From positions 3,968,001 through 4,032,000 of the forward strand of contig NZ_OZ156465.1 in assembly GCF_964212655.1 (NCBI RefSeq): DNA of 64,000 nucleotides, in the 5' to 3' direction. This document shows positions 1-64,000 of the stretch, piece after piece. The notes under the pieces were generated by a model. It saw only the letters and a list, made by a program, of their open reading frames with translations, was not told where the DNA came from and searched no databases. Source of the DNA: Candidatus Thiodiazotropha sp. LNASS1 (lineage in GTDB: Bacteria; Pseudomonadota; Gammaproteobacteria; Chromatiales; Chromatiaceae). The number at the start of each line of letters is the position of its first letter. Position 1 is the first letter of the stretch. Position numbers and translations under genes: made by a program.

Positions 1-152
1 ACTACAATATCATTGATTTAGCGTTTGTTTGCGGATAATCATATTTTTCCATGATTACTGATGGGATTCGCTCTGGTGAGTAGCCATAAGTTATCGATTA
101 GTAAAATTTAGATATTCAGGCTGGTTAACACTTTTGTGTACAATCCTCCATC

Positions 153-1040
153 ATGTCAAAGCACCCTCTATATCCGATCTGGCGAGTTTCCGGTTATCTG
201 CCGTTGAACTGGCTGCACCGAATCGGCCATCTCCTGGGTCGTTTTTATATCTGGTTGCCGAACCGGGAAAAACGATCAACGGAGGTCAATCTTCGTCTCT
301 GTTTTCCCGAAAAGTCCGATAGGGATCTGGGTCAGCTGCGTGATCGCTCAATCAGACAAATGGGCGCCACACTGATGGAAATGGCTGCAATTTGGTTCAC
401 GCCCACTGAACGTGTATTGGGTATGATCAAACAGGTCAGTGGTTCAGAGCAGCTTGTGAGAGAAGAAGGGCAGGGTTTGATAGTTCTTCTTCCACACCTG
501 GGTAACTGGGAGATTATCGGACTGGAACTGCCGACTCATGAACAGGTGACTTCTCTCTATCGTCCCCCCAGAAACCGTGCCTACGAAACTATAGTCAAGC
601 AGGCCAGGGAGCGCAGCGGGGCGAAACTGGTGCCGACAGATACCTCGGGTGTAAAACAGATTTATCAGACACTGCTGGAGGGTGGCGTTACTTGCATTCT
701 GCCTGATCAACAGCCCAGGTCTGATAAAGGGGCTGTGTTCGCCCCTTTCTTTGGGGTGCCGGCATTGACCATGCTGCTGACCAATCGATTAGTCAGAAAG
801 ACCGGCGCAAAAGTGATTTTTGCCTATGCCGAGCGGCTTTCTGCCGGTGCTGGCTACCACATTCATTATCTGCCGGCGGATGAGAGGATCAGGGAAGCTG
901 ATCCGGTGGTGGCTGCGAGCGCATTGAATCATGGTATCGAATCGATCATCCGTGAATTGCCCTCCCAATACCAGTGGTCCTATAAACGCTTCCAAATACA
1001 ACCGGACGGCAAGCAGTCGCCCTACCGCAAAAGCCGTTGA
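153..1040 (+). CDS. LpxL/HtrB-family lysophospholipid acyltransferase
   Basis: Predicted inner-membrane acyltransferase of the lipid A late-acyltransferase family, which moves a fatty acyl chain from acyl-ACP onto a lipid A precursor or related lipid. The 295 residues contain the family HxxxxE catalytic motif as HLGNWE (His115, Glu120), followed by the conserved PPRN and PDQQP segments. Length is normal for LpxL/LpxM relatives. The start codon has no clear ribosome binding site, but the next in-frame starts would cut into the conserved N-terminus. It stands alone, so which acyl position it serves cannot be told from sequence. The family assignment is firm and the exact substrate is open. Confidence 0.88.
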   Translation: MSKHPLYPIWRVSGYLPLNWLHRIGHLLGRFYIWLPNREKRSTEVNLRLCFPEKSDRDLGQLRDRSIRQMGATLMEMAAIWFTPTERVLGMIKQVSGSEQLVREEGQGLIVLLPHLGNWEIIGLELPTHEQVTSLYRPPRNRAYETIVKQARERSGAKLVPTDTSGVKQIYQTLLEGGVTCILPDQQPRSDKGAVFAPFFGVPALTMLLTNRLVRKTGAKVIFAYAERLSAGAGYHIHYLPADERIREADPVVAASALNHGIESIIRELPSQYQWSYKRFQIQPDGKQSPYRKSR

Positions 1041-1176
1041 GATTCTGCCTGTACCACCGGGTTGATCATTCTGAATGGGAATTAAAGAGCTACCCACTCC
1101 AGCCGATAAGCGAATAAGGGGATTTGACTATATATCTGAATATTGACTCTTGATACAGGGCTAGGATGACTTCGAA

Positions 1177-3057
1177 ATGAAAAAAGGAAAGGCCTGGGTT
1201 TTAATCGCGCTTCTGTGGATGCCGCTCTGGCATGGCCAACTGCAGGCAATGGAAGAGCAGGCGGATGTGCGTATTCTTATCGATGTCTCCGGCAGCATGA
1301 AACTGAATGACCCAAAGAACCTGAGACGTCCCGCGTTACGTCTTCTGGTCGGTCTTTTATCGTCCGAAACCCGGGCGGGTGTCTGGACCTTTGGTCAGTA
1401 TGTCAATATGCAAATCCCTCTGGGACAGGTCGACAAAGCATGGAAAAAACGGGCGCGCAAGAGCTCGGAGTCGATCGGCTCACCAGGTCAGTTCACCAAT
1501 ATCGAGGATGCACTGAAGCGCTCAACTGAAGATTGGAGTGGTGCGCCCGGTCCCTACCGCCGTAGTGTGATACTGCTTACCGACGGAATGGTGGATATCT
1601 CCAGGGACAGGACAAAAAATGCCGCTTCAAAAAGACGCATCCTGGAGCGTATCCTGCCTCGATTGGCCGATCTGAACGCCACGGTTCATACCATTGCACT
1701 GTCAAAGAACGCCGATCACGTGCTGATGAAGAATTTGGCTGCCGAGACGGGGGGCTGGTATGAGCAGGTCGAAACCGCCGAGCAGTTGCAAAAGGTGTTT
1801 CTCAGAATCTTCGAGAAGGTCGGAAAACCGGATGCCGTACCCTTGCAGGATAATAAATTTAAGGTGGATGAGTCGATTACCGAAGCAACCCTGTTGGTAT
1901 TTCACAAGCCTGGAGCACAGGAAACCGAGGTGGTGCCGCCCGACGGCAAGGCGTTCAGGGCCGATAATGCACCCGCGGCAGTCAGTTGGCATCGGGACCA
2001 GGGGTACGACATGCTGACTATCTCCGATCCTCAGGCGGGCGAGTGGAAGATTCGTGCAGAGGTCGATCCCGACAACCGGGTGATGATTGTCACTGACCTG
2101 AAAATGCAGACAACCGAATTACCCAACAGGTTGATACAGGGTACGTCACTACCTGTAATCGTAAATTTCAGTGATCACGGCAAGTTGATTCGAAAACGGG
2201 AATTTCTGGAGGTGGTCAATGTCTCCGGCATGCAGCTGGACGATACCTCAATCTCCGAAGCAAGACCCATGTTGGATAATGGTCAGGAACCGGACAAGCA
2301 TGCCAATGATGGCCTGTTCACACTCTCTTTTGGTGGCGAGTCAGTCAGCAGTGGTGTGGGGGAGTTGGTGCTGAACGCAAGCGGCCCTACCTTCGTTCGA
2401 GAGAAAAGGATGACTTATGAGGTCGTACCGCCAGTCAATCTGGAAGCCTCAACACGGAGTGATGGCCGTGTGCTCGATGTGAGGATTATACCCGATGTGG
2501 AATTGATCGATTCTGCATCGCTTCATATCGATGCCTGGATGGAGAATTCCGAGGGTGAACAATTCCGCCTGCCATTGAATATCTCTCCAGGCGGTCAAGG
2601 GGGGAGTGGCGAGATCGATCTCATGAGCTTCACAGGTCCGCGCCGGATAGCAATCAAGGCAAATGCGACGGCCCTGTCAGGGGAGTCGATCAGCTATTTC
2701 GACACACCGATGGAAGTCGAGGGTATGAAACAACCGGAACCGGTAGTTGTTGCCAAACCGGAATCCCCGCCGCCTGTGCAACCCGAACCTGTATCTGAAC
2801 CGGAACCGGAACCGGAACCGGAACCTGAACCAGAACCTGAACCTGAATCGGAACCGGAACCCGAGCCCGAAGCTGAAGAAGAGGGAGGATGGGGTACCGC
2901 GTTAATCTGGTTTGGCATTATTAATCTGCTACTGATCATCGGCGGTGGTGGCGCGTATTGGTGGATACATAGACGCAACCAGCGCAACATAGTCAGTCTG
3001 GTCGATGATGGGGACGTGACAAAGGTCAGTGATGACAAGGGAGAGGACAATGATTGA
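1177..3057 (+). CDS. membrane-anchored VWA-domain protein (TIGR03503-like)
   Basis: 626 residues. A signal peptide (residues 1-24, ending HGQLQA) is followed by a von Willebrand factor A domain with the metal-binding MIDAS sequence DVSGSM near residues 37-42. A long beta-rich extracytoplasmic region, a Pro-Glu repeat stalk and one C-terminal transmembrane helix (around residues 577-598) with a short cytoplasmic tail come next. The layout matches the gammaproteobacterial TIGR03503 family, whose function is not established. VWA domains usually mediate metal-dependent protein binding. The stop codon overlaps the start of the next gene, so the two are almost certainly co-translated and may act as a pair. 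Confidence 0.8.
   Translation: MKKGKAWVLIALLWMPLWHGQLQAMEEQADVRILIDVSGSMKLNDPKNLRRPALRLLVGLLSSETRAGVWTFGQYVNMQIPLGQVDKAWKKRARKSSESIGSPGQFTNIEDALKRSTEDWSGAPGPYRRSVILLTDGMVDISRDRTKNAASKRRILERILPRLADLNATVHTIALSKNADHVLMKNLAAETGGWYEQVETAEQLQKVFLRIFEKVGKPDAVPLQDNKFKVDESITEATLLVFHKPGAQETEVVPPDGKAFRADNAPAAVSWHRDQGYDMLTISDPQAGEWKIRAEVDPDNRVMIVTDLKMQTTELPNRLIQGTSLPVIVNFSDHGKLIRKREFLEVVNVSGMQLDDTSISEARPMLDNGQEPDKHANDGLFTLSFGGESVSSGVGELVLNASGPTFVREKRMTYEVVPPVNLEASTRSDGRVLDVRIIPDVELIDSASLHIDAWMENSEGEQFRLPLNISPGGQGGSGEIDLMSFTGPRRIAIKANATALSGESISYFDTPMEVEGMKQPEPVVVAKPESPPPVQPEPVSEPEPEPEPEPEPEPEPESEPEPEPEAEEEGGWGTALIWFGIINLLLIIGGGGAYWWIHRRNQRNIVSLVDDGDVTKVSDDKGEDND
2797..2880 (+). repeat. tandem hexanucleotide repeat coding a Pro-Glu stalk
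   Basis: Imperfect repeats of GAACCG/GAACCT encode alternating Pro-Glu residues in the VWA protein, just before its transmembrane helix. Such PE stretches are rigid, extended spacers. Copy number could vary between strains by slippage without shifting the frame, because the unit is six bases. Confidence 0.85.
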
Positions 3058-4147
3058 AGTCAGTTCCCTGGTCGCACTGATTGTCGCTGAAGTACTCATC
3101 GGTTTGGTGGTTTTGAGTGGTATATTGGTCTTATTCACGCTGCTGCGGAAAGGTCGAATACGAAGAGCAGCAGCTCATTTGGCTGAGCGTGTGAAATCCG
3201 ACAAAGCAAAACGCGAACAACGTTTGAAAGTACTATTGCAGGATCGCTATCAGTATAAAGAGACCGAATTGCAACAAACTCTGCACAATATGATGCAGAC
3301 AGAAATGTTGCTCTATCAAAACGTCATAAACGGCTTTCTGAAGGATGATCAGGTGCATCTGCAACAGATCGATGTGGATGTGGAAAACCTTGTTCTTGGT
3401 TATCAGGGGCTCGAGGTGTCTGCACCGGCGACCAATTCTACTCAGGCGTCGGATAGTAATGAAGAGATCACCAAGCTTAAAGAAGAAAACGAGCGATTGT
3501 CTGAAGAACTGCGTGTGACCATGGATACCATGGGTAGAATGTTGAATGAGTACTCAACCATGTTCGCGGGTGGTGCTGATACCGGTCAAGCAGCAGCACC
3601 TCCGTCTACTGAAGAGACGGAAGATAGTGAACATGTTGATGTTGGTGCGGCAGAGGCCATACAGGAGGATGTCGAGCAGGAATCGGTGGAACCTTCGATA
3701 GCCGAATCCATGATGGATGATGCACCAGTGGATGATATGGTCTCAGACATTGCAAGCGGCCCGGATATTCCGGATTTGAGTGCTGAAGAGCTGGAGCACT
3801 CCTCCTATCTTGAAGAGAATGCCGATTCGGAGGGCCAGGTTTCCGAAGCGACCGATGCAACAGAAAACGCCAGTTTGGATGAGGATGCCGTAGAGGCGGA
3901 TGAGGAGGTTTCAGAGATCATCGATGAGGTGATGGAGATCGCCGATGAGATGATTGAAGACTCGATGCAAACGGATACACAGAGTGAAACCGGTGAATCC
4001 ATGGTCGATGATCTGGAGAAGATTGATATAGAAATCCCCGGCGCAGAAGAGACTATGCCCGATATAAACGAAACGGAAGCGGGATCATTGGAAGATGAGT
4101 GGGCCAAGTTGTTGGAAGAGGATGCTGCAAATAAAAAAAAGGAATAG
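3050..4147 (+). CDS. membrane-anchored acidic coiled-coil protein
   Basis: 365 residues starting at the ATG at 3050, which has a GGGAGAGG ribosome binding site in front and overlaps the stop of the VWA gene; a GTG at 3029 is a weaker alternative. An N-terminal transmembrane helix (about residues 7-31) is followed by a basic patch, a region likely to form coiled coil (including the stretch KLKEENERLSEEL) and a long, very acidic C-terminal tail rich in Glu, Asp, Ser and Ala. I do not recognise a catalytic domain. The tight coupling to the VWA gene suggests a shared envelope complex. A terminator follows. Confidence 0.75.
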   Translation: MIEVSSLVALIVAEVLIGLVVLSGILVLFTLLRKGRIRRAAAHLAERVKSDKAKREQRLKVLLQDRYQYKETELQQTLHNMMQTEMLLYQNVINGFLKDDQVHLQQIDVDVENLVLGYQGLEVSAPATNSTQASDSNEEITKLKEENERLSEELRVTMDTMGRMLNEYSTMFAGGADTGQAAAPPSTEETEDSEHVDVGAAEAIQEDVEQESVEPSIAESMMDDAPVDDMVSDIASGPDIPDLSAEELEHSSYLEENADSEGQVSEATDATENASLDEDAVEADEEVSEIIDEVMEIADEMIEDSMQTDTQSETGESMVDDLEKIDIEIPGAEETMPDINETEAGSLEDEWAKLLEEDAANKKKE

Positions 4148-4183
4148 AAAAAATGTAGGTTGTACCACTATCACAGAAGTAAG

Positions 4184-4213
4184 AAAAAAGGACGCACTGA
4201 GGCGTCCTTTTTT
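4184..4213. terminator. bidirectional rho-independent terminator
   Basis: An A-run, the stem GGACGC, the loop ACTGAG, the stem GCGTCC and then six T. The A-run on one side and T-run on the other allow it to work in both directions, ending the VWA/coiled-coil operon (+) and the soxYZ operon (-). Confidence 0.9.
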
Positions 4214-4275
4214 CTGTTTAGGTTGCCACCACAACGGATGTGGACAACCGCTCAGCGGTTTTTTGCCGATGATAC

Positions 4276-4590
4276 TTATTTTATGGCGCTTGTCAGGCTG
4301 TCGCTGCCGCCTTGGTTATCGCTCCAGGATAGCTCGATTTCGTCGCCCTTGGCACCGCCGGTAAATTTAAACGAAATGTAGGGGTTCTTGGAAACGCCAC
4401 CACTCCATTCGGCGGTCATCACGGTATTGCCCTTATGTTTACAGACAACTTCTTGGATGAAGTGGGCAGGTATCTTTTTACCGGTCTTTTTATCCTTGCG
4501 TACACCTGTCTCCATTGGATGGGTCATCAGGGCTTTTACGGTGGTTACACCGCCTTTCTCTTTGGCGCGGATCTTAATCGATTTAGCCAT
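4276..4590 (-). CDS. soxZ: sulfur-oxidation carrier subunit SoxZ
   Basis: 104-residue partner of SoxY in the periplasmic thiosulfate-oxidizing Sox system; the SoxYZ heterodimer carries the sulfur substrate while SoxAX, SoxB and others act on it. The protein begins MAKSIKIRAKEKGG and contains the typical HPMETG segment and the C-terminal ISFKFTGGAKGDEIELSW immunoglobulin-like strands. It has no signal peptide, as expected, since SoxZ is exported together with SoxY by the Tat route. A GAGGAA ribosome binding site precedes the start. It lies 46 bases downstream of soxY in the same operon. No other sox gene is in the window. Confidence 0.95.
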   Translation of the reverse strand: MAKSIKIRAKEKGGVTTVKALMTHPMETGVRKDKKTGKKIPAHFIQEVVCKHKGNTVMTAEWSGGVSKNPYISFKFTGGAKGDEIELSWSDNQGGSDSLTSAIK

Positions 4591-4636
4591 GTTCTATTCC
4601 TCGTATACTGAGTAGCTGGGATCGACCCGAGAGGGG

Positions 4637-5113
4637 TTAACCGCCACAACCACCGATGGTGACTTTAACTTCTTTTTTGGCGCTGTGGAGTTTGCCTCCG
4701 GCCTTAACCACGCCGACAACATCTCCGGTCTTGCCCATCTTGATGCGGGTGGATACAAAACCGGTAGCGCCTGTACCCATTACGAAGTTCGCAACCAATG
4801 GGACTGGGTTATTCGAAGCGATAATGGAGATCGACTCCACACCTTCCATGCCGGTCTCCACAGTGATGGGAACCACTGCGCCGTTCTCTGCAATGTCAGG
4901 TGCCTTTACGGTAATGTCAGCAGACTCTGCCATGTCAGAGCTACCCAACAGTGCATTCAATGCTGCAGGCATTTCTTTAGCTTCAAATGCTTCTTTGTTC
5001 CAGGCCGCAAGTACCCGCTGAGGTGCCAGTAAACCTGCGGCAGCAGCAACACCTACCGTGCCTGCTGCAAGCGATCTTTTGAGGAAGATCCTGCGTTTGA
5101 TTTCAGTGCTCAT
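4637..5113 (-). CDS. soxY: thiosulfate oxidation carrier protein SoxY
   Basis: 158 residues. The N-terminus has a twin-arginine signal (KRRIFLKRS, Arg7-Arg8) followed by a hydrophobic stretch ending near VLA, so it is exported folded. The extreme C-terminus is the diagnostic flexible GGCGG arm; Cys156 is the residue that carries the sulfane/sulfonate adduct during the Sox cycle. Length is normal. A GGAGAG ribosome binding site lies just before the start. It is first in a two-gene operon with soxZ. A soxYZ pair away from other sox genes is common in sulfur-oxidizing gammaproteobacteria that use a truncated Sox pathway and store sulfur. Confidence 0.96.
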   Translation of the reverse strand: MSTEIKRRIFLKRSLAAGTVGVAAAAGLLAPQRVLAAWNKEAFEAKEMPAALNALLGSSDMAESADITVKAPDIAENGAVVPITVETGMEGVESISIIASNNPVPLVANFVMGTGATGFVSTRIKMGKTGDVVGVVKAGGKLHSAKKEVKVTIGGCGG

Positions 5114-5718
5114 TCATTCTCTCCAGACTGAGAAATTTTAGTGATTAACAGTTTATTTTTTTGAAACTGATTTGGTTGGTCAATTTCATTTCCCGGTTAT
5201 TCTAATCATCGACATGCCATCCACCCATCAACAAATGAGCCGCTGCACCATGACCACCGGGTTGAGTGCACGTTATCTGCCGTCATCATTGCTTGTATGC
5301 GTGTGTCAGACAAAGCCATTGAGAGTTGGCTACCGGATCTATACAACGCCTTGCTGCGCCAGGCAATCACGACGTGCTCAATCCGATGTTTCATGCGACA
5401 TCAAACGCTTTAGAACAATTAAAACAAAAAAAAGTTGCGACAGCCTGCACTCACGCATCCATATTGCAATTCACTGCACGGCAAGACCTATTCAATAGTT
5501 GTTCTGTAGATGCTGGGTTTGCCGATACACATCATACCCTAAACAGGTAGCTCGTAAGAATACCTAAACAAACGACGATATCAAGTAAAAAATGTCTAAT
5601 TATTAGTGATTTGTGGTTTTCAAGGCATGTCATCTGCATACTGGAGTTGGGTTTTATGCGTGGTTGATTGGGGTTTACCTGAATAGATGGCTGGGAATCG
5701 GATGCCGGTAGCACGCAG
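5114..5718. other. non-coding stretch between soxY and the M48 protease gene
   Basis: About 600 bases lie between the start of soxY and the stop of the protease gene. The soxY promoter should lie in the first 100 bases; a TTGACC hexamer on the minus strand (about 5175-5180) is a possible -35 element. The open frames here give low-complexity, Cys/Arg/Ser-rich translations with no recognisable domain, so I call no gene. I see no clear terminator or RNA. Confidence 0.5.
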
Positions 5719-7203
5719 TCATTGTTTTTTGTTATCTGATTCACTCTGCGTCTTTTGTAGGTCACGCAACTTGTTGAGTCGGGACTCGATGCGTGATGTT
5801 AGGTAGAAATCCGATTTATTCGCGCTGTTTAAGGCTATCTCCAGTTGCTGAACAGCTGCCGCCAGCTCGCCATCGGCAACAAACGCCTCAGCCAGTATGC
5901 GATGTGATTCCGCTTGGTTGTCGTCCAGTTCCTCGATTTTACTGAGCAGGCGATAAAGTCTGGGTTCATTGTTACGCAAAGTTATTGATTGTTGGGTGAT
6001 TTCACGCGCTTTACCCAGTTTTTTAGCCGTCGTGAGTGCTTGAATATAAGCAATTGCGAGCGGGTAGTTCTCCGGCATCAGGCTGTAATAGGTATCAAGG
6101 ATCTTGAGTCCTTTTTCATGATTACCGCTTTTACCCGCTATATTTGCGCCAGCCAGGATGTACTCAATCTGGCTCGGGTTCTCTCGCAACAGTTCCTCGA
6201 TAATATTTTCAGCCTTTTGAAATTTCCGATCACTCGAGAGGGCAAGTGCATACCCGTATTCATGGGCCTCCTGATTGAGATGACGTCCCTCCTTGAGACC
6301 AGAGACAAAGTGCTCGACCGCCTTGCCGGGGTCTTTGAACTGTCTGACGCGTAAGGCCTCACGAGTCAGGTGATAGCTTAAATTGCCAGGGAAATGGCGG
6401 TAGCTGTACTTTTCTGCCCGACCCAGCGCATCGGCTACGCGATTGCTGGTTACCGGATGGGTTCGAAGTATTTCGGGTATGCCGGATTCATAGAGTCGGC
6501 TTGCGTGGGTCAGGCGCTCAAAGAAAATTGGCATGGCACGGGGATCGAAATCGGATTTTGCCAGGATCTGGATGCCGACGGTATCCGCCTCCTCTTCATT
6601 ACTGCGGGTAAAGTTTATTTGTTCTTGAATGGCGCCGGCCTGGACACCTGTTGCCATGGCAAGACCGGCATCGGGCGAACCGGCGACGCCGACAAGAATT
6701 GAGGCCAGTAAAAGGGCTGCGGTCTTGCCGCTCATACGGTTGGCGGCATCGAAGGCGCGTAGCAGATGTTTCTGCGTGACATGGGCGATTTCATGGGCGA
6801 TGACAGATGCCAATTCACTCTCACTCTGAGTCGCCAGAATCAAGCCACTGTAGATGCCGATATAGCCACCCGGGCCGGCAAACGCGTTGATTTCAGGTTT
6901 TTCGATTACGAAAAAAGTGAATTTCTGTCCAACTGCCTCACTCTGCTTGAGTAATTTGTCACCCAACTGCTGGATGTACTCAGTTATCAGAGGATCATCC
7001 AGCACTTTTCCCGTTTTGCGCACACTGCGCATGAACTCCCTTCCAAGACGGGCTTCATCACTGGGTGTCAAATATTGATCTGACGGAGACCCGAGTTCCG
7101 GCAACTGGATCGTTTCAGCCTCCTGCGAACGGGCACTGGATATGACAGCCAGGCTGGTGAGGAGGATGAGAATGAATGGTTTTTTCAGCACACTTGTCAT
7201 CAT
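5719..7203 (-). CDS. bepA: periplasmic M48-family metalloprotease with TPR repeats (BepA-like)
   Basis: Predicted periplasmic zinc protease and chaperone that monitors outer-membrane protein assembly. The frame is open to 7290, but a signal peptide begins at the double Met at 7203/7200 (MMTSVLKKP..., cleavage near ARSQ), so that start is chosen, giving 494 residues. The zinc-binding HEIAH motif is at residues 137-141 and the third ligand is in the downstream EEADTVG segment. The C-terminal half consists of tetratricopeptide-like helices. Architecture and length match BepA/YfgC of E. coli. It is transcribed divergently from the heme protein gene. Confidence 0.88.
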   Translation of the reverse strand: MMTSVLKKPFILILLTSLAVISSARSQEAETIQLPELGSPSDQYLTPSDEARLGREFMRSVRKTGKVLDDPLITEYIQQLGDKLLKQSEAVGQKFTFFVIEKPEINAFAGPGGYIGIYSGLILATQSESELASVIAHEIAHVTQKHLLRAFDAANRMSGKTAALLLASILVGVAGSPDAGLAMATGVQAGAIQEQINFTRSNEEEADTVGIQILAKSDFDPRAMPIFFERLTHASRLYESGIPEILRTHPVTSNRVADALGRAEKYSYRHFPGNLSYHLTREALRVRQFKDPGKAVEHFVSGLKEGRHLNQEAHEYGYALALSSDRKFQKAENIIEELLRENPSQIEYILAGANIAGKSGNHEKGLKILDTYYSLMPENYPLAIAYIQALTTAKKLGKAREITQQSITLRNNEPRLYRLLSKIEELDDNQAESHRILAEAFVADGELAAAVQQLEIALNSANKSDFYLTSRIESRLNKLRDLQKTQSESDNKKQ

Positions 7204-7623
7204 GCCATTAACTGATCCCCTGTGAGGACGGTTAGTTCCTAAAATGCCGCCGGCGTGATCCGTAAAGGGGCCATACCGCTTAGTTATCACAAATTGTTGT
7301 TGATCGCCAAGGACATTTTCTGTTGCAGTCTGCTGCTATCGGTTTGTCAGATCCTCAAATGACTTACCCAAGGTGGAATAATCGGCTATGCTCCCAGTCT
7401 ATCCACTAATGGTCTGTAATACCTAATATTGGCGCCACGACGGAAGGGTGTATCCGAGGTGTCGGATTGTGAGTGAAGAATGCTCCTTGCGGGAAAGATA
7501 TTCAATCCATGTTTGACCGATAGCCAGATCCTTGCTGTGACGGGATCATTTTGTTAAATCTTAGCCGCTATTTACAACCGGATACGAACATTCCGGTTTA
7601 ATCGGCGATATGTTGGAGATTCA
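7204..7623. other. divergent intergenic region
   Basis: 420 bases between two divergently transcribed genes, expected to hold both promoters. The only strong structure I see is the dyad at 7576-7598, listed separately. No open frame here looks genuine. Confidence 0.5.
7576..7598. promoter_or_regulatory. perfect dyad AACCGGA-N9-TCCGGTT
   Basis: Two perfect 7-base arms separated by 9 bases, ending 25 bases before the start of the c-type heme protein gene. It could be an operator for a dimeric regulator or an mRNA hairpin just ahead of the ribosome binding site (TTGGAG). No regulator family is assigned. Confidence 0.45.
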
Positions 7624-8193
7624 TTGATGACTAAAAGCGCATTAGCCATTGCGACAGCCCTATTGATTTCAGGCAACGTGCAGGCGGATCAATCCCTGCA
7701 AACCAACATGAAGGAGGGTAAGGGTGTTATTAAGGCCTTTTTCGGCGATCTGAAAGGCGAATTGGAAAAGGGAATGAAACAGAGTGGACCTGTAGATACC
7801 ATTGCCTCCTGTAATATCGTCGCCCCAAGTCTGGCCGAGGGTCACTCTCAAATGAGCGGCTGGGAGGTCGGCAGGACCAGCCTGAAGCTGCGCAATCAGA
7901 AAAATTCACCGGATGCCTGGGAAGAGGCTGTATTGAAGGAGTTCGAGACACGGAAATCCGCCGGTGAGGACCCGATGAAGTTGATCAAAGCTGAGATCGT
8001 AGAAGAGGAGGGGCGTAAGGTTTTTCGAATGATGAAGGCAATCCCCACCGCTGAGGTCTGTACCAAATGTCATGGCGAGACGATTGCTGAACCCGTGGCG
8101 GCCAAACTGGATGAACTCTATCCATCCGACAAGGCGCGGGGTTACAAAGTGGGTGACCTGCGCGGTGCCTTCACCCTGAAGAAGTCAATGTGA
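7624..8193 (+). CDS. periplasmic c-type heme protein, DUF3365 (Tll0287-like) family
   Basis: 189 residues with a signal peptide ending near VQA (residue 21). The single heme-attachment motif CTKCH (Cys146, Cys149, His150) lies in the C-terminal part, and the rest resembles the DUF3365/Tll0287-like sensor fold (conserved SCN...AP near the start, R(N)-rich strand, DLRGAF at the end). These domains are found in heme-based redox or gas sensors and in stand-alone periplasmic proteins. Here there is no transmembrane helix or output domain, so it is probably a soluble heme protein. A GGAG ribosome binding site precedes the start. The precise role is unknown. Confidence 0.8.
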   Translation: MMTKSALAIATALLISGNVQADQSLQTNMKEGKGVIKAFFGDLKGELEKGMKQSGPVDTIASCNIVAPSLAEGHSQMSGWEVGRTSLKLRNQKNSPDAWEEAVLKEFETRKSAGEDPMKLIKAEIVEEEGRKVFRMMKAIPTAEVCTKCHGETIAEPVAAKLDELYPSDKARGYKVGDLRGAFTLKKSM

Positions 8194-8253
8194 CTCAGAC
8201 CCGGGAAAAGGTAGTTGTCCGGGCGGTTATGCTTGACAAGGCACTACACGAGT

Positions 8254-9486
8254 TCAATTGAGCTGGATGCGTTGTCCCCATGGGGGGGTGCGTTTTCCTT
8301 TCACCAGCCAGATAACCGGATAGTGAGGTGCCTGCTTGGGAAAGGCGCCTTCTGCGTCCGTGAAGTAGACGAGCAGATCGGGTTGCATGCCTTGTGCTGA
8401 GATCCACTCAAAGATCGGCTCGAAGCTGGTGCCGCCACCTCCGGTGATCTTGGCTGGAAGCTGGAAATCCTCCCAGGCCTCATAGGCCCAGGGTGCATCC
8501 TCAGCGATTGCCGAGTCACAGGCGAGAAGTGTAATGCGGGCTCGCATCTGTCCCTTCAAGGCATTGATTTCAGAAAGAAACTCACCCATCTCATGGTCCT
8601 GTATTGAACCGCTGCTATCCAGTGCAACCACCAGTTCGACCTGATTGCTGCGAAGACTGGGTAGAATATGCTCACCTTCCCGGCGGGAGGGTCGCATATA
8701 GCTGAAATCGTCCCTGGCGATTGCGGTCATATAACGGGCAAGCAGCAACCGCCAGGGCAGCTGGGGTTGCAGCAGGTGATCCACCATGCGCGCCATGGCT
8801 CCGTCCAGCTTACCCACCTGCATTGCTTGCTGGGCTGCACCCGCGAGGCGCTGCAGCCACTGAATATTCAGTGTCTCCGCCTCATCGGGCGTGAGGGGGG
8901 GCGGTTGACTGGCGGCTGAACCGTCACCGCTTTGTTGATTCCCGCTTTCATCCCCTTCATTCTCGGTTTCGCTCTGGTCGTTCTTGTTGGAGATATTCTT
9001 CTCGGTCTTACCAGCACCTGAGCCCTTGGTGTTGTCCTGATCGTAGACGTGATTGTCCAGAGGTTCTTCATCATCCTTCTCATCCAGCAGTGGGTAGATC
9101 TCCTCGGCGGTCATACCCTCGAACTGGGGCAGGAACAGGGATCCGGGTGGAGGTTTGAGGCTATCCTCGATAAGTAACGGATTGATGGCGTAATCACACG
9201 CCATATCCCAGTGGAGTTTGTTGCGATGCTGACGTCGGGCAAAATGTGAAAGGGCACAGTGCAGTGCCTCGTGCGCCAGCATGAACTGGGTCTCATCCAG
9301 ACTCAACTGATCGATGAATTCGGGGTTGTAATAGAACTGTTTTGCATCGGTGGCTGTGGCCGGGCACCAGTCCGGGTTGGCTTCCTGCATAGGGAGCCGC
9401 ATCACCAATGCGCCGAGAAAGGGCTTATCCAGTATCAGCTTGGTGCGGGCCGCCGCCAGTTTGGTCTCGATCTGTTGCTTGTCCAT
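8254..9486 (-). CDS. putative metallopeptidase with VWA-like domain (DUF2201)
   Basis: 410 residues. The N-terminal domain carries an HExxH zinc motif as HEALH (residues 72-76) within a metallopeptidase-like fold. A low-complexity, acidic, Gln/Ser/Gly-rich linker (about residues 135-200) follows, then a VWA-like domain with the MIDAS sequence DSSGS at residues 290-294. This matches the DUF2201 family. Such proteins are usually encoded beside MoxR-type AAA+ ATPases, as here. The start at 9486 lacks a good ribosome binding site; the upstream gap is filled by an inverted-repeat element. The role is probably metal-dependent protein remodelling or maturation, but the substrate is unknown. Confidence 0.85.
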   Translation of the reverse strand: MDKQQIETKLAAARTKLILDKPFLGALVMRLPMQEANPDWCPATATDAKQFYYNPEFIDQLSLDETQFMLAHEALHCALSHFARRQHRNKLHWDMACDYAINPLLIEDSLKPPPGSLFLPQFEGMTAEEIYPLLDEKDDEEPLDNHVYDQDNTKGSGAGKTEKNISNKNDQSETENEGDESGNQQSGDGSAASQPPPLTPDEAETLNIQWLQRLAGAAQQAMQVGKLDGAMARMVDHLLQPQLPWRLLLARYMTAIARDDFSYMRPSRREGEHILPSLRSNQVELVVALDSSGSIQDHEMGEFLSEINALKGQMRARITLLACDSAIAEDAPWAYEAWEDFQLPAKITGGGGTSFEPIFEWISAQGMQPDLLVYFTDAEGAFPKQAPHYPVIWLVKGKRTPPWGQRIQLN

Positions 9487-9498
9487 TTGGTTTTAAAG

Positions 9499-9677
9499 TC
9501 CGTAAATGAACGCAAGTGAACGCAAATGTGTTTGCTTAAAGCCCATGTTGTATATTTCCATCCGCCTGACCGGTTACGCCTACAGGTCAGTATTTACATA
9601 GGGTGCGGCTTGCCGCACGCATTGTTTCGATCATGATTTTGTACAAACATTTGCGTTTATTAGTGTTCATTTGCGGA
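9499..9677. repeat. MITE-like inverted-repeat element
   Basis: Two imperfect inverted arms flank about 107 bases: the left arm at 9499-9535 (begins TCCGTAAATGAAC) and the right arm at 9643-9677, whose reverse complement begins TCCGCAAATGAAC. They share most positions over about 35 bases, including AACGCAAATGT. Inside are two smaller palindromes: CTGACC/GGTCAG (9566-9571, 9585-9590) and GTGCGG-CTTG-CCGCAC (9603-9618). The element occupies essentially the whole gap between the MoxR and VWA genes, ending 3 bases before the MoxR stop codon. There is no coding capacity. Confidence 0.7.
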
Positions 9678-9680
9678 TTC

Positions 9681-10727
9681 CTAAGATTCATAAAGCATCA
9701 CATCCGACACCGCCTGGGCCCAGTCGCTGAATTGAGGTACCGCAAAAATAGCCTCACCGATGGCGCGATGCATATCGGAGACCAGCATGACCCCCATCTC
9801 CCGTTGTGGAAACTGGCGTGCATACTCCAGGATCCGGCCATGCGTGACAGTTCCGTCCCCCGCATCATGGGCGCGTATGGCGCGTCCCACCAGGGCAGCG
9901 GCTATGGCGTACTGCAGGTCAATTTCATCGGGTACCGGCACATCATCACCAGCGATAATGGCATCCAGATCGGGCATCTTGTCGAGACTGTTGACGAAGG
10001 CGTTCAACTCCACCCCTGCGGCGGGTCCGACACAGGCCTGCAGGGCACCCTGCAAGAGTTGCGGATGTTTATCAAACTTTTGCAGGGCGCGATGGGCGAA
10101 TTCCCACGAACGGGGTGAAGGGAAGGCGACAGGGTTGTGCGCGGGGTCGAAGTCAAAAAGCAGTTCCGGCCGAAAGCGCAAGAATGCGATAATCCGCTCA
10201 TCGATATCATTGCGATAGGCCCAGGTGACCCAGTCATCCAGGTTGGTCTCCACTTCAAAGTGGGAGAAGCGGTTGGCCAAGGGTGCTGGCATGCTGTAGG
10301 TGACACCGCGGTCTCCCTGACGATTACCTGCTGCAAAAATGGCCCATCCGTCAGGCACCTGGTACTCGCCCAGGCGGCGATCGAGAATCAACTGGTAGGC
10401 TGCGGCAGAGACCGTCGGCGGCGCCGAGGTGATCTCGTCGAGGAACAGTATTCCCGCTGCCCCATGGCGTTCGCTACTCGGCAGGATTGAGGGGACTGCC
10501 CACTCCACACTCCCGTTGGCTCTGAACGGGATGCCTCTCAGATCACTGGGCTCCATTTGCGATAACCGGATATCGATTACCGGCGCCTGGTGGTTCATTG
10601 CAACTTCACGCACCATGTCGGATTTGCCGACACCGGGGGGACCCCAGAGCATGACCGGCGTATGGTGGCCGGCGCGGGTACTGATGAACTCCTGTTCAAG
10701 GATCGTGATTAACTGGATTGGACGCAT
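9681..10727 (-). CDS. MoxR-family AAA+ ATPase
   Basis: 348 residues. Walker A is GPPGVGKS (residues 29-36), Walker B is LFLDE (residues 94-98), and a sensor-1 region AAGNRQGDRG follows. MoxR ATPases work with VWA proteins as chaperone-like machines that insert cofactors or remodel complexes, so the downstream DUF2201 protein is the expected partner. A strong AGGAGA ribosome binding site precedes the start, and the upstream 185-residue gene ends only 9 bases away, indicating an operon. The target of this machine cannot be read from the sequence. Confidence 0.92.
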   Translation of the reverse strand: MRPIQLITILEQEFISTRAGHHTPVMLWGPPGVGKSDMVREVAMNHQAPVIDIRLSQMEPSDLRGIPFRANGSVEWAVPSILPSSERHGAAGILFLDEITSAPPTVSAAAYQLILDRRLGEYQVPDGWAIFAAGNRQGDRGVTYSMPAPLANRFSHFEVETNLDDWVTWAYRNDIDERIIAFLRFRPELLFDFDPAHNPVAFPSPRSWEFAHRALQKFDKHPQLLQGALQACVGPAAGVELNAFVNSLDKMPDLDAIIAGDDVPVPDEIDLQYAIAAALVGRAIRAHDAGDGTVTHGRILEYARQFPQREMGVMLVSDMHRAIGEAIFAVPQFSDWAQAVSDVMLYES

Positions 10728-10736
10728 ACGGATCTC

Positions 10737-11294
10737 CTAATCGAAGAGATTTCTGACCGCGCGTGCCAGTTGCTTGTAGACTTCAGGGGCATCCACATCC
10801 ATCACCTGATCGATGACCCAGCGGTTTTCATGCTCTTCGCTGCCCATGACTTGCTGGATCTCAAAACCGAGATGGCGTAAGAAGGGATAACTGGGACCTT
10901 GCTGATCGAAATTGAACTCTGCGTACTCGCCTGAACGCTGATTATAGCGTTCAATGAATCTGTCACCATGGTCACCCGGACCAAGCAGGTCAGATGCATT
11001 GTCTTGAAAGTGTTCTGCCATTTTCATCACCAGTGCGGTGATAATCGCCACCCGGTTCTCATTGTCCACCATGCCATGGATCAGGCGGTCGCTGACTTGA
11101 GCCTCATAACACAAGTATTCAGCAATCACGGCGAGTCGTTGTTCGTCGTTTTCATACACAAAATTTTTGCCATGCAGCGTGATGGCCTTATCCAGTGCGA
11201 GGCGCCAGGCGATGAAGGCGATCGCCCCTCCCATCTCTTCCGCCGAACGCGAGGTGTCTTCGTCGTGCCACTGACTTTTGATTCTGATTGCCAA
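10737..11294 (-). CDS. conserved hypothetical protein, first gene of the MoxR-VWA operon
   Basis: 185 residues, starting at a TTG with the ribosome binding site AAGGAG eight bases upstream. The protein is soluble, with no signal peptide or membrane segment; it looks largely helical and acidic (for example LDKAITLHGKNFVYEND near the middle of the N-terminal half). I do not recognise a family. It is tightly spaced (9 bases) with the MoxR ATPase gene, so it is probably a dedicated partner, adaptor or substrate of that ATPase. Homology searches were not possible. Confidence 0.7.
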   Translation of the reverse strand: MAIRIKSQWHDEDTSRSAEEMGGAIAFIAWRLALDKAITLHGKNFVYENDEQRLAVIAEYLCYEAQVSDRLIHGMVDNENRVAIITALVMKMAEHFQDNASDLLGPGDHGDRFIERYNQRSGEYAEFNFDQQGPSYPFLRHLGFEIQQVMGSEEHENRWVIDQVMDVDAPEVYKQLARAVRNLFD

Positions 11295-11456
11295 TACAGC
11301 TCTCCTTACATAATGTCTCCAGGCTTAAATACCGAGACCAGGGGCAGTCAAGTCGTTTTGGGGCGATGCCATCGGAACCGATGGTGCTTGTACTGCGGAT
11401 TCAATAACCAACTATTTTACTGGGTATAGGTTTAATTTCAATGATACATGCAAATA

Positions 11457-12002
11457 TTATCGTTTGCCCTTTCTAGGATTACGCAGCAGGACATACGCTG
11501 CACCGGTACCTCCGTCCCTGCGGGTGGCTGAGGTAAAGGCGAGCACATCATCCCGCTGTCTCAGCCAGAGGTTGAGTTTTTGCTTAAGTATTGGCTGTTT
11601 TCCCTCTGAACGATAACCCTTGCCGTGGATGATACGCACGCAACGGATATCCCTTTCCTGACAGGCCTTGAGAAACCGATTCAGATCGTCCCGTGCGTAG
11701 CGCACAGTCAATCCGTGCAAGTCCAGCTCAGCGCCAATCTCCAGATAACCTCTACGCAGATCATGCATGACACGCAGTTGCACCCCGGGCCTCGCAAAAT
11801 CGAGTACCTCGCCTGTCTCGACCTCCTGATCGGCATACAGATCCCGCTCGGTTCCATCTTCATCACCGACAGGGAGATTCAGTGGCCTGGGAGGCAGTTT
11901 GCGGCGATAGGGCTCAATCCGCTGCTGTTGTATCGGCTTTATATCGCCAAATGCCTCGAAAAACAGCATATTGTCGTCGGCTTTTTTCTCTTCGTCACTC
12001 AT
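11457..12002 (-). CDS. Smr-domain protein
   Basis: 181 residues with a C-terminal Smr domain, seen as [15 protein letters not shown], then IIHGKGYRS and the end strand [10 protein letters not shown]. Smr domains in this stand-alone SmrA/YdaL-like type are endonucleases acting on RNA or DNA. The N-terminal third is charged and probably disordered. It is transcribed divergently from surE, with 117 bases between them, a common arrangement in gammaproteobacteria. Confidence 0.9.
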
Positions 12003-12119
12003 ATCCCATCAACTCAACGGGTCTTTGTAACCATGGTATGGGCTGCAGAAGGGAATCTCAATCGGCGAGTGCAAAGGAGAGATGAGAAGGTTGGGACTTT
12101 CCAGTATATTGTGCCCGGT

Positions 12120-12863
12120 ATGAAAATCCTCCTTAGCAACGACGATGGTTATCAGGCCCCTGGGCTGCGGATACTGGCCGGGCAACTATCGGCGGTAGGT
12201 GATATCGTGGTGGTGGCCCCTGATCAGGATCGTAGTGGTGCCAGCAACTCTCTGACCCTGGTCAACCCGCTACGTGCCCGTACCATGGAAAACGGCTTCA
12301 TCAGGGTGGATGGTACACCGACAGATTGTGTCCATCTGGCTATCACAGGACTTCTTGAAGAAGAACCGGATCTGGTCGTCTCAGGTATCAATGCGGGTCC
12401 GAATATGGGGGACGATGTACTCTATTCCGGTACGGTGGCGGCAGCTACCGAAGGTCGCTTTTTGGGTTTTCCGGCAATTGCCATCTCCATGAATTCCCAC
12501 GAACCCCAACATTTCGATACCGCGGCTCGTGTTGCAGAGGAGTTAATCAGCCGGATGGTGCATTTTCCGTTGTCGGAAAATGTGATCCTCAATGTCAATG
12601 TTCCCGATCTTCCCTATGATCGATTGCTGGGGGTACGCTCCACACGGCTTGGCCACAGACACAAGGCCGAACCAGTGGTCAAGACCAGCGATCCCAGGGG
12701 AAACACTATTTATTGGGTCGGGCCCGCAGGCGCAGAGCAGGACGCCGGACCAGGTACCGATTTTTATACAGTGAGACAGGGGTATGTCTCTGTGACGCCG
12801 CTGCAGGTCGATCTTACCCGTCACAGTGCGTTGCAGACAGTCAGCGAGTGGCTCGAGCGGTGA
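12120..12863 (+). CDS. surE: 5'/3'-nucleotidase SurE
   Basis: 247 residues beginning [10 protein letters not shown]; the NDDG motif holds the metal-binding acidic pair of SurE phosphatases. Other family landmarks are the [11 protein letters not shown] loop, [11 protein letters not shown] and [13 protein letters not shown]. The reading frame is open far upstream (to 11625, overlapping the smr gene on the other strand), but homology begins exactly at the ATG at 12120, so this start is taken. SurE dephosphorylates nucleoside monophosphates and is stress-linked. It leads the classic cluster surE-pcm-yqaA-nlpD-rpoS. Confidence 0.96.
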
Positions 12864-12892
12864 TCATGCGGCCTGAACACCAGGGGATCGGC

Positions 12893-13525
12893 ATGACCTC
12901 CCAACGTACAAGGCAGCGTTTGATCGATCGCCTGCGCAAAAAGGGGATTCGGCATCAGGCTGTGCTGGAGGCGATGCGGAATACCCCGCGGCACATCTTT
13001 GTCGACGAGGCACTGGCCAGTCGCGCCTATGAAGAGACGGCCCTACCCATAGGCCATGGCCAGACCATCTCTCAACCTTATACCGTCGCACGCATGACCG
13101 AGGCGTTGCTTGAGGGTGAGACGCCAGAGATGGTCTTGGAGATTGGTACCGGGTCCGGCTATCAATGCGCCATCCTGGCTCAATTGGTGCGCCGGGTATA
13201 CAGCGTCGAGCGGATAGCGGCACTGCTTGATCAGGCACGCCTCAGGTTCAGGGAACTTGGCCTACGCAATATTCGTCTCAAGCATAGTGATGGGGGCATT
13301 GGTCTGCCGGAGTATGCACCTTTCGATGCAATATTGGTGACCGCTGCGCCGATGGGACTGCCGCAATCACTCCTAGATCAATTGGCAGTGGGAGGCCGCT
13401 TGGTGATACCGATTCAGAGCAGCAAAGGACAGGTCATGGTTAGGGTTACACGGACACGTGATGGATTTCAGCAGGAGCATTTGGAGTCAGCGAACTTTGT
13501 GCCATTGATGGGTGGAATGATCTGA
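12893..13525 (+). CDS. pcm: protein-L-isoaspartate O-methyltransferase
   Basis: 210 residues. It repairs isoaspartyl residues in aged proteins using S-adenosylmethionine. The SAM-binding motif I reads [16 protein letters not shown], preceded by the conserved substrate-loop [15 protein letters not shown]. The start at 12893 has AGGGG at the right distance; an in-frame ATG at 12866 would add nine residues. The stop overlaps the next start (TGATG), so translation is coupled. Confidence 0.95.
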
Positions 13526-14100
13526 TGCCTCTCTTCTCCTCGCTCTATGCCCGTACCATGCAGTGGTCTCGCCACCCCCATGCCCCTGCCTATCTAGCGG
13601 GCTTGAGTTTTGCCGAATCCTCTTTCTTTCCCATTCCCCCGGATGTCATGTTGGCGCCGATGAGCATGGCGCAACCAAATCAGGCTTGGTTCTTCGCCGG
13701 TCTGACCACCCTGGCCTCTGTCATTGGAGGTATGCTCGGTTACCTTATCGGCGTGTATGCATTTGATTTAGTACAACCATGGTTGCACAGTTTGGGTTAT
13801 TGGGAGGGTTATCTGAATACCAAGGCGTGGTTTGGCGAGTGGGGATTCTGGGCGATTTTCCTGGCAGGTTTCTCACCCATCCCTTACAAGATATTTACCA
13901 TTACCGCAGGTGTTATCAGCATGGCCTTTCTTCCCTTCGTTGTTGCTTCAATAATTGGACGGGGGGCGCGTTTCTTTCTGGTAGCAGCATTGATGGCTTG
14001 GGGCGGCGCACGCATGGAGAAGGTATTGCATCGCTATGTGGATCGTCTCGGCTGGATATTGGTGATCGCCTTCTTGGTGCTGATAATTTATCTTAAATAG
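13525..14100 (+). CDS. yqaA: YqaA-family (DedA/SNARE-associated) membrane protein
   Basis: 191 residues with several hydrophobic segments and the conserved motif FAESSFFPIPPDVMLAPM near the N-terminus, plus the FSPIPYKIFTITAG segment typical of the YqaA/DedA group. These are inner-membrane proteins linked to lipid scrambling and envelope stability. Its start codon overlaps the pcm stop. Position between pcm and nlpD matches other gammaproteobacteria. Confidence 0.88.
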   Translation: MPLFSSLYARTMQWSRHPHAPAYLAGLSFAESSFFPIPPDVMLAPMSMAQPNQAWFFAGLTTLASVIGGMLGYLIGVYAFDLVQPWLHSLGYWEGYLNTKAWFGEWGFWAIFLAGFSPIPYKIFTITAGVISMAFLPFVVASIIGRGARFFLVAALMAWGGARMEKVLHRYVDRLGWILVIAFLVLIIYLK

Positions 14101-14174
14101 TCAGGGGGTTAGGTATCGTAACGCTGCTTGCCGGAAGCCGAAACCAATGTCTGCTGCTGGGGCCGATCGGTCTC

Positions 14175-15041
14175 ATGTTGTTGCTGAGCCTGCTTTTCAG
14201 CCTAACTGCCTGTTCGTCCAGAGGTAGTGCGCCTGTCTACAACCGTTCACCAACCCCACCGCATCGGGTGGAATCAGGGCTTCAACAACAGCATCAGTCA
14301 CCATCGGTTCGTCACAAAACGTCTCGAACATACTACCTGGTGCAAGGGGGGGATACCCTTTACTCAATCGCCTGGAGGCACTATCTGTCTTTGAATTCTC
14401 TGGCGGCCTGGAACGGGATTAAAGGGCCGGATTATGCAATCTATCCCGGACAGCGTTTGCGATTGAAGCCACCTGAGACAAGCGCAAGGCGGGTGAAACG
14501 TATGCCAGAGGTTGAGCGGTCGCCTGCGAAGGCTAAGCACACAACCGGTATCAAACCATTACCTGATAAGAATTCCGGCGTGACGACCGCCAGAACCCAA
14601 ACAAAGCCGCTACAGAGCAAGATCGTCACAAAACCCGTAAAACCGAGACCGGTGAACAAACGTATTAAGTTAAGCTGGAAATGGCCGACCAAAGGTAAAG
14701 TAGTGCAGACCTTTTCGAAATCGGATCAGAATCGTAAAGGGATCCGAATCCAGGGTCATATGGGGCAACCTGTCAGGGCGGCCGAGGCCGGAAAGGTGGT
14801 GTATGCTGGTGGGGGATTGGTCGGATATGGGAATCTCGTTATTATCAAACATGACCAGGAGTTTTTGAGTGCCTATGGATACAATCGCAAATTGTTGGTC
14901 AAAGAGGGTGATAAACTGGCCAAAGGCGATATAGTGGCGCATATGGGATCACCAAACAGAGGTGGTCAACCGATGCTGCATTTTGAGGTCAGGAAGCAGG
15001 GGAAGCCTATTAATCCGCTGCCACTGCTACCGCGTAAATAA
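14175..15041 (+). CDS. nlpD: NlpD-like lipoprotein with LysM and M23 domains
   Basis: 288 residues. A lipoprotein signal ends in the lipobox LTAC (Cys13), so the mature protein is lipid-anchored, probably in the outer membrane. A LysM domain (YYLVQGGDTLYSIAW...) binds peptidoglycan, a Lys/Pro-rich linker follows, and the C-terminal LytM/M23 domain begins WKWPTKGKVVQTF. In E. coli NlpD activates the amidase AmiC rather than cutting itself. Here the usual first zinc-ligand region reads GIRIQGHMG instead of HxGxD-type, which suggests the same non-catalytic activator role. Upstream of rpoS, as is usual. Confidence 0.9.
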   Translation: MLLLSLLFSLTACSSRGSAPVYNRSPTPPHRVESGLQQQHQSPSVRHKTSRTYYLVQGGDTLYSIAWRHYLSLNSLAAWNGIKGPDYAIYPGQRLRLKPPETSARRVKRMPEVERSPAKAKHTTGIKPLPDKNSGVTTARTQTKPLQSKIVTKPVKPRPVNKRIKLSWKWPTKGKVVQTFSKSDQNRKGIRIQGHMGQPVRAAEAGKVVYAGGGLVGYGNLVIIKHDQEFLSAYGYNRKLLVKEGDKLAKGDIVAHMGSPNRGGQPMLHFEVRKQGKPINPLPLLPRK

Positions 15042-15166
15042 CTAAATAAGATGGCTGTAACACTTGCTAAGTGTGATTCAGGCATGCTTCGAAATGGATT
15101 CACGGCTGTGAAAACAACCCTGATGAGCTTCAGGTCCAAGCGTGTCCTGGTTGATGGAGATGTGAG

Positions 15167-16195
15167 ATGAGTAAAAGTCCTGTAGAGCCTGATGATTCGG
15201 ATGAAAGTCCGATCATTGATGATCTCGCGGAAGATGAAGTCATCCTGTCGGATGATGCGGATGATGCGGATGATGCGGATGAGAGTGAAGAGATCGTACA
15301 AGAGAAAGCCGCGGAAGATATCAGTGATGTCTTGAAGATCAAATCACCTGAACCGGGCGATGCACAGATGGACGCCACCCGGCTCTATCTCAATGAAATA
15401 GGGATATCGAAACTACTCACCGCAGAAGAGGAGGTCTACTACGCCAGGCTGGCTCAAAAAGGCGATCAGCCAGCAAGGCAACGCATGATCGAAAGCAACC
15501 TCCGACTGGTAGTGAAGATAGCTCGTCGTTACATGAATCGTGGGCTTGCACTCCTTGATCTCATCGAGGAGGGTAACCTGGGGTTGATTCGGGCAGTGGA
15601 GAAGTTTGATCCTGAAAGGGGTTTCCGATTTTCAACCTACGCCACATGGTGGATTCGGCAGACCATCGAGCGGGCGATCATGAATCAGACACGCACGATC
15701 CGTCTTCCGATTCACGTTGTTAAAGAGATTAATGTCTATCTGCGAGCCGCCAGAAAACTCGCACAGACCCTTGATCACGAACCCAGTTCAGAGGAGATCG
15801 CCGATCTTCTCGACAGGCCGATCGATGAAGTCAAACGCATGCTGGGACTGAATGAGCGTGTGACCTCCGTGGATACCCCATTCGGCAAGGATGCCGACAA
15901 ACCATTACTCGATACCATCGCTGATGAGAAGAGTATGGATCCGACGGTGGATATCCAGAATGACGGGCTAAATGCCAATCTTGATCGGTGGCTGAGTAAA
16001 CTCAACGACAAACAGCGAGAGGTGGTGGAACGCCGTTTTGGTCTTCACGGCTATGAAAACTCCACCCTTGAACAGGTGGCGAACGAACTCGGTGTGACCC
16101 GGGAACGCGTCAGGCAGATCCAGATGGATGCCCTCAGGCGCCTGCGTGATATCCTAGAGAGAGACGGTTTTTCGGTAGATTCGATTTTTAAGTGA
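15167..16195 (+). CDS. rpoS: RNA polymerase sigma factor RpoS
   Basis: 342 residues. Sigma-70 family regions are clear: region 1.2 ([11 protein letters not shown]), region 2 ([20 protein letters not shown]), region 3 and region 4 with the helix-turn-helix [15 protein letters not shown]. The start has GGAG eight bases upstream. The N-terminal 60 residues are very acidic, including a [10 protein letters not shown] repeat encoded by tandem GATGCG units, as in other environmental gammaproteobacterial RpoS proteins. It directs general stress and stationary-phase transcription. In E. coli the main rpoS promoter lies inside nlpD, so the same is likely here. Confidence 0.96.
15253..15281 (+). repeat. 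GATGCGGAT tandem units inside rpoS
   Basis: Three consecutive copies of a nine-base unit (GATGATGCG-type) encode the Asp-Ala-Asp repeat in the acidic N-terminus of RpoS. The unit length preserves the frame, so length variation would be tolerated. Confidence 0.75.
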
Positions 16196-16246
16196 TAAAC
16201 CTCGCGACGGGGTGACCGTAAACTCAAATCCGGCATAAATTGAACA

Positions 16247-16990
16247 GTGCAAAAGTCTTGTTGCCTTATTGATACCCGAAATCTTGAGGGCCAGCTCGAG
16301 GTGGCATGCAGAGAATGTGGCCTCGATCCCATGTGTCAGGTTCTGGAGTATGCAGAGCCGGGTAGTGGTGTGCCATCCGGTATCCTGTTGAGACGACAGT
16401 CGGTAAAGAAAGGGGAGATGCTGTTCGGTGCCGAGCAGTTGTTTAAGGCTGTCTATGCCGTAAAATCGGGATCATTTAAAGCGATGATACCCGATCTCAA
16501 TCGGCAGGAACGGGTCGTTGGATTCTATCTGCCTGGTGACTTGATTGGGATCGAGGGGATGGCGAATCAACACTATTCCTACTCGGTACGGGCACTTGAG
16601 GCAGGATCCGTATGTGTATTGGACATTGGCCGGCTGACTGAAAGCGGACGCTCTACCGAGGCCATACAGCGTGCGCTGATCGATATGCTCGGGAGGGAGG
16701 TCGCATTGAATCACTCCCAAACCGCCTCATTGATACGGCAGAACGCGGATCAGCGTCTGGCTGCCTTCATCCTAGCCTTGGCGCTGCGTACCTCGTTACG
16801 TGGTCTGGGTGGAGATAGGCTCTATTTGGGCATGTCAAGAAGCGATATGGCCAGTTATCTTGGTCTGGCTCGGGAAACGGTTAGTCGGGTACTGACAAGG
16901 TTTCAGAATGAGGGATTGATCCAACTGCGGAATCAGAGTCTCATGCTGCTCAGTTGGGATGGATTGCAGCAGGTTGCAGCTTCCCGTTAG
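16247..16990 (+). CDS. fnr: FNR-type oxygen-sensing transcription regulator
   Basis: 247 residues from a GTG start; an in-frame stop lies two codons upstream, so no earlier start is possible. N-terminal cysteines at 21, 24 and 30 (C-x2-C-x5-C) plus Cys123 match the four ligands of the oxygen-labile [4Fe-4S] cluster of FNR. A cyclic-nucleotide-type beta-roll and a long dimer helix lead to a C-terminal helix-turn-helix with the FNR recognition pattern (ARETVSRVLTRF). It would activate anaerobic or microaerobic genes when oxygen is low. It lies directly upstream of ccoNOQP, where an FNR-like box is present. Confidence 0.93.
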   Translation: MQKSCCLIDTRNLEGQLEVACRECGLDPMCQVLEYAEPGSGVPSGILLRRQSVKKGEMLFGAEQLFKAVYAVKSGSFKAMIPDLNRQERVVGFYLPGDLIGIEGMANQHYSYSVRALEAGSVCVLDIGRLTESGRSTEAIQRALIDMLGREVALNHSQTASLIRQNADQRLAAFILALALRTSLRGLGGDRLYLGMSRSDMASYLGLARETVSRVLTRFQNEGLIQLRNQSLMLLSWDGLQQVAASR

Positions 16991-17157
16991 AGTATCCCAT
17001 CCTCGAAAGCATGGGTTCTCAGGTGGTTTTAAAGCACAATGTGACTGTCTGTATCTAATCCTACCTTCAGGGCTGCTCCGATGACTGAGCCAAACGACTC
17101 GTTTCTAGTATCATCCACACTCGGCTAACCAAAAAATGGTGTTTTTTTCAACTTTCG

Positions 17158-17171
17158 TTGATCTATGTCAA
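17158..17171. promoter_or_regulatory. FNR box upstream of ccoN
   Basis: TTGATCTATGTCAA matches the FNR consensus TTGAT-N4-ATCAA at 9 of 10 defined positions. It is centred about 222 bases before the ccoN start. A hexamer TATAAA at 17187-17192 could be a -10 element but is closer than the usual class II spacing, so the exact promoter is uncertain. Confidence 0.7.
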
Positions 17172-17230
17172 TTTATGTGATGAGCCTATAAATTTCTTTT
17201 TGCATCAATCCCTTACCTCGTTACTGGGTC

Positions 17231-17246
17231 ATTAGATTTTTCTAAT
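17231..17246. promoter_or_regulatory. perfect dyad ATTAGA-TTTT-TCTAAT
   Basis: Six-base perfect arms with a four-base spacer, ending 7 bases before a TTGACA hexamer. It is operator-like for a dimeric regulator, or a small hairpin. Regulator unknown. Confidence 0.4.
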
Positions 17247-17253
17247 GTTCGTA

Positions 17254-17282
17254 TTGACATCTGAGTCATTTAAGAGTGATAT
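17254..17282 (+). promoter_or_regulatory. possible sigma-70 promoter for ccoN
   Basis: A perfect -35 hexamer TTGACA (17254-17259) with a 17-base spacer to TGATAT (17277-17282). The -10 match is weak, which would fit a promoter needing an activator. Confidence 0.4.
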
Positions 17283-17313
17283 ATGTCACGCTGCAATTGT
17301 GGCATATGACATA
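17282..17313 (+). promoter_or_regulatory. inverted repeat TATGTCA-N18-TGACATA in the ccoN leader
   Basis: Perfect 7-base arms at 17282-17288 and 17307-17313, about 75 bases before the ccoN start. It could be an mRNA leader hairpin or a spaced regulator site. Confidence 0.35.
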
Positions 17314-17386
17314 GTTGGAGTGGTAGGGCTTTTCTGAAAAGTCAAATTTTAAAGTCTTGTTCAATTTAGTTTTATGAGGGGGGTTC

Positions 17387-18820
17387 ATGGACGCCGCAGC
17401 CGAGCAGAAATACAACTTCGCAGTTGTACGCTGGTTTACCGTCATGGCCGTAGTCTACCTTGTCGTAGGCGCATTGGTGGGTGTTTACATCGCCGCCGAA
17501 CTGGCATGGCCGTTTCTAAACTTCGATTTACCGTACATCACTTTCGGGCGTCTACGTCCGCTTCACACCAATGCTGTCATCTTCGCCTTCGGCGGATGTG
17601 CACTGATGGCAACCTCGTTCTACAGCGTTCAACGCACCTGCGGCGTTCGGCTATGGAGTGACAAACTGGCTTGGTTCGCTTTTTGGGGCTGGAACCTGAT
17701 CATTGTGTCTGCAGTGATCACCCTACCTCTCGGCATCACCACCGCAAAGGAGTACGCTGAGCTGGAGTGGCCGATCGACTTGGCAATCGCCGTGGTCTGG
17801 CTGGTCTATTCATTCAACTTCATTATGACCATGGCAACCCGCAAGACATCGCATATCTATGTCTCCAACTGGTTCTTCCTGGGTATGATGGTGATGATCA
17901 CCTACCTCCACGTGGTCAACAGCCTGGCTGTCCCGGTTGATCTGTTCAAATCCTATTCAGCCTTTTCCGGCGTTCAGGATGCGATGATTCAATGGTGGTA
18001 CGGACATAATGCGGTGGGCTTCTATCTGACCGCCGGCTTCTTGGGCATCATGTACTACTTCGTACCCAAACAGGCCGGGCGCCCTGTCTACTCTTACCGT
18101 CTCTCCGTGATCCACTTTTGGGCGCTGATGTTCGGTTATGTATGGTTGGGTTCACACCATCTGCAATACACCGCGCTTCCTGATTGGGCTGGATCCCTGG
18201 GTGCCGCAGTATCCCTGGCAATGATCATTCCGTCCTGGGGTGGTGCTGTAAACGGCATGATGACCCTATCCGGGGCCTGGGATAAACTGCGTACAGACTA
18301 CATCCTGCGTTTCATGATCATGTCCCTGGCCTTCTACGCCATGTCCACCTTCGAAGGACCGGTCATGTCTCTGAAGACCGTGAACGCGCTCTCCCACTAC
18401 ACTGACTGGACAGTTGGTCATGTGCATTCAGGTGCCCTGGGTTGGGTTGCCATGGTCGCTATTGGCGCCATCTATCATCTGATGATGCGTACCTTCCACA
18501 CCGAAATGTGGTCCATGAAACTGATCAACGCTCATTTCTGGACTGCCACCATCGGTGCGGTCATCTACATCGTCGCGATGTGGGTATCCGGTATCATGCA
18601 GGGCTTGATGTGGCGTGCCTATGATGAGTACGGCACTCTGGCCTACACCTTTGCTGAGTCTGTTGAAGCCATGCATCCATACTACGCCATGCGTACGGTG
18701 GGTGGTGCGATCTTCCTGCTTGGTGCATTGATGATGCTGATCAACGTCCTGATGACCGTTGCTAAAGCATCCAGTGAAGGTAGCCTGCAGCAAGCACGTA
18801 CCGCTGCGGCAACTGCTTAA
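17387..18820 (+). CDS. ccoN: cbb3-type cytochrome c oxidase subunit I
   Basis: 477 residues, about 12 transmembrane helices; catalytic heme-copper subunit of the high-affinity cbb3 terminal oxidase. Conserved histidine-bearing segments are visible: [42 protein letters not shown] and [12 protein letters not shown], the last holding the heme ligands. The start has GAGGGGGG upstream. It is first in ccoNOQP and downstream of fnr; the 396-base leader contains an FNR box and other dyads. Confidence 0.98.
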
Positions 18821-18840
18821 TTATAAGGGGGTTTCGCAAA

Positions 18841-19554
18841 ATGGCGAATGAAAACCAATCAACAGGCTTCCAGGAGAAGATGGAGAAGAACGTTTGGTTG
18901 CTTCTGCTTATCCTGGCTTTGTCTCTTACCGTGGGCGGTATCGTCGAAATCGTACCGCTGTTTACTATGAAGTCCACCATGGAGCACAACGCTGCACCTG
19001 AACTGGTCTGGCAACGTCAGCCCGGTCAGACGCTCCATGACCATAAACCTGGTGACGGCGTGCGTCCCTATACCGCTCTTGAGCTGGCGGGGCGCGACAT
19101 CTATCAGAGAGAAGGTTGCTATACCTGCCACTCACAGATGGTCCGTCCTTTCCGTGATGAGAAAGAGCGTTACGGCCACTACTCTCTGGCATCAGAATCC
19201 ATGTACGACCATCCCTTTCAATGGGGATCCAAGCGTACCGGTCCTGACTTCGCCAGACTCGGCGGTAAATATTCCGATGACTGGCAACGCAAGCATCTGC
19301 GCGCACCGCGATCAGTTGTACCGGAGTCTGTTATGCCCAACTATCCATGGCTGAAAGATAATATGGTCGAGGGTAAGGATATGGCGGCGCGGTTCTCGGT
19401 TATGAGATTGCTGGGTGTCCCATACACCGACGAGGATATCGCCAGCGCCAACGGTGAACTGGTGGGCAAGACTGAAGAGGATGCCATGGTGGCATATCTG
19501 CAGGTCTTGGGGACCATGGCAAAGCTTGACGAGAACAAGGTCTATCGTGAGTAG
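18841..19554 (+). CDS. ccoO: cbb3-type cytochrome c oxidase subunit II (mono-heme)
   Basis: 237 residues with one N-terminal membrane anchor (about 18-40) and a periplasmic cytochrome c domain. The heme-binding motif CYTCH is at Cys93-Cys96-His97, and the likely axial methionine lies in [10 protein letters not shown]. It passes electrons from CcoP to CcoN. It starts 20 bases after ccoN. Confidence 0.97.
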
Positions 19555-19588
19555 TTTCATCGAGCATTTTCAAACTGATTGGGAGGCT

Positions 19589-19759
19589 ATGACCACCAGT
19601 GATTGGGTAGGCCTGATCATGACGGTGGTCACCTTCATACTCATGGTAGGCGTTTATTTCTACGCCTTACGTCCGAAAAATCGGGACAAGCTGGAGAAGA
19701 ACCGCTTTATCCCGATGGATGATGATGCAATTGATAGCGGAGAGAAAAATGGCGGATAA
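19589..19759 (+). CDS. ccoQ: cbb3 oxidase small subunit CcoQ
   Basis: 56 residues: one transmembrane helix (about residues 7-27) followed by the positively charged, then acidic, tail typical of CcoQ/FixQ, which stabilises the oxidase complex. The ATG at 19589 is preferred. A GTG at 19547 would overlap the ccoO stop and add 14 residues, and the GGGAGG before the ATG is rather close, so the start is not certain. The stop overlaps the ccoP start. Confidence 0.85.
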   Translation: MTTSDWVGLIMTVVTFILMVGVYFYALRPKNRDKLEKNRFIPMDDDAIDSGEKNGG

Positions 19760-20600
19760 CAATTCTTTTCCGGGTGAAAACAATACCGGACACGTGTGGG
19801 ACGACAACCTCCGGGAGCTGACCAATCCCCCACCGCGTTGGTGGATGCTGGCCTTCTGGGCCTCGGTGATCTGGTGGGTCGTTTACGGTGTTCTCTACCC
19901 CATGTGGCCAGTAGGCCATGAGTCAAACAAAGGTCTCATTGGCTGGACTCAGATGGATGAGTACATTAAGGGTGTCGATGAGGTGGAAGCGATCCGTGCC
20001 GAATTCGAGACTCAGATAAAAGGCATGTCGGCCAAGGAGATTTTGGCTGCACCTGGTCTTTCTCAGTATGCGGAAGCTTCAGCCAAGGTGCTGTTTGGCG
20101 ACAATTGTGCTGCCTGTCATGGCGGCGGTGGCCAGGGCGGTCCCGGCTATCCGGTGCTTGCTGACGATGACTGGCTCTATGGCGGTAATATTGAGGCCAT
20201 CGAACAGACCATCAGCATGGGCCGTAAAGGTATCATGACGGCACATGGCAAGATCTTGTCGGATGCTGAAATCGATAGCTTGTCAAAGGCGATCGAGGCA
20301 GGTGATCCGACGTCAGATCCCAACTTTACCCAAAAGGGCTGTATTGCTTGTCATGGCATGGACGGCAAAGGTATGGCTGTCCTGGGTTCGGCAAACCTGA
20401 CCGATGGCATATATCGCTTTGCGCCTGCTGAGGGTGAAAGCCTATTGGAAAGCATTAAGCACACCATCAAGTATGGCGTGAACGATGCGACCGAGCCAAA
20501 ATCGCGTGAAGCCGTTATGCCGAAATTCGGTGAAAGATTGTCAGCGGATGACATCAAGAAGCTGGCTGTTTATGTACACAAGTTCGGTGGCGGCCAGTAG
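19749..20600 (+). CDS. ccoP: cbb3-type cytochrome c oxidase subunit III (di-heme)
   Basis: 283 residues. One N-terminal transmembrane helix (about 31-53) preceded by the conserved HVWDDNLRELTNPPPRWW motif, then two cytochrome c domains with CAACH (Cys120-His124) and CIACH (Cys198-His202). It receives electrons from soluble cytochromes. The start at 19749 overlaps the end of ccoQ by 11 bases; upstream Met codons in frame are inside ccoQ and not supported by homology. Confidence 0.97.
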   Translation: MADNNSFPGENNTGHVWDDNLRELTNPPPRWWMLAFWASVIWWVVYGVLYPMWPVGHESNKGLIGWTQMDEYIKGVDEVEAIRAEFETQIKGMSAKEILAAPGLSQYAEASAKVLFGDNCAACHGGGGQGGPGYPVLADDDWLYGGNIEAIEQTISMGRKGIMTAHGKILSDAEIDSLSKAIEAGDPTSDPNFTQKGCIACHGMDGKGMAVLGSANLTDGIYRFAPAEGESLLESIKHTIKYGVNDATEPKSREAVMPKFGERLSADDIKKLAVYVHKFGGGQ

Positions 20601-20646
20601 ACTAAGACTGGATAACTATCCACTGAACTGGCATTTTTTCCACCAT

Positions 20647-20677
20647 GACCCTGTGTGACAGGAAGCCGCACAGGGTC
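20647..20677 (+). promoter_or_regulatory. intercistronic hairpin after ccoP
   Basis: Perfect 9-base arms GACCCTGTG and CACAGGGTC separated by 13 bases, 47 bases after the ccoP stop. No T-run follows, so it is not a normal terminator; it may protect or process the ccoNOQP transcript, or attenuate the following small gene. Confidence 0.55.
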
Positions 20678-20699
20678 TTAGAAGAGTTAGGGGATTGCT

Positions 20700-20825
20700 A
20701 TGAACGGAGATGCAGTATTCTGGGGTTCGATTGCAACTGTGGTTCTAGCCATAGTTATTTTCGTCTTTCTTGCATTCAAGATAAAAAGCCTCATGAAGAG
20801 TGATGCCGAAAAGCACAATAGCTGA
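20700..20825 (+). CDS. 41-residue single-helix membrane protein
   Basis: A short open frame with a good ribosome binding site (AGGGG, six bases before the ATG). It encodes MNGDAVFWGSIATVVL and continues as one hydrophobic helix (about residues 6-26) with a basic KIKSLMK end and a charged tail. It lies between ccoP and a strong terminator, so it is the last gene of the oxidase operon. It resembles small accessory subunits of cbb3 oxidases such as CcoM of Pseudomonas stutzeri in size, topology and context, but I cannot show homology. It is too short for most gene callers. Confidence 0.65.
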   Translation: MNGDAVFWGSIATVVLAIVIFVFLAFKIKSLMKSDAEKHNS

Positions 20826-20844
20826 GCAAGCAGATCGTTGACAT

Positions 20845-20873
20845 AAAAAAGGGGGGGAAACCCCCCTTTTTTT
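20845..20873 (+). terminator. strong rho-independent terminator
   Basis: A-run, GGGGGG stem, GAAA-type loop, CCCCCC stem and seven T. It closes the ccoNOQP-small ORF operon 19 bases after the small gene's stop, and the A-run allows some bidirectional action. Confidence 0.93.
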
Positions 20874-21035
20874 ATGGATTAAGGATAAATTCCGGAAAAT
20901 CAGCAGTCGGAAATATGATTAGGGACGGTTGTTTAATTGATGCTAATGTATTGATAAATCGCATTGGCGTGTAATTATGCTAGCATTTATCATTTTGCCC
21001 TGAACGACATCACTGATTTCACAGGAGTTGATCCC

Positions 21036-22472
21036 TTGAGCGGAAATGAGAACACGACAGCCCAGCAGTCTGTGGTGGATGACCTTTATGCGGAGTCGGT
21101 GCATTGGCATCTCAATACCGGCGAGGAGACCATTCATGCCAAGCGCATGGGAGGTTACTGGCGCAATATTAAATGGCTGAGCGCTGCGGTTTGGATCATC
21201 TTTTTCATCGGTCCCTATTTTCAGTGGGGTGATCGGCAGGCGGTTCTTTTCGATATCCCCAACCGCCAGTTCCATATCTTGGGCATCACCATACTGCCGC
21301 AAGATTTCTGGATGCTCTCCCTGACACTGCTCTTCTTTGCCCTTTTGTTGGCAGTAGCCACTGCATTAGCCGGTCGTGTCTATTGTGGTTTTTTCTGTTT
21401 TCAGACTGTTTGGACCGATGTGTTTACCTGGTTGGAGGATAAGCTCGAGGGTTCACCCCAGAAACGGCGAAAACTTGAGAAGGCGCCCATCAGTTTCTCT
21501 AAGGTAAGAATCAAGGTAACCAAGCATATCCTCTGGCTCGTTATCTCGGTAGTGACCGGCATCAGCTTTGTCGCCTGGTTCTATGACGTCTTCGATCTAT
21601 GGCGTGATCTGTTTACTTTGCAGGCCAGCGCGGTCGCATATGGCACCATCGCATTGTTTACCGCAGGCACCTATGTCCTCGCGGGTTATATGCGTGAGCA
21701 GGCCTGCTTCTGGCTCTGTCCCTATGCCCGTATACAGGGTGTTATGATCGATAAGACGACGGTGGTACCCACCTATGATTTTCATCGCGGCGAACCTCGG
21801 GGCAGAATCAAGAAAGGGCAACCCGAAGAGGAGAGAACCACGGGGGATTGCGTCGACTGCAAACAGTGTATTGCTGTCTGTCCCACAGGTGTGGACATCC
21901 GTCATGGCCAACAGGAGGGCTGTATCATGTGCGCCCTCTGTATCGATGCCTGTGATGAGGTCATGGTGAAGATCGGTCGGCCGAAAGGCTTGATTCGATA
22001 TGAATCCTATGAGGCCTTGGAAGCGAACAAGAAACCACAACCGCTCTACAAACGGCCAAGGGTATGGATCTATGCGGCGATCATGTCGGCTGCCGTGATG
22101 GGTATAGCCTATGGATTGACCTCTCTGGCGCCGCTGGAGTTGAAGGTCATTCATGATCGTCAGCCGCTATTCGTGCTGCAGAGTGATGGCAGCATCCAGA
22201 ACAAATACACCTTGAAGATTCTCAATAAGATGACTGAGGATCTTTCGGTCAAAGTTTCGGCACAAGGGCTTGAGGGTTTGATCATGGTGGATGAGGATCA
22301 GGTGACTACCGCAAGACGTGGAAAGGTAACGGCACGGACGGTATTCCTTCGAGTACCAAAAGAGTTGTTGACCGCTGAAACCTCCCCGGTCAAGTTCACA
22401 GTGCAAGGAGAGTATGACGGCCAGCAGTTGGAAGGCAGTCGGGATAGTGTATTTATCGGCCCTAAGCGTTAG
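21036..22472 (+). CDS. ccoG: cbb3 oxidase accessory protein CcoG (FixG)
   Basis: 478 residues from a TTG start at 21036, chosen because AGGAG lies eight bases upstream; the open frame extends to 20964 with no ribosome binding site. Membrane helices carry the CGFFCFQTVW and CFWLCPYARIQG cysteine segments. A ferredoxin-type domain follows with CVDCKQCIAVCP (from Cys272) and CIMCALCIDAC. The C-terminal periplasmic domain is immunoglobulin-like. CcoG reduces copper for delivery to the oxidase. It is outside the ccoNOQP transcript, after its terminator. Confidence 0.95.
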   Translation: MSGNENTTAQQSVVDDLYAESVHWHLNTGEETIHAKRMGGYWRNIKWLSAAVWIIFFIGPYFQWGDRQAVLFDIPNRQFHILGITILPQDFWMLSLTLLFFALLLAVATALAGRVYCGFFCFQTVWTDVFTWLEDKLEGSPQKRRKLEKAPISFSKVRIKVTKHILWLVISVVTGISFVAWFYDVFDLWRDLFTLQASAVAYGTIALFTAGTYVLAGYMREQACFWLCPYARIQGVMIDKTTVVPTYDFHRGEPRGRIKKGQPEEERTTGDCVDCKQCIAVCPTGVDIRHGQQEGCIMCALCIDACDEVMVKIGRPKGLIRYESYEALEANKKPQPLYKRPRVWIYAAIMSAAVMGIAYGLTSLAPLELKVIHDRQPLFVLQSDGSIQNKYTLKILNKMTEDLSVKVSAQGLEGLIMVDEDQVTTARRGKVTARTVFLRVPKELLTAETSPVKFTVQGEYDGQQLEGSRDSVFIGPKR

Positions 22473-22493
22473 AATCAACGAGTCTGAATTTGA

Positions 22494-22520
22494 GGGCGGG
22501 CGCAAAAGCCCGCCCTTTTT
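22494..22520 (+). terminator. rho-independent terminator after ccoG
   Basis: GGGCGGGC and GCCCGCCC arms with a six-base A-rich loop and a T-run. It would end ccoG, leaving ccoH to be transcribed from its own promoter or by read-through. Confidence 0.88.
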
Positions 22521-22539
22521 AATTGTTCTTCCAAAAAGT

Positions 22540-22545
22540 TATAAT
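22540..22545 (+). promoter_or_regulatory. perfect TATAAT immediately before ccoH
   Basis: A consensus -10 hexamer ends nine bases before the ccoH ATG, so transcription would start one or two bases from the start codon. No good -35 is present at 16-18 bases; the region is the T-run of the upstream terminator. Confidence 0.35.
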
Positions 22546-22553
22546 CCACAGCT

Positions 22554-23057
22554 ATGACAGAGAAAAAATCAGCCTGGCAGAGTCCGTGGGTCATCGCCTG
22601 GGTGGCCATGGTGGTGATCTTCTTCACCATGAATATGATCATGATATATCTCGCCATCGACAATAATCCGGGTTTGGTGGTGGATGATTTCTACGAACGC
22701 GGCGAGGATTATGAAGAAAACATGCTCAAAAAGCAGGCAAGAAATCCCGGTTGGATCATGAGTATAGATATGCCCCGGAAAATCGATGTCGGCCAGTCGG
22801 TTGTCTGTCGTTTTTCGGTGAAGGACAAAGTGGGGAATCCCATCTCCCGGGATGGTGTGACCTTTTATGCCTATCGTCCGTCTGACGCCAAACAGGACTT
22901 TTCCGTTGCCATGAATCAAGTTGGGCCTGGTGAGTATGAAGCTGAGGTGAGCTTCCCTCTGAAGGGGGCCTGGGATACCTTGGTCAGTATTAAAAACGGG
23001 GAAGATGAATACAATACGCCCAAGCGAATTGGCGTTGGAATTGATTGGATCCCTTGA
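22554..23057 (+). CDS. ccoH: cbb3 oxidase assembly protein CcoH (FixH)
   Basis: 167 residues. One N-terminal transmembrane helix (about residues 12-33) and a periplasmic domain ending in the strand-rich FixH fold ([13 protein letters not shown]). CcoH is needed for stable cbb3 oxidase assembly. There is no Shine-Dalgarno sequence before the ATG. The stop overlaps the likely TTG start of ccoI. Confidence 0.9.
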
Positions 23058-25582
23058 GTATCTCTCCTTTAGTACAAGCCAATCAATCAGAGGAAGACAG
23101 TCCGGAGGCCTGCTTTCACTGCAATCTGCCTGTTCCGCCTAAAGAGGATATAGTTGCCGAGATTGACGGTGAACCTCAACATTTCTGTTGTGTGGGGTGC
23201 AAAGCGGTATGCGAGGCGATCTATGCAGCGGGATTGGATGGATTCTACCTGCGCACCCCGGAAGATGGCTGTCTAGCTCCACCACCCGAAATCCCCAAGG
23301 ATTTTGCACTCTACGATCTGGATGAGGTGCAGGAAGAGTTTGTCGATGACCTAGGGGAGGAGAGAGAGATACATCTGCTGATCGAAGGCATTCACTGTGC
23401 CGCCTGCGTCTGGCTCATTGAGCATACCCTCAATGCCGAAGCCGGAGTAACCTCGGCCCAGGTCAATCTGTCTGGGAAGCGGCTGCATGTGAAATGGCAC
23501 AATAGCGCCATCAGTCTGTCCCGGATCATCAAACGTCTAGGCCAGATAGGTTACGCGGCGGTACCGTACGACCCGGAGATTGCTGAGGGTTCGCTGAAAA
23601 AGCAGAACCGCAATTTACTCTACCGCATGGCCTTTGCCGCATTCGGTATGATGAATCTGCTCTGGGTATCCATAGCACTCTATTCGGGCGCAAACGAGGG
23701 GGAGTTCCGCTCCCTTTTTCACTGGATCGGATTTGCTCTGGCAACACCAGTGTTGCTCTACTCCGGTTACCCCTTCTACCGTGGTGCCTGGTCCGGTTTG
23801 CGCAATCTCCATCTGGGCATGGATCTACCCATCGCCATCGGTGCGTCGATCACCTATCTCTATTCTGTCTATGTGACTGTTACCGGGAGCCTGATAGGCG
23901 AGGTCTACTATGACACAGTGGTCAATTTCCTGTTTGTTATTCTGGTCGGCCGCTATCTGGAGGCGATCTCTAAACGCCAGGCGGTAGCAGCAACACAACG
24001 TCTGCTGGACCTCCAGCCCCGGGTGGCAACCTGCCTGGTGGATGGTGAGGAGAAGATCGTTCCTATCCGGGCTGTCGGTACCGACGACACAGTCATGGTC
24101 AAACCCGGTGAAAGGATACCCGTAGACGGTGTTGTCACCAACGGGCAAAGCAGTGTCGACGAGGCTATGCTCACGGGAGAGTCCCAGGCAGTCAATAAGA
24201 AGGAAGGCGACATAGTTTCTGCGGGCACCATCAATGCTCATGGTGTTTTACAGGTTAAGGTTACCGGTTCCCTGAAGAATACTGCGCTTGGGCGTATTAT
24301 ACGTCTGGTTGAGGAGGCTCAAGGTTCCAAGGCCCCAATCCAGTGTCTTGCAGATCAGATTGTTCCCTGGTTCGTGGCGGTAACACTGCTATTGGCGACG
24401 GCGACCTTTCTTTTTTGGGTCGATAGCTCCTTTGAAGTGGCGTTATTGGCCGCCACTTCAGTGCTCATTATCACCTGTCCCTGCGCCTTTGGCTTAGCAA
24501 CGCCCATGTCCATCGCAGTGGCATCCGGACTGGGTGCGAAATACGGCATTTTGGTTAAGAACGGTGAGGTGCTTGAAACCCTATCATCGATTAATCATGT
24601 TGTCTTTGACAAGACAGGCACCCTGACAGAGGGTGGCATGTCGGTGGTCGGGATCTATACGGAAGAGGCTGAATGGGAAGCGAACCAAACCACCCCTCCA
24701 GCCGAATCCGTGGTTGAGCTTATGCAAAAGGCATTCGCCATAGAGCGGTTTTCCGAGCACCCTACTGCCCAGGCGGTTACAAGTTGGTACCAAGCGTTTG
24801 CATCGGGAACAACCCGATTGAAGGGGAGAGAGTTTAGATATAGGCCTGGCCTGGGTGTCTCTGGGATTGTGGCGGATCAGCAACTCTGTGCCGGTAATTC
24901 GGTGATGATGGGTAACGAAGGGCTAGCACGATCTGACCGGCTTGAACAGCTAGCCCGGCAATTGGGAGAACAAGGCGTTGGCTCATTTTACATCGGCATA
25001 GATGGCCGCCAGGTCGGATTGATTGCGGTCGAGGATAGGATACGGCCGGATGCCAGGGAGTTGATCTCTGATCTCAAGGCAGAGGGTCTGCATCTCACCT
25101 TGCTGAGCGGTGATCGCCAACAGGCAGCAGAGGCGATTGCGCATCGTCTGGGGGGAATGGACGTGATTGCTGAGGTATTGCCGGAGGAGAAAGATCAGGT
25201 TGTGCGGCGACTGCAGGAACAGGGGCAACGAGTGGCAATGGTGGGTGATGGCGTCAATGATGCGCCGGCCTTGGTTCGGGCGGATGTGGGCATTGCAATG
25301 GGATCAGGAACCGATGTATCCATTGCCAGTGCGGATATAGTGTTGATGAGTAGTGAACTGGAGAAGGTGAGGCTGGCCATTGGTCTCTCCAAACGGACTC
25401 TTTTGACCATCCGTCAAAATATCGGTATATCAATCGTCTACAATATCATTATGGTTCCGCTGGCCATGGCGGCGTTTGTCACACCATTGGTCGCTGCTAT
25501 TTCGATGCCACTCAGTTCACTGGCGGTAATTGGAAATTCGGCGCGTATACGAACTTTATTCAAGGGTGTTAGAGCACAGTAA
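23054..25582 (+). CDS. ccoI: copper-exporting P-type ATPase CcoI (FixI)
   Basis: 842 residues from the TTG at 23054, which overlaps the ccoH stop (TTGA); TTG 23045 is an alternative, and no ATG exists near the N-terminus. An N-terminal Cys-rich segment (C20xxC23, CC at 45-46) precedes a heavy-metal-associated domain with CAAC (115-118). The ATPase core has CPC (475-477), the phosphorylated DKTGT (Asp519), the HP locus SEHPTAQA and [10 protein letters not shown]. CcoI exports copper to the periplasm for oxidase maturation. Length is normal for this subfamily. Confidence 0.96.
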
Positions 25583-25795
25583 CAATATCTGCGAGCCCGT
25601 GCTGGAGTGGTTATAACCTGAAACAGACAGGCATATTGTTTCAGCAACCTGTAAACTGTACGCGAGAGAAACGGCAGGATTGAACGTCGATTGTTTTCGT
25701 CAGTATAAGAAAGCCGGGAGTCCGCCTGATCGCCAGGCAGACCTGGAGGTATTACTGCCTCGGTTTGTGGTTAGTCAATCTATTGGAGCAGCTAG

Positions 25796-25999
25796 ATGGA
25801 TGTCATTTATGGTTTGATACCCGGCATGATTCTTTTAGGACTTGCAGCAGTCGGAGTACTGTTTTGGGCAGCCCGAAGTGGCCAGTTTGATGACCTGGAC
25901 GGGGAAGCCCACCGTATTCTGATGGACGATGACATCAAAACGACTAGGAAGAAGACAATACCCAAACAGATGATGCCGGATGCTGAAGATCAGGAGTGA
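25796..25999 (+). CDS. ccoS: cbb3 oxidase maturation protein CcoS
   Basis: 67 residues: one transmembrane helix (about 8-26) followed by the hallmark FWAARSGQFDDLDGEAHRIL of CcoS/FixS, needed for insertion of heme and copper into cbb3 oxidase. It is separated from ccoI by 213 bases in which I see no gene or terminator. Confidence 0.95.
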   Translation: MDVIYGLIPGMILLGLAAVGVLFWAARSGQFDDLDGEAHRILMDDDIKTTRKKTIPKQMMPDAEDQE

Positions 26000-26039
26000 C
26001 TGATCAGGATCGATTGGGTCTGTGTGAACAGGCCCCAGG

Positions 26040-26720
26040 TCATTCCCCCATTTCATCTGTGTTGTGCGTGATATGTTCCACAAAGGACGGGATTCTCTCC
26101 AGAGGCATATATTGAATCAGCTCTTTTCCTTCAGGATTGACTCCAATACTCAGGCCTTTATGGGGATAGATCCAGTGTGTCACCCCACTCTCACCCTCAC
26201 TGATTCTCTCCGAAGGTTCGCCGAATCGGCTGAGAATGAGTGATTCATCCAGATTGGCTGCGGGTACGTAGTTGATCAATTCGATAGGAAGGTTGGCCGC
26301 CAGGAGTTGGTCTTCACTGGATAATTCAACTTTATGTATGGTCTCGGATGTCCTGCTGATACGGGATCCCCGGTTGAACAATCCTTGCAGTTGGGCTGTT
26401 TCAGCCTTCAGAACCAATATAATGTCAGCCCGTAAACCGCTCAGGAAGACCCTCTCAAAGTAGGCTTCCAGCGCTGGATCTCCGGTTTCGGCAAGAAACA
26501 TATTGATTTCTCCCTGCTCCTGAAAGACTTCACGGGCATCAACAAGTCGGCTGCGATTCAGGGTAAGATCGAACACTTCAACTTCATTGCTTGCATTGAT
26601 AGTAATATCCCAAGGCAGTCTGGGATTAGTGTCTACTGTACGACCGCCAGGCAAAAGTATCGCTAGAGCAATCGCTACCAGCGACAACGAGACAACCCAA
26701 AAAATTATCTTTTTTTCCAT
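26040..26720 (-). CDS. conserved membrane-anchored protein of unknown function
   Basis: 226 residues from the ATG at 26720, followed at once by a transmembrane helix (KKIIFWVVSLSLVAIALAIL). The frame is open to 26879, but the extra N-terminal residues are not convincing. The rest is a soluble, probably periplasmic, alpha/beta region without a recognised motif. It is convergent with ccoS. No function can be assigned. Confidence 0.7.
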   Translation of the reverse strand: MEKKIIFWVVSLSLVAIALAILLPGGRTVDTNPRLPWDITINASNEVEVFDLTLNRSRLVDAREVFQEQGEINMFLAETGDPALEAYFERVFLSGLRADIILVLKAETAQLQGLFNRGSRISRTSETIHKVELSSEDQLLAANLPIELINYVPAANLDESLILSRFGEPSERISEGESGVTHWIYPHKGLSIGVNPEGKELIQYMPLERIPSFVEHITHNTDEMGE

Positions 26721-26894
26721 ATGTAAATCCGATACCAGAATTATCTTTTCAATGATCGACACCGATGAGATTTGTGCCAGGTTGTGCGCACCTGTGTATA
26801 TTTGCCCAACCGCCTCTAATCTTGCAGGAATTCTACCTTGGGAAGCGGTATTTCGCTTATAACAATTCTCAAAGAGCATCCATGTTTCGGTATG

Positions 26895-26908
26895 GTGATC
26901 TATATCAT
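26895..26908. promoter_or_regulatory. FNR/CRP-like dyad GTGATCTATATCAT
   Basis: The core TGAT-N4-ATCA is a perfect match to the inner part of the FNR consensus, but the outer T/A bases differ. It lies in the divergent gap between the unknown membrane protein (-) and the next gene (+), about 175 bases from each start. Confidence 0.35.
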
Positions 26909-27081
26909 ACTGTTTTTACTACTTAATCAGCAAAATAATGGCTTGTGAAAAAGCTGATTAATGAGATTGAGGGGTGAATAGGTGTGCAATCTTTCCGCTG
27001 GTTACAGCTTTGTAGTGATGCATTCATACAGATCCGGTGGTAGTCTCATATTTCAGTTGATGATCGTTTAGGCTCAGATAG

Positions 27082-27639
27082 ATGAAATTCGAGATTTCCG
27101 ATGATTTGGTGCATAAAGCCAAGATTCCACACGATATCTTTCTTACCAATCTGATCGGTAACCATATCCTGTGGTTTGTGGCGGCGTTGGGACTTGTTCG
27201 CTCATACTGGCAACCCCTGGCACTGGTACCCATCTTCTCTTTCGTGGCGCTCTTTTACACACTATGGCGGGCCAGGAAATCACAGGATCACTGGTATGTC
27301 TGGGTGCATTGGCAGATTGCGGCTGAGCGCAGCCGTATCTTTATCTATATGTTGCTGGCCGTTCTGGTTGTCTGGTTTTTGGGTTGGATCGGATTTACCT
27401 ATTTCGATATGAAAAAGGTTGCTGTGATGGCACTGATCGGAGGGGTTGGTATATTGCCTATTATGGTCACGGTATTGATTCTGATTCTCATGGAATCTGA
27501 TGCATTGCACCAGGCATCATCGTGTCGATTGGGTAAAAGCGCGGTGAAAAGATATCCCTATCCAGAGGATGTTGTTGTTCTGGAGTATGACAGTGATGAG
27601 GATGCTCATGTCGAAGCGGAGGAAGGGGTTAAATCATAA
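27082..27639 (+). CDS. hypothetical integral membrane protein
   Basis: 185 residues with about four transmembrane helices (roughly 25-45, 47-65, 90-110 and 114-140) and an acidic C-terminal tail. No recognised domain. The end overlaps, by 11 bases, the end of the next gene on the opposite strand. Confidence 0.75.
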   Translation: MKFEISDDLVHKAKIPHDIFLTNLIGNHILWFVAALGLVRSYWQPLALVPIFSFVALFYTLWRARKSQDHWYVWVHWQIAAERSRIFIYMLLAVLVVWFLGWIGFTYFDMKKVAVMALIGGVGILPIMVTVLILILMESDALHQASSCRLGKSAVKRYPYPEDVVVLEYDSDEDAHVEAEEGVKS

Positions 27640-28000
27640 ACAGCGCGGCGGCCACTCGACGCCCCTCTGACATCAGTATATTGTAGGTTCGGCAAGCCGC
27701 GGCCGTATTCATTACTTCAAGTCCGATCTGGTTCTGCATCAGTGGCTGTGTCAGGCTGGGATGCGGAAAGTGTTGTCTGTCACCGGTTCCCAGAATGACG
27801 ATTTCTGGAGAGAGTTCAGCGAGAAAGCTGAAATCCTCCTGGCTGAGATCGAGAAAACCACCGGGACGCCATGCTGAGATGATCCGGTCAGGGAGCACAA
27901 TGCAGTTTTCTCTGTAAATGACCCCGCTGACGGTGACTTCACCCTGATCATAGCGTTGAATTGAGAGGCCATCGCTGGCCTCGTCGAGTATGAATTTCAT
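27629..28000 (-). CDS. Mth938/NDUFAF3-like (DUF498) domain protein
   Basis: 123 residues matching the small Mth938-like fold: VIYRENCIVLPD, the central PEIVILGTGDRQHFP segment and the C-terminal YNILMSEGRRVAAALF. Eukaryotic relatives (NDUFAF3) help complex I assembly; the bacterial role is unknown. Family assignment is good, function open. Confidence 0.88.
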   Translation of the reverse strand: MKFILDEASDGLSIQRYDQGEVTVSGVIYRENCIVLPDRIISAWRPGGFLDLSQEDFSFLAELSPEIVILGTGDRQHFPHPSLTQPLMQNQIGLEVMNTAAACRTYNILMSEGRRVAAALFMI

Positions 28001-28291
28001 GCGCAGACCATACCCTATTCAAACCTAGGAAAAAAGTCAGTTTCCGGCCGATCAATGGTTGCTGAGCGAATACGGTGTATCTTGAATTCTGTTTTCCAAC
28101 GGGACGTAACTCTAACTTTCCATGCGGCAATCGCCTTGCAGTGGATCGCTGGTGTAATGTTCTTTACGTTCACGGCACGAAACCACTGATCGGACTTATC
28201 AATCTGGATCTATCTCATCTTGTCAATTGATCTTTGATAGTGGGTCAGTTAACTTTACCTCTTTTAACCCATTAGAAAAGTCGAGGTTCTC

Positions 28292-29497
28292 GTGTCAACG
28301 CCAGAGATGGAAGAGTTCCGCAGAATCAAGCGGTTGCCGCCCTATGTGTTCGCTATTGTCAATGAACTCAAGGCGGCGGCACGAGCGCGTGGGGAGGATA
28401 TCATCGACTTCGGCATGGGAAACCCGGATCAGCCAACACCCCAGCACATAGTCGACAAGTTGTGTGAAGTGGCGAACCGAAAGGATACCCATCGCTACTC
28501 CATGTCAAAAGGCATACCTAGGTTGCGCCGTGCTATGAGCAACTGGTACAAATCCCGTTACGATGTGGCGCTGGATCCCGAGACCCAGGTGATTGCCACA
28601 ATTGGCTCAAAAGAGGGTCTGGCCCATCTTGCACTGGCCTGTATGGGGCCGGGTGATTCGGTGTTGGTGCCAAATCCGGCCTATCCCATACACCCCTACG
28701 GCTTCATCATCGCAGGCGCCGACGTGCGTCACGTACCAATGGTGCCGGGAATCGATTTTTTCGATGAACTGGTGAAGTCAATCAAAGACTCCTGGCCGCG
28801 TCCAAAAATGCTGGTGCTCAATTTTCCAGGGAATCCAACCACACAATGTGTCGATCTGGAATTTTTCGAGAAGGTGGTGGAGATTGCAAAAGAGTACAAT
28901 ATCTGGGTTGTGCATGACCTGGCATATGCCGATATTGTTTTCGACGGTTATGTGGCGCCTTCAATTCTGCAAGTGCCCGGAGCTGACGAGATAGCCGTTG
29001 AATTCTACTCCTTGTCAAAGAGCTACAACATGCCCGGTTGGCGGGTTGGATTTATGTCGGGTAACAAAACCCTTGTTGCTGCCCTGGCTCGGATTAAATC
29101 CTATCTGGATTATGGTACTTTCACGCCGATTCAGGTGGCGGCAATAGCTGCTCTTGAAGGACCGCAGGATGTGGTTAAAGAGATTTGCGGTATGTACCAG
29201 AACCGTCGTGACGTACTCTGTGACGGTATAAATAATATCGGCTGGCAGGTGGAAAAACCCAAAGCGACAATGTTCGTTTGGGCGCCTATTCCAGATGCGT
29301 ATAAATCAATGGGATCGCTTGAATTTTCCAAGAAACTTCTGAGTGAAGCTAAAGTGGCGGTCTCCCCAGGTATCGGTTTCGGTGAACATGGTGATGACCA
29401 TGTAAGGTTCGGATTAATAGAAAATGAGCACCGGACCAGGCAAGCTGTGCGTGGAATCCGTGATATGTTTCGTAATGATGGTTTAAAAGCCTCATAA
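28292..29497 (+). CDS. alaC: alanine/aspartate-type aminotransferase (AlaC-like)
   Basis: 401 residues from a GTG start with GAGG upstream. Class I pyridoxal-phosphate aminotransferase: [12 protein letters not shown] near the N-terminus, NFPGNPTTQ, the lysine-containing [15 protein letters not shown] (cofactor-binding Lys) and FVWAPIP. It is most like AlaC, which converts pyruvate plus glutamate to alanine. It lies just before hom and thrC, a common gammaproteobacterial order. Confidence 0.93.
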
Positions 29498-29531
29498 ACT
29501 AATTGGACTTATTACAGCAGGAGTAGAGATC

Positions 29532-30845
29532 TTGAATCCAGTTAAAGTTGGTTTGTTGGGACTCGGGACCGTGGGTGGTGGTACGCTGAATGTTCTGACC
29601 CGCAATGCCGATGAAATCGCTCGTAGGGCAGGCCGGGGCATCCAGATTACCCATGCGGCAGCAAAACAATACGACCCCAGTCAGCTCATCGGACTCGAGA
29701 ATGTGGAGGTTACCGATGATGCGTTTTCCGTGGTGGAGAACCCAGAGCTGGAGATTATCATTGAGTTGATCGGAGGTTATACCCCTGCACGAGAATTGGT
29801 CTTGAAGGCTATCGAGAATGGCAAGCATGTCGTCACCGCCAATAAGGCGTTGATTGCCATGCACGGCAATGAAATCTTCGAAGCGGCTCAGCAAAAGGGT
29901 GTTATGGTTGCCTTTGAGGCCGCCGTTGCGGGTGGAATTCCAATCATTAAAGCGGTTCGTGAGGGATTGGCGGCAAACCATATTGAGTGGATTGCGGGAA
30001 TTATCAATGGCACCGGCAACTTCATACTCTCAGAGATGCGTGACAAAGGGCGTGAGTTTGCCGATGTCCTCAAAGAGGCACAGGCTTTGGGTTACGCTGA
30101 GGCGGATCCGACCTTTGATGTGGAAGGTATCGATGCTGCACACAAGTTGACGATCCTCGGTTCCATTGCCTTTGGTATTCCACTCCAATTCGAAAAGACC
30201 TATACCGAAGGTATTACTAAAATCGAACCGCAGGATGTCGAGTATGCAGATCAGTTTGGCTATCGAATAAAGCACCTTGGTATTACTCGCAAGACAGAGA
30301 CAGGGATCGAGATGCGGGTCCACCCGACCATGATTCCCAGACGTCGTCTCATAGCCAATGTGGACGGCGTTATGAATGCCGTGTTGGTTAAAGGCGATGC
30401 GGTAGGCCCTACCCTATACTATGGTGCGGGAGCCGGCTCAGAACCTACAGCGTCGGCAGTTGTGGCGGATGTGGTCGATGTCGTGCGCATGTTGACTACA
30501 GATCCGGAAAACCGTGTACCGCATCTTGCATTTCAACCAGGTAAATTGGTTGACTTGGCGATATTACCCATCGAAGAGGTGGAAACCACTTTTTACTTAC
30601 GTATGCAGGTTGTCGACAAGCCGGGAGTGGTTGCTAAAATTGCCAGCATTCTGGCTGAATCGCAGATCAGTATCGAAGCGATTCAGCAAAAGGAACCCAA
30701 CGAAGGGGACAATACCGTTCCATTGGTTATGCTGACGCAGAAAGTCATCGAGAAACAGCTAAACAAAGCTATCGCGGAAATAGAGCAACTGGAAACTGTA
30801 TTTGGGCAAGTGATGCGAATACGCGTCGAACGCCTCGATGGTTGA
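29532..30845 (+). CDS. hom: homoserine dehydrogenase
   Basis: 437 residues from a TTG start. The NAD(P)-binding motif GLGTVGGGTL is at the N-terminus, with catalytic-region segments GGIPIIKAVREGL and GTGNFILSEM, and a C-terminal ACT domain (VVDKPGVVAKIASILAESQI) for threonine feedback. It reduces aspartate semialdehyde to homoserine. It is downstream of alaC and upstream of thrC. Confidence 0.97.
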   Translation: MNPVKVGLLGLGTVGGGTLNVLTRNADEIARRAGRGIQITHAAAKQYDPSQLIGLENVEVTDDAFSVVENPELEIIIELIGGYTPARELVLKAIENGKHVVTANKALIAMHGNEIFEAAQQKGVMVAFEAAVAGGIPIIKAVREGLAANHIEWIAGIINGTGNFILSEMRDKGREFADVLKEAQALGYAEADPTFDVEGIDAAHKLTILGSIAFGIPLQFEKTYTEGITKIEPQDVEYADQFGYRIKHLGITRKTETGIEMRVHPTMIPRRRLIANVDGVMNAVLVKGDAVGPTLYYGAGAGSEPTASAVVADVVDVVRMLTTDPENRVPHLAFQPGKLVDLAILPIEEVETTFYLRMQVVDKPGVVAKIASILAESQISIEAIQQKEPNEGDNTVPLVMLTQKVIEKQLNKAIAEIEQLETVFGQVMRIRVERLDG

Positions 30846-30984
30846 ACTGTGATTTCATAAGCTTGTGAAGCCATTGTAAACGTACCGGATTCGAATACTC
30901 ACAATTGTTCGATAGCAGCATTCAAATCATAATATTGATCTGATCTCTTCGATACAGTAATTAGTTTTTTTTGAGGTTTATATC

Positions 30985-32127
30985 ATGCCATTCCGTACCC
31001 GCTATACAGGATTGATAGAAAGATACCGCGACAGACTGCCTGTTCATGATGACACCGGGATAATCAGTCTTGGTGAGGGTAATACACCGCTTATACGTCT
31101 TAACAACATCCCCCGACAGCTCGAGAGGGACGTGGATATCTATGTCAAGTACGAAGGGTTGAATCCAACAGGCTCCTTCAAGGACCGTGGCATGACCATG
31201 GCTGTAACCAAGGCTGTGGAAGAGGGAAGTAAAGCGATCATTTGCGCATCGACCGGAAATACTTCGGCTGCGGCTGCTGCATATGCAGCACGTGCAGGTA
31301 TCACAGCATTTGTCTTGATACCGGACGGAAAGATAGCCATGGGAAAACTTGCTCAAGCAATGATGTATGGTGCGGTTACAATTCAGATCAAAGGGAATTT
31401 TGATGATGGTATGCGGTTGGTAAAAGATGTTGCCTCGCATGCCCCCGTAACCATAGTCAACTCGATCAATCCATATCGCCTGCAAGGCCAGAAAACCGCC
31501 TCTTTTGAGATCGTTGAGGAGTTGGGGCATGCACCCGACTATCATTGTTTACCGGTTGGGAATGCTGGGAACATCACTGCGCACTGGATAGGTTACCGTG
31601 AATACAGCTGCACCACGGCGGATCATGTTACTGAGGCATGTGCTTACTGTAACGGGAAATGTAAATTTGCGGGGGGTGCGGTTACAGGCAAACAACCAGT
31701 AATGGTAGGCTACCAGGCCTCCGGTTCAGCGCCATTTTTACGCGGGGGGCCTGTAAAAGATCCCGATACAGTCGCTACTGCGATACGTATTGGTAATCCG
31801 CAATCATGGAATCAGGCCTGGAAAGTCAAGGAAGAGTCTGGAGGTTGGTTCGATGAATGTACAGATGAGGAGATCCTGGCCGCACAAAAACTCCTGGCAC
31901 AGCAAGAAGGCGTATTTTGTGAACCAGCTTCAGCCACATCACTGGCAGGCGCCATGCGTGATGTCAAATCAGGAAAAATCCCCGAGGGTTCAAGTATCGT
32001 GTGTACATTAACCGGTAATGGACTCAAGGACCCGGATACGGCGATACAACAATCAACATCACCTGTGCTCACGATTGATGCTGAACTTGACGAGGTTAAG
32101 CGAGCTATTTTAAAAAATATGGAATAG
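30985..32127 (+). CDS. thrC: threonine synthase
   Basis: 380 residues; converts O-phosphohomoserine to threonine using pyridoxal phosphate. The cofactor lysine is Lys66 in [10 protein letters not shown], with the [10 protein letters not shown] start and the [10 protein letters not shown] phosphate-binding loop. The start has a TTTGAGG ribosome binding site. It is the compact class of threonine synthase. The gap from hom is 139 bases, so they may share a transcript. Confidence 0.97.
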
Positions 32128-32169
32128 CGACGGATTCTCTGAATTGCCGGATTGCAATGTATATCTTAT

Positions 32170-33198
32170 ATGAAAGATACGAGGCACATCCATCTGCTCT
32201 TGCCAGATATACTCTGGCCACAAGAGGAAAACAAACTCGAAAAGCCACCAGTCAGACCCACTACGCTTGAAAAGATATTGACACGTTCAAAAGTCGTTCC
32301 TTTCCATGGCAACGATTTGACGGTAACACTGTTTAATTTATTCGGGATCGCGAGTGATTCAGGCTCTGACTATCCGGTTGGCGCTGTTTCATATTATGGT
32401 TATGGTGGTGTACCGGCCAAAAGGTGTTGGGCAAAAGCAACCCCGGTACATTTAATGGCAGACGGGGATAGGGTTTTATTGCTTGGCCCCGATCAATTAG
32501 ATATTAAGCAAAATGAAGCAGAGAACCTAGCCAGGGATTTCAATGATCATTTCAAACAGGATGGGCTGTCTCTTTTTATTCAATATCAGGATGACTGGTA
32601 TTTGCAGCTTCCTGAATGCCCGGAATTAATAACATACGATATTGATTTTGTGCTTGGGCGCCATATTGAAAACTATCTACCCAATGGTACTGATAGACCT
32701 GACTGGTTGAATATTTTTAATGAAACTCAAATGCTGTTTCATCAAAGTGACGTAAATCAACAAAGAATGGCGTTGGGGCGTGCCACGATAAATGGGTTGT
32801 GGTTTTCTGGATTTGGAGGATTGCCCGCTACAGGTCAGGGATATGACGCAATATATTCCTCATTACCGCTGGCAAAAGGATTGGCGCGACTCTCGAATAC
32901 AATTCATTATGAACCGCAAAACGTCTTTGATGAGATCGGATGTATCGATGGAGAGACTATTATTATCTATATGGGATTTGCAGATTCCAAAAGGACTCTA
33001 GACCTTGCCCAATGGGAAGATGCCTTAATGCATACCAATGACTGTCTTGACAGAGTATTCAACGGCAAGTCCTGCGAAGAATTCTCTATTTACAATTGTA
33101 GGGGTGAAGCCTTTCTCTTAAGCAGGAAAAGACTGAGAAGAGGCTTTTGGAAACCCAACAAAAATATTTTCAGTGCCGCAAAAGGAAAAAGGGGATAG
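32170..33198 (+). CDS. RpfE-like conserved protein
   Basis: 342 residues from the ATG at 32170; a TTG at 32152 is a weaker option. The sequence resembles the conserved protein called RpfE in Xanthomonas, often encoded near thrC or recJ: HIHLLLPDILWP at the N-terminus, the YGGVPAKRCWAKATPVHLMADGD segment and the C-terminal LRRGFWKP. No catalytic motif is recognised and its biochemical role is not established. Seemingly the last core gene before the AT-rich island. Confidence 0.8.
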   Translation: MKDTRHIHLLLPDILWPQEENKLEKPPVRPTTLEKILTRSKVVPFHGNDLTVTLFNLFGIASDSGSDYPVGAVSYYGYGGVPAKRCWAKATPVHLMADGDRVLLLGPDQLDIKQNEAENLARDFNDHFKQDGLSLFIQYQDDWYLQLPECPELITYDIDFVLGRHIENYLPNGTDRPDWLNIFNETQMLFHQSDVNQQRMALGRATINGLWFSGFGGLPATGQGYDAIYSSLPLAKGLARLSNTIHYEPQNVFDEIGCIDGETIIIYMGFADSKRTLDLAQWEDALMHTNDCLDRVFNGKSCEEFSIYNCRGEAFLLSRKRLRRGFWKPNKNIFSAAKGKRG

Positions 33199-34171
33199 GT
33201 TTTACGCCAAATTCCTGATTGCACGAGTGCCTGCTGGACCAGTCTAGAGTTTGAGCACTGTTCATCTTATGTGACTCACAGTTTTCCGCGTATTTAATAT
33301 GGGTAAATTGTAAAAGTCATGATATGGCGATAAACAATAACCGAGGACAAGTGATGCACTCACTCACCCGGCATACTGCTTATAGGGTGTCTGATAGATT
33401 TACCTGTTTCTGGGAAATAGATTTGTAGCTACTAGGTGAAACTGCATACCTGTACAGCTGTATGACTGAAGACTCAAAATAGGCATGCTTGCATTATGAG
33501 TATTAACTTATTGATTAAAAAGGATATTAATCCTTCTGTACAGAACTGGTATTGGATAAGATCTGCACAATTGGACATGAATCCGTTAATGAATTGGTTA
33601 AAGTCTATTATTTAAGGAAGTAGGGGACTTAGTGTATTAATTCGGTTGTCAGAAAGGACCTTAAATCCTGAATGGACCAGCGGTAATACTGCATTGCAAT
33701 AGTATTTTGTGAACTTAATCATATCCAATTGCGAACTGACGCATGGAGAAACTACTATTAACTGCCGATAATAGCTTTAGATTGAGTTTTTGACACACTA
33801 CAACGCCGGGATGTTTGTTAAGTGTTTGGCATGGTTTCACTGAGCTGGTAAATGTAAAATATGTTATTTATCAATATTTTATGGAGTCATACTCAAGCAC
33901 CCGGAGAGCCCTGGTTGTCAGGTTTGTTGAATCAACCCGTTTGGTTGATTGCTAATGGTTACAAACGACACAATGTGATGATAATTCCATGAGTCGAGGC
34001 CTAAAGTATCGATAGCTTGATTAAAGGCTAACATGATTATTGGAAAATTTATGAGTCGACTTTCCTGATAGAAATGCAGTGAATTAAATTCTCTCTCAAG
34101 GGCCACTATATGCATCACACAAGTTACAACTACTGTAATATACACAATCTATGATTGTTGAGGGTAATATC
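33199..34171. other. long non-coding stretch at the island boundary
   Basis: About 970 bases with no convincing gene; small open frames are low quality. It is richer in A and T than the preceding genes. Two small perfect palindromes are present: AAGGAT-ATTA-ATCCTT at 33520-33535 and AATCAACC-CGTTT-GGTTGATT at 33930-33950. The second could be an operator or hairpin; neither has a T-run. No tRNA or attachment site was seen. Confidence 0.5.
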
Positions 34172-35581
34172 ATGAAGAAGCTGTTAATTTTTACATCACT
34201 ATGTCTTGCCTTCTCAGTCGCACAGGCAAAAACGCTCTATGTCGACAATAGTACCGGCAACGATAGTACCAGTTACGAAGCTAACAGCAGTTCGAATCCC
34301 TGGGCGTCCCTTGGACGGGCCGCATGGGGAAGCACTTCCTTAACAAATACGAATACTGGTCAGGCCGCCCGTGCCGGTGATGTCGTGATAGTCAGGTCCG
34401 GTAGTTATAATGTCAGCTCAGGGACAGGTGAAAGATATATTCCTGTTTACAATCCTGCTAATTCAGGAACAAGCGGTAATCCAATTGTATTCAGGGCAGA
34501 GGGTAATGTAGTTTTGAGCTCCAGCACTAATACAATAGGTGAGCCGATTATAGGCACATATGCAAGGAGCCATATCGTCTGGGATGGCTTTATACTAGAT
34601 GAGAGAAATATCAACACAAAATCGGATACAGGGCCGGTTGTTATATGGAACTCGGACAATGTAACCATTCAAAACCTAACTGTAAGAGGTATAACGTCTA
34701 GCTGGAATGACAACCACAATGCCATTCGAATTGAGCGGTCCAGAGATTCGTTAGTTCGTAACAATACACTTTACGGTACAAGGAATGCGGGCAGAAACAG
34801 AAATGGATCATCGATCATGCTCTATTATTCCAATAATATAACAATAGAAAACAATGACATCTCAGATAGTAGTGGTGGAATATTCGTGAAAGGGGCCAAT
34901 GGTGGGCCAATGACGATCAGATACAACTATCTCCATAATATCGATGCTGAAGGTATTGCCATAGGTGGACTGGGCACTGCGTCGGAGCAGTATGGCGGAG
35001 AAATTTACCAGAATATCATTCGCGATAGTGCCGCCGGCATCACTTTTATTGGTTACGATTCATATAGTCCTGCCAATATTGATGTTGTAAACAATACATT
35101 CTATAACTGCTCGAATGGTGGTCTCTTCTTCAAACCCAGTACAAACGGTTATAGAGATCTCGTATTTGCCAACAATATTTTTGTCGGCAACACGCGCGGT
35201 ATACAGGCAGAGGATATTTCTAATCTAAGCAGTATGACGTACAGAAATAATCTTTATAGTGGTAATGGAGTAACTTCTCGTGTCAACTACAGCAATTACA
35301 GCTTTTCGAGCTGGCAGAGTAGCTTCAACAAAGACACTGTAGGTTCTATTTCCACGGATCCGGCCTTTGCTGATACAGCGGGCAATACCCTGACTCTTTC
35401 GAACAACTCTCCGGCAATTAACGCTGGTGTAGACATTCTGAACCTGCAGGGTCGTGGAACAGGCGCTAGTATCAACTTAGGTGCGCATATCACCAGCAAT
35501 GATGTTATAGGTGTAACTGGTACATTGCCTGAGCCGCCGGCTCCCAGCGCAGTACCGCCGAGCCCGGCAGTTTTGTATTAA
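34172..35581 (+). CDS. secreted right-handed parallel beta-helix protein
   Basis: 469 residues from the ATG at 34172 (GAGGG upstream; an ATG at 34151 would weaken the signal peptide). A signal peptide ends near AQA (residue 19). The body has the Asn-rich, short-strand repeats of a parallel beta-helix (for example NNITIENNDISD, NIDVVNNTFYN), the fold of pectate lyases, alginate-modifying enzymes and phage depolymerases. The C-terminus is Pro-rich without a membrane anchor. It may bind, cut or modify the exopolysaccharide made by the following genes. It has its own terminator. Confidence 0.85.
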   Translation: MKKLLIFTSLCLAFSVAQAKTLYVDNSTGNDSTSYEANSSSNPWASLGRAAWGSTSLTNTNTGQAARAGDVVIVRSGSYNVSSGTGERYIPVYNPANSGTSGNPIVFRAEGNVVLSSSTNTIGEPIIGTYARSHIVWDGFILDERNINTKSDTGPVVIWNSDNVTIQNLTVRGITSSWNDNHNAIRIERSRDSLVRNNTLYGTRNAGRNRNGSSIMLYYSNNITIENNDISDSSGGIFVKGANGGPMTIRYNYLHNIDAEGIAIGGLGTASEQYGGEIYQNIIRDSAAGITFIGYDSYSPANIDVVNNTFYNCSNGGLFFKPSTNGYRDLVFANNIFVGNTRGIQAEDISNLSSMTYRNNLYSGNGVTSRVNYSNYSFSSWQSSFNKDTVGSISTDPAFADTAGNTLTLSNNSPAINAGVDILNLQGRGTGASINLGAHITSNDVIGVTGTLPEPPAPSAVPPSPAVLY

Positions 35582-35607
35582 TCACTGATAAACAACTAAG
35601 TGCAACA

Positions 35608-35652
35608 GCGGGATACCACGGATATTATCCGAGGTATCCCGCTTTTTTTTTT
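35608..35652 (+). terminator. strong rho-independent terminator
   Basis: GCGGGATACC and GGTATCCCGC arms with an inner loop and a run of ten T, 26 bases after the beta-helix gene. It separates that gene from the glycosyltransferase cluster. Confidence 0.93.
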
Positions 35653-35763
35653 GTCAAATAATTAAAAAAACAGCTGAACAAGTAGTCATTTCCATGTCAA
35701 ATTCAGTTGTATCGGCCTCAAGAATCAATTTCCCGACCCTATTATTCTGTCCTTATCAGTTAT

Positions 35764-35779
35764 TGGCAGCTATTTAGCT
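35764..35779 (+). promoter_or_regulatory. possible sigma-54 promoter ahead of the EPS cluster
   Basis: TGGCAGCTATTTAGCT keeps the invariant GG-N10-GC and the TGGCA of the -24 element, but the -12 box is TAGC instead of TTGC. It lies about 110 bases before the first glycosyltransferase gene. XrtA/EPS systems are often controlled by the sigma-54 activator PrsR, which fits, but one match is weak evidence. Confidence 0.35.
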
Positions 35780-35887
35780 CGTCCTTTTGTTTTCGTGACC
35801 ATCATGACATACTTGGTAAGCTTTTTTTGCTACCTGCGTTGGTATTTAATATGTATAACAAAATCAGTATGTTAGTAGGGAATAAGA

Positions 35888-37015
35888 ATGAAAGGGCGCT
35901 ATAAAATTCTGATTACGATCAGTGAATTAATTCATAGTTCGCAGGTACGCAATTTATACGATCTTTTATCAATTATAGATACAGATGTTTTTGATGTTGA
36001 AGTCGGTGCGCTAGCTACCGGCAATGAAGCTCAGGCGGATATTGAGAATTTAGGGTTTGAAGTGTTTCGCCTCAGACTCCAGCCCACACGTGGTTTTACA
36101 TTAGAGAAATTAGTGGATCTGATTAAAGGTCCGTTTATTATTAGAAATAGAAAGTATGACTTAGTACATTCATTTTTATACCAATCCCTTTTTACCGAAC
36201 CATTCTTTTTTAAACTCCTAACAAACTCAAAATATATATATACTAAATCCAATTTGGAGTGGAATAATCACCCAAAAAACTGGCATAAAAAATCGCAACT
36301 TGCCGATAGGATAATCAGTATTTCAAAAGCTACGGATGAATTATTGATAGATCAGGGATTTGCTGAAAAAATTAAAAAAATTTATTTAGGAATAGATACT
36401 GAGTATTTTAAATATTCAATGGAAAAAGGAGCTACATTCCGATTGGATAATGATATACCCGGTAATGCGGTTGTCTTCGGTTGTGCTGCACAGTTTATTG
36501 AGTTGAAAGAGCACATAACATTACTAAAGGCATTTGAGAGTTTAGCGGGAGTAAACAAGAATATATATCTAATCTATTGCGGGCCGAATCATAGGAATGA
36601 ATATTATAACAAGTTTAAGTCCGAAATGGAGCGGTCCAAATATAGTGATCGTATCAGGGAGTTGGGTTCATTAAGTGATATGCCCAGTTTTTATTCCGCG
36701 ATTGATTGTTTTGTCCTTCCGAGCAGATTCGAAGCGTTCGGTTACGTTTATGTAGAAGCAATGAGTTGTGGTATTCCTGTGATTGCATGTAGAGCAGGCG
36801 GGCCGTTGGAAATTGTTATCGACGGAGAAACCGGATATTTTTCGGAGGTGTCTGATCCATCGGATTTAGCAAGAAAAATGTCGATTTATCTGGAGAATGA
36901 AGACCTTCTGGAAAAACACGGCAAACAAAGCAGGCAAAGAGCTGTAGAAATATTTTCCAAAGAAACAATGGCAAGAAAAATGATGGACCTATACATAGAG
37001 ACAATCGAACAATAG
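35888..37015 (+). CDS. glycosyltransferase family 4
   Basis: 375 residues, GT-B fold retaining glycosyltransferase. The C-terminal donor-binding signature is SRFEAFGYVYVEAMSCGIPVIA (E-x7-E type). No membrane segment, so it works at the inner face on a lipid-linked sugar. First gene of the EPS cluster. Sugar specificity cannot be read. Confidence 0.88.
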   Translation: MKGRYKILITISELIHSSQVRNLYDLLSIIDTDVFDVEVGALATGNEAQADIENLGFEVFRLRLQPTRGFTLEKLVDLIKGPFIIRNRKYDLVHSFLYQSLFTEPFFFKLLTNSKYIYTKSNLEWNNHPKNWHKKSQLADRIISISKATDELLIDQGFAEKIKKIYLGIDTEYFKYSMEKGATFRLDNDIPGNAVVFGCAAQFIELKEHITLLKAFESLAGVNKNIYLIYCGPNHRNEYYNKFKSEMERSKYSDRIRELGSLSDMPSFYSAIDCFVLPSRFEAFGYVYVEAMSCGIPVIACRAGGPLEIVIDGETGYFSEVSDPSDLARKMSIYLENEDLLEKHGKQSRQRAVEIFSKETMARKMMDLYIETIEQ

Positions 37016-37055
37016 AAATCCATCTATCGACTATTCTGTTTTAAATATTTCTGCA

Positions 37056-38612
37056 ATGATAGATAAAAAAAAGCTATTCAAGAATATCTTTTCAAACTGG
37101 GCCAATCTCGGTGTAAATATAGTTATATCGTTTTTTTTAGCGCCATTCATAGTCCATAAACTGGGAAACATTTACTACGGTGTTTGGGTAATTGTTATGC
37201 AGTTTACAGGTTATCTTTATCTATTGGATTTTGGTGTAAGGGAATCAATCATTCGCTATGTGTCAAAGTATAAAACTCAAAGGAATATTGACGAGTTAAA
37301 TGAGGTACTCAGCTCAGGTCTGATTTTGTATGGTGGTATTGCTGTACTGTGTCTATTGATATCTATTGTTTTCTCTTATTCATATCCATATATTTTTGAA
37401 GTAGATAACGTAGATCTATCAACAATAAGCATGGTGGTAATTATTTGTGGCCTGACAATCGCTCAAACAATAGCTTTCAATGTCTTCAATGGCATTTTGA
37501 TGGGTCTTCAAAGGTATGACATATTTAATAAAATTGGAATAATCTTTGCTTTTGTAAGGTTGGGTCTGATTCTCTATTTCCTGAATTTGGGATATGGAAT
37601 TATAGCACTTTCACTAATACAATTAATAATCGGCCTTGCAAATAACTTAAGTATCTATTTTTTCTCAAAACACTTACTTGAAAAAAACAATATTCCGTTC
37701 CGCTACTCCAGAACACCACTAAAAACCAAACTGCCTATCCTCAAGAAATTATACAATTACAGCGTATACGTTTTAATAAACAATCTGGGACAAAAAGCAA
37801 TATTTTATACAGATGCGTTGGTAATTGGCGCCTTCTCTTCCGTTGTGTCAGTTACATTTTATGCTATTGCGGGAAATTTAATTGAGTATCTCCGTCGCTT
37901 AATTATGATGAGCAATAGCGTTTTAAACCCGGTCGCAAGTGAGCTGGAGGCAAGCAGCAAAACAGAAAACATTGATAGTTTAATTATCAATGGCAGCAAG
38001 CTTTCCCTGCTATTGGCCCTTCCGATATGTATCGTTTTTTTCTTACTGGGAGATATGTTTATTGGTATTTGGATGGGGGAGGAGTATGTTGAACGATCAT
38101 CAATTGTACTATATATACTTGCATTCAGTACTTTAATAGCAGTACCTCATACAACCATAAGCAGTATATTGTATGGAATAAATAAGCATAAAATAATCGC
38201 GAATCTGCGAATATATGAAGCAGTATCAAATCTGGCTTTGAGTGTAGTGCTGATCCACTACTTGGGGATAGCTGGTGTCGCATTAGGGACTGCAATACCT
38301 CAGGCCTTGTTTATGGTAATTGCGCTTCCGATTTTGACTAAAAGGGAAGTGAATTTTGATTATAAAATATATTTAAAAAATGTATATCTATTACCATTTT
38401 TAGCATCTTTGCCATTTATTGGGTCTATCTATTATATAAGTACAAATTACGCAACTGATTCTATGATTATATTTTTTACTTGGATATTGGTATTATTGCC
38501 GATATATATTGTTTCTGTATTTTTGATTTGTTTTAACAGCAGTGAGAGAAACCTGTTCACGAGTTATATAAATAGGGTGATGATGAGCAGATTTTCCAGA
38601 AGAAACAGTTAA
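37056..38612 (+). CDS. Wzx-like oligosaccharide flippase
   Basis: 518 residues with about 14 hydrophobic helices and the N-terminal pattern IFSNWANLGVNIVISFFLAPFIVHKLG of the MOP/polysaccharide-export superfamily. It would flip undecaprenyl-linked repeat units across the inner membrane. Adjacent genes encode glycosyltransferases, and a polymerase lies further on. Confidence 0.9.
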   Translation: MIDKKKLFKNIFSNWANLGVNIVISFFLAPFIVHKLGNIYYGVWVIVMQFTGYLYLLDFGVRESIIRYVSKYKTQRNIDELNEVLSSGLILYGGIAVLCLLISIVFSYSYPYIFEVDNVDLSTISMVVIICGLTIAQTIAFNVFNGILMGLQRYDIFNKIGIIFAFVRLGLILYFLNLGYGIIALSLIQLIIGLANNLSIYFFSKHLLEKNNIPFRYSRTPLKTKLPILKKLYNYSVYVLINNLGQKAIFYTDALVIGAFSSVVSVTFYAIAGNLIEYLRRLIMMSNSVLNPVASELEASSKTENIDSLIINGSKLSLLLALPICIVFFLLGDMFIGIWMGEEYVERSSIVLYILAFSTLIAVPHTTISSILYGINKHKIIANLRIYEAVSNLALSVVLIHYLGIAGVALGTAIPQALFMVIALPILTKREVNFDYKIYLKNVYLLPFLASLPFIGSIYYISTNYATDSMIIFFTWILVLLPIYIVSVFLICFNSSERNLFTSYINRVMMSRFSRRNS

Positions 38613-38622
38613 CAGATTGACA

Positions 38623-39837
38623 ATGATGGGAAATGTAAAAAAAATAATGTATTGCGAGGGTAATACAGACGGTACTGTAGGGGGTTCATTTTATAGTTTA
38701 TTGTACCTAACCAGTGGGCTCGATAGAACGAAATATGATCCGATGGTCGTTTTCCATGATGAACATTCCCTTTTACCGGAATATAAAAAAGCAGGTGTAA
38801 AGACTCTAATAGTACCGCCATATAAACCAATAAGTTTAGTATCAGACAATAAGTACCTAGCAAGGCTAAAAGTTATCTTCACAATATTACAGAAACCAGT
38901 GAATTTACTTGGATACCTGTTTATTTCCAGTATCAGAAAAAAAAGACTTCTAATAAAAAATAATATCGATCTACTACACTTGAACAATTCCGTATTAAGG
39001 AATAATGATTGGATGATTGGCGCATACCTAGCAGGAATACCGTGTATAACACATGAACGGGGTATCAATGATCATTATCCCCTGATATCAAGATTATTGG
39101 CTGCTAAGCTGAAAGCCATAATAAGTATATCCAAGTCTGTAACTGACACCTTGAAAAGAAATGGTATTGCCAATGAGAATATTGTAACAATACACAATGG
39201 TATTGATCCGAAAGCAGTTATTGGAAAAATTACAAATCAGGACATTCTAAAAAAACTGGGCTTAAATGAAGATCAACAAATAATAGGTGTGATGGGTAAC
39301 ATCAGGGAGTGGAAAGGGCAGGAAGTCGCTGTAAGAGCAATGCGAAAAATCGTGGATGAGTATCCGAATACTGTATGTCTGCTTATTGGTGATACAGCTA
39401 AAGAGGATATTTATTATAAGGATAGATTACACGTACTTATTAAGGAATTAGGTTTAGGATCAAATATTATATTTACAGGATATATAAAAAACGTATCAGA
39501 CTATCTCAATATATTACAGATAGTACTACACACCTCTATCGAACCTGAGCCTTTTGGGCGTGTTCTGATAGAAGCCATGTCTCTTTCAAAACCACTGGTC
39601 GCAGCTGATGATGGGGCGGTACCGGAAATCGTCGTAAACGAAAAAACAGGATTAATTTTCAAGCCTGGAGACCATGAGCGTCTCGCAGAGTTGGTTATTA
39701 AGCTATTGCAGCACAAAAAGTATGCCGAAAACATTGGAAAGGAGGGATATAAAAGATTACTGGAGTATTTTCATATAAATGTGAATGTAGAAAAGACACA
39801 ATTACTATATGATAAGATACTTTCAAATGAAATATGA
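38623..39837 (+). CDS. glycosyltransferase family 4
   Basis: 404 residues starting at the ATG at 38623 (a TTG at 38617 is less likely). GT-B glycosyltransferase with VMGNIREWKGQEVAVRAM and the signature EPEPFGRVLIEAMSLSKPLVA. An early GGSFYSLLYL motif resembles the glycine-rich loop of GT4 enzymes. Substrate unknown. Confidence 0.88.
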   Translation: MMGNVKKIMYCEGNTDGTVGGSFYSLLYLTSGLDRTKYDPMVVFHDEHSLLPEYKKAGVKTLIVPPYKPISLVSDNKYLARLKVIFTILQKPVNLLGYLFISSIRKKRLLIKNNIDLLHLNNSVLRNNDWMIGAYLAGIPCITHERGINDHYPLISRLLAAKLKAIISISKSVTDTLKRNGIANENIVTIHNGIDPKAVIGKITNQDILKKLGLNEDQQIIGVMGNIREWKGQEVAVRAMRKIVDEYPNTVCLLIGDTAKEDIYYKDRLHVLIKELGLGSNIIFTGYIKNVSDYLNILQIVLHTSIEPEPFGRVLIEAMSLSKPLVAADDGAVPEIVVNEKTGLIFKPGDHERLAELVIKLLQHKKYAENIGKEGYKRLLEYFHINVNVEKTQLLYDKILSNEI

Positions 39838-39925
39838 TTAATATATTGTATGGTCTTAGTAAAATAACTTTTAGTTTTTAAATAACATGCAACAGAATCA
39901 CTTGAATTCCGACGGACGTTGACAG

Positions 39926-40777
39926 ATGTTAGTAAATGCGATGACAGTGGATGTAGAAGACTACTATCAGGTGTCTGCGTTTGCAAAAAATATAGATAAA
40001 AGTGAATGGGAGAAATACCCTTCCAGGGTTAATACAAATACTAATTGGCTGTTGGATCATTTTGATGAGCACAATATCAAAGCTACTTTTTTTGTATTGG
40101 GATGGGTTGCTGAAAGAGAGAATCAGCTAATAAAGCGTATCTCAGATTTGGGGCATGAAGTGGCGTGTCACGGTTATAGGCATGACTTAATATATAACCA
40201 GACAAAGCAGGTATTCAAAGAAGAAACCATAAAGTCCAAGTCTATATTGGAAGATCTGATTGGTAAGCCGGTGAATGGCTACAGAGCCGCAAGCTACTCA
40301 ATAACGGCAGATTCGGTCTGGGCAATCGATATTTTATGCGAGGCCGGGTTTACCTACGACTCAAGTATTTTTCCGATTGTTCATGACCGATATGGTATCC
40401 CCAATGCTGAGACCGTCCCGCACAAATATTGCACAGATTCAGGTAATGAGATAATTGAATTCCCACTTTCTACAGTTGGTATTGGTAACAAAAGATTGCC
40501 AATCAGTGGTGGAGGTTATTTCAGACTTTTTCCCTACTGGGTGACGCTGCAAGGATTGAAGATGGTTAACAAAAAGAATATCCCCTTTATTTTTTATATG
40601 CATCCATGGGAAATCGATGTTGACCAGCCAAGGATTAAGTCCTCACTGCTTTCAGAATTCAGGCACTATCAAAATTTGGATAAGTTTAAGCCAAGGCTTA
40701 AGCGCCTGATAAACCAATTCGAATTTAGCACTGTAGAAGAGGTACTTTATAAATATGGACTACTGAGTAAAGGTTAA
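39926..40777 (+). CDS. XrtA-system-type polysaccharide deacetylase
   Basis: 283 residues of the NodB/CE4 fold. The N-terminal MTVDVEDYYQVSAF (catalytic and metal-binding Asp) is the mark of the exosortase-A-associated deacetylase family with a DUF3473 C-terminal part; HGYRHD supplies the zinc histidines and YMHPWEID is the downstream motif. It removes N-acetyl groups from the exopolysaccharide or its precursor. No signal peptide is visible, as is usual for this family. Confidence 0.92.
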   Translation: MLVNAMTVDVEDYYQVSAFAKNIDKSEWEKYPSRVNTNTNWLLDHFDEHNIKATFFVLGWVAERENQLIKRISDLGHEVACHGYRHDLIYNQTKQVFKEETIKSKSILEDLIGKPVNGYRAASYSITADSVWAIDILCEAGFTYDSSIFPIVHDRYGIPNAETVPHKYCTDSGNEIIEFPLSTVGIGNKRLPISGGGYFRLFPYWVTLQGLKMVNKKNIPFIFYMHPWEIDVDQPRIKSSLLSEFRHYQNLDKFKPRLKRLINQFEFSTVEEVLYKYGLLSKG

Positions 40778-40798
40778 TATGATATAAAAGATTGGATA

Positions 40799-41398
40799 AT
40801 GCATAATTTCGCAACAAGAATAATCAATTCTATCATCAGAAGAGCACAGCATATCATTATATTAATGCGTGCAAGAAAAAAGAGTAGAGAATCAATAAGT
40901 AATAGAGAAGGAAACAATATACTCGTACTTTGTTACGGTAATATCTACCGCAGCCCATTGGCCGAATATTTGCTCAAGATATTTTGTTCATCAGAAACAT
41001 TTAATATTATGTCTGCCGGCTTTCATAAGAAAGAGAACAGAACATGTGAACCTGAATACCTGCAGATACTTGAAGAGTATGGTTACGATCTGTACGAACA
41101 CAGATCAAAAATCGTCAGGCCTTCTGATATAAAATGGGCAGATATCATTCTTATTATGGATAGATATAATTTTGATATGCTAAAAAAAATGGATCGTGAT
41201 TGTATAAGTAAGACAATGTGGATTGGCGCATTTTCAAAAAGAAAAAGTGTAGAAGTACAAGATCCATATGATAAGGGATACGATTTTACTAAAGATGTAA
41301 TAAGCGATATTGAGATGTGTATAAGGGATATATGTTTAGAACTGTCAAGTAACCAGGCAGTTGTTGATAATCGCGCACTCAAAAATCAAAATATATGA
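40799..41398 (+). CDS. low-molecular-weight protein tyrosine phosphatase
   Basis: 199 residues with a 40-residue N-terminal extension before the phosphatase domain. The P-loop is CYGNIYRS (Cys45, Arg51) and the general-acid loop reads VQDPYDKGYD. In EPS loci such Wzb-like enzymes remove phosphate from BY-kinases (Wzc) to control export; no such kinase is in the window. The tail beyond the domain is short. Confidence 0.88.
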   Translation: MHNFATRIINSIIRRAQHIIILMRARKKSRESISNREGNNILVLCYGNIYRSPLAEYLLKIFCSSETFNIMSAGFHKKENRTCEPEYLQILEEYGYDLYEHRSKIVRPSDIKWADIILIMDRYNFDMLKKMDRDCISKTMWIGAFSKRKSVEVQDPYDKGYDFTKDVISDIEMCIRDICLELSSNQAVVDNRALKNQNI

Positions 41399-41474
41399 TA
41401 AATTCTCCGATAATAAGCGTTGAAGAGCTGGATTGTTAGATGAATTATATAAATTTTCAAAAAATGCACCGGTA

Positions 41475-42693
41475 GATTCAATTGGTCAATGCAACACTTC
41501 ATGTTTCAATGATGAATTTGGAGTGAATAATGGCACAACGAGGGCGACCAGGGTTATCCCATGACCTAAAACAAGAAGTATGGAGAAGATGGAGATCAGG
41601 TGAGTCTCTCAGCGACATTGCGAGAGCGGTAAATAGCCAGCCTGGTTCGATTTTTGGGATATTAAGACTTCATGGCGGTATTTCACCAGCTAAACGTTGT
41701 CGAGCAGAGAATTCATTGACACTATCTGAGCGTGAAGAGATATCGAGAGGGCTAAGTGCCGGGAAGTCAATGCGTGCCATCGCTACGGACTTAAGGCGCT
41801 CGCCATCGACTATTAGTCGAGAAATTGCTAGAAATGGAGGTGCTCAGAGATACCGAGCGATCCAGGCCGACGAGAAAGCTTGGGACAGGGCTAGACGCCC
41901 TAAATTATGCTTACTGGCATTAAATGGTCGTCTTCGAAGAACGGTTACCGAAAAACTTGCTTTGGACTGGTCACCAGAGCAAATTAGTGGATGGCTTAAG
42001 AAGACATTTTCAGATGATGAAAATATGTACGTTTCACACGAAACAATTTACCGTAGCATCTATATCCAGGCACGAGGTGTACTAAAGAAGGAACTACAGA
42101 AGCATCTGAGAACTCAGCGAATTTTCCGTCAGTCCCGTTACAATAATCTTAGAGGTATTCCCAGGGGGAAGATTGTTGATGCCGTTTCAATTAGTGAACG
42201 CCCACCTGAAATAGAAGATCGTGCGATTCCAGGGCATTGGGAAGGTGATTTGATTGCAGGTAGTGCAAATACGCACATAGCGACCTTGGTTGAGCGAAAA
42301 TCTCGCTTTGCTATGCTAATCAAGGTGACTGGAAAAGATACAAATACTGTTGTTTCCGCAATCAGCAGACACATTAAAAGACTACCAGTTGAGCTACGTC
42401 AATCAGTCACTTGGGATCGTGGGTCCGAGATGGCCAATCACAAGGACTTTACCGTAGCGACTGATGCAAAGGTGTACTTTTGTGATCCAAGTAGTCCTTG
42501 GCAGCGCGGGACTAACGAAAATACCAATCGATTGTTGCGTCAATATTTCCCTAAAAAGACGGATCTATCAGTTTATACACAAAGGGAGCTTAGCCAAGTA
42601 GCCAAGAAGCTAAATCAACGACCGAGAAAGGTATTGGATTTTCAAACACCAGCAGATACATTACAGCAGTGTGTTGCGCGGACCGATTGAATT
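41475..42693. mobile_element. IS30-family insertion sequence
   Basis: About 1.2 kb bounded by imperfect inverted ends: left near 41475-41500 (begins GATTCAATTGGTC) and right near 42667-42693 (reverse complement begins AATTCAATCGGTC), sharing GCAACAC further in. The single gene inside is an IS30 transposase whose stop lies within the right end. No clear target duplication was identified, so exact borders are uncertain by a few bases. Confidence 0.85.
41530..42690 (+). CDS. IS30-family transposase
   Basis: 386 residues and apparently intact. N-terminal helix-turn-helix regions (LSDIARAVNSQPGSI; MRAIATDLRRSPSTISREI) bind the ends; the catalytic triad is Asp240 (HWEGDL), Asp296 (TWDRGSE) and Glu330 (TNENTNR), the 33-residue spacing typical of IS30. 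The gene has better codon balance with core genes than the surrounding AT-rich region, consistent with recent arrival. Confidence 0.95.
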   Translation: MAQRGRPGLSHDLKQEVWRRWRSGESLSDIARAVNSQPGSIFGILRLHGGISPAKRCRAENSLTLSEREEISRGLSAGKSMRAIATDLRRSPSTISREIARNGGAQRYRAIQADEKAWDRARRPKLCLLALNGRLRRTVTEKLALDWSPEQISGWLKKTFSDDENMYVSHETIYRSIYIQARGVLKKELQKHLRTQRIFRQSRYNNLRGIPRGKIVDAVSISERPPEIEDRAIPGHWEGDLIAGSANTHIATLVERKSRFAMLIKVTGKDTNTVVSAISRHIKRLPVELRQSVTWDRGSEMANHKDFTVATDAKVYFCDPSSPWQRGTNENTNRLLRQYFPKKTDLSVYTQRELSQVAKKLNQRPRKVLDFQTPADTLQQCVARTD

Positions 42694-42806
42694 TACACCA
42701 GTGAACATTAAGTGAGACAGTGAATTTATGACTTTTTTAATTTGTTCATTATATTTAAAATACAAACTATAAATATTAACCCCGGCAAATAGTGACCCAG
42801 ACTACT

Positions 42807-43628
42807 ATGGAAGAAAAGATTGATTTCATTCATATAAAGAATGAAAAAATATTCACGGTTTTCCATATTCCCGATAAAACAGATGTTAAAAAGGCGTTTG
42901 TTTTTCTTCATCCGTTTGCGGAAGAAAAATTATGGAGTCACAGAGTTTACGTAAGTTTTGCAAGAGAACTTGCCAGCCAAGGCTATTATGTGGCCAGATT
43001 CGATTTTAGAGGACATGGTGATAGTGATGGTGATTTTGTAGATTCTACATTTGAAAAGCATGTTGAAGACATTGATGCTGTAATCAATCACCTAAAAGTT
43101 AAGTTTCAAATTATGGACATTAGTCTGTTTGGACTCAGACTTGGTGCTTCACTGGCAACGGCTTATGCTTCTTCTAAAGATGAAATTAGAAATCTCATTC
43201 TATGGGATCCAGTGCTGAATGGTGAAAGGTATATGCAAGAAATATTGCGTAGTAATCTTGCAGCACAGATGGCATTGAAGGGTAAAGTAGAAATAACCAG
43301 GGATGACCTGGTTGAGCAAATGAAATCAGGTAGTCCAATTAACATTGAGGGTTATTTATTGACATATGATTATTACAATCAGCTGTCAGGGCTCGATCTA
43401 CTTCGGCTGGATCATAAGAAGTCAATCAACTGTTTGATTAACCAAATAGTACGAAACCCTAAACAACCTCAGAACAAAGCATATGCTGAATTCATTGAAC
43501 AATTCAGTGTGAAATCTGAATTAGTGAAATCACACGAGGAGCAATTCTGGAAGGAAATAAAGACCTTCTATCAATCTGCTGAAAATCTGAACTCTTCAAC
43601 ACTATCCTGGATGCATGATTTAAAATGA
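42807..43628 (+). CDS. exosortase-A-associated alpha/beta hydrolase (type 2)
   Basis: 273 residues from the ATG at 42807 (a GTG at 42792 is possible). Alpha/beta-hydrolase fold with FLHPFAEEKLWSHRVY (oxyanion region), DFRGHGDSDGDF, and FGLRLGAS in place of the usual nucleophile elbow G-x-S-x-G, so the classical serine is not obvious. It matches the exosortase A system hydrolase 2 family. It overlaps the next hydrolase by 4 bases. Catalytic activity is doubtful. Confidence 0.85.
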   Translation: MEEKIDFIHIKNEKIFTVFHIPDKTDVKKAFVFLHPFAEEKLWSHRVYVSFARELASQGYYVARFDFRGHGDSDGDFVDSTFEKHVEDIDAVINHLKVKFQIMDISLFGLRLGASLATAYASSKDEIRNLILWDPVLNGERYMQEILRSNLAAQMALKGKVEITRDDLVEQMKSGSPINIEGYLLTYDYYNQLSGLDLLRLDHKKSINCLINQIVRNPKQPQNKAYAEFIEQFSVKSELVKSHEEQFWKEIKTFYQSAENLNSSTLSWMHDLK

Positions 43629-44575
43629 TCTCAACTCCGGTAACCATAAAAAACAGGAACGGTTTAAAATTATACGGAATTCTTGAACAGTCTGAATCAC
43701 CAGTCAAGGATACTGCCATATTGTTACTTTCGCCCGGCATAAAAATGCGTGTCGGACCTCATAGAATGTATAATAAATTGTCAAAAGTCTTCGTAGACAA
43801 GGGGTTTACTGTCTTAAGGTATGATTTTTATGGATTAGGGGATTCAGAAGGTGCTTTAGATCAAAAAGTCCTTGTCGATGTTTATAACAGTATTCAGAAT
43901 GGGCGGTATATAGATGACACGATAGACGCAATGGACTGGCTTGGGACTACATATAATATTGATAAGTTCGTTTTAGGTGGTCTCTGTGGAGGAGCCATTA
44001 CAGGTATGCTTGCAGGGAGTACGGATGAAAGGGTGAAAGGCTTGATAGCACTTGGCCTAATCAACGTTTTTGAGGGTGGAGAGGATAATTTCTCGAAGTT
44101 CGTGACCGAAGGACAGCTGGAAGATTTGAAAAAAGGTTACATAAGCAAATTAACAGACATAGATTCGTGGAAGCGTATCATCACACTTAAAAGTGATTTT
44201 AGAACAATATTTAAAATACTATTAAAACCAATAAGAGTGATTTCCAATAGTATAAGAGAGAGTATGAGCGCCAGCTCGAAGAAGAAAATAGAGTTCGTAC
44301 ATGATGAAACCAGTAACACAAATCCCAGGTTTGCACCAACATTCTTTTCAATGTTACAACAATCGAAGAAGATGCTTTTAGTGTATAGTGGAGGCGATAG
44401 ATTGCTCTGGGAGTTTAAGGAAAAATTCGAGAATATATATAAATCTCATTTATCAGAATATTCACATATATACGAACTACATACTATTCCGGAAGCGAAT
44501 CATATCCTTTCACTATCTGAGTGGGAGGAATCTATGCATAAACTTGTCGAAGAATGGTTAGATAAAAACTTTTAA
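43625..44575 (+). CDS. exosortase-A-associated alpha/beta hydrolase (type 1)
   Basis: 316 residues. Fold markers LLLSPGIKMRVGPHRMYNKLS and YDFYGLGDSEG are followed by GGLCGGA at the nucleophile elbow, where Cys replaces the usual Ser. It matches hydrolase 1 of XrtA loci. The start overlaps the end of hydrolase 2 (ATGA), so they are co-translated. Role in the system is not established. Confidence 0.87.
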   Translation: MISTPVTIKNRNGLKLYGILEQSESPVKDTAILLLSPGIKMRVGPHRMYNKLSKVFVDKGFTVLRYDFYGLGDSEGALDQKVLVDVYNSIQNGRYIDDTIDAMDWLGTTYNIDKFVLGGLCGGAITGMLAGSTDERVKGLIALGLINVFEGGEDNFSKFVTEGQLEDLKKGYISKLTDIDSWKRIITLKSDFRTIFKILLKPIRVISNSIRESMSASSKKKIEFVHDETSNTNPRFAPTFFSMLQQSKKMLLVYSGGDRLLWEFKEKFENIYKSHLSEYSHIYELHTIPEANHILSLSEWEESMHKLVEEWLDKNF

Positions 44576-44692
44576 AAAAAATTTATTTGAATTTATGCAT
44601 TTCAGTCAAGTTAAGAGAATATACCTATTCTTCATAAGCGGGGCATGTAACTGATCTTATTCGAAACGAGTTACGAAAAGGGAAGGTATTAT

Positions 44693-46282
44693 CTATAAAG
44701 CTTCGTCAAGCCTTGCCAATTGTGTTTTGTAATATGTGAAACTATCCTTAAAGAAACCTGTAAGGATGCGCCTTGTAGTATCAAGGTCGGTGCTTATAGG
44801 TGAAGAAATAATAAAAACGGTTTCGCTTTTTTGTCCAGATAGTGAGTTTACTATACCTAGTAATTTGGCTGTCAGTTCTTCATGCGTCAATTTGTCATCT
44901 ATATAATACCAATTCCAAATAACACGCTTTTGCAAATACTGATTGGAAACTATAGTTTCTGCAACAGTATATGTTTTGCCACTGTCTGATAAAATATCTA
45001 TTGCACGTGTTTCCACTAGTTCCCAGTTGTTTGTATCATATGGAACATTTAAATCACTAATTAATTCTTTGCCTTGCGACTGTTTTACGAAGGTGCCGAT
45101 AAACAAATCTACATTTCCAGATTTATTTGAGTAACTTGTAAATAGGTTGTAATCTGATTGTTGCCAGTTAGGTCGCCATGATTGAGTTGTTGTAGTCCGA
45201 TTCCAACCCTGTATTGTTGAATTTAAATCGATGGATTTAATGTCCATATCAGAGTCAGGATTGGCGTAAAGAGGAATCAATAATGGTCCTGTGCTGGAAG
45301 CTAGTAATAACAATACAGATATTGAAATTATTTTAGCCTGACTGGTTGATTTTGGATTTGAATCATTGTCTCGTATGCGGTTTTTAGCAACAGAATCACC
45401 TGTGCGGTTGTCCATATCGATCCGGCCTAAAAAAAGCAGGTAAATCATAAAGAAAATGCCAAAAACAGCCCATCCTAGCCAAATGTGGTCCTCTAATAGG
45501 GAGTGCGTCATATTCGTATAATGACCAGAGAGTACGACGATATATATTCGAACTGAGTTAGACAAAAAGGCTATTAAAGAGGCAAAAAGAATGCAAAGAA
45601 GTGACGCTCTTAGTGAGTAGTTGTAATAAAATATGTAAAGTGCTGCAGTGGTAATGGCAGCAATTTGATATCGAAGCCCGCTACATGTATCACCTACCTC
45701 AAAAATACCCTCGGGAATATGTATAAAGTATCCCTCCTGATAGGATGTGTAGCCCGTTAATTTAAGCAGCTTATCAACTAATATGGCAGTTGGTGTTTGT
45801 AGAGGCTCAGAAAATAAAAACCATAAGGGTACGGAGCTTAGCAGGATTAATATCGGGAATGAGAGCCGTAGAGTTTGTTTAAAACCAAAAAGGCTATATA
45901 TATAGAATGATAGTATAAGAATAAAAAGAATCTGAGATGCTATTTGTATATATATGGATTCTGAAATATACCAGAATACCCCGAGAATTACTAAAATCAA
46001 TGTTGGGAAAGGTCGAAATTCAATGCTTGATGTATATCGTTTTAATTTCCACTCATGTAAGAATAGATAAAAAGATATCGGAAGTAGCAATAGGCCGTGA
46101 GAATAGAGACTGTTTTCAGCAGTCCAATTATTATAAATACTAATAGCAGTAGAATGATAAAGGATAAATAATACTAATATTCCCAAAAAAAGCGATAAAT
46201 CATAAATATAATAATTGCTAGGCGTCGATTTAGACATTTTGAGGATTTTCTTTACGGCATATAATGATTGCACGGTTAGCAT
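44693..46282 (-). CDS. xrtA: exosortase A (XrtA) with EpsI domain
   Basis: 529 residues. About eight transmembrane helices carry the exosortase catalytic residues: Cys200 in EVGDTCSGLRY, Arg245 in SNSVRIYIVV and His266 in EDHIWLGW. The C-terminal third (after about residue 320) is a periplasmic EpsI domain. XrtA cuts and anchors PEP-CTERM proteins and is linked to EPS. It is the only minus-strand gene inside the cluster. Two starts are possible (46282 or 46237), neither with a ribosome binding site; the 259-base gap to the next gene is divergent and should hold both promoters. Confidence 0.94.
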   Translation of the reverse strand: MLTVQSLYAVKKILKMSKSTPSNYYIYDLSLFLGILVLFILYHSTAISIYNNWTAENSLYSHGLLLLPISFYLFLHEWKLKRYTSSIEFRPFPTLILVILGVFWYISESIYIQIASQILFILILSFYIYSLFGFKQTLRLSFPILILLSSVPLWFLFSEPLQTPTAILVDKLLKLTGYTSYQEGYFIHIPEGIFEVGDTCSGLRYQIAAITTAALYIFYYNYSLRASLLCILFASLIAFLSNSVRIYIVVLSGHYTNMTHSLLEDHIWLGWAVFGIFFMIYLLFLGRIDMDNRTGDSVAKNRIRDNDSNPKSTSQAKIISISVLLLLASSTGPLLIPLYANPDSDMDIKSIDLNSTIQGWNRTTTTQSWRPNWQQSDYNLFTSYSNKSGNVDLFIGTFVKQSQGKELISDLNVPYDTNNWELVETRAIDILSDSGKTYTVAETIVSNQYLQKRVIWNWYYIDDKLTHEELTAKLLGIVNSLSGQKSETVFIISSPISTDLDTTRRILTGFFKDSFTYYKTQLARLDEAL

Positions 46283-46541
46283 GCATATTTGTATTGTAAT
46301 ATTAAAACTTTTTATTGATCTATTCCAGGTATAATATTAAATGCTGAATATAATATTTGATCCTTCTTATGAATGTATATTGGAGAGATCATATTTAAAT
46401 CTGACTTGCCTTCACTATACAATAATTACAAAAAGAAGTGTTGTATCATGTGAATTATAATTCATGGCCGCAGAAATCAATTTATGAGACTATATATTCA
46501 TAAATAAGCAGATATTCTTTAACCATAATTTATGTATTGAT

Positions 46542-46985
46542 ATGAATATTGACCACATTTGTATAGCTGTTAGATCTATAGACAGGGCTATTCCAAGAAT
46601 TGCAGATATGTTTGGATATACTCAAAAAACAAACAAAATCACAAATACACGGCAAAAAGTAAATGTCGTGTTTTTAGAGAAGCAGGAATCGCTTGATATT
46701 AAACTGATAGAGCCTTCGAGTCCCGATTCCCCCTTAATTGAAAGTTTAAAAAAGGGAGAAGGTCTACACCATATCTGTTTTAAAACTGATAAAAGTGTGT
46801 CGTTGGAGTTGGATCTTTTAAAACAGAAGGGGCTTAGAGTGTTGGCGGATGCGGAAAAAGGCGAGGCTTTTGATGATGAGCTGATAGCATTTATATATGC
46901 TGGTTTTGGTTTAAATATAGAGCTTATAGATACTGACAAAAGGCGGGGGTTAATAAATACTCTAAATAATGATGAGTATAATTAA
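46542..46985 (+). CDS. VOC-superfamily, methylmalonyl-CoA-epimerase-like protein
   Basis: 147 residues with two glyoxalase-type half motifs: MNIDHICIAVRSIDRAI at the start and GEGLHHICFKTD in the middle, with a metal-binding pattern like methylmalonyl-CoA epimerase. Such genes recur in EPS clusters, where the substrate is unclear. Expressed divergently from xrtA. Confidence 0.82.
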   Translation: MNIDHICIAVRSIDRAIPRIADMFGYTQKTNKITNTRQKVNVVFLEKQESLDIKLIEPSSPDSPLIESLKKGEGLHHICFKTDKSVSLELDLLKQKGLRVLADAEKGEAFDDELIAFIYAGFGLNIELIDTDKRRGLINTLNNDEYN

Positions 46986-47131
46986 CTCAAAATATAATAA
47001 TAGTGAACGCAATAGATAAATAATAAAATATAAATCTACTCATGATTCTATTTGTTGATACAAATATGATACATATCGTATCTAATAATAATTGTTTGAA
47101 TCTAAATATATTCGACTTGGAATAATAAATA

Positions 47132-48274
47132 ATGATCACACTTTTCTGGCTGTCATTTGTATGTGTTATTTACGCATATTTTCTTTATCCATTACTGCTA
47201 ATTGTTGTGGGTAAATACCGCAATAATGAGATTTTAATTAATGATCAGGAAATTGAGTTGCCAAGTGTTACATTATTATTGCCTGTGCATAATGAATCCA
47301 ATGTTATTGAGGCAAAGTTATCTAATATAGAGAACCTGGAATACCCGGATAACTTACTAAATGTCATACTCGTATCAGATGGTTCCACTGATAATACTGT
47401 TGAAATAATCAAAAACTATGAGACTAATTTAAATTTAAAAGTCATAGTCATAGAAAACCAGCAAGGTAAAGCTAATGCGCTTAATAAGGGAGTAAATGAG
47501 ATTAATTCATCAATTGTGGTGTTTACGGATGCCTCAATAATGCTTGATAAACAATCAATCCTCAAAATTGTTGTACCATTTACCGATAAGAACGTTGGTT
47601 GTGTATCTGGTGAGGATCATATCCCTGCAAATCAAGGAGGAGAAGGTCTCTATGGAAAGTATGAATTGTTCCTGCGTAATAAGGAATCAAAAATAGATTC
47701 TATAGTGGGAGCAAGCGGTTCATTTTATGCTCAAAGAACACAGTTGATTAAGCCATTTGAGGAAGGTTTGGCACCTGATTTTTTGTCTGTTTTAAATACT
47801 ATCGATGCGGGTTACAGGGCAATTACTGAACCTCAGGCAAAAGGTATAATGAGTGCCTCCAAAAGTACAAGTAATGAATACAATAGGAAAGTTAGAACCC
47901 TTTTGAGAGGAATGGCGGCCCTGTTTTCTAATTTAAAGTTATTAAATGCGTTTAAATACGGTTGGTTTTCAATTTTTTTATTTTCGCATAAATTAATGAG
48001 GTGGCTAGTGCCATTTTTTCTGTTAATATTATTGATTAGTAATTATTACTTGATAGATCAGTTTGTATATAAATTATTGTTTTCAGGTCAGCTATTATTT
48101 TATTTTTTGGCGATTGCTTCTTTGCCTCAAAATAGCGTACTAAATAAAACAGCAATTGGTAAAATACCTCTATTTTTTACCATCGTTAACTTAGCAATTC
48201 TCAAAGCTTGGTTCTTGTTTTTTCAGGGTAGACGTCAGGAAATATGGAGCCCGACAAAAAGAGAAGAGAATTAA
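47132..48274 (+). CDS. membrane-bound glycosyltransferase family 2
   Basis: 380 residues. N-terminal transmembrane helix, then a GT-A domain (VTLLLPVHNESNVIEAKL, VSDGSTDNT, the DxD-like FTDAS) and two or three C-terminal helices. Family 2 enzymes use UDP-sugars and may build or extend the polysaccharide. Substrate unknown. Confidence 0.88.
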   Translation: MITLFWLSFVCVIYAYFLYPLLLIVVGKYRNNEILINDQEIELPSVTLLLPVHNESNVIEAKLSNIENLEYPDNLLNVILVSDGSTDNTVEIIKNYETNLNLKVIVIENQQGKANALNKGVNEINSSIVVFTDASIMLDKQSILKIVVPFTDKNVGCVSGEDHIPANQGGEGLYGKYELFLRNKESKIDSIVGASGSFYAQRTQLIKPFEEGLAPDFLSVLNTIDAGYRAITEPQAKGIMSASKSTSNEYNRKVRTLLRGMAALFSNLKLLNAFKYGWFSIFLFSHKLMRWLVPFFLLILLISNYYLIDQFVYKLLFSGQLLFYFLAIASLPQNSVLNKTAIGKIPLFFTIVNLAILKAWFLFFQGRRQEIWSPTKREEN

Positions 48275-48486
48275 CACTTCAAAATATAATACCAAATATT
48301 CACTTAACGCAATCTCTTCAAACTATGTAATGCCTTCTTTTTATCGTGAGTAAAACTATGAAGAGAGATGTACAAAAACGGTAATATTTCATATATGTCT
48401 GTGCTGAAAGTCATTAAATTATGATTATTTACCGACATATGGGAAATATCCTTACATAATATAAAGTAATGTGGATATTGAACGCT

Positions 48487-49626
48487 ATGCCTGAGAAGAT
48501 ATTACAAATATTAGATTTGCGAGATTCGCCATGGATTGATGGACCAGGCAGAACCATCCTGCAGTGCGCTGACATGATAGATCGGGGCAAATGTAATATA
48601 CATATTGGTGCATTTTCCGGAGAAAGTCACAACGATCATGCCTATATGAAAAAGGCAGTTGAACTGGGCTTGGATGTGGTTGCTATAAAAGAAAATAGAT
48701 CATTTGACAGGCGTGTAATAGATCAGATTAAACAGGCGGTGCGAAAAAGGGCGATAGATATAATTCATACCCATGACTTTCGTTCTAATATTTATGGACT
48801 TATATGTGCGCGAAATCAGAGACTGCCATTGGTTTCAACATGTCATGGCTGGATATCAAATAATTGGAAAGGAAAAATATATACAGCAGTTGATAAATAC
48901 TTATTGAGATATCATGATCAGGTTATAGTGGTATCTGAAGTAATGAAAAAGCGTCTTGTTAGGAGTGGAATAAAATCCGACAAGATTCATGTAATCAATA
49001 ATGCTTTGGTGATTGATGACTACGAAATAAAACGTGAAAATAATAAATTCAGGAATGAATTCAATATTTCAAAAGATAAGAAAGTAATTGCAAATATTGG
49101 AAGGCTGAGCCCCGAAAAAAGACAAGATATCTTTTTAAATGCGGCTAAGTATCTTACCGACAAAAATAGAGACTTGATCTTTCTTATTGTTGGAGTGGGG
49201 CCGGAAGAAGAGATGCTAAGGGCGCTTGCGAATGAATTGGGTATTTCAGACAAGGTTATATTTTCAGGCTACAGAAATGATATGGTAGATGTATATAACG
49301 GTATAGATTTGGTCGTTCAAAGCTCAAATACTGAAGGTATGCCAAATGTTGTGCTTGAATCGCTCTTAATGGGTATTCCAGTGATTGCGACAAACGTAGG
49401 TGGTACTGCGCAGATTGTTCAACATAATGTGAATGGCGTGCTTATTGAATCAGAAAATTTATGTGCTTTGGAAACTGCATTGGAAGAGTATACAAACAAT
49501 GTATCAAAGCATAATGAAATGGCATTGATAGGGAGGAAGCATGTCATTGAGAACTTTAACCAGGATACCAGGGTTAAAAAATTATTCAGTGTGTATGAGA
49601 GCCTGGCTGAAGAACAAAATAAATAA
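48487..49626 (+). CDS. glycosyltransferase family 4
   Basis: 379 residues from the ATG at 48487; an ATG at 48469 would add six residues and neither has a strong ribosome binding site. GT-B fold with IANIGRLSPEKRQD and the donor signature NTEGMPNVVLESLLMGIPVIATNVGG. Followed after 2 bases by the ligase/polymerase gene. Confidence 0.86.
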   Translation: MPEKILQILDLRDSPWIDGPGRTILQCADMIDRGKCNIHIGAFSGESHNDHAYMKKAVELGLDVVAIKENRSFDRRVIDQIKQAVRKRAIDIIHTHDFRSNIYGLICARNQRLPLVSTCHGWISNNWKGKIYTAVDKYLLRYHDQVIVVSEVMKKRLVRSGIKSDKIHVINNALVIDDYEIKRENNKFRNEFNISKDKKVIANIGRLSPEKRQDIFLNAAKYLTDKNRDLIFLIVGVGPEEEMLRALANELGISDKVIFSGYRNDMVDVYNGIDLVVQSSNTEGMPNVVLESLLMGIPVIATNVGGTAQIVQHNVNGVLIESENLCALETALEEYTNNVSKHNEMALIGRKHVIENFNQDTRVKKLFSVYESLAEEQNK

Positions 49627-49628
49627 TC

Positions 49629-50870
49629 ATGTTGTATTTAGGCCTGTTATTATCTTTATTCCTAGATTATGTTCGACCAGCTTCGTATGTGCCGATAATT
49701 GGTCTGCTTAAAATCAATACAATAATACCGTTGATTGTTACAATTGGAGCAATATTTTATAATAGCGCGAATGATAATACTAAAATAATCAAGCATCACA
49801 ACTCAAAACTGTTTCTTTTTTTCCTGTTTTTGCTTGCGATATCAGTAATCGTTGCTGATGTTACAGAATTTTCATTCAAAATATTTAAACTCGTTTTCGG
49901 TTTTATTCTGTGGTATTACATCATAATCAAAATAGTAACAGATATCGATAAGATTAAAGGCATATTTATCGTATTTGTTTTCAGTCATATACTTTTAGTA
50001 ATTCTCAATCCTGATGTCGTTTTGGATCCCGCGACGAGAACATATATCTCAGGTAATGCATTTCTTGGTGATGGTAACGATTTTTCTCTGTCAGTGTCAC
50101 TAACAGTGCCAATGTGCTTATTCCTTATAATGGACTCAAAGAAGACACTACATAAGGTGATATATATATTAGCGTTATTGGTATTGATATTTGCTATCGT
50201 TGGAACTCAGTCAAGAGGTGCGTCCCTGGCGCTAATGGGGACGTTCGCCTATCTGTGGTGGATGGGGCGCCAAAAAATTCTCGGTATTTTACTGATAGGT
50301 GGCGTCTTGATCTCAATACTCGCTTTTGCTCCGCCCGTGTATTTTGAGAGGATGAATACGATACGAAATTATGAATCTGAAGGTTCTGCAATGGGGCGAA
50401 TAGTCGCATGGAAAACGGCAATCAGGATGGCGACAGCACATCCGATTACTGGTGTGGGGGCAGGACATTTTCCTGTAAAACTAGGTACGGATTTTAGACC
50501 GCCTGAGTTCGGGTATGAAAATTTTCCCTGGTTGACCGCCCACTCATCGTATTTCCTGATTCTAGGTGAACTAGGCTTGCCGGGAATTATCTTTTTTCTT
50601 GCATTATTGATAGGGAATTACAGAAGAAACAGCAAATTTATTCGTTTTATTAGGAAAAAATCTGATTCTATCGAGGATAGTGAAGTATACAATAAGTTGT
50701 TTTTAATGCTTAATTCAAGCTTGGTTGCATTTGCTATCGGGGGTGCATTTTTATCTGTTACGTACTATCCGCATATTTTTGTGCTTGCGGGATTGTTTGT
50801 TTCTGCGGAATTTATGTTTAAATCCCATCTTGACAAGATGAGTGAAAATGAAAACCACAAGAAAGATTAG
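49629..50870 (+). CDS. O-antigen ligase/Wzy-like polymerase
   Basis: 413 residues, 10-12 transmembrane helices and a large periplasmic loop with the Wzy_C-type segment GVGAGHFPVKLG...TAHSSYFLILGELGLPG. XrtA loci often carry a ligase of this kind. It would polymerise repeat units or attach sugars to carriers. Which of the two cannot be decided from sequence. Confidence 0.85.
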   Translation: MLYLGLLLSLFLDYVRPASYVPIIGLLKINTIIPLIVTIGAIFYNSANDNTKIIKHHNSKLFLFFLFLLAISVIVADVTEFSFKIFKLVFGFILWYYIIIKIVTDIDKIKGIFIVFVFSHILLVILNPDVVLDPATRTYISGNAFLGDGNDFSLSVSLTVPMCLFLIMDSKKTLHKVIYILALLVLIFAIVGTQSRGASLALMGTFAYLWWMGRQKILGILLIGGVLISILAFAPPVYFERMNTIRNYESEGSAMGRIVAWKTAIRMATAHPITGVGAGHFPVKLGTDFRPPEFGYENFPWLTAHSSYFLILGELGLPGIIFFLALLIGNYRRNSKFIRFIRKKSDSIEDSEVYNKLFLMLNSSLVAFAIGGAFLSVTYYPHIFVLAGLFVSAEFMFKSHLDKMSENENHKKD

Positions 50871-50891
50871 ATATTAAGATAGAGAAAGATC

Positions 50892-52025
50892 ATGACGGTA
50901 AATAATAACAAGATTAAATTATGTCTTCTTCACTCCACATTACATATAGGAGGAGCGGAAGAGGTCACGGCAAATATCTGTAATACTATAAATAAAGATA
51001 TATTTGATGTAACTGTTTGCTATCTCAAGGAAATGGGAACTATAGGTAATAAAATAGTTGATCAAGGAACGGATGTAATCGGTTTAACAAAAGAAATAAA
51101 GAAAAGTAATAAAACGGACTATTTTACCTCCTTGCGGCTTAGAAGTTATTTAAATAGAAATAACATCGATCTGGTTCATTCACATGATGTCCATTCATTG
51201 GTAGATGCCTCTCTGTGCAGGTTAACATTACCATCCATACGTTTTATACATACATTTCATTTTGGTAACTATCCGAACAGAGAGCCTGAAATGGCGAAGT
51301 TTGAAAGACTTTTCTGGCGGGTTCCAGATATGTTGGTTGCAGTAGCGGAAAAGCAAAAGAACGATGTTTGCAACTACTACAAAATACCAAGTGATCGCAT
51401 AACTACAGTATGGAATGGTGTGGATGTCACAAACTTAGAGAAAAACAACGATATCATTGACGGTTACAAAAAAGAAGGGAAAGTAATTATAGGATGTGTA
51501 AATACGCTTATAGAACAAAAAGGTATGTTCGACTTGATAAAGGTTTCTAATATACTTAGAGAAAAACTACCGAATAGATTTGTATTTGTAGTGGCTGGTG
51601 ACGGGCCACTTAGGACAAAATTAGAAGAAAAGATAAAGAAAGATGATCTTGAAAGTTATGTCAAATTGTTAGGATGGGTCGATTCAGCCTCAGCTGTAAT
51701 TCTCCCAAAGGTGGATATATTTTTTCAGCCTTCACTTTGGGAAGCGATGTCGATGGTCTTGCTGGAAGCTATGGCAGCAAAAAAAGCGATAGTCACAACA
51801 AGGGTGGGTGAAACACCAAAAATCATTTGCAGTGCAGACCAGGGAGTCGTGGTTGAACCGGGTAATACTGAAAAAATGGCATCATCATTACAGTTATTGA
51901 TAGAGCAGGTGTCTATCCGTGAAAAATATGGTTTATCTGCCGGACTTAGATACCAAGACAATTTTACAGCAGCAAAAATGGCCGCTCGGTATGAAACCCT
52001 GTATCAGAAAATAATAAACAAATAG
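50892..52025 (+). CDS. glycosyltransferase family 4
   Basis: 377 residues, GT-B fold: the N-terminal HIGGAEEVTANICNTI glycine-rich loop, a central CVNTLIEQKGMFDLIKVS and the signature PSLWEAMSMVLLEAMAAKKAIV. Substrate unknown. It ends 9 bases before the next glycosyltransferase, so the two are co-transcribed. Confidence 0.87.
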   Translation: MTVNNNKIKLCLLHSTLHIGGAEEVTANICNTINKDIFDVTVCYLKEMGTIGNKIVDQGTDVIGLTKEIKKSNKTDYFTSLRLRSYLNRNNIDLVHSHDVHSLVDASLCRLTLPSIRFIHTFHFGNYPNREPEMAKFERLFWRVPDMLVAVAEKQKNDVCNYYKIPSDRITTVWNGVDVTNLEKNNDIIDGYKKEGKVIIGCVNTLIEQKGMFDLIKVSNILREKLPNRFVFVVAGDGPLRTKLEEKIKKDDLESYVKLLGWVDSASAVILPKVDIFFQPSLWEAMSMVLLEAMAAKKAIVTTRVGETPKIICSADQGVVVEPGNTEKMASSLQLLIEQVSIREKYGLSAGLRYQDNFTAAKMAARYETLYQKIINK

Positions 52026-52034
52026 GTAACAGCC

Positions 52035-53249
52035 ATGAAAATTCTTTTTTTATCACAAATCATACCTTATCCACCTCATGGTGGGGTTTTACAAAGGGGG
52101 TACAACATTATTCGTGAAATTGGAAAAGATAATGATGTATATCTTCTTGCATTTCACCATCCAGATACAATTGCAAGTCAGTCGTTACTCGATGAGAGCA
52201 TGGTCGAACTTAAGAAGATATGCACTGAAGTGCACTATTTTAAGTTGTGGCCTAAGCAATCAAAAATTCACAAGTTATTGGCATTTTTCCTCGGCTTCTT
52301 TTATCCGCTGCCCTTTAGTGTTCTTGCCCATAAAAGCAGTGGATTCAGAGATAAAATGCTCGATATTATAGAAAAGAATAATATTGATATTGTACATATT
52401 GATACGGTTGGACTTTCAAAATACAGGGAATTGGTACAAGACATTCCATGTGTTGTAACTCACCATAATATTGAGTCTTCATTGATGGCAAGAAGATCCA
52501 AAGTCGAATCGAATTGGTTTACAAGATATTACGTTGCGAAACAGTCTGAAAAACTGAGGAAATATGAAGCTCGGGAGAGTTCCAAATACCCTGTTAATGT
52601 AATGATGTCCAATACTGACGCAGACGAATTAAAAGAAATGACACCAGGTGTAAAGACAGCTATCGTTCCGAATGGAGTCGATATTAATTATTTTGAAGAT
52701 CGCCGGGAACCGGAAGAACAGGCAATAATATATACCGGCGGCATGAATATGTTTGCGAATAAAGATGCGGTCATGTACTTGATCAGTGAAATTTGGCCAT
52801 TGGTAAAAGTTAAGATACCAGACATTAAATTTTATATTATTGGGCAGGATCCACCTAAAGAACTGATCAATATTGCTTCAGAGGATAATGGAATAAAAGT
52901 CCTGGGTTATGTCGACGACATCAGGCCGTTCGTCGCTAAGTCTGCCATCTATGTCGTGCCACTAAGGGTAGGTGGTGGTACGCGTCTCAAAGTGTTAGAT
53001 GCTCTGGCCCAGGGTAAGGCTATTGTGTCGACATCAATAGGTAGTGAAGGTATAGAGGTTACTGACCGTACAAACATATATTTAGAGGATACTTTTGAAG
53101 GATTCGCATCTAGTATCGTAGAACTAATCAACGATGACGCAAAAAGAAAAGAGTTAGGACGTCAGGCAAGAAAACTTGCTGAAGAGAGGTATGCCTGGCC
53201 TTCTATTGCTGAAGGATTGATTAAGGCGTACAAAAGTGTAATTCATTAG
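52035..53249 (+). CDS. glycosyltransferase family 4, exosortase-associated type
   Basis: 404 residues. The start MKILFLSQIIPYPPHGG and the C-terminal VPLRVGGGTRLKVLDALAQGKAIVSTSIGSEG match the sugar transferase family that accompanies XrtA systems. GT-B fold, no membrane helix. Sugar specificity is unknown. Confidence 0.88.
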   Translation: MKILFLSQIIPYPPHGGVLQRGYNIIREIGKDNDVYLLAFHHPDTIASQSLLDESMVELKKICTEVHYFKLWPKQSKIHKLLAFFLGFFYPLPFSVLAHKSSGFRDKMLDIIEKNNIDIVHIDTVGLSKYRELVQDIPCVVTHHNIESSLMARRSKVESNWFTRYYVAKQSEKLRKYEARESSKYPVNVMMSNTDADELKEMTPGVKTAIVPNGVDINYFEDRREPEEQAIIYTGGMNMFANKDAVMYLISEIWPLVKVKIPDIKFYIIGQDPPKELINIASEDNGIKVLGYVDDIRPFVAKSAIYVVPLRVGGGTRLKVLDALAQGKAIVSTSIGSEGIEVTDRTNIYLEDTFEGFASSIVELINDDAKRKELGRQARKLAEERYAWPSIAEGLIKAYKSVIH

Positions 53250-53268
53250 GATTAATTGAATCACTATT

Positions 53269-54675
53269 ATGGATACGCCATTCAAGAATCTATATGACGC
53301 ACTACCAGCCTCAGTGCAGAGTCTTGCGGTAACCGGGTACAGCATACTGTTAGATAGAAAGAGGTATGGAGGCGAATTTAATAAAGTAAAAAGATTTCTT
53401 GAAGAAAGTCAGTGGTATAATGAACAGCAACTAATAGAATACCAAAACAAAATGTTTACTCAGCTCATACAATATAGCTATGAGCATGTCGAGTATTACA
53501 GAAATTTAATGAGAAACTATAAGCTGAAGCCGTCTGACATAAAAACGACAGATGATTTACAGAAATTACCAGTATTGACAAAGGAGTTGATCAAGGAAAA
53601 TTTTAATTCTTTGTTATCTGATGAATTTAAATCAAATAAAGTAGAGAAAGGACATACTAGTGGTACTACAGGGTCTCCGCTAGAGATTTGCTACAGTAAA
53701 AATCTTGTCAACTTTAACTATGCTATGTTAGACAGGCAGTATAGCTGGGCGGGTGTTAATCTTGCGAAATTTGGTGATAGGGTAGCTGTAATCAGGGGAA
53801 ATATTATAGTTCCCCTAGATAATTTCAATCCACCATTCTGGAGATATAATTACTACCATAACCAGCTATTGTTATCATCCTTCCACTTAAAGCCTGATAA
53901 TATCCCACATTATTTAGATGAGCTTCGCAGGTTTTCACCGAAGACGCTTGATGGTTACCCGTCAACTGTTTATATATTGGCAAAATACCTGAAAAACATT
54001 GGTGAAAAATTAAAGTTAGATGCAGTCTTAACATCTTCAGAAACATTGTACGATTTTCAAAGAGAAACAATCGAAGAGAGCTTTGATTGTAAAGTATATG
54101 ATTATTACGGATCAGCAGAACGCGTATTATTTACCACTGAATGCGATAACCACACCGGCGGCCACATCGGGATGGAGTATGGCATTACAGAGATATGTGA
54201 CAGTGGAGGCAGAAGATTGGAGTTCGGTGAAACCGGAGCAATTGTAGCAACATCACTACACAACTATGCAATGCCCCTTATCCGTTATAAAACTAATGAT
54301 ATGTCTGCCATAAAAAGTGATCAATGTGCATGTGGTAGAGCACACTACCTACTACATGATGTGACAACAAAAGCTGAAGATACATTGGTTCTCAAGGATG
54401 GAAGATTGATATCTCCCTCCGTACTTACACACCCGTTTAAACCATTAACATCTATTCTGGAATCACAAATAGTACAAACAGATCTGATGAGTATAACAGT
54501 AAAGTTGAGGGTGGATGCTAGCTTTACTGATGACGACAAGAAAGCGTTGGTTCACGGCCTGTCAGAGCGTTTAGGTAAAGATACATCAATAAATATACAA
54601 ATCGTAGACGAGCTTGAGCGAACGTCAACTGGAAAGTTTAAGTGGGTCATATCAGAAATTGATCTGAATATATAA
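53269..54675 (+). CDS. CapK/PaaK-like adenylate-forming ligase
   Basis: 468 residues resembling phenylacetate-CoA ligase. The ATP-binding P-loop reads TSGTTGSP (residues 130-137), with DYYGSAERV and RTSTGKFKW at the end of the C-terminal subdomain. A Cys-rich patch (ECDNHTGGH and QCACGRAHYL) may bind metal. In capsule loci such proteins activate a carboxylic acid for attachment to sugar; the actual substrate is unknown. Confidence 0.87.
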   Translation: MDTPFKNLYDALPASVQSLAVTGYSILLDRKRYGGEFNKVKRFLEESQWYNEQQLIEYQNKMFTQLIQYSYEHVEYYRNLMRNYKLKPSDIKTTDDLQKLPVLTKELIKENFNSLLSDEFKSNKVEKGHTSGTTGSPLEICYSKNLVNFNYAMLDRQYSWAGVNLAKFGDRVAVIRGNIIVPLDNFNPPFWRYNYYHNQLLLSSFHLKPDNIPHYLDELRRFSPKTLDGYPSTVYILAKYLKNIGEKLKLDAVLTSSETLYDFQRETIEESFDCKVYDYYGSAERVLFTTECDNHTGGHIGMEYGITEICDSGGRRLEFGETGAIVATSLHNYAMPLIRYKTNDMSAIKSDQCACGRAHYLLHDVTTKAEDTLVLKDGRLISPSVLTHPFKPLTSILESQIVQTDLMSITVKLRVDASFTDDDKKALVHGLSERLGKDTSINIQIVDELERTSTGKFKWVISEIDLNI

Positions 54676-54691
54676 CCAGGATTATACAGAT

Positions 54692-56536
54692 ATGTGCGGT
54701 ATAGCAGGTGTACTTTACTCGGATTCGTCTAAAGCAGTCGATAAAAACAGACTGTCTTTAATGAGAGACGTATTTACATATAGAGGCCCTGACGACAGTG
54801 GCCTCTATATTTCCGGTTCTGTTGGCCTCGCACACAGAAGGCTTAGTATTATTGGTTTATCAACCGGGCACCAACCAATGTCTGATAACACTGGGAAATA
54901 CTGGATAGTATTTAACGGAGAGATCTACAATTATAAAGAATTGAAAATAGAATTAGAACGGAAGGGCTATAAGTTTAATACTACATCAGATACAGAAGTC
55001 ATTATTTATCTGTATAAAGAGTTTGGTTATGAATGCGTAAATCACCTAAATGGCATGTTTGCTTTTGCTATCTATAATGAAAATGATAAATCTCTTTTTC
55101 TAGCAAGAGACAGAATGGGTATAAAACCACTCTACTACAGTAAAACAAAAAAAGGATTCTACTTTTCATCAGAAATTAAGGCAATACTGGAATATGGTGA
55201 TGTTGAGCGCCGAATAAATAACAAATCAATATATGAGTATTTTATGTTTAGAGGCGTGGCCGGTGAAAACACGATGTTTGAAGATGTGCTTTCACTCTTG
55301 CCTGGCCATTACATGGTAATAAAAGGCAGTAACACAAATATAGTAAAATATTGGAATCTGTTTGATATACCGAAGGACCGCACAATTGATAGACCTGCCG
55401 CACTGGAAGGCATTGAGTCATTACTTCAGGACGCAATAAAAATCAGATTGATGAGTGAAGTGCCGTTAGGTACTTTTTGTAGTGGTGGCATAGATTCTAG
55501 TCTTGTAACAGCAATTGCTGCAGGTATTGCTGGTGACAACATGAATACCTTCTCAGTCGGATTTAATGAAAGAAATTACGACGAGTCTGAATACGCAAAG
55601 CTGGTATCAGATAAATATGGTACAAAACACCACGAACTGGTGCTAAACGGTGACGAGTTCGCTAGCCTGCTCAGGCGATCTATCATGCTTAATGACGAGC
55701 CGCTTCATTTCTCAAACTCCGTACATATACTGGCATTGAGTGAACTTGCCAAGCAGAACGTTACTGTTGTGTTAACAGGTGAAGGTGCTGATGAGTTATT
55801 TCTTGGCTACCCCAGATACTTGATTCCGGAATTGCTTAATAAAATACGAGGAATATCATGGCTAGCATCACCCATTTTAAAAATACTGGCATCTATAATA
55901 TCAGACCATAGACTGAAAAAGCTGAATGATTTTTCAAATATGGACAAAGATTCGTTATTGATGCTCAATTCTGCAGTCAATCAAAAAGACGTAGTGGATA
56001 GCGCAATGAAACGCAATGGTATAAACAGCCTTGATTACAGAAAATATGTTACTGCATCAATGATGAATTACGAACAAACCATGGATATGGTGTCGATACA
56101 AGATCAACTAACCTACTTGGTATCAATACTCAACAGGCAAGACAAGATGAGTATGGGGGCCAGTGTAGAGGCAAGAGTTCCGTTTATAGATTATAGGCTA
56201 GTCGAGTTTGCGAATTCAATTCCATCGCCAGTAAAAATGGAAAAAAATAATACTAAAATGTTAATAAAATTGATTGCTGAAAAATATTTACCAAGAGATC
56301 TTATCTATCGCAGAAAATCTGGATTTGGCGTTCCTATTTCCAATTGGATAAAGGAAAAAAATGGCTTGGCTAAGAATGTCAAAGATGTTCTTTATGACAC
56401 AAGAAGTGATGACAATATAAACATGGATTTTGTGAGGGATCAATATCAAATGCATGTTACAGATAAAAAAGATGCTTCAGAGTTAATTTGGACATCAGTT
56501 AATTATTTAATGTGGCGGGACATATACAGTGTATAA
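54692..56536 (+). CDS. asparagine-synthase-type amidotransferase
   Basis: 614 residues. The N-terminal glutaminase domain starts MCGIAGV, with Cys2 as nucleophile after Met removal; the synthetase domain has the ATP-pyrophosphatase loop FCSGGIDSSLVTA. XrtA loci typically include one or two such amidotransferases, thought to form amides on carboxyl groups of the polysaccharide rather than to make free asparagine. It follows the CapK-like ligase by 16 bases, suggesting they act in sequence. Confidence 0.92.
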   Translation: MCGIAGVLYSDSSKAVDKNRLSLMRDVFTYRGPDDSGLYISGSVGLAHRRLSIIGLSTGHQPMSDNTGKYWIVFNGEIYNYKELKIELERKGYKFNTTSDTEVIIYLYKEFGYECVNHLNGMFAFAIYNENDKSLFLARDRMGIKPLYYSKTKKGFYFSSEIKAILEYGDVERRINNKSIYEYFMFRGVAGENTMFEDVLSLLPGHYMVIKGSNTNIVKYWNLFDIPKDRTIDRPAALEGIESLLQDAIKIRLMSEVPLGTFCSGGIDSSLVTAIAAGIAGDNMNTFSVGFNERNYDESEYAKLVSDKYGTKHHELVLNGDEFASLLRRSIMLNDEPLHFSNSVHILALSELAKQNVTVVLTGEGADELFLGYPRYLIPELLNKIRGISWLASPILKILASIISDHRLKKLNDFSNMDKDSLLMLNSAVNQKDVVDSAMKRNGINSLDYRKYVTASMMNYEQTMDMVSIQDQLTYLVSILNRQDKMSMGASVEARVPFIDYRLVEFANSIPSPVKMEKNNTKMLIKLIAEKYLPRDLIYRRKSGFGVPISNWIKEKNGLAKNVKDVLYDTRSDDNINMDFVRDQYQMHVTDKKDASELIWTSVNYLMWRDIYSV

Positions 56537-56581
56537 TTCTTGTCATACGGCTATTTTTAATAACCGATTTGAGAAAATTTA

Positions 56582-57397
56582 ATGATGAATATGCACAATT
56601 CAAATGACGCAGAAGAAACACTGCAAAGTCATTCAATCCACGACGAGTGGGTTGACAACTATCGAACACCAGACAATGAAAAATTCTACAATATGGCGTT
56701 TGATTTTATAAGAGACTCGTTTGCTCAAATAGAGGGTGATACTGTATTGGATGCGGGATGCGGTAGTTGTGCAAAATCGAAAAACCTTGTAGACCGAGGA
56801 TATAAAGTGGTCGGTACTGATCTATCAGATTCTGCCCTAGAGCTGGCAAGAAAAGGATTGATTGGAACCCGGTATGACAGCGAAATAGAACTCAAGTGTG
56901 AGAATCTTACAGAATTATCATTTGAGAATGAATCATTTTCCAAAGCTGTTTGTTGGGGCGTGCTAATGCATATTCCCGAAGTAGACAAAGCAATATCAGA
57001 ACTATCCAGAATAGTAAAAAAAGGCGGTATGTTGGCAATAAGTGAAGGCAATATGAACTCTATACAGACTAGAGCCTTGAGATTTCTAAAGAAATTATTA
57101 GGGAGAGAAAGAGCAGTTGTCAACATCGTGAATGCAGGAATAGAAAACTGGGAAGAAACTGAGGATGGTCGCCTAATGACAAGGCAGGCAAATATAGAGT
57201 GGCTGATTAAAGAATTTCAAAAGCATGGAATGGAGCTGCAATCAAGAAGAGCTGGACAGTTCAGTGAGATGTATTGGGTTGTTCCTACAACAATTTTGAA
57301 AAAGTCCATACACCTCCTTAACAAAATCTGGTTTAAATATATAAAATTACCGGGTCCAGCTTTCGGAAATATTTTGATATTCCGCAAAAAGGTATAA
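56582..57397 (+). CDS. SAM-dependent methyltransferase
   Basis: 271 residues with a class I methyltransferase domain: VLDAGCGSCAKSKNLVDRGYK binds S-adenosylmethionine and CWGVLMHIPEVDKAISELSRIVKKGG is the typical post-motif segment. It could methylate a sugar of the repeat unit. Target unknown. Confidence 0.88.
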   Translation: MMNMHNSNDAEETLQSHSIHDEWVDNYRTPDNEKFYNMAFDFIRDSFAQIEGDTVLDAGCGSCAKSKNLVDRGYKVVGTDLSDSALELARKGLIGTRYDSEIELKCENLTELSFENESFSKAVCWGVLMHIPEVDKAISELSRIVKKGGMLAISEGNMNSIQTRALRFLKKLLGRERAVVNIVNAGIENWEETEDGRLMTRQANIEWLIKEFQKHGMELQSRRAGQFSEMYWVVPTTILKKSIHLLNKIWFKYIKLPGPAFGNILIFRKKV

Positions 57398-57415
57398 TTA
57401 ATCTTTAAAAGGAAC

Positions 57416-58438
57416 ATGAGAAAATTATTCTCAACCATAATAAAGTTCACAAAAAAGGTGGTTTCCTACATCTTTTACTATACAGGCGTGACAGGTTATA
57501 TACTTAAAAAAAAGCTGTCAAACAAGACCGTTATACTGACATACCATCGAGTATTGCCTGTCAATTTACGTGAACGAAGTTTTTCACATCAGGCGATTAT
57601 GGTGGATCCTGCAAATTTCGACATGCATATAAGTGTTATAAATGAATATTTCAAAGTCATTGATACTAGTGTGCTGCTTAATAGTAAAAAGGAATGTGAG
57701 CCAAGGTGTCTTGTAACATTCGATGATGGCTGGCGAGACAACTATGAGTATGCATACCCTATTCTAATGAAACATAATTGCCCTGCAATTGTATTTATAC
57801 CACTCGACTATATCTCAACTAAACAAACATTTTGGCAAGAAAAGCTAGGCTATTTAATATGGCATGCAAGTAAACTTGATTCAAAAGAATCAAGAGCTTT
57901 ACTGAATAAATATGGGATTGATGAAAAATGTAAGATTGAAGGATATAAAAAGCAATCAGAAATAATTAATTATGTAAGATCCTTGAAGACAAGGACTTAT
58001 GAGCAACTTGAAGAAATAACGCAAGATTTTTTGGAAGTAGTTGATTATGGTGATGGTTCTCATGTCGATAAACATATGACTTGGGATCAAATGAGGGAAT
58101 TGGAACAAGACGGCATTGAAATAGGTTCACATGCCTGTAGTCATAAAATACTTACAGAACTAGCAAGAGAAGAAGTAATTGCGGAGTTAGCTAAATCTAA
58201 AGCATCAATCGAAAAAAATGTCCAAACGGTAGTAAAATCCATTGCATATCCCAATGGAGACTATAGTGATGTGATAGGAGATGTGGCGAGAAGTGAGGGG
58301 TATAAGTATGGATTCGGTACTGAATTTGGCCATGTGGAAGAGAGTAACAATAGATATAATCTAAAAAGAATCAATATTAATGATACAGTTGCAGACAGCA
58401 AACCAACTTTTCTGGCAACAATTATAGGAATATTTTAA
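57416..58438 (+). CDS. polysaccharide deacetylase (CE4 type)
   Basis: 340 residues with a short N-terminal hydrophobic stretch. The NodB fold begins at LTYHRVLP, the catalytic Asp-Asp pair is in VTFDDGWRDNYEYAYPIL, and the zinc histidines are in GSHACSHK. Of a different subtype from the deacetylase earlier in the cluster. It would modify the polysaccharide or another glycan. Confidence 0.88.
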   Translation: MRKLFSTIIKFTKKVVSYIFYYTGVTGYILKKKLSNKTVILTYHRVLPVNLRERSFSHQAIMVDPANFDMHISVINEYFKVIDTSVLLNSKKECEPRCLVTFDDGWRDNYEYAYPILMKHNCPAIVFIPLDYISTKQTFWQEKLGYLIWHASKLDSKESRALLNKYGIDEKCKIEGYKKQSEIINYVRSLKTRTYEQLEEITQDFLEVVDYGDGSHVDKHMTWDQMRELEQDGIEIGSHACSHKILTELAREEVIAELAKSKASIEKNVQTVVKSIAYPNGDYSDVIGDVARSEGYKYGFGTEFGHVEESNNRYNLKRININDTVADSKPTFLATIIGIF

Positions 58439-58582
58439 ATACTGATGAGTAACCATCTCGGTATATTTGCAAAGAGTAAATGTTTTTTATTGAATTTATT
58501 TGGACATGAAAAACAATAGATACTAGTTACAGTCAAAAGAAAATATAGACATACTGGAATTCTACATAAATATGGCCGCGAA

Positions 58583-59632
58583 ATGATTAATAAGAATATA
58601 TCAGTAAAAATCTATAGTATTAATGAAACAAATTCCAGTAAATGGAATGACTACCTAAAGAACAACGATCAAGCATGCATATATCAACTCTTTGAGTGGC
58701 AGATTATAAATAAGAGCTATTTCAAACACTCTGTATATAATATTGTTGCAGAAAGTAACAATCAAATAGTGGGGGTGCTCCCACTGGTATCACTAAAGAG
58801 TATGATTTTCGGCCACATTTTATGTTCAATGCCTTTTGTTAATTATGGTTCCAGTTGTGCAAACTCCACTGAAATTGATAAGAAATTGATAGAATATGCA
58901 TGTGAATTAACAAATAAAATTGGTGCGAAGTATCTTGAAGTGAGAAGTCAAAAGCCTTCAGTTACAAATATGAAGGAATCCAAAAACAAGATATCACTGA
59001 TAATAAAACTGGATGACGATTATGAGAAACTGTGGAATGGATTTAAATCAAAGCATAGGACAAACATACGTAGAGTATATAAGAACGGTATAACAGTTAA
59101 GAAAGGCGGCGTTGAATTATTGGAACCATTCTACGAAATTCTATCAAAGTCCTGGAGAGACCTTGGTACACCTATTTATTCTATTCGTTATTTTAAAACA
59201 ATAACACAATATTTTAAGGACGATTATACAATATTCATAGCTTACAAAGATGATGTGCCAGTGGCTTCTGCATTTAACGGCTATTATGATGATATTGTTG
59301 AAGGTATGTGGCTTGGTTTGGATAACCAATACAGACAATATCAACCCAGTTATGTTTTATATTGGGAAATGATAAAAGATGCCTGTGAAAGAGGTTATAA
59401 AACATATCATCTCGGGAGGTCGAGTACAGACTCAGGCGGTGAGTCTTTCAAGAAAAAATGGAATGCAGAAACAAAACAATTATATTGGCAATACTACTTG
59501 AATACTATCGATAAAATGCCAAATCTAAATCCTTCAAATCCCAAATACAAGCTTTTGATAAAACTATGGAGAATGTTGCCATTGAAAGCAACACAGATCA
59601 TTGGTCCATTGATATCTAAAAACATCCCTTAA
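58583..59632 (+). CDS. FemAB/GNAT-like protein of XrtA systems
   Basis: 349 residues of the FemAB family. The central GNAT-like fold shows KHRTNIRRVYKNG, the acceptor region SRSWRDLGTPIYS-type segment (here SKSWRDLGTPIYS) and the C-terminal YKTYHLGRSSTDSGGESFKKKW. Matches the FemAB-related proteins of exosortase/EPS loci. It probably transfers an aminoacyl or acyl group, from an unknown donor. Confidence 0.88.
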   Translation: MINKNISVKIYSINETNSSKWNDYLKNNDQACIYQLFEWQIINKSYFKHSVYNIVAESNNQIVGVLPLVSLKSMIFGHILCSMPFVNYGSSCANSTEIDKKLIEYACELTNKIGAKYLEVRSQKPSVTNMKESKNKISLIIKLDDDYEKLWNGFKSKHRTNIRRVYKNGITVKKGGVELLEPFYEILSKSWRDLGTPIYSIRYFKTITQYFKDDYTIFIAYKDDVPVASAFNGYYDDIVEGMWLGLDNQYRQYQPSYVLYWEMIKDACERGYKTYHLGRSSTDSGGESFKKKWNAETKQLYWQYYLNTIDKMPNLNPSNPKYKLLIKLWRMLPLKATQIIGPLISKNIP

Positions 59633-59642
59633 GGAATGTTAA

Positions 59643-60845
59643 GTGTTTAAGTATTTCCCACCAAGTGGCTCACCGATTACAACACAAGAAATACTGTATT
59701 GGTTAGCTTGCAATGCTTTTTTTGCAGATAAAAGAAAGGATATTAATAAAAGTCTGAGGGATAGGTTTAAAGTTGAGCACAGTTATCTCTTTACAACAGG
59801 GCGTGGTGCTATGACTGTACTGCTCAGGTCATTAAAGAAACTGAGAAATAAGGCAGAAATAAATGAAGTAATTATACCGGCATATACATGCTACTCTGTT
59901 GCAAGCTCTATCCAGAATGCGGGTTTAAAAGTCAGACTTTGTGATGTGGATCCAATTACACTTTCTTACAATCTAGAAAAATTGCAGAAAATGCCATTTG
60001 CAAATGTATTGTGCATTGTATCGGCGAACTTATATGGTATTCCCAATCAGTTACAGGAGATAGAGAGTATAGCGAAAAAAAATGGTTTTTATATGGTTGA
60101 TGATGCCGCACAATCATTCAATGCAAAATATCAAGAAAAAGAAGTGGGCACATTCGGTACGGCAGGCCTGTATAGTTTTGACAAGGGAAAAAATATAACC
60201 TCAATTGAAGGTGGGAGTATTATTACAAATAACCCGGAACTGGCAGAAATAATAGACAGTTATTACAGTAAAATACCAAGTAATTCTGTTAAAGATAACC
60301 TGCTGACCGCTATTAAGGTGATTATATATTATCTTTTTCTCAACCCATTGCTCTACTGGATTCCAGCCTCTCTACCTTTCCTGAACCTTGGTAAAACGAG
60401 ATACGAGGAAAATATTCAGATAAAAAAATATTCGCGCCTGGTAGCACCAATAGCATTAATGCAAATTAAAAGATCTAACCAAATCGCAGAAAAAAGGATA
60501 GCGAACGGATTATGGTACAAAAGTAATATTGAGGAGAAAAAAACAATAAGCAAAATTAATGAATCAGATCAAGGGAAGCCTGTTTATTTGAGATATCCAA
60601 TAAAAGTAAAACAACGGGAAAAAAGGGAAGCTATCCTAAATCATGCAAAAAGGTACGGAATAACTAAATCCTATCCAAAATCACTTAATCAATTGAAGGA
60701 AATAGAAGAAGTTCTAGTAAATCCCGGTGAGTTCGAGGGTGCTGAACAGATTTCAGCACAGCTAATTACATTACCAACGCATACATTTATCAATAATAAC
60801 GATAGAGAAAATATTAAGAATATCATTGACGAAATGACAGCATGA
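59643..60845 (+). CDS. DegT/DnrJ/EryC1/StrS-family aminotransferase
   Basis: 400 residues from a GTG start. Pyridoxal-phosphate sugar aminotransferase family: N-terminal TTGRGAMTVLL binds the phosphate, MVDDAAQSF is the conserved Asp-Asp region and SFDKGKNITSIEGGSI carries the cofactor lysine. It would make an amino sugar, or act on a lipid-linked intermediate. A hydrophobic segment (about residues 219-240) is unusual for the family. Confidence 0.88.
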   Translation: MFKYFPPSGSPITTQEILYWLACNAFFADKRKDINKSLRDRFKVEHSYLFTTGRGAMTVLLRSLKKLRNKAEINEVIIPAYTCYSVASSIQNAGLKVRLCDVDPITLSYNLEKLQKMPFANVLCIVSANLYGIPNQLQEIESIAKKNGFYMVDDAAQSFNAKYQEKEVGTFGTAGLYSFDKGKNITSIEGGSIITNNPELAEIIDSYYSKIPSNSVKDNLLTAIKVIIYYLFLNPLLYWIPASLPFLNLGKTRYEENIQIKKYSRLVAPIALMQIKRSNQIAEKRIANGLWYKSNIEEKKTISKINESDQGKPVYLRYPIKVKQREKREAILNHAKRYGITKSYPKSLNQLKEIEEVLVNPGEFEGAEQISAQLITLPTHTFINNNDRENIKNIIDEMTA

Positions 60846-60924
60846 CTGCTGTATAACAAGAAGTAATGTATCAGCACTAGAAAAAAGAAATCAGCTACTA
60901 AAATATCAATCAAATATTATTGTT

Positions 60925-62127
60925 ATGAAAAAAATAAGAAATATCTTAGTAACCGATGGAAACAGCAGAGCTGCACTGGCGATAACAAGATCTTTGGGTT
61001 CTAAAGGATATAAATTATTTGTTGGAGAAAGGGTCAAGCCATCATTGGCATCTAGCTCGAAGTATTGTAATGAAGCTGTTCTATATCCGGACCCCGTAAA
61101 TGAATATGATAAATTCTGTAAAGCAATAAAGGAAAAAATTGATATCTTAAAAATAGACTTGATAATCCCAGTTACAGATATTTGCATTTTTCCCATCTCT
61201 AATATGGTGAAGGATGGTGTAATCGAAAATAAAACACAATTGGCAAATGATGATTCGATGAAGTTGGCGGCAAATAAAAGCGAGCTGACAAAGCAGGCAG
61301 CAGGGCTGGGGGTTCCTGTACCGCTCTCACAAATAATAGAGTCAAAAAACAACATAGCAGTACAGAATCTGAAAATTCCCTATCCAGTCGTTGTAAAGCC
61401 ATCACGTTCAAGGGTCATGGTAGATGGGAAGTGGATATTTACCAGTGTAACTTATGCCGGCAGTTATGAGGAACTGCGATCAATTCTAGAGAAAACGAAT
61501 AGCGAAGTATTTCCCATAATCTTGCAAGAGAGAGTTAGAGGAAAGGGTATCGGTGCATTCTATTGTTACGATAAAGGAAGGTGTATTGCTAAATTTTCAC
61601 ATCGAAGAATTAGAGAAAAGCCGCCATCTGGCGGTGTAAGTGTTCTAAGGGAAAGTGTGGAAATAGATCCGGACATTGATAGATACAGCCAAATATTATT
61701 AAAAAAAATAAAATGGCATGGTGTGGCAATGGTTGAATATAAATATGATGATGAAAAAGCTATTCCCTATTTTATGGAGATTAACGGTAGATTCTGGGGA
61801 TCTTTACAACTGGCAATTGACGCGGGAGTGGATTTCCCAAATATCCTCGCAGATATTTCTCAGAATATAGATATTGGTGACGCAACGAACTATAAGATAG
61901 GCGTGAAAACGAGATGGTTGTGGGGAGATTTAGATTTATTGTTAATGTTAGTTATAAAAAGCAGAAGCCAATTAAAACTACCCGACGATTATGGTCCTAA
62001 ATGGAAAGTTATAGCTAGCATACTCAATCCATTTGGTAAAAACCTGCATTATGAGGTGCTCAGTTTTAAGGATATAAAACCATGGTTTCATGAGAGCAGG
62101 CAATGGATTAGTAATTTAGTAAAATAA
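60925..62127 (+). CDS. ATP-grasp carboxylate-amine ligase
   Basis: 400 residues. N-terminal Rossmann-like region (ILVTDGNSRAALAITRSLGSKGY), then the ATP-grasp core with VVVKPSRSR, a glutamate-rich VEYKYDDEKAIPYFMEINGRFWGSL metal site. It joins an amine and a carboxylate using ATP. In the cluster it may ligate an amino acid or peptide-like group to sugar. Last gene of the island. Confidence 0.88.
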   Translation: MKKIRNILVTDGNSRAALAITRSLGSKGYKLFVGERVKPSLASSSKYCNEAVLYPDPVNEYDKFCKAIKEKIDILKIDLIIPVTDICIFPISNMVKDGVIENKTQLANDDSMKLAANKSELTKQAAGLGVPVPLSQIIESKNNIAVQNLKIPYPVVVKPSRSRVMVDGKWIFTSVTYAGSYEELRSILEKTNSEVFPIILQERVRGKGIGAFYCYDKGRCIAKFSHRRIREKPPSGGVSVLRESVEIDPDIDRYSQILLKKIKWHGVAMVEYKYDDEKAIPYFMEINGRFWGSLQLAIDAGVDFPNILADISQNIDIGDATNYKIGVKTRWLWGDLDLLLMLVIKSRSQLKLPDDYGPKWKVIASILNPFGKNLHYEVLSFKDIKPWFHESRQWISNLVK

Positions 62128-62146
62128 AGGGTTAATATCAGTAGAA

Positions 62147-62539
62147 TTAATCGTCGAAGGAGATAGCTTCCTTAAGTTCAATATTAGATAATTCGCCTTC
62201 TATTCCTTGTGTATCATAAGCGGCTATCGCAAAAAAATAACTTCCAGCAGTTGGTACACCAATACGGTATTCATCGATTCCAGTACCTTGAATATCGACA
62301 AGAAGTTTTAGATTGGCATTATCATCTCCATAGTAGACCTTATATCCGGCAATGCTGGTTGATAAGAGATAGCTACCATCTGTTCGTGTTTTAGGGGATA
62401 TCCATGAAAGATCTGTGTAGGCAGTAAAGGTAACTGGGTCCTGCGTGCCGCCGCCGGAACTGCCGCTACCGCCGCCACAGCCTTGAAATAGCATTGCAAA
62501 ACTAAGCATACTTATGGAAATAAAAAGCTTGTGATACAT
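62147..62539 (-). CDS. small fibronectin-type-III-like lipoprotein
   Basis: 130 residues. The signal ends in a lipobox LFQGC (Cys21) followed by a Gly/Ser-rich linker, and the rest is one fibronectin type III-like domain (LSWISPKTRTDGS..., AGYKVYYGDD, YFFAIAAYDTQGIEGELSN). Similar domains occur on surface or polysaccharide-binding proteins. Convergent with the ATP-grasp gene; the role is unknown. Confidence 0.82.
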   Translation of the reverse strand: MYHKLFISISMLSFAMLFQGCGGGSGSSGGGTQDPVTFTAYTDLSWISPKTRTDGSYLLSTSIAGYKVYYGDDNANLKLLVDIQGTGIDEYRIGVPTAGSYFFAIAAYDTQGIEGELSNIELKEAISFDD

Positions 62540-62800
62540 GCGGTAAAGCTCCCTTGATTCTATACAGACATTAATATCACATAAAATGTCCGTAAATCAG
62601 TGAAACATATCCTAATAGTAAAAAATGTCTGTTAAAAGTAATAAATACCTGCAAAAACAGGATATAATGAATATTAGTGGATACTAATGTTCTGCTTGTA
62701 CATATTGTATGTTGATGACACGCTGAATATGCGCAACATAGTTTAAAAAAGCATAATTTAAAAAAATATAAAGTAGATTAAAGAGTTATATTCCACATAA

Positions 62801-64000
62801 TTACTCCAACATTTTCTCTATGACTGCGTTTTTCAGGCAATTCAATCTCTCTTCATCCAGGATTGGTTGATTATCCCTGTCTGTAATAAAAAATATATCC
62901 TCTACCTGTGCCCCGAGTGTGGTTATCTTGGAGTGCTTTAGTCTGATCTTGCACTCTGCAAAAGCCTGACCAACATTCGACAAAAGGCCCGGTCGATCCA
63001 ATGTGACCAGGCGCATGGTTGTTCTTTGCAGTTTTGGTTCCTGGGTAAAATAGATAAACGTCTCGTGGTCAAAATGCTTGTTTTTTCGGGGAATGCGCCG
63101 AGTTACTTTGAATGGTTGGGTACCTTCCAAGCGAAGGCCATCAGAGAGTGTGTCAATGATTTCTCCGCTGCGTTGACCAATTTCAACCGGACTGCCATCC
63201 TGCTCCAGTACAAGATAGGAATTAAGTGAATGACCGTCGGATGTACTCATTACCCTTGCATTGACAATTGATAGTGCCAGTTGATCAAGCAGCATAGTCG
63301 TAACAGCAAAAAGATTGTCTCTGTCCAAGCAATAAATCAGCACTTCACTTCCGCCACGCTTTTCCGTCTGGCGCATCTGTATTAATGGCAGTGCACTTTT
63401 TGGAGTATCAATGATTGCCTTCGTATGTCGTTGTATGGCATTTGGAGAGTGTGTGAGGAAGTACTCTTTGGTAAAGGTCGCCCATAAATCGCTGATAGCT
63501 TCGTCTGGAATACTCTGCAACGTTAATTGATACAACGCTGCTGATTTCTTTTCTTCAATCAACTCATCCTGTGCAAGTGGATTTTCCAGTCCCCTGATCA
63601 GAGCCCGGTGTGTCGCATTGAACAGGTCACGCAATAGTGAGTCTTTCCAGGAATTCCAGGCTGCAGGATTTGTCGCTCTACTGTCTGCAAAGGTAAGCAA
63701 GTACAAATAAGTCAATCGGTTGAGATCGCCTACAAGTGACGCGAACTCCTGTACCACCTCTGGATCGGTGATATCTTTGCGTTGGGCGGTCATAGACATA
63801 ACCAAATGATTACGTACAAGCCAACCGACCAAGTGGCTGTCATATTCACTTAAATGGTGTAACCGGCAAAAATCATAGGCATCGATAGCGCCCAGCTCTG
63901 AGTGATTGCCACCCCGTCCCTTGGCGATATCATGAAATATTGCCGCCAAATAAATAAGTTCTTCTTTTGGAAGAGTGCTCATCAACTGGCTGCAGAGTGG
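62801..64000 (-). CDS. glnD: bifunctional uridylyltransferase GlnD, C-terminal part
   Basis: The gene continues beyond the window edge; about 400 C-terminal residues are visible. The HD domain (IFHDIAKGRGGNHSELGA) removes UMP from PII protein, and two ACT domains follow (IYCLDRDNLFAVTTMLLDQLAL and VTLDRPGLLSNVGQAFAECKI), which sense glutamine. The N-terminal nucleotidyltransferase domain is outside. It marks the return to core genes after the EPS island. Confidence 0.95.
   Translation of the reverse strand, partial: PLCSQLMSTLPKEELIYLAAIFHDIAKGRGGNHSELGAIDAYDFCRLHHLSEYDSHLVGWLVRNHLVMSMTAQRKDITDPEVVQEFASLVGDLNRLTYLYLLTFADSRATNPAAWNSWKDSLLRDLFNATHRALIRGLENPLAQDELIEEKKSAALYQLTLQSIPDEAISDLWATFTKEYFLTHSPNAIQRHTKAIIDTPKSALPLIQMRQTEKRGGSEVLIYCLDRDNLFAVTTMLLDQLALSIVNARVMSTSDGHSLNSYLVLEQDGSPVEIGQRSGEIIDTLSDGLRLEGTQPFKVTRRIPRKNKHFDHETFIYFTQEPKLQRTTMRLVTLDRPGLLSNVGQAFAECKIRLKHSKITTLGAQVEDIFFITDRDNQPILDEERLNCLKNAVIEKMLE

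Follow-up and report, generated by a model that had tools for sequence, protein, structure and literature searches.

An unnamed small-protein family, CcoM-like in character, is tied to one cbb3 oxidase lineage

Does the 41-codon frame that follows ccoP in Candidatus Thiodiazotropha sp. LNASS1 represent a gene and, if it does, what might its product do for the cbb3 oxidase whose genes precede it? A preliminary description of this locus proposed a membrane protein comparable to small cbb3 subunits such as CcoM. The window, which is the whole 64,000-nucleotide stretch of DNA analysed, belongs to a 4.75 Mb genome of the Candidatus Thiodiazotropha group and contains the following features:

16247..16990, plus strand: gene for an Fnr/Crp-type regulator upstream of ccoN (PF13545, PF00325, PF00027)
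17158..17171, plus strand: weak FNR/ANR-like box upstream of ccoN, with one mismatch to TTGAT-N4-ATCAA
17387..18820, plus strand: ccoN (TIGR00780, 665.7 bits)
18841..19554, plus strand: ccoO (TIGR00781, 263.6 bits)
19562..19759, plus strand: ccoQ frame, true start uncertain (PF05545, E 4.4e-6, 27.0 bits, cut-off 29)
19719..20600, plus strand: ccoP (TIGR00782, 198.9 bits)
20647..20677, plus strand: RNA hairpin between ccoP and the small gene, with compensating stem changes among congeners and no T run after it
20689..20693, plus strand: ribosome-binding site AGGGG, 6 nt 5' of the ATG (from the sequence)
20700..20825, plus strand: small gene for a 41-aa single-helix membrane protein, provisionally CcoM-like (from frame and conservation)
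20845..20873, plus strand: intrinsic terminator 3' of the small gene, G7-AAA-C6-T7, terminator-like on the minus strand also
20964..22472, plus strand: ccoG frame, true start probably further in (TIGR02745, 462.5 bits)
25799..25930, plus strand: ccoS (FixS domain), a downstream assembly gene (PF03597, E 1.5e-19)

CcoN, CcoO, CcoP and CcoG exceeded their NCBIfam cut-offs, and CcoQ fell slightly below that of Pfam. The Fnr/Crp-type regulator scored 141 bits against the NCBIfam Fnr model, below the cut-off of 228. TTGAT-N4-ATCAA is the FNR/ANR motif, and the similar box at 17158-17171 upstream of ccoN lies beside the Fnr-type regulator gene; allowing up to two mismatches, the pattern has 73 matches in the window versus 60.8 expected, an enrichment that is not clear.

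The small frame opens with ATG at 20700, 99 nt downstream of the ccoP stop codon (20598-20600), and closes with TGA at 20825. Its product has a single hydrophobic stretch at about residues 5-26, and AlphaFold2, run on the single sequence, predicted one helix spanning residues 3-39 with a mean pLDDT of 86. The frame, ribosome-binding site, single helix and strong terminator after ccoP that the preliminary description listed are all present in the sequence. Its statement that the gene closes the operon is right as regards the terminator, but ccoG comes next on the same strand. Given that 118 open frames of at least 30 aa overlap the examined 10-kb stretch, frames of 41 codons are common by chance, and it is conservation that decides whether this one is a gene. 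Database searches with the window protein returned no credible match in Pfam, NCBIfam or the PDB (best Pfam E 0.18, best PDB E 0.7), and profile A1, built from 18 members, likewise had no credible match in the PDB.

A symbiont of Ctena orbiculata encodes an identical protein, and Ca. T. endolucinida one with 95% identity. Among 56 genomes searched, the source genome included, 30 had a match at E <= 0.1; the match in G021 (E 0.07), an 83%-complete genome in which CcoP was not found, lies inside a 389-aa frame and was rejected as a homologue. A conserved frame after ccoP in relatives, proposed earlier as a check, is indeed present: all 29 true homologues are located between ccoP (upstream) and ccoG (downstream), and 27 of these 29 frames are intact. 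Loci L002 and L031 were set aside as non-homologues. The gene occupies this position in all 20 sampled congeners, at full length in 18. Across the 21 genus members, the window included, the ATG start always recurs; by eye, AGGGG precedes it in 17 and a variant in four, and a terminator of G run, C run and T run follows the frame in every one.

Selection on the frame was estimated from 19 genus members, window included, with L021 and L022 (broken or short) excluded. The median dN/dS was 0.10 and the maximum 0.38, over 113 usable, non-independent pairs out of 171; the other 58 were dropped because dS was undefined or outside 0.05-2.5. A ratio below 1, the other check named beforehand, is therefore what the genus displays. 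In the same 19 members, the variable columns at codon positions 1, 2 and 3 number 12, 8 and 35 of 40, and both alternative frames carry stops in every member. The small frame is a real conserved gene, and its conservation excludes chance. Frame-disrupting changes, which the preliminary description would have counted against it, do occur in relatives but are few, affecting two of the 20 congeners, with one broken frame and one loss elsewhere in the family. In L021 a TGA stands at codon 8, and in L022 the frame stops after 35 residues. L021 belongs to a reduced 2.6-Mb genome (G014), where the frames of CcoO (C-terminal part), CcoQ and CcoP beside the broken gene still align. The expectation that gene callers would miss so short a frame does not always hold, since some close relatives are already database entries, named 'hypothetical protein'.

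Outside the genus, we searched 369 Gammaproteobacteria genomes with profile A1. Matches at E <= 1 appeared in 156 of them and were mostly weak, with 36 genomes standing out at E <= 2e-4. In 35 of these 36 the frame is flanked by ccoP and ccoG, and the copy in G113 is at a contig end. A match in G278 (E 8.0e-4), inside an 863-aa frame, was left out of the count, and G111 also carries the gene, which escaped the profile and was recognised by eye. In a set of named genome loci (39 placed by a fixed coordinate rule and three clipped loci judged by eye, with some genomes overlapping the other sets), the small gene directly follows ccoP in 42 of 42, and ccoG comes next in 41, the last ending with its contig. 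The named carriers are Thiodiazotropha, Sedimenticola, Thiohalocapsa, other Chromatiaceae and tubeworm symbionts. In 27 of 28 class-level members the length lies within 36-50 aa; Asp4 is invariant in all 28 rows of alignment A2, and V6 and V14 are nearly always kept. The C-terminal tail is basic in close relatives, and many distant members end in T-H-S-E-D. Two profile searches of the protein database gave 339 and 343 matches (343 at E <= 0.01). None of the entries listed (120 of the 339 and 120 of the 343) had an oxidase-related name; they had no name, were called 'hypothetical protein' or, in ten rows of the first search, bore stray annotations of automatic origin, for instance as transporters or channels.

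The distribution of the gene follows that of one kind of CcoP. The CcoP of the window has matches at E <= 1e-20 in 196 of the 369 genomes, and the best 43 (E <= 3.3e-68) stand apart, the next value being 4.3e-60; the CcoP type is thus defined by a similarity cut and not by a tree. The small gene is found in 36 of these 43 genomes. Inspection established its absence from G117, G265, G143, G266, G036 and G396, and in G244 no small gene occurs within the 236 nt before the contig ends. The profile search found none in the other 153 CcoP genomes, and direct inspection of one ccoP locus each in 25 of the 153 revealed no family-like frame; as G111 was missed by the profile, divergent copies may also have been missed among the 128 genomes judged by profile only. 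When the seven top-ranked CcoP genomes in which the gene was not seen, and G195, were searched with the broader profile A2 for an unlinked copy, the best match had E 0.066 and covered 17 residues of a 40-aa frame in G266. The small gene goes with one lineage of the high-affinity cbb3 oxidases in sulfur-oxidising and related gammaproteobacteria. Because some genomes with the same CcoP type lack it, the gene cannot be required by all enzymes of this kind. In G024, from the family of the window genome, a ccoP of the same type runs straight into ccoG without the small gene, and G031 retains a remnant with a broken frame, owing to either decay or assembly error. The lineages that have lost or broken the gene, one reduced symbiont genome among them, offer a natural experiment. 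G159 carries the operon copy and also a second family member (L049, G159:C1:166810-166899), around which no cco gene lies within 1.5 kb.

The nearest known protein to the family is CcoM (PDB 5djq chain N). CcoM has been described from Pseudomonas, where it was reported to stabilise the cbb3 complex (PMC8267372) and its gene lies away from the oxidase operon. For 41 family members, with near-duplicates, L056 (96 aa) and L059 removed, hhalign gave 88.1% against CcoM, gap-free over 34 columns from Met1. A second hhalign alignment gave 87.6%, with Asp4 and V14 in the same register in both; with CcoM as the query and the small family as the target, the value was 67%. None of 450 shuffles of the CcoM columns (150 in each of three designs, one of them helix-only) reached the real score of 29.0, the best shuffled score being 25.3. 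Controls remained lower, at 21.5% for CcoQ (over 15 columns), 4.6% for CcmD, 2.0% for CcoS and 1.4% for the CcoP N-terminus, where the CcoS and CcmD sets comprised only five and seven sequences, respectively, with the CcmD locus L244 omitted. Of all the families compared profile to profile, CcoM gave the strongest match. The P. stutzeri protein has 36 aa and the window protein 41, each with a single helix from near Met1; Asp4 is invariant in both alignments, V14 is often accompanied by T or S at position 13, and a basic tail with D-A is common to CcoM and the close relatives of the small protein. The two differ in that the G-rich half of CcoM ending in F-I-W is, by eye, absent from the small protein, whose predicted cytoplasmic part is about four residues longer in the 87.6% alignment.

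Searches of the sequence-to-profile kind detected no match linking the small family to CcoM. The NCBIfam CcoM model NF041600 (an equivalog with a cut-off of 40 bits, to which CcoM itself scores 71.7 bits) had no match to the window protein up to E 10, and our CcoM profile missed the small protein in its own genome at E <= 0.1. Among 28 relatives, NF041600 reached E 0.01 in one, no better than unrelated hydrophobic-helix models. Single members also matched Syndecan, CcmD, EYxxD motif proteins and CbiN at E 1e-2 to 1e-5, candidates that we rejected as hydrophobic-helix noise; the scatter of such matches over unrelated families limits the meaning of the single CcoM match at E 0.01. When single sequences were scored against the family profile, with a null of 78 of 166 ORFs left after removal of family-like ones, three CcoM sequences obtained 19.8, 22.1 and 24.4, and one CcoQ obtained 23.9, above two of the three. 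CcoM single-sequence and profile searches of the 369 class genomes identified a clear CcoM only in G195 and a weaker likely relative in G397. The latter (L210/L061, G397:C1:2027218-2027316) is a CcoM-like frame that stands on its own in a genome outside Pseudomonadaceae; it has a good ribosome-binding site and, by eye, an upstream palindrome resembling an Anr box. Compared with the small family, this likely CcoM relative gave 2%, and its inclusion in the CcoM alignment brought the score down a little. Among 44 matching Pseudomonadaceae genomes, none of 30 ccoM loci had a cco gene within 1.5 kb; as ccoM there is distant from the cco genes, the operon placement of the small gene is itself a difference. 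Considering that NF041600 and the CcoM profile do not detect the family, that L210 is unlike it and that one CcoQ scores so close, we do not call it CcoM; judging from the sequences, the small protein probably works like CcoM, and a distant kinship may exist.

The small gene probably encodes an accessory subunit of the cbb3 oxidase of the same operon, CcoM-like and stabilising the CcoNOP complex. The earlier guess was likewise a small subunit resembling CcoM, and position, size, topology, purifying selection, co-occurrence with the CcoP type and the profile-profile match support it as an inference from sequence data. The gene would be read from the ccoNOQP transcript, where the RNA after ccoP is predicted to fold into a hairpin and a separate ribosome site may start the small gene, and the transcript would end at the terminator behind it. 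The protein would then insert as one helix, with its acidic N-terminus outside and its C-terminus, basic in close relatives, inside. Helix orientation is governed by the positive-inside rule, which places the N-terminus of the window protein outside; given the T-H-S-E-D tails of distant members, the orientation is less clear for the family as a whole. Once inserted, the protein may pack against the CcoNOP core and stabilise the complex, as CcoM reportedly does in Pseudomonas.

The hairpin upstream of the gene was analysed in 14 of the 21 genus members. Across these 14 sequences pairing is retained in 93.5% of the cells, with 15 cells altered on both sides and a covariation score of 0.390, and none of 500 shuffles reached the observed pairing, double-change cells or covariation score. 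Six of the 12 pairs change on both sides, a number also reached by 17 of the 500 shuffles. The whole gap between ccoP and the small gene in the window is only modestly stable (z -1.61). Thirty-four class loci were tried and 26 folded, three gaps shorter than 30 nt and five loci without an exact start match being left out, and 14 of the 26 had z below -2. Stable stems similarly placed, but unrelated in sequence, thus occur in a sizeable share of the other families that were folded. Rfam returned 13 weak matches, none of which reaches the gathering score or covers the hairpin. Since no T run follows it, the hairpin is unlikely to be a terminator; our guess is that it protects or processes the mRNA and so sets the dose of the small protein.

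How far do other readings account for these data? One that we regard as possible, though doubtful, is a previously undescribed family of structural cbb3 subunits that did not arise from CcoM and marks one evolutionary type of the enzyme in sulfur-oxidising and related gammaproteobacteria, its product being translated from the ccoNOQP mRNA downstream of a conserved, dosage-setting hairpin. An assembly factor in the manner of CcoS or CcoH, which would insert heme or copper or join CcoP to CcoNO and be absent from the finished enzyme, seems unlikely. The gene order would suit it, with the small gene flanked by the structural genes and ccoG and ccoS lying further downstream, and in Campylobacter jejuni three genes just after ccoP, encoding CcoX, CcoY and CcoZ, are needed for normal oxidase activity according to PMC8267372. 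These resemble the small gene in lying directly downstream of ccoP, a comparison of position and not of sequence, and their host belongs to a different class of bacteria. Profile comparison, however, found no resemblance to CcoS or to the heme exporter subunit CcmD, and in all 21 genus members the terminator parts the small gene from ccoG and groups it with ccoNOQP. Nor did the window protein match PF03597 (CcoS/FixS) or PF04995 (CcmD), and only one of 28 relatives matched the latter (E 5.8e-4).

Descent from a duplicated CcoQ (FixQ) is highly improbable. Like CcoQ, the small protein is short, has one helix and comes from this operon, and the single CcoQ sequence at 23.9 favours the idea, but a separate CcoQ is already encoded in the same operons, PF05545 (CcoQ/FixQ) has no match to the window protein, the spacing from the Asp to the following T-V differs and the profile match covers 15 columns, compared with 88% over 34 for CcoM. 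The order of a short frame, a strong terminator and ccoG, together with a weak terminator-like stem within the frame (20735-20756), might suggest a leader peptide whose translation governs the terminator and hence ccoG expression. This is scarcely credible, given that the hydrophobic amino-acid sequence is kept at a dN/dS of about 0.10 in the genus and is recognisable across families, that no run of regulatory codons was seen by eye and that the conserved hairpin precedes the frame instead of lying within it. Only size and hydrophobicity speak for a random open frame or for the small hydrophobic toxin of a type I toxin-antitoxin system, and the occurrence of the gene at the same place in many genera, the codon-level selection and the tie to one CcoP type leave either reading practically no chance.

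One-helix partners of this size have counterparts among other respiratory enzymes. CydX and CydH are very short one-helix subunits of bd-type oxidases. CioY, a small bd-type oxidase subunit of 34 aa (PMC11955535), is also a one-helix peptide; as all three belong to another oxidase family, the likeness is one of idea only. Open-access literature on CcoM, small cbb3 subunits and proteins encoded downstream of ccoP, covered by title and opening lines of the abstract, yielded no description of the small-protein family. It is an unnamed family tied to one cbb3 oxidase lineage and CcoM-like, with its function inferred. If the CcoM-like reading is true, a widespread, operon-encoded family of this type would indicate that a single-helix partner is common in cbb3 oxidases, structural biologists would know which extra helix to expect and some hundreds of unnamed database proteins would gain meaning (343 at E <= 0.01, by profile match alone).

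At three loci with another CcoP type (L124, L125 and L129, in G289, G400 and G100), a protein of 85-110 aa, probably with two helices, is encoded between ccoP and ccoG. The two of them scanned against Pfam had no match there, nor had the one scanned against NCBIfam, and these proteins possibly constitute a second oxidase-linked unnamed family.
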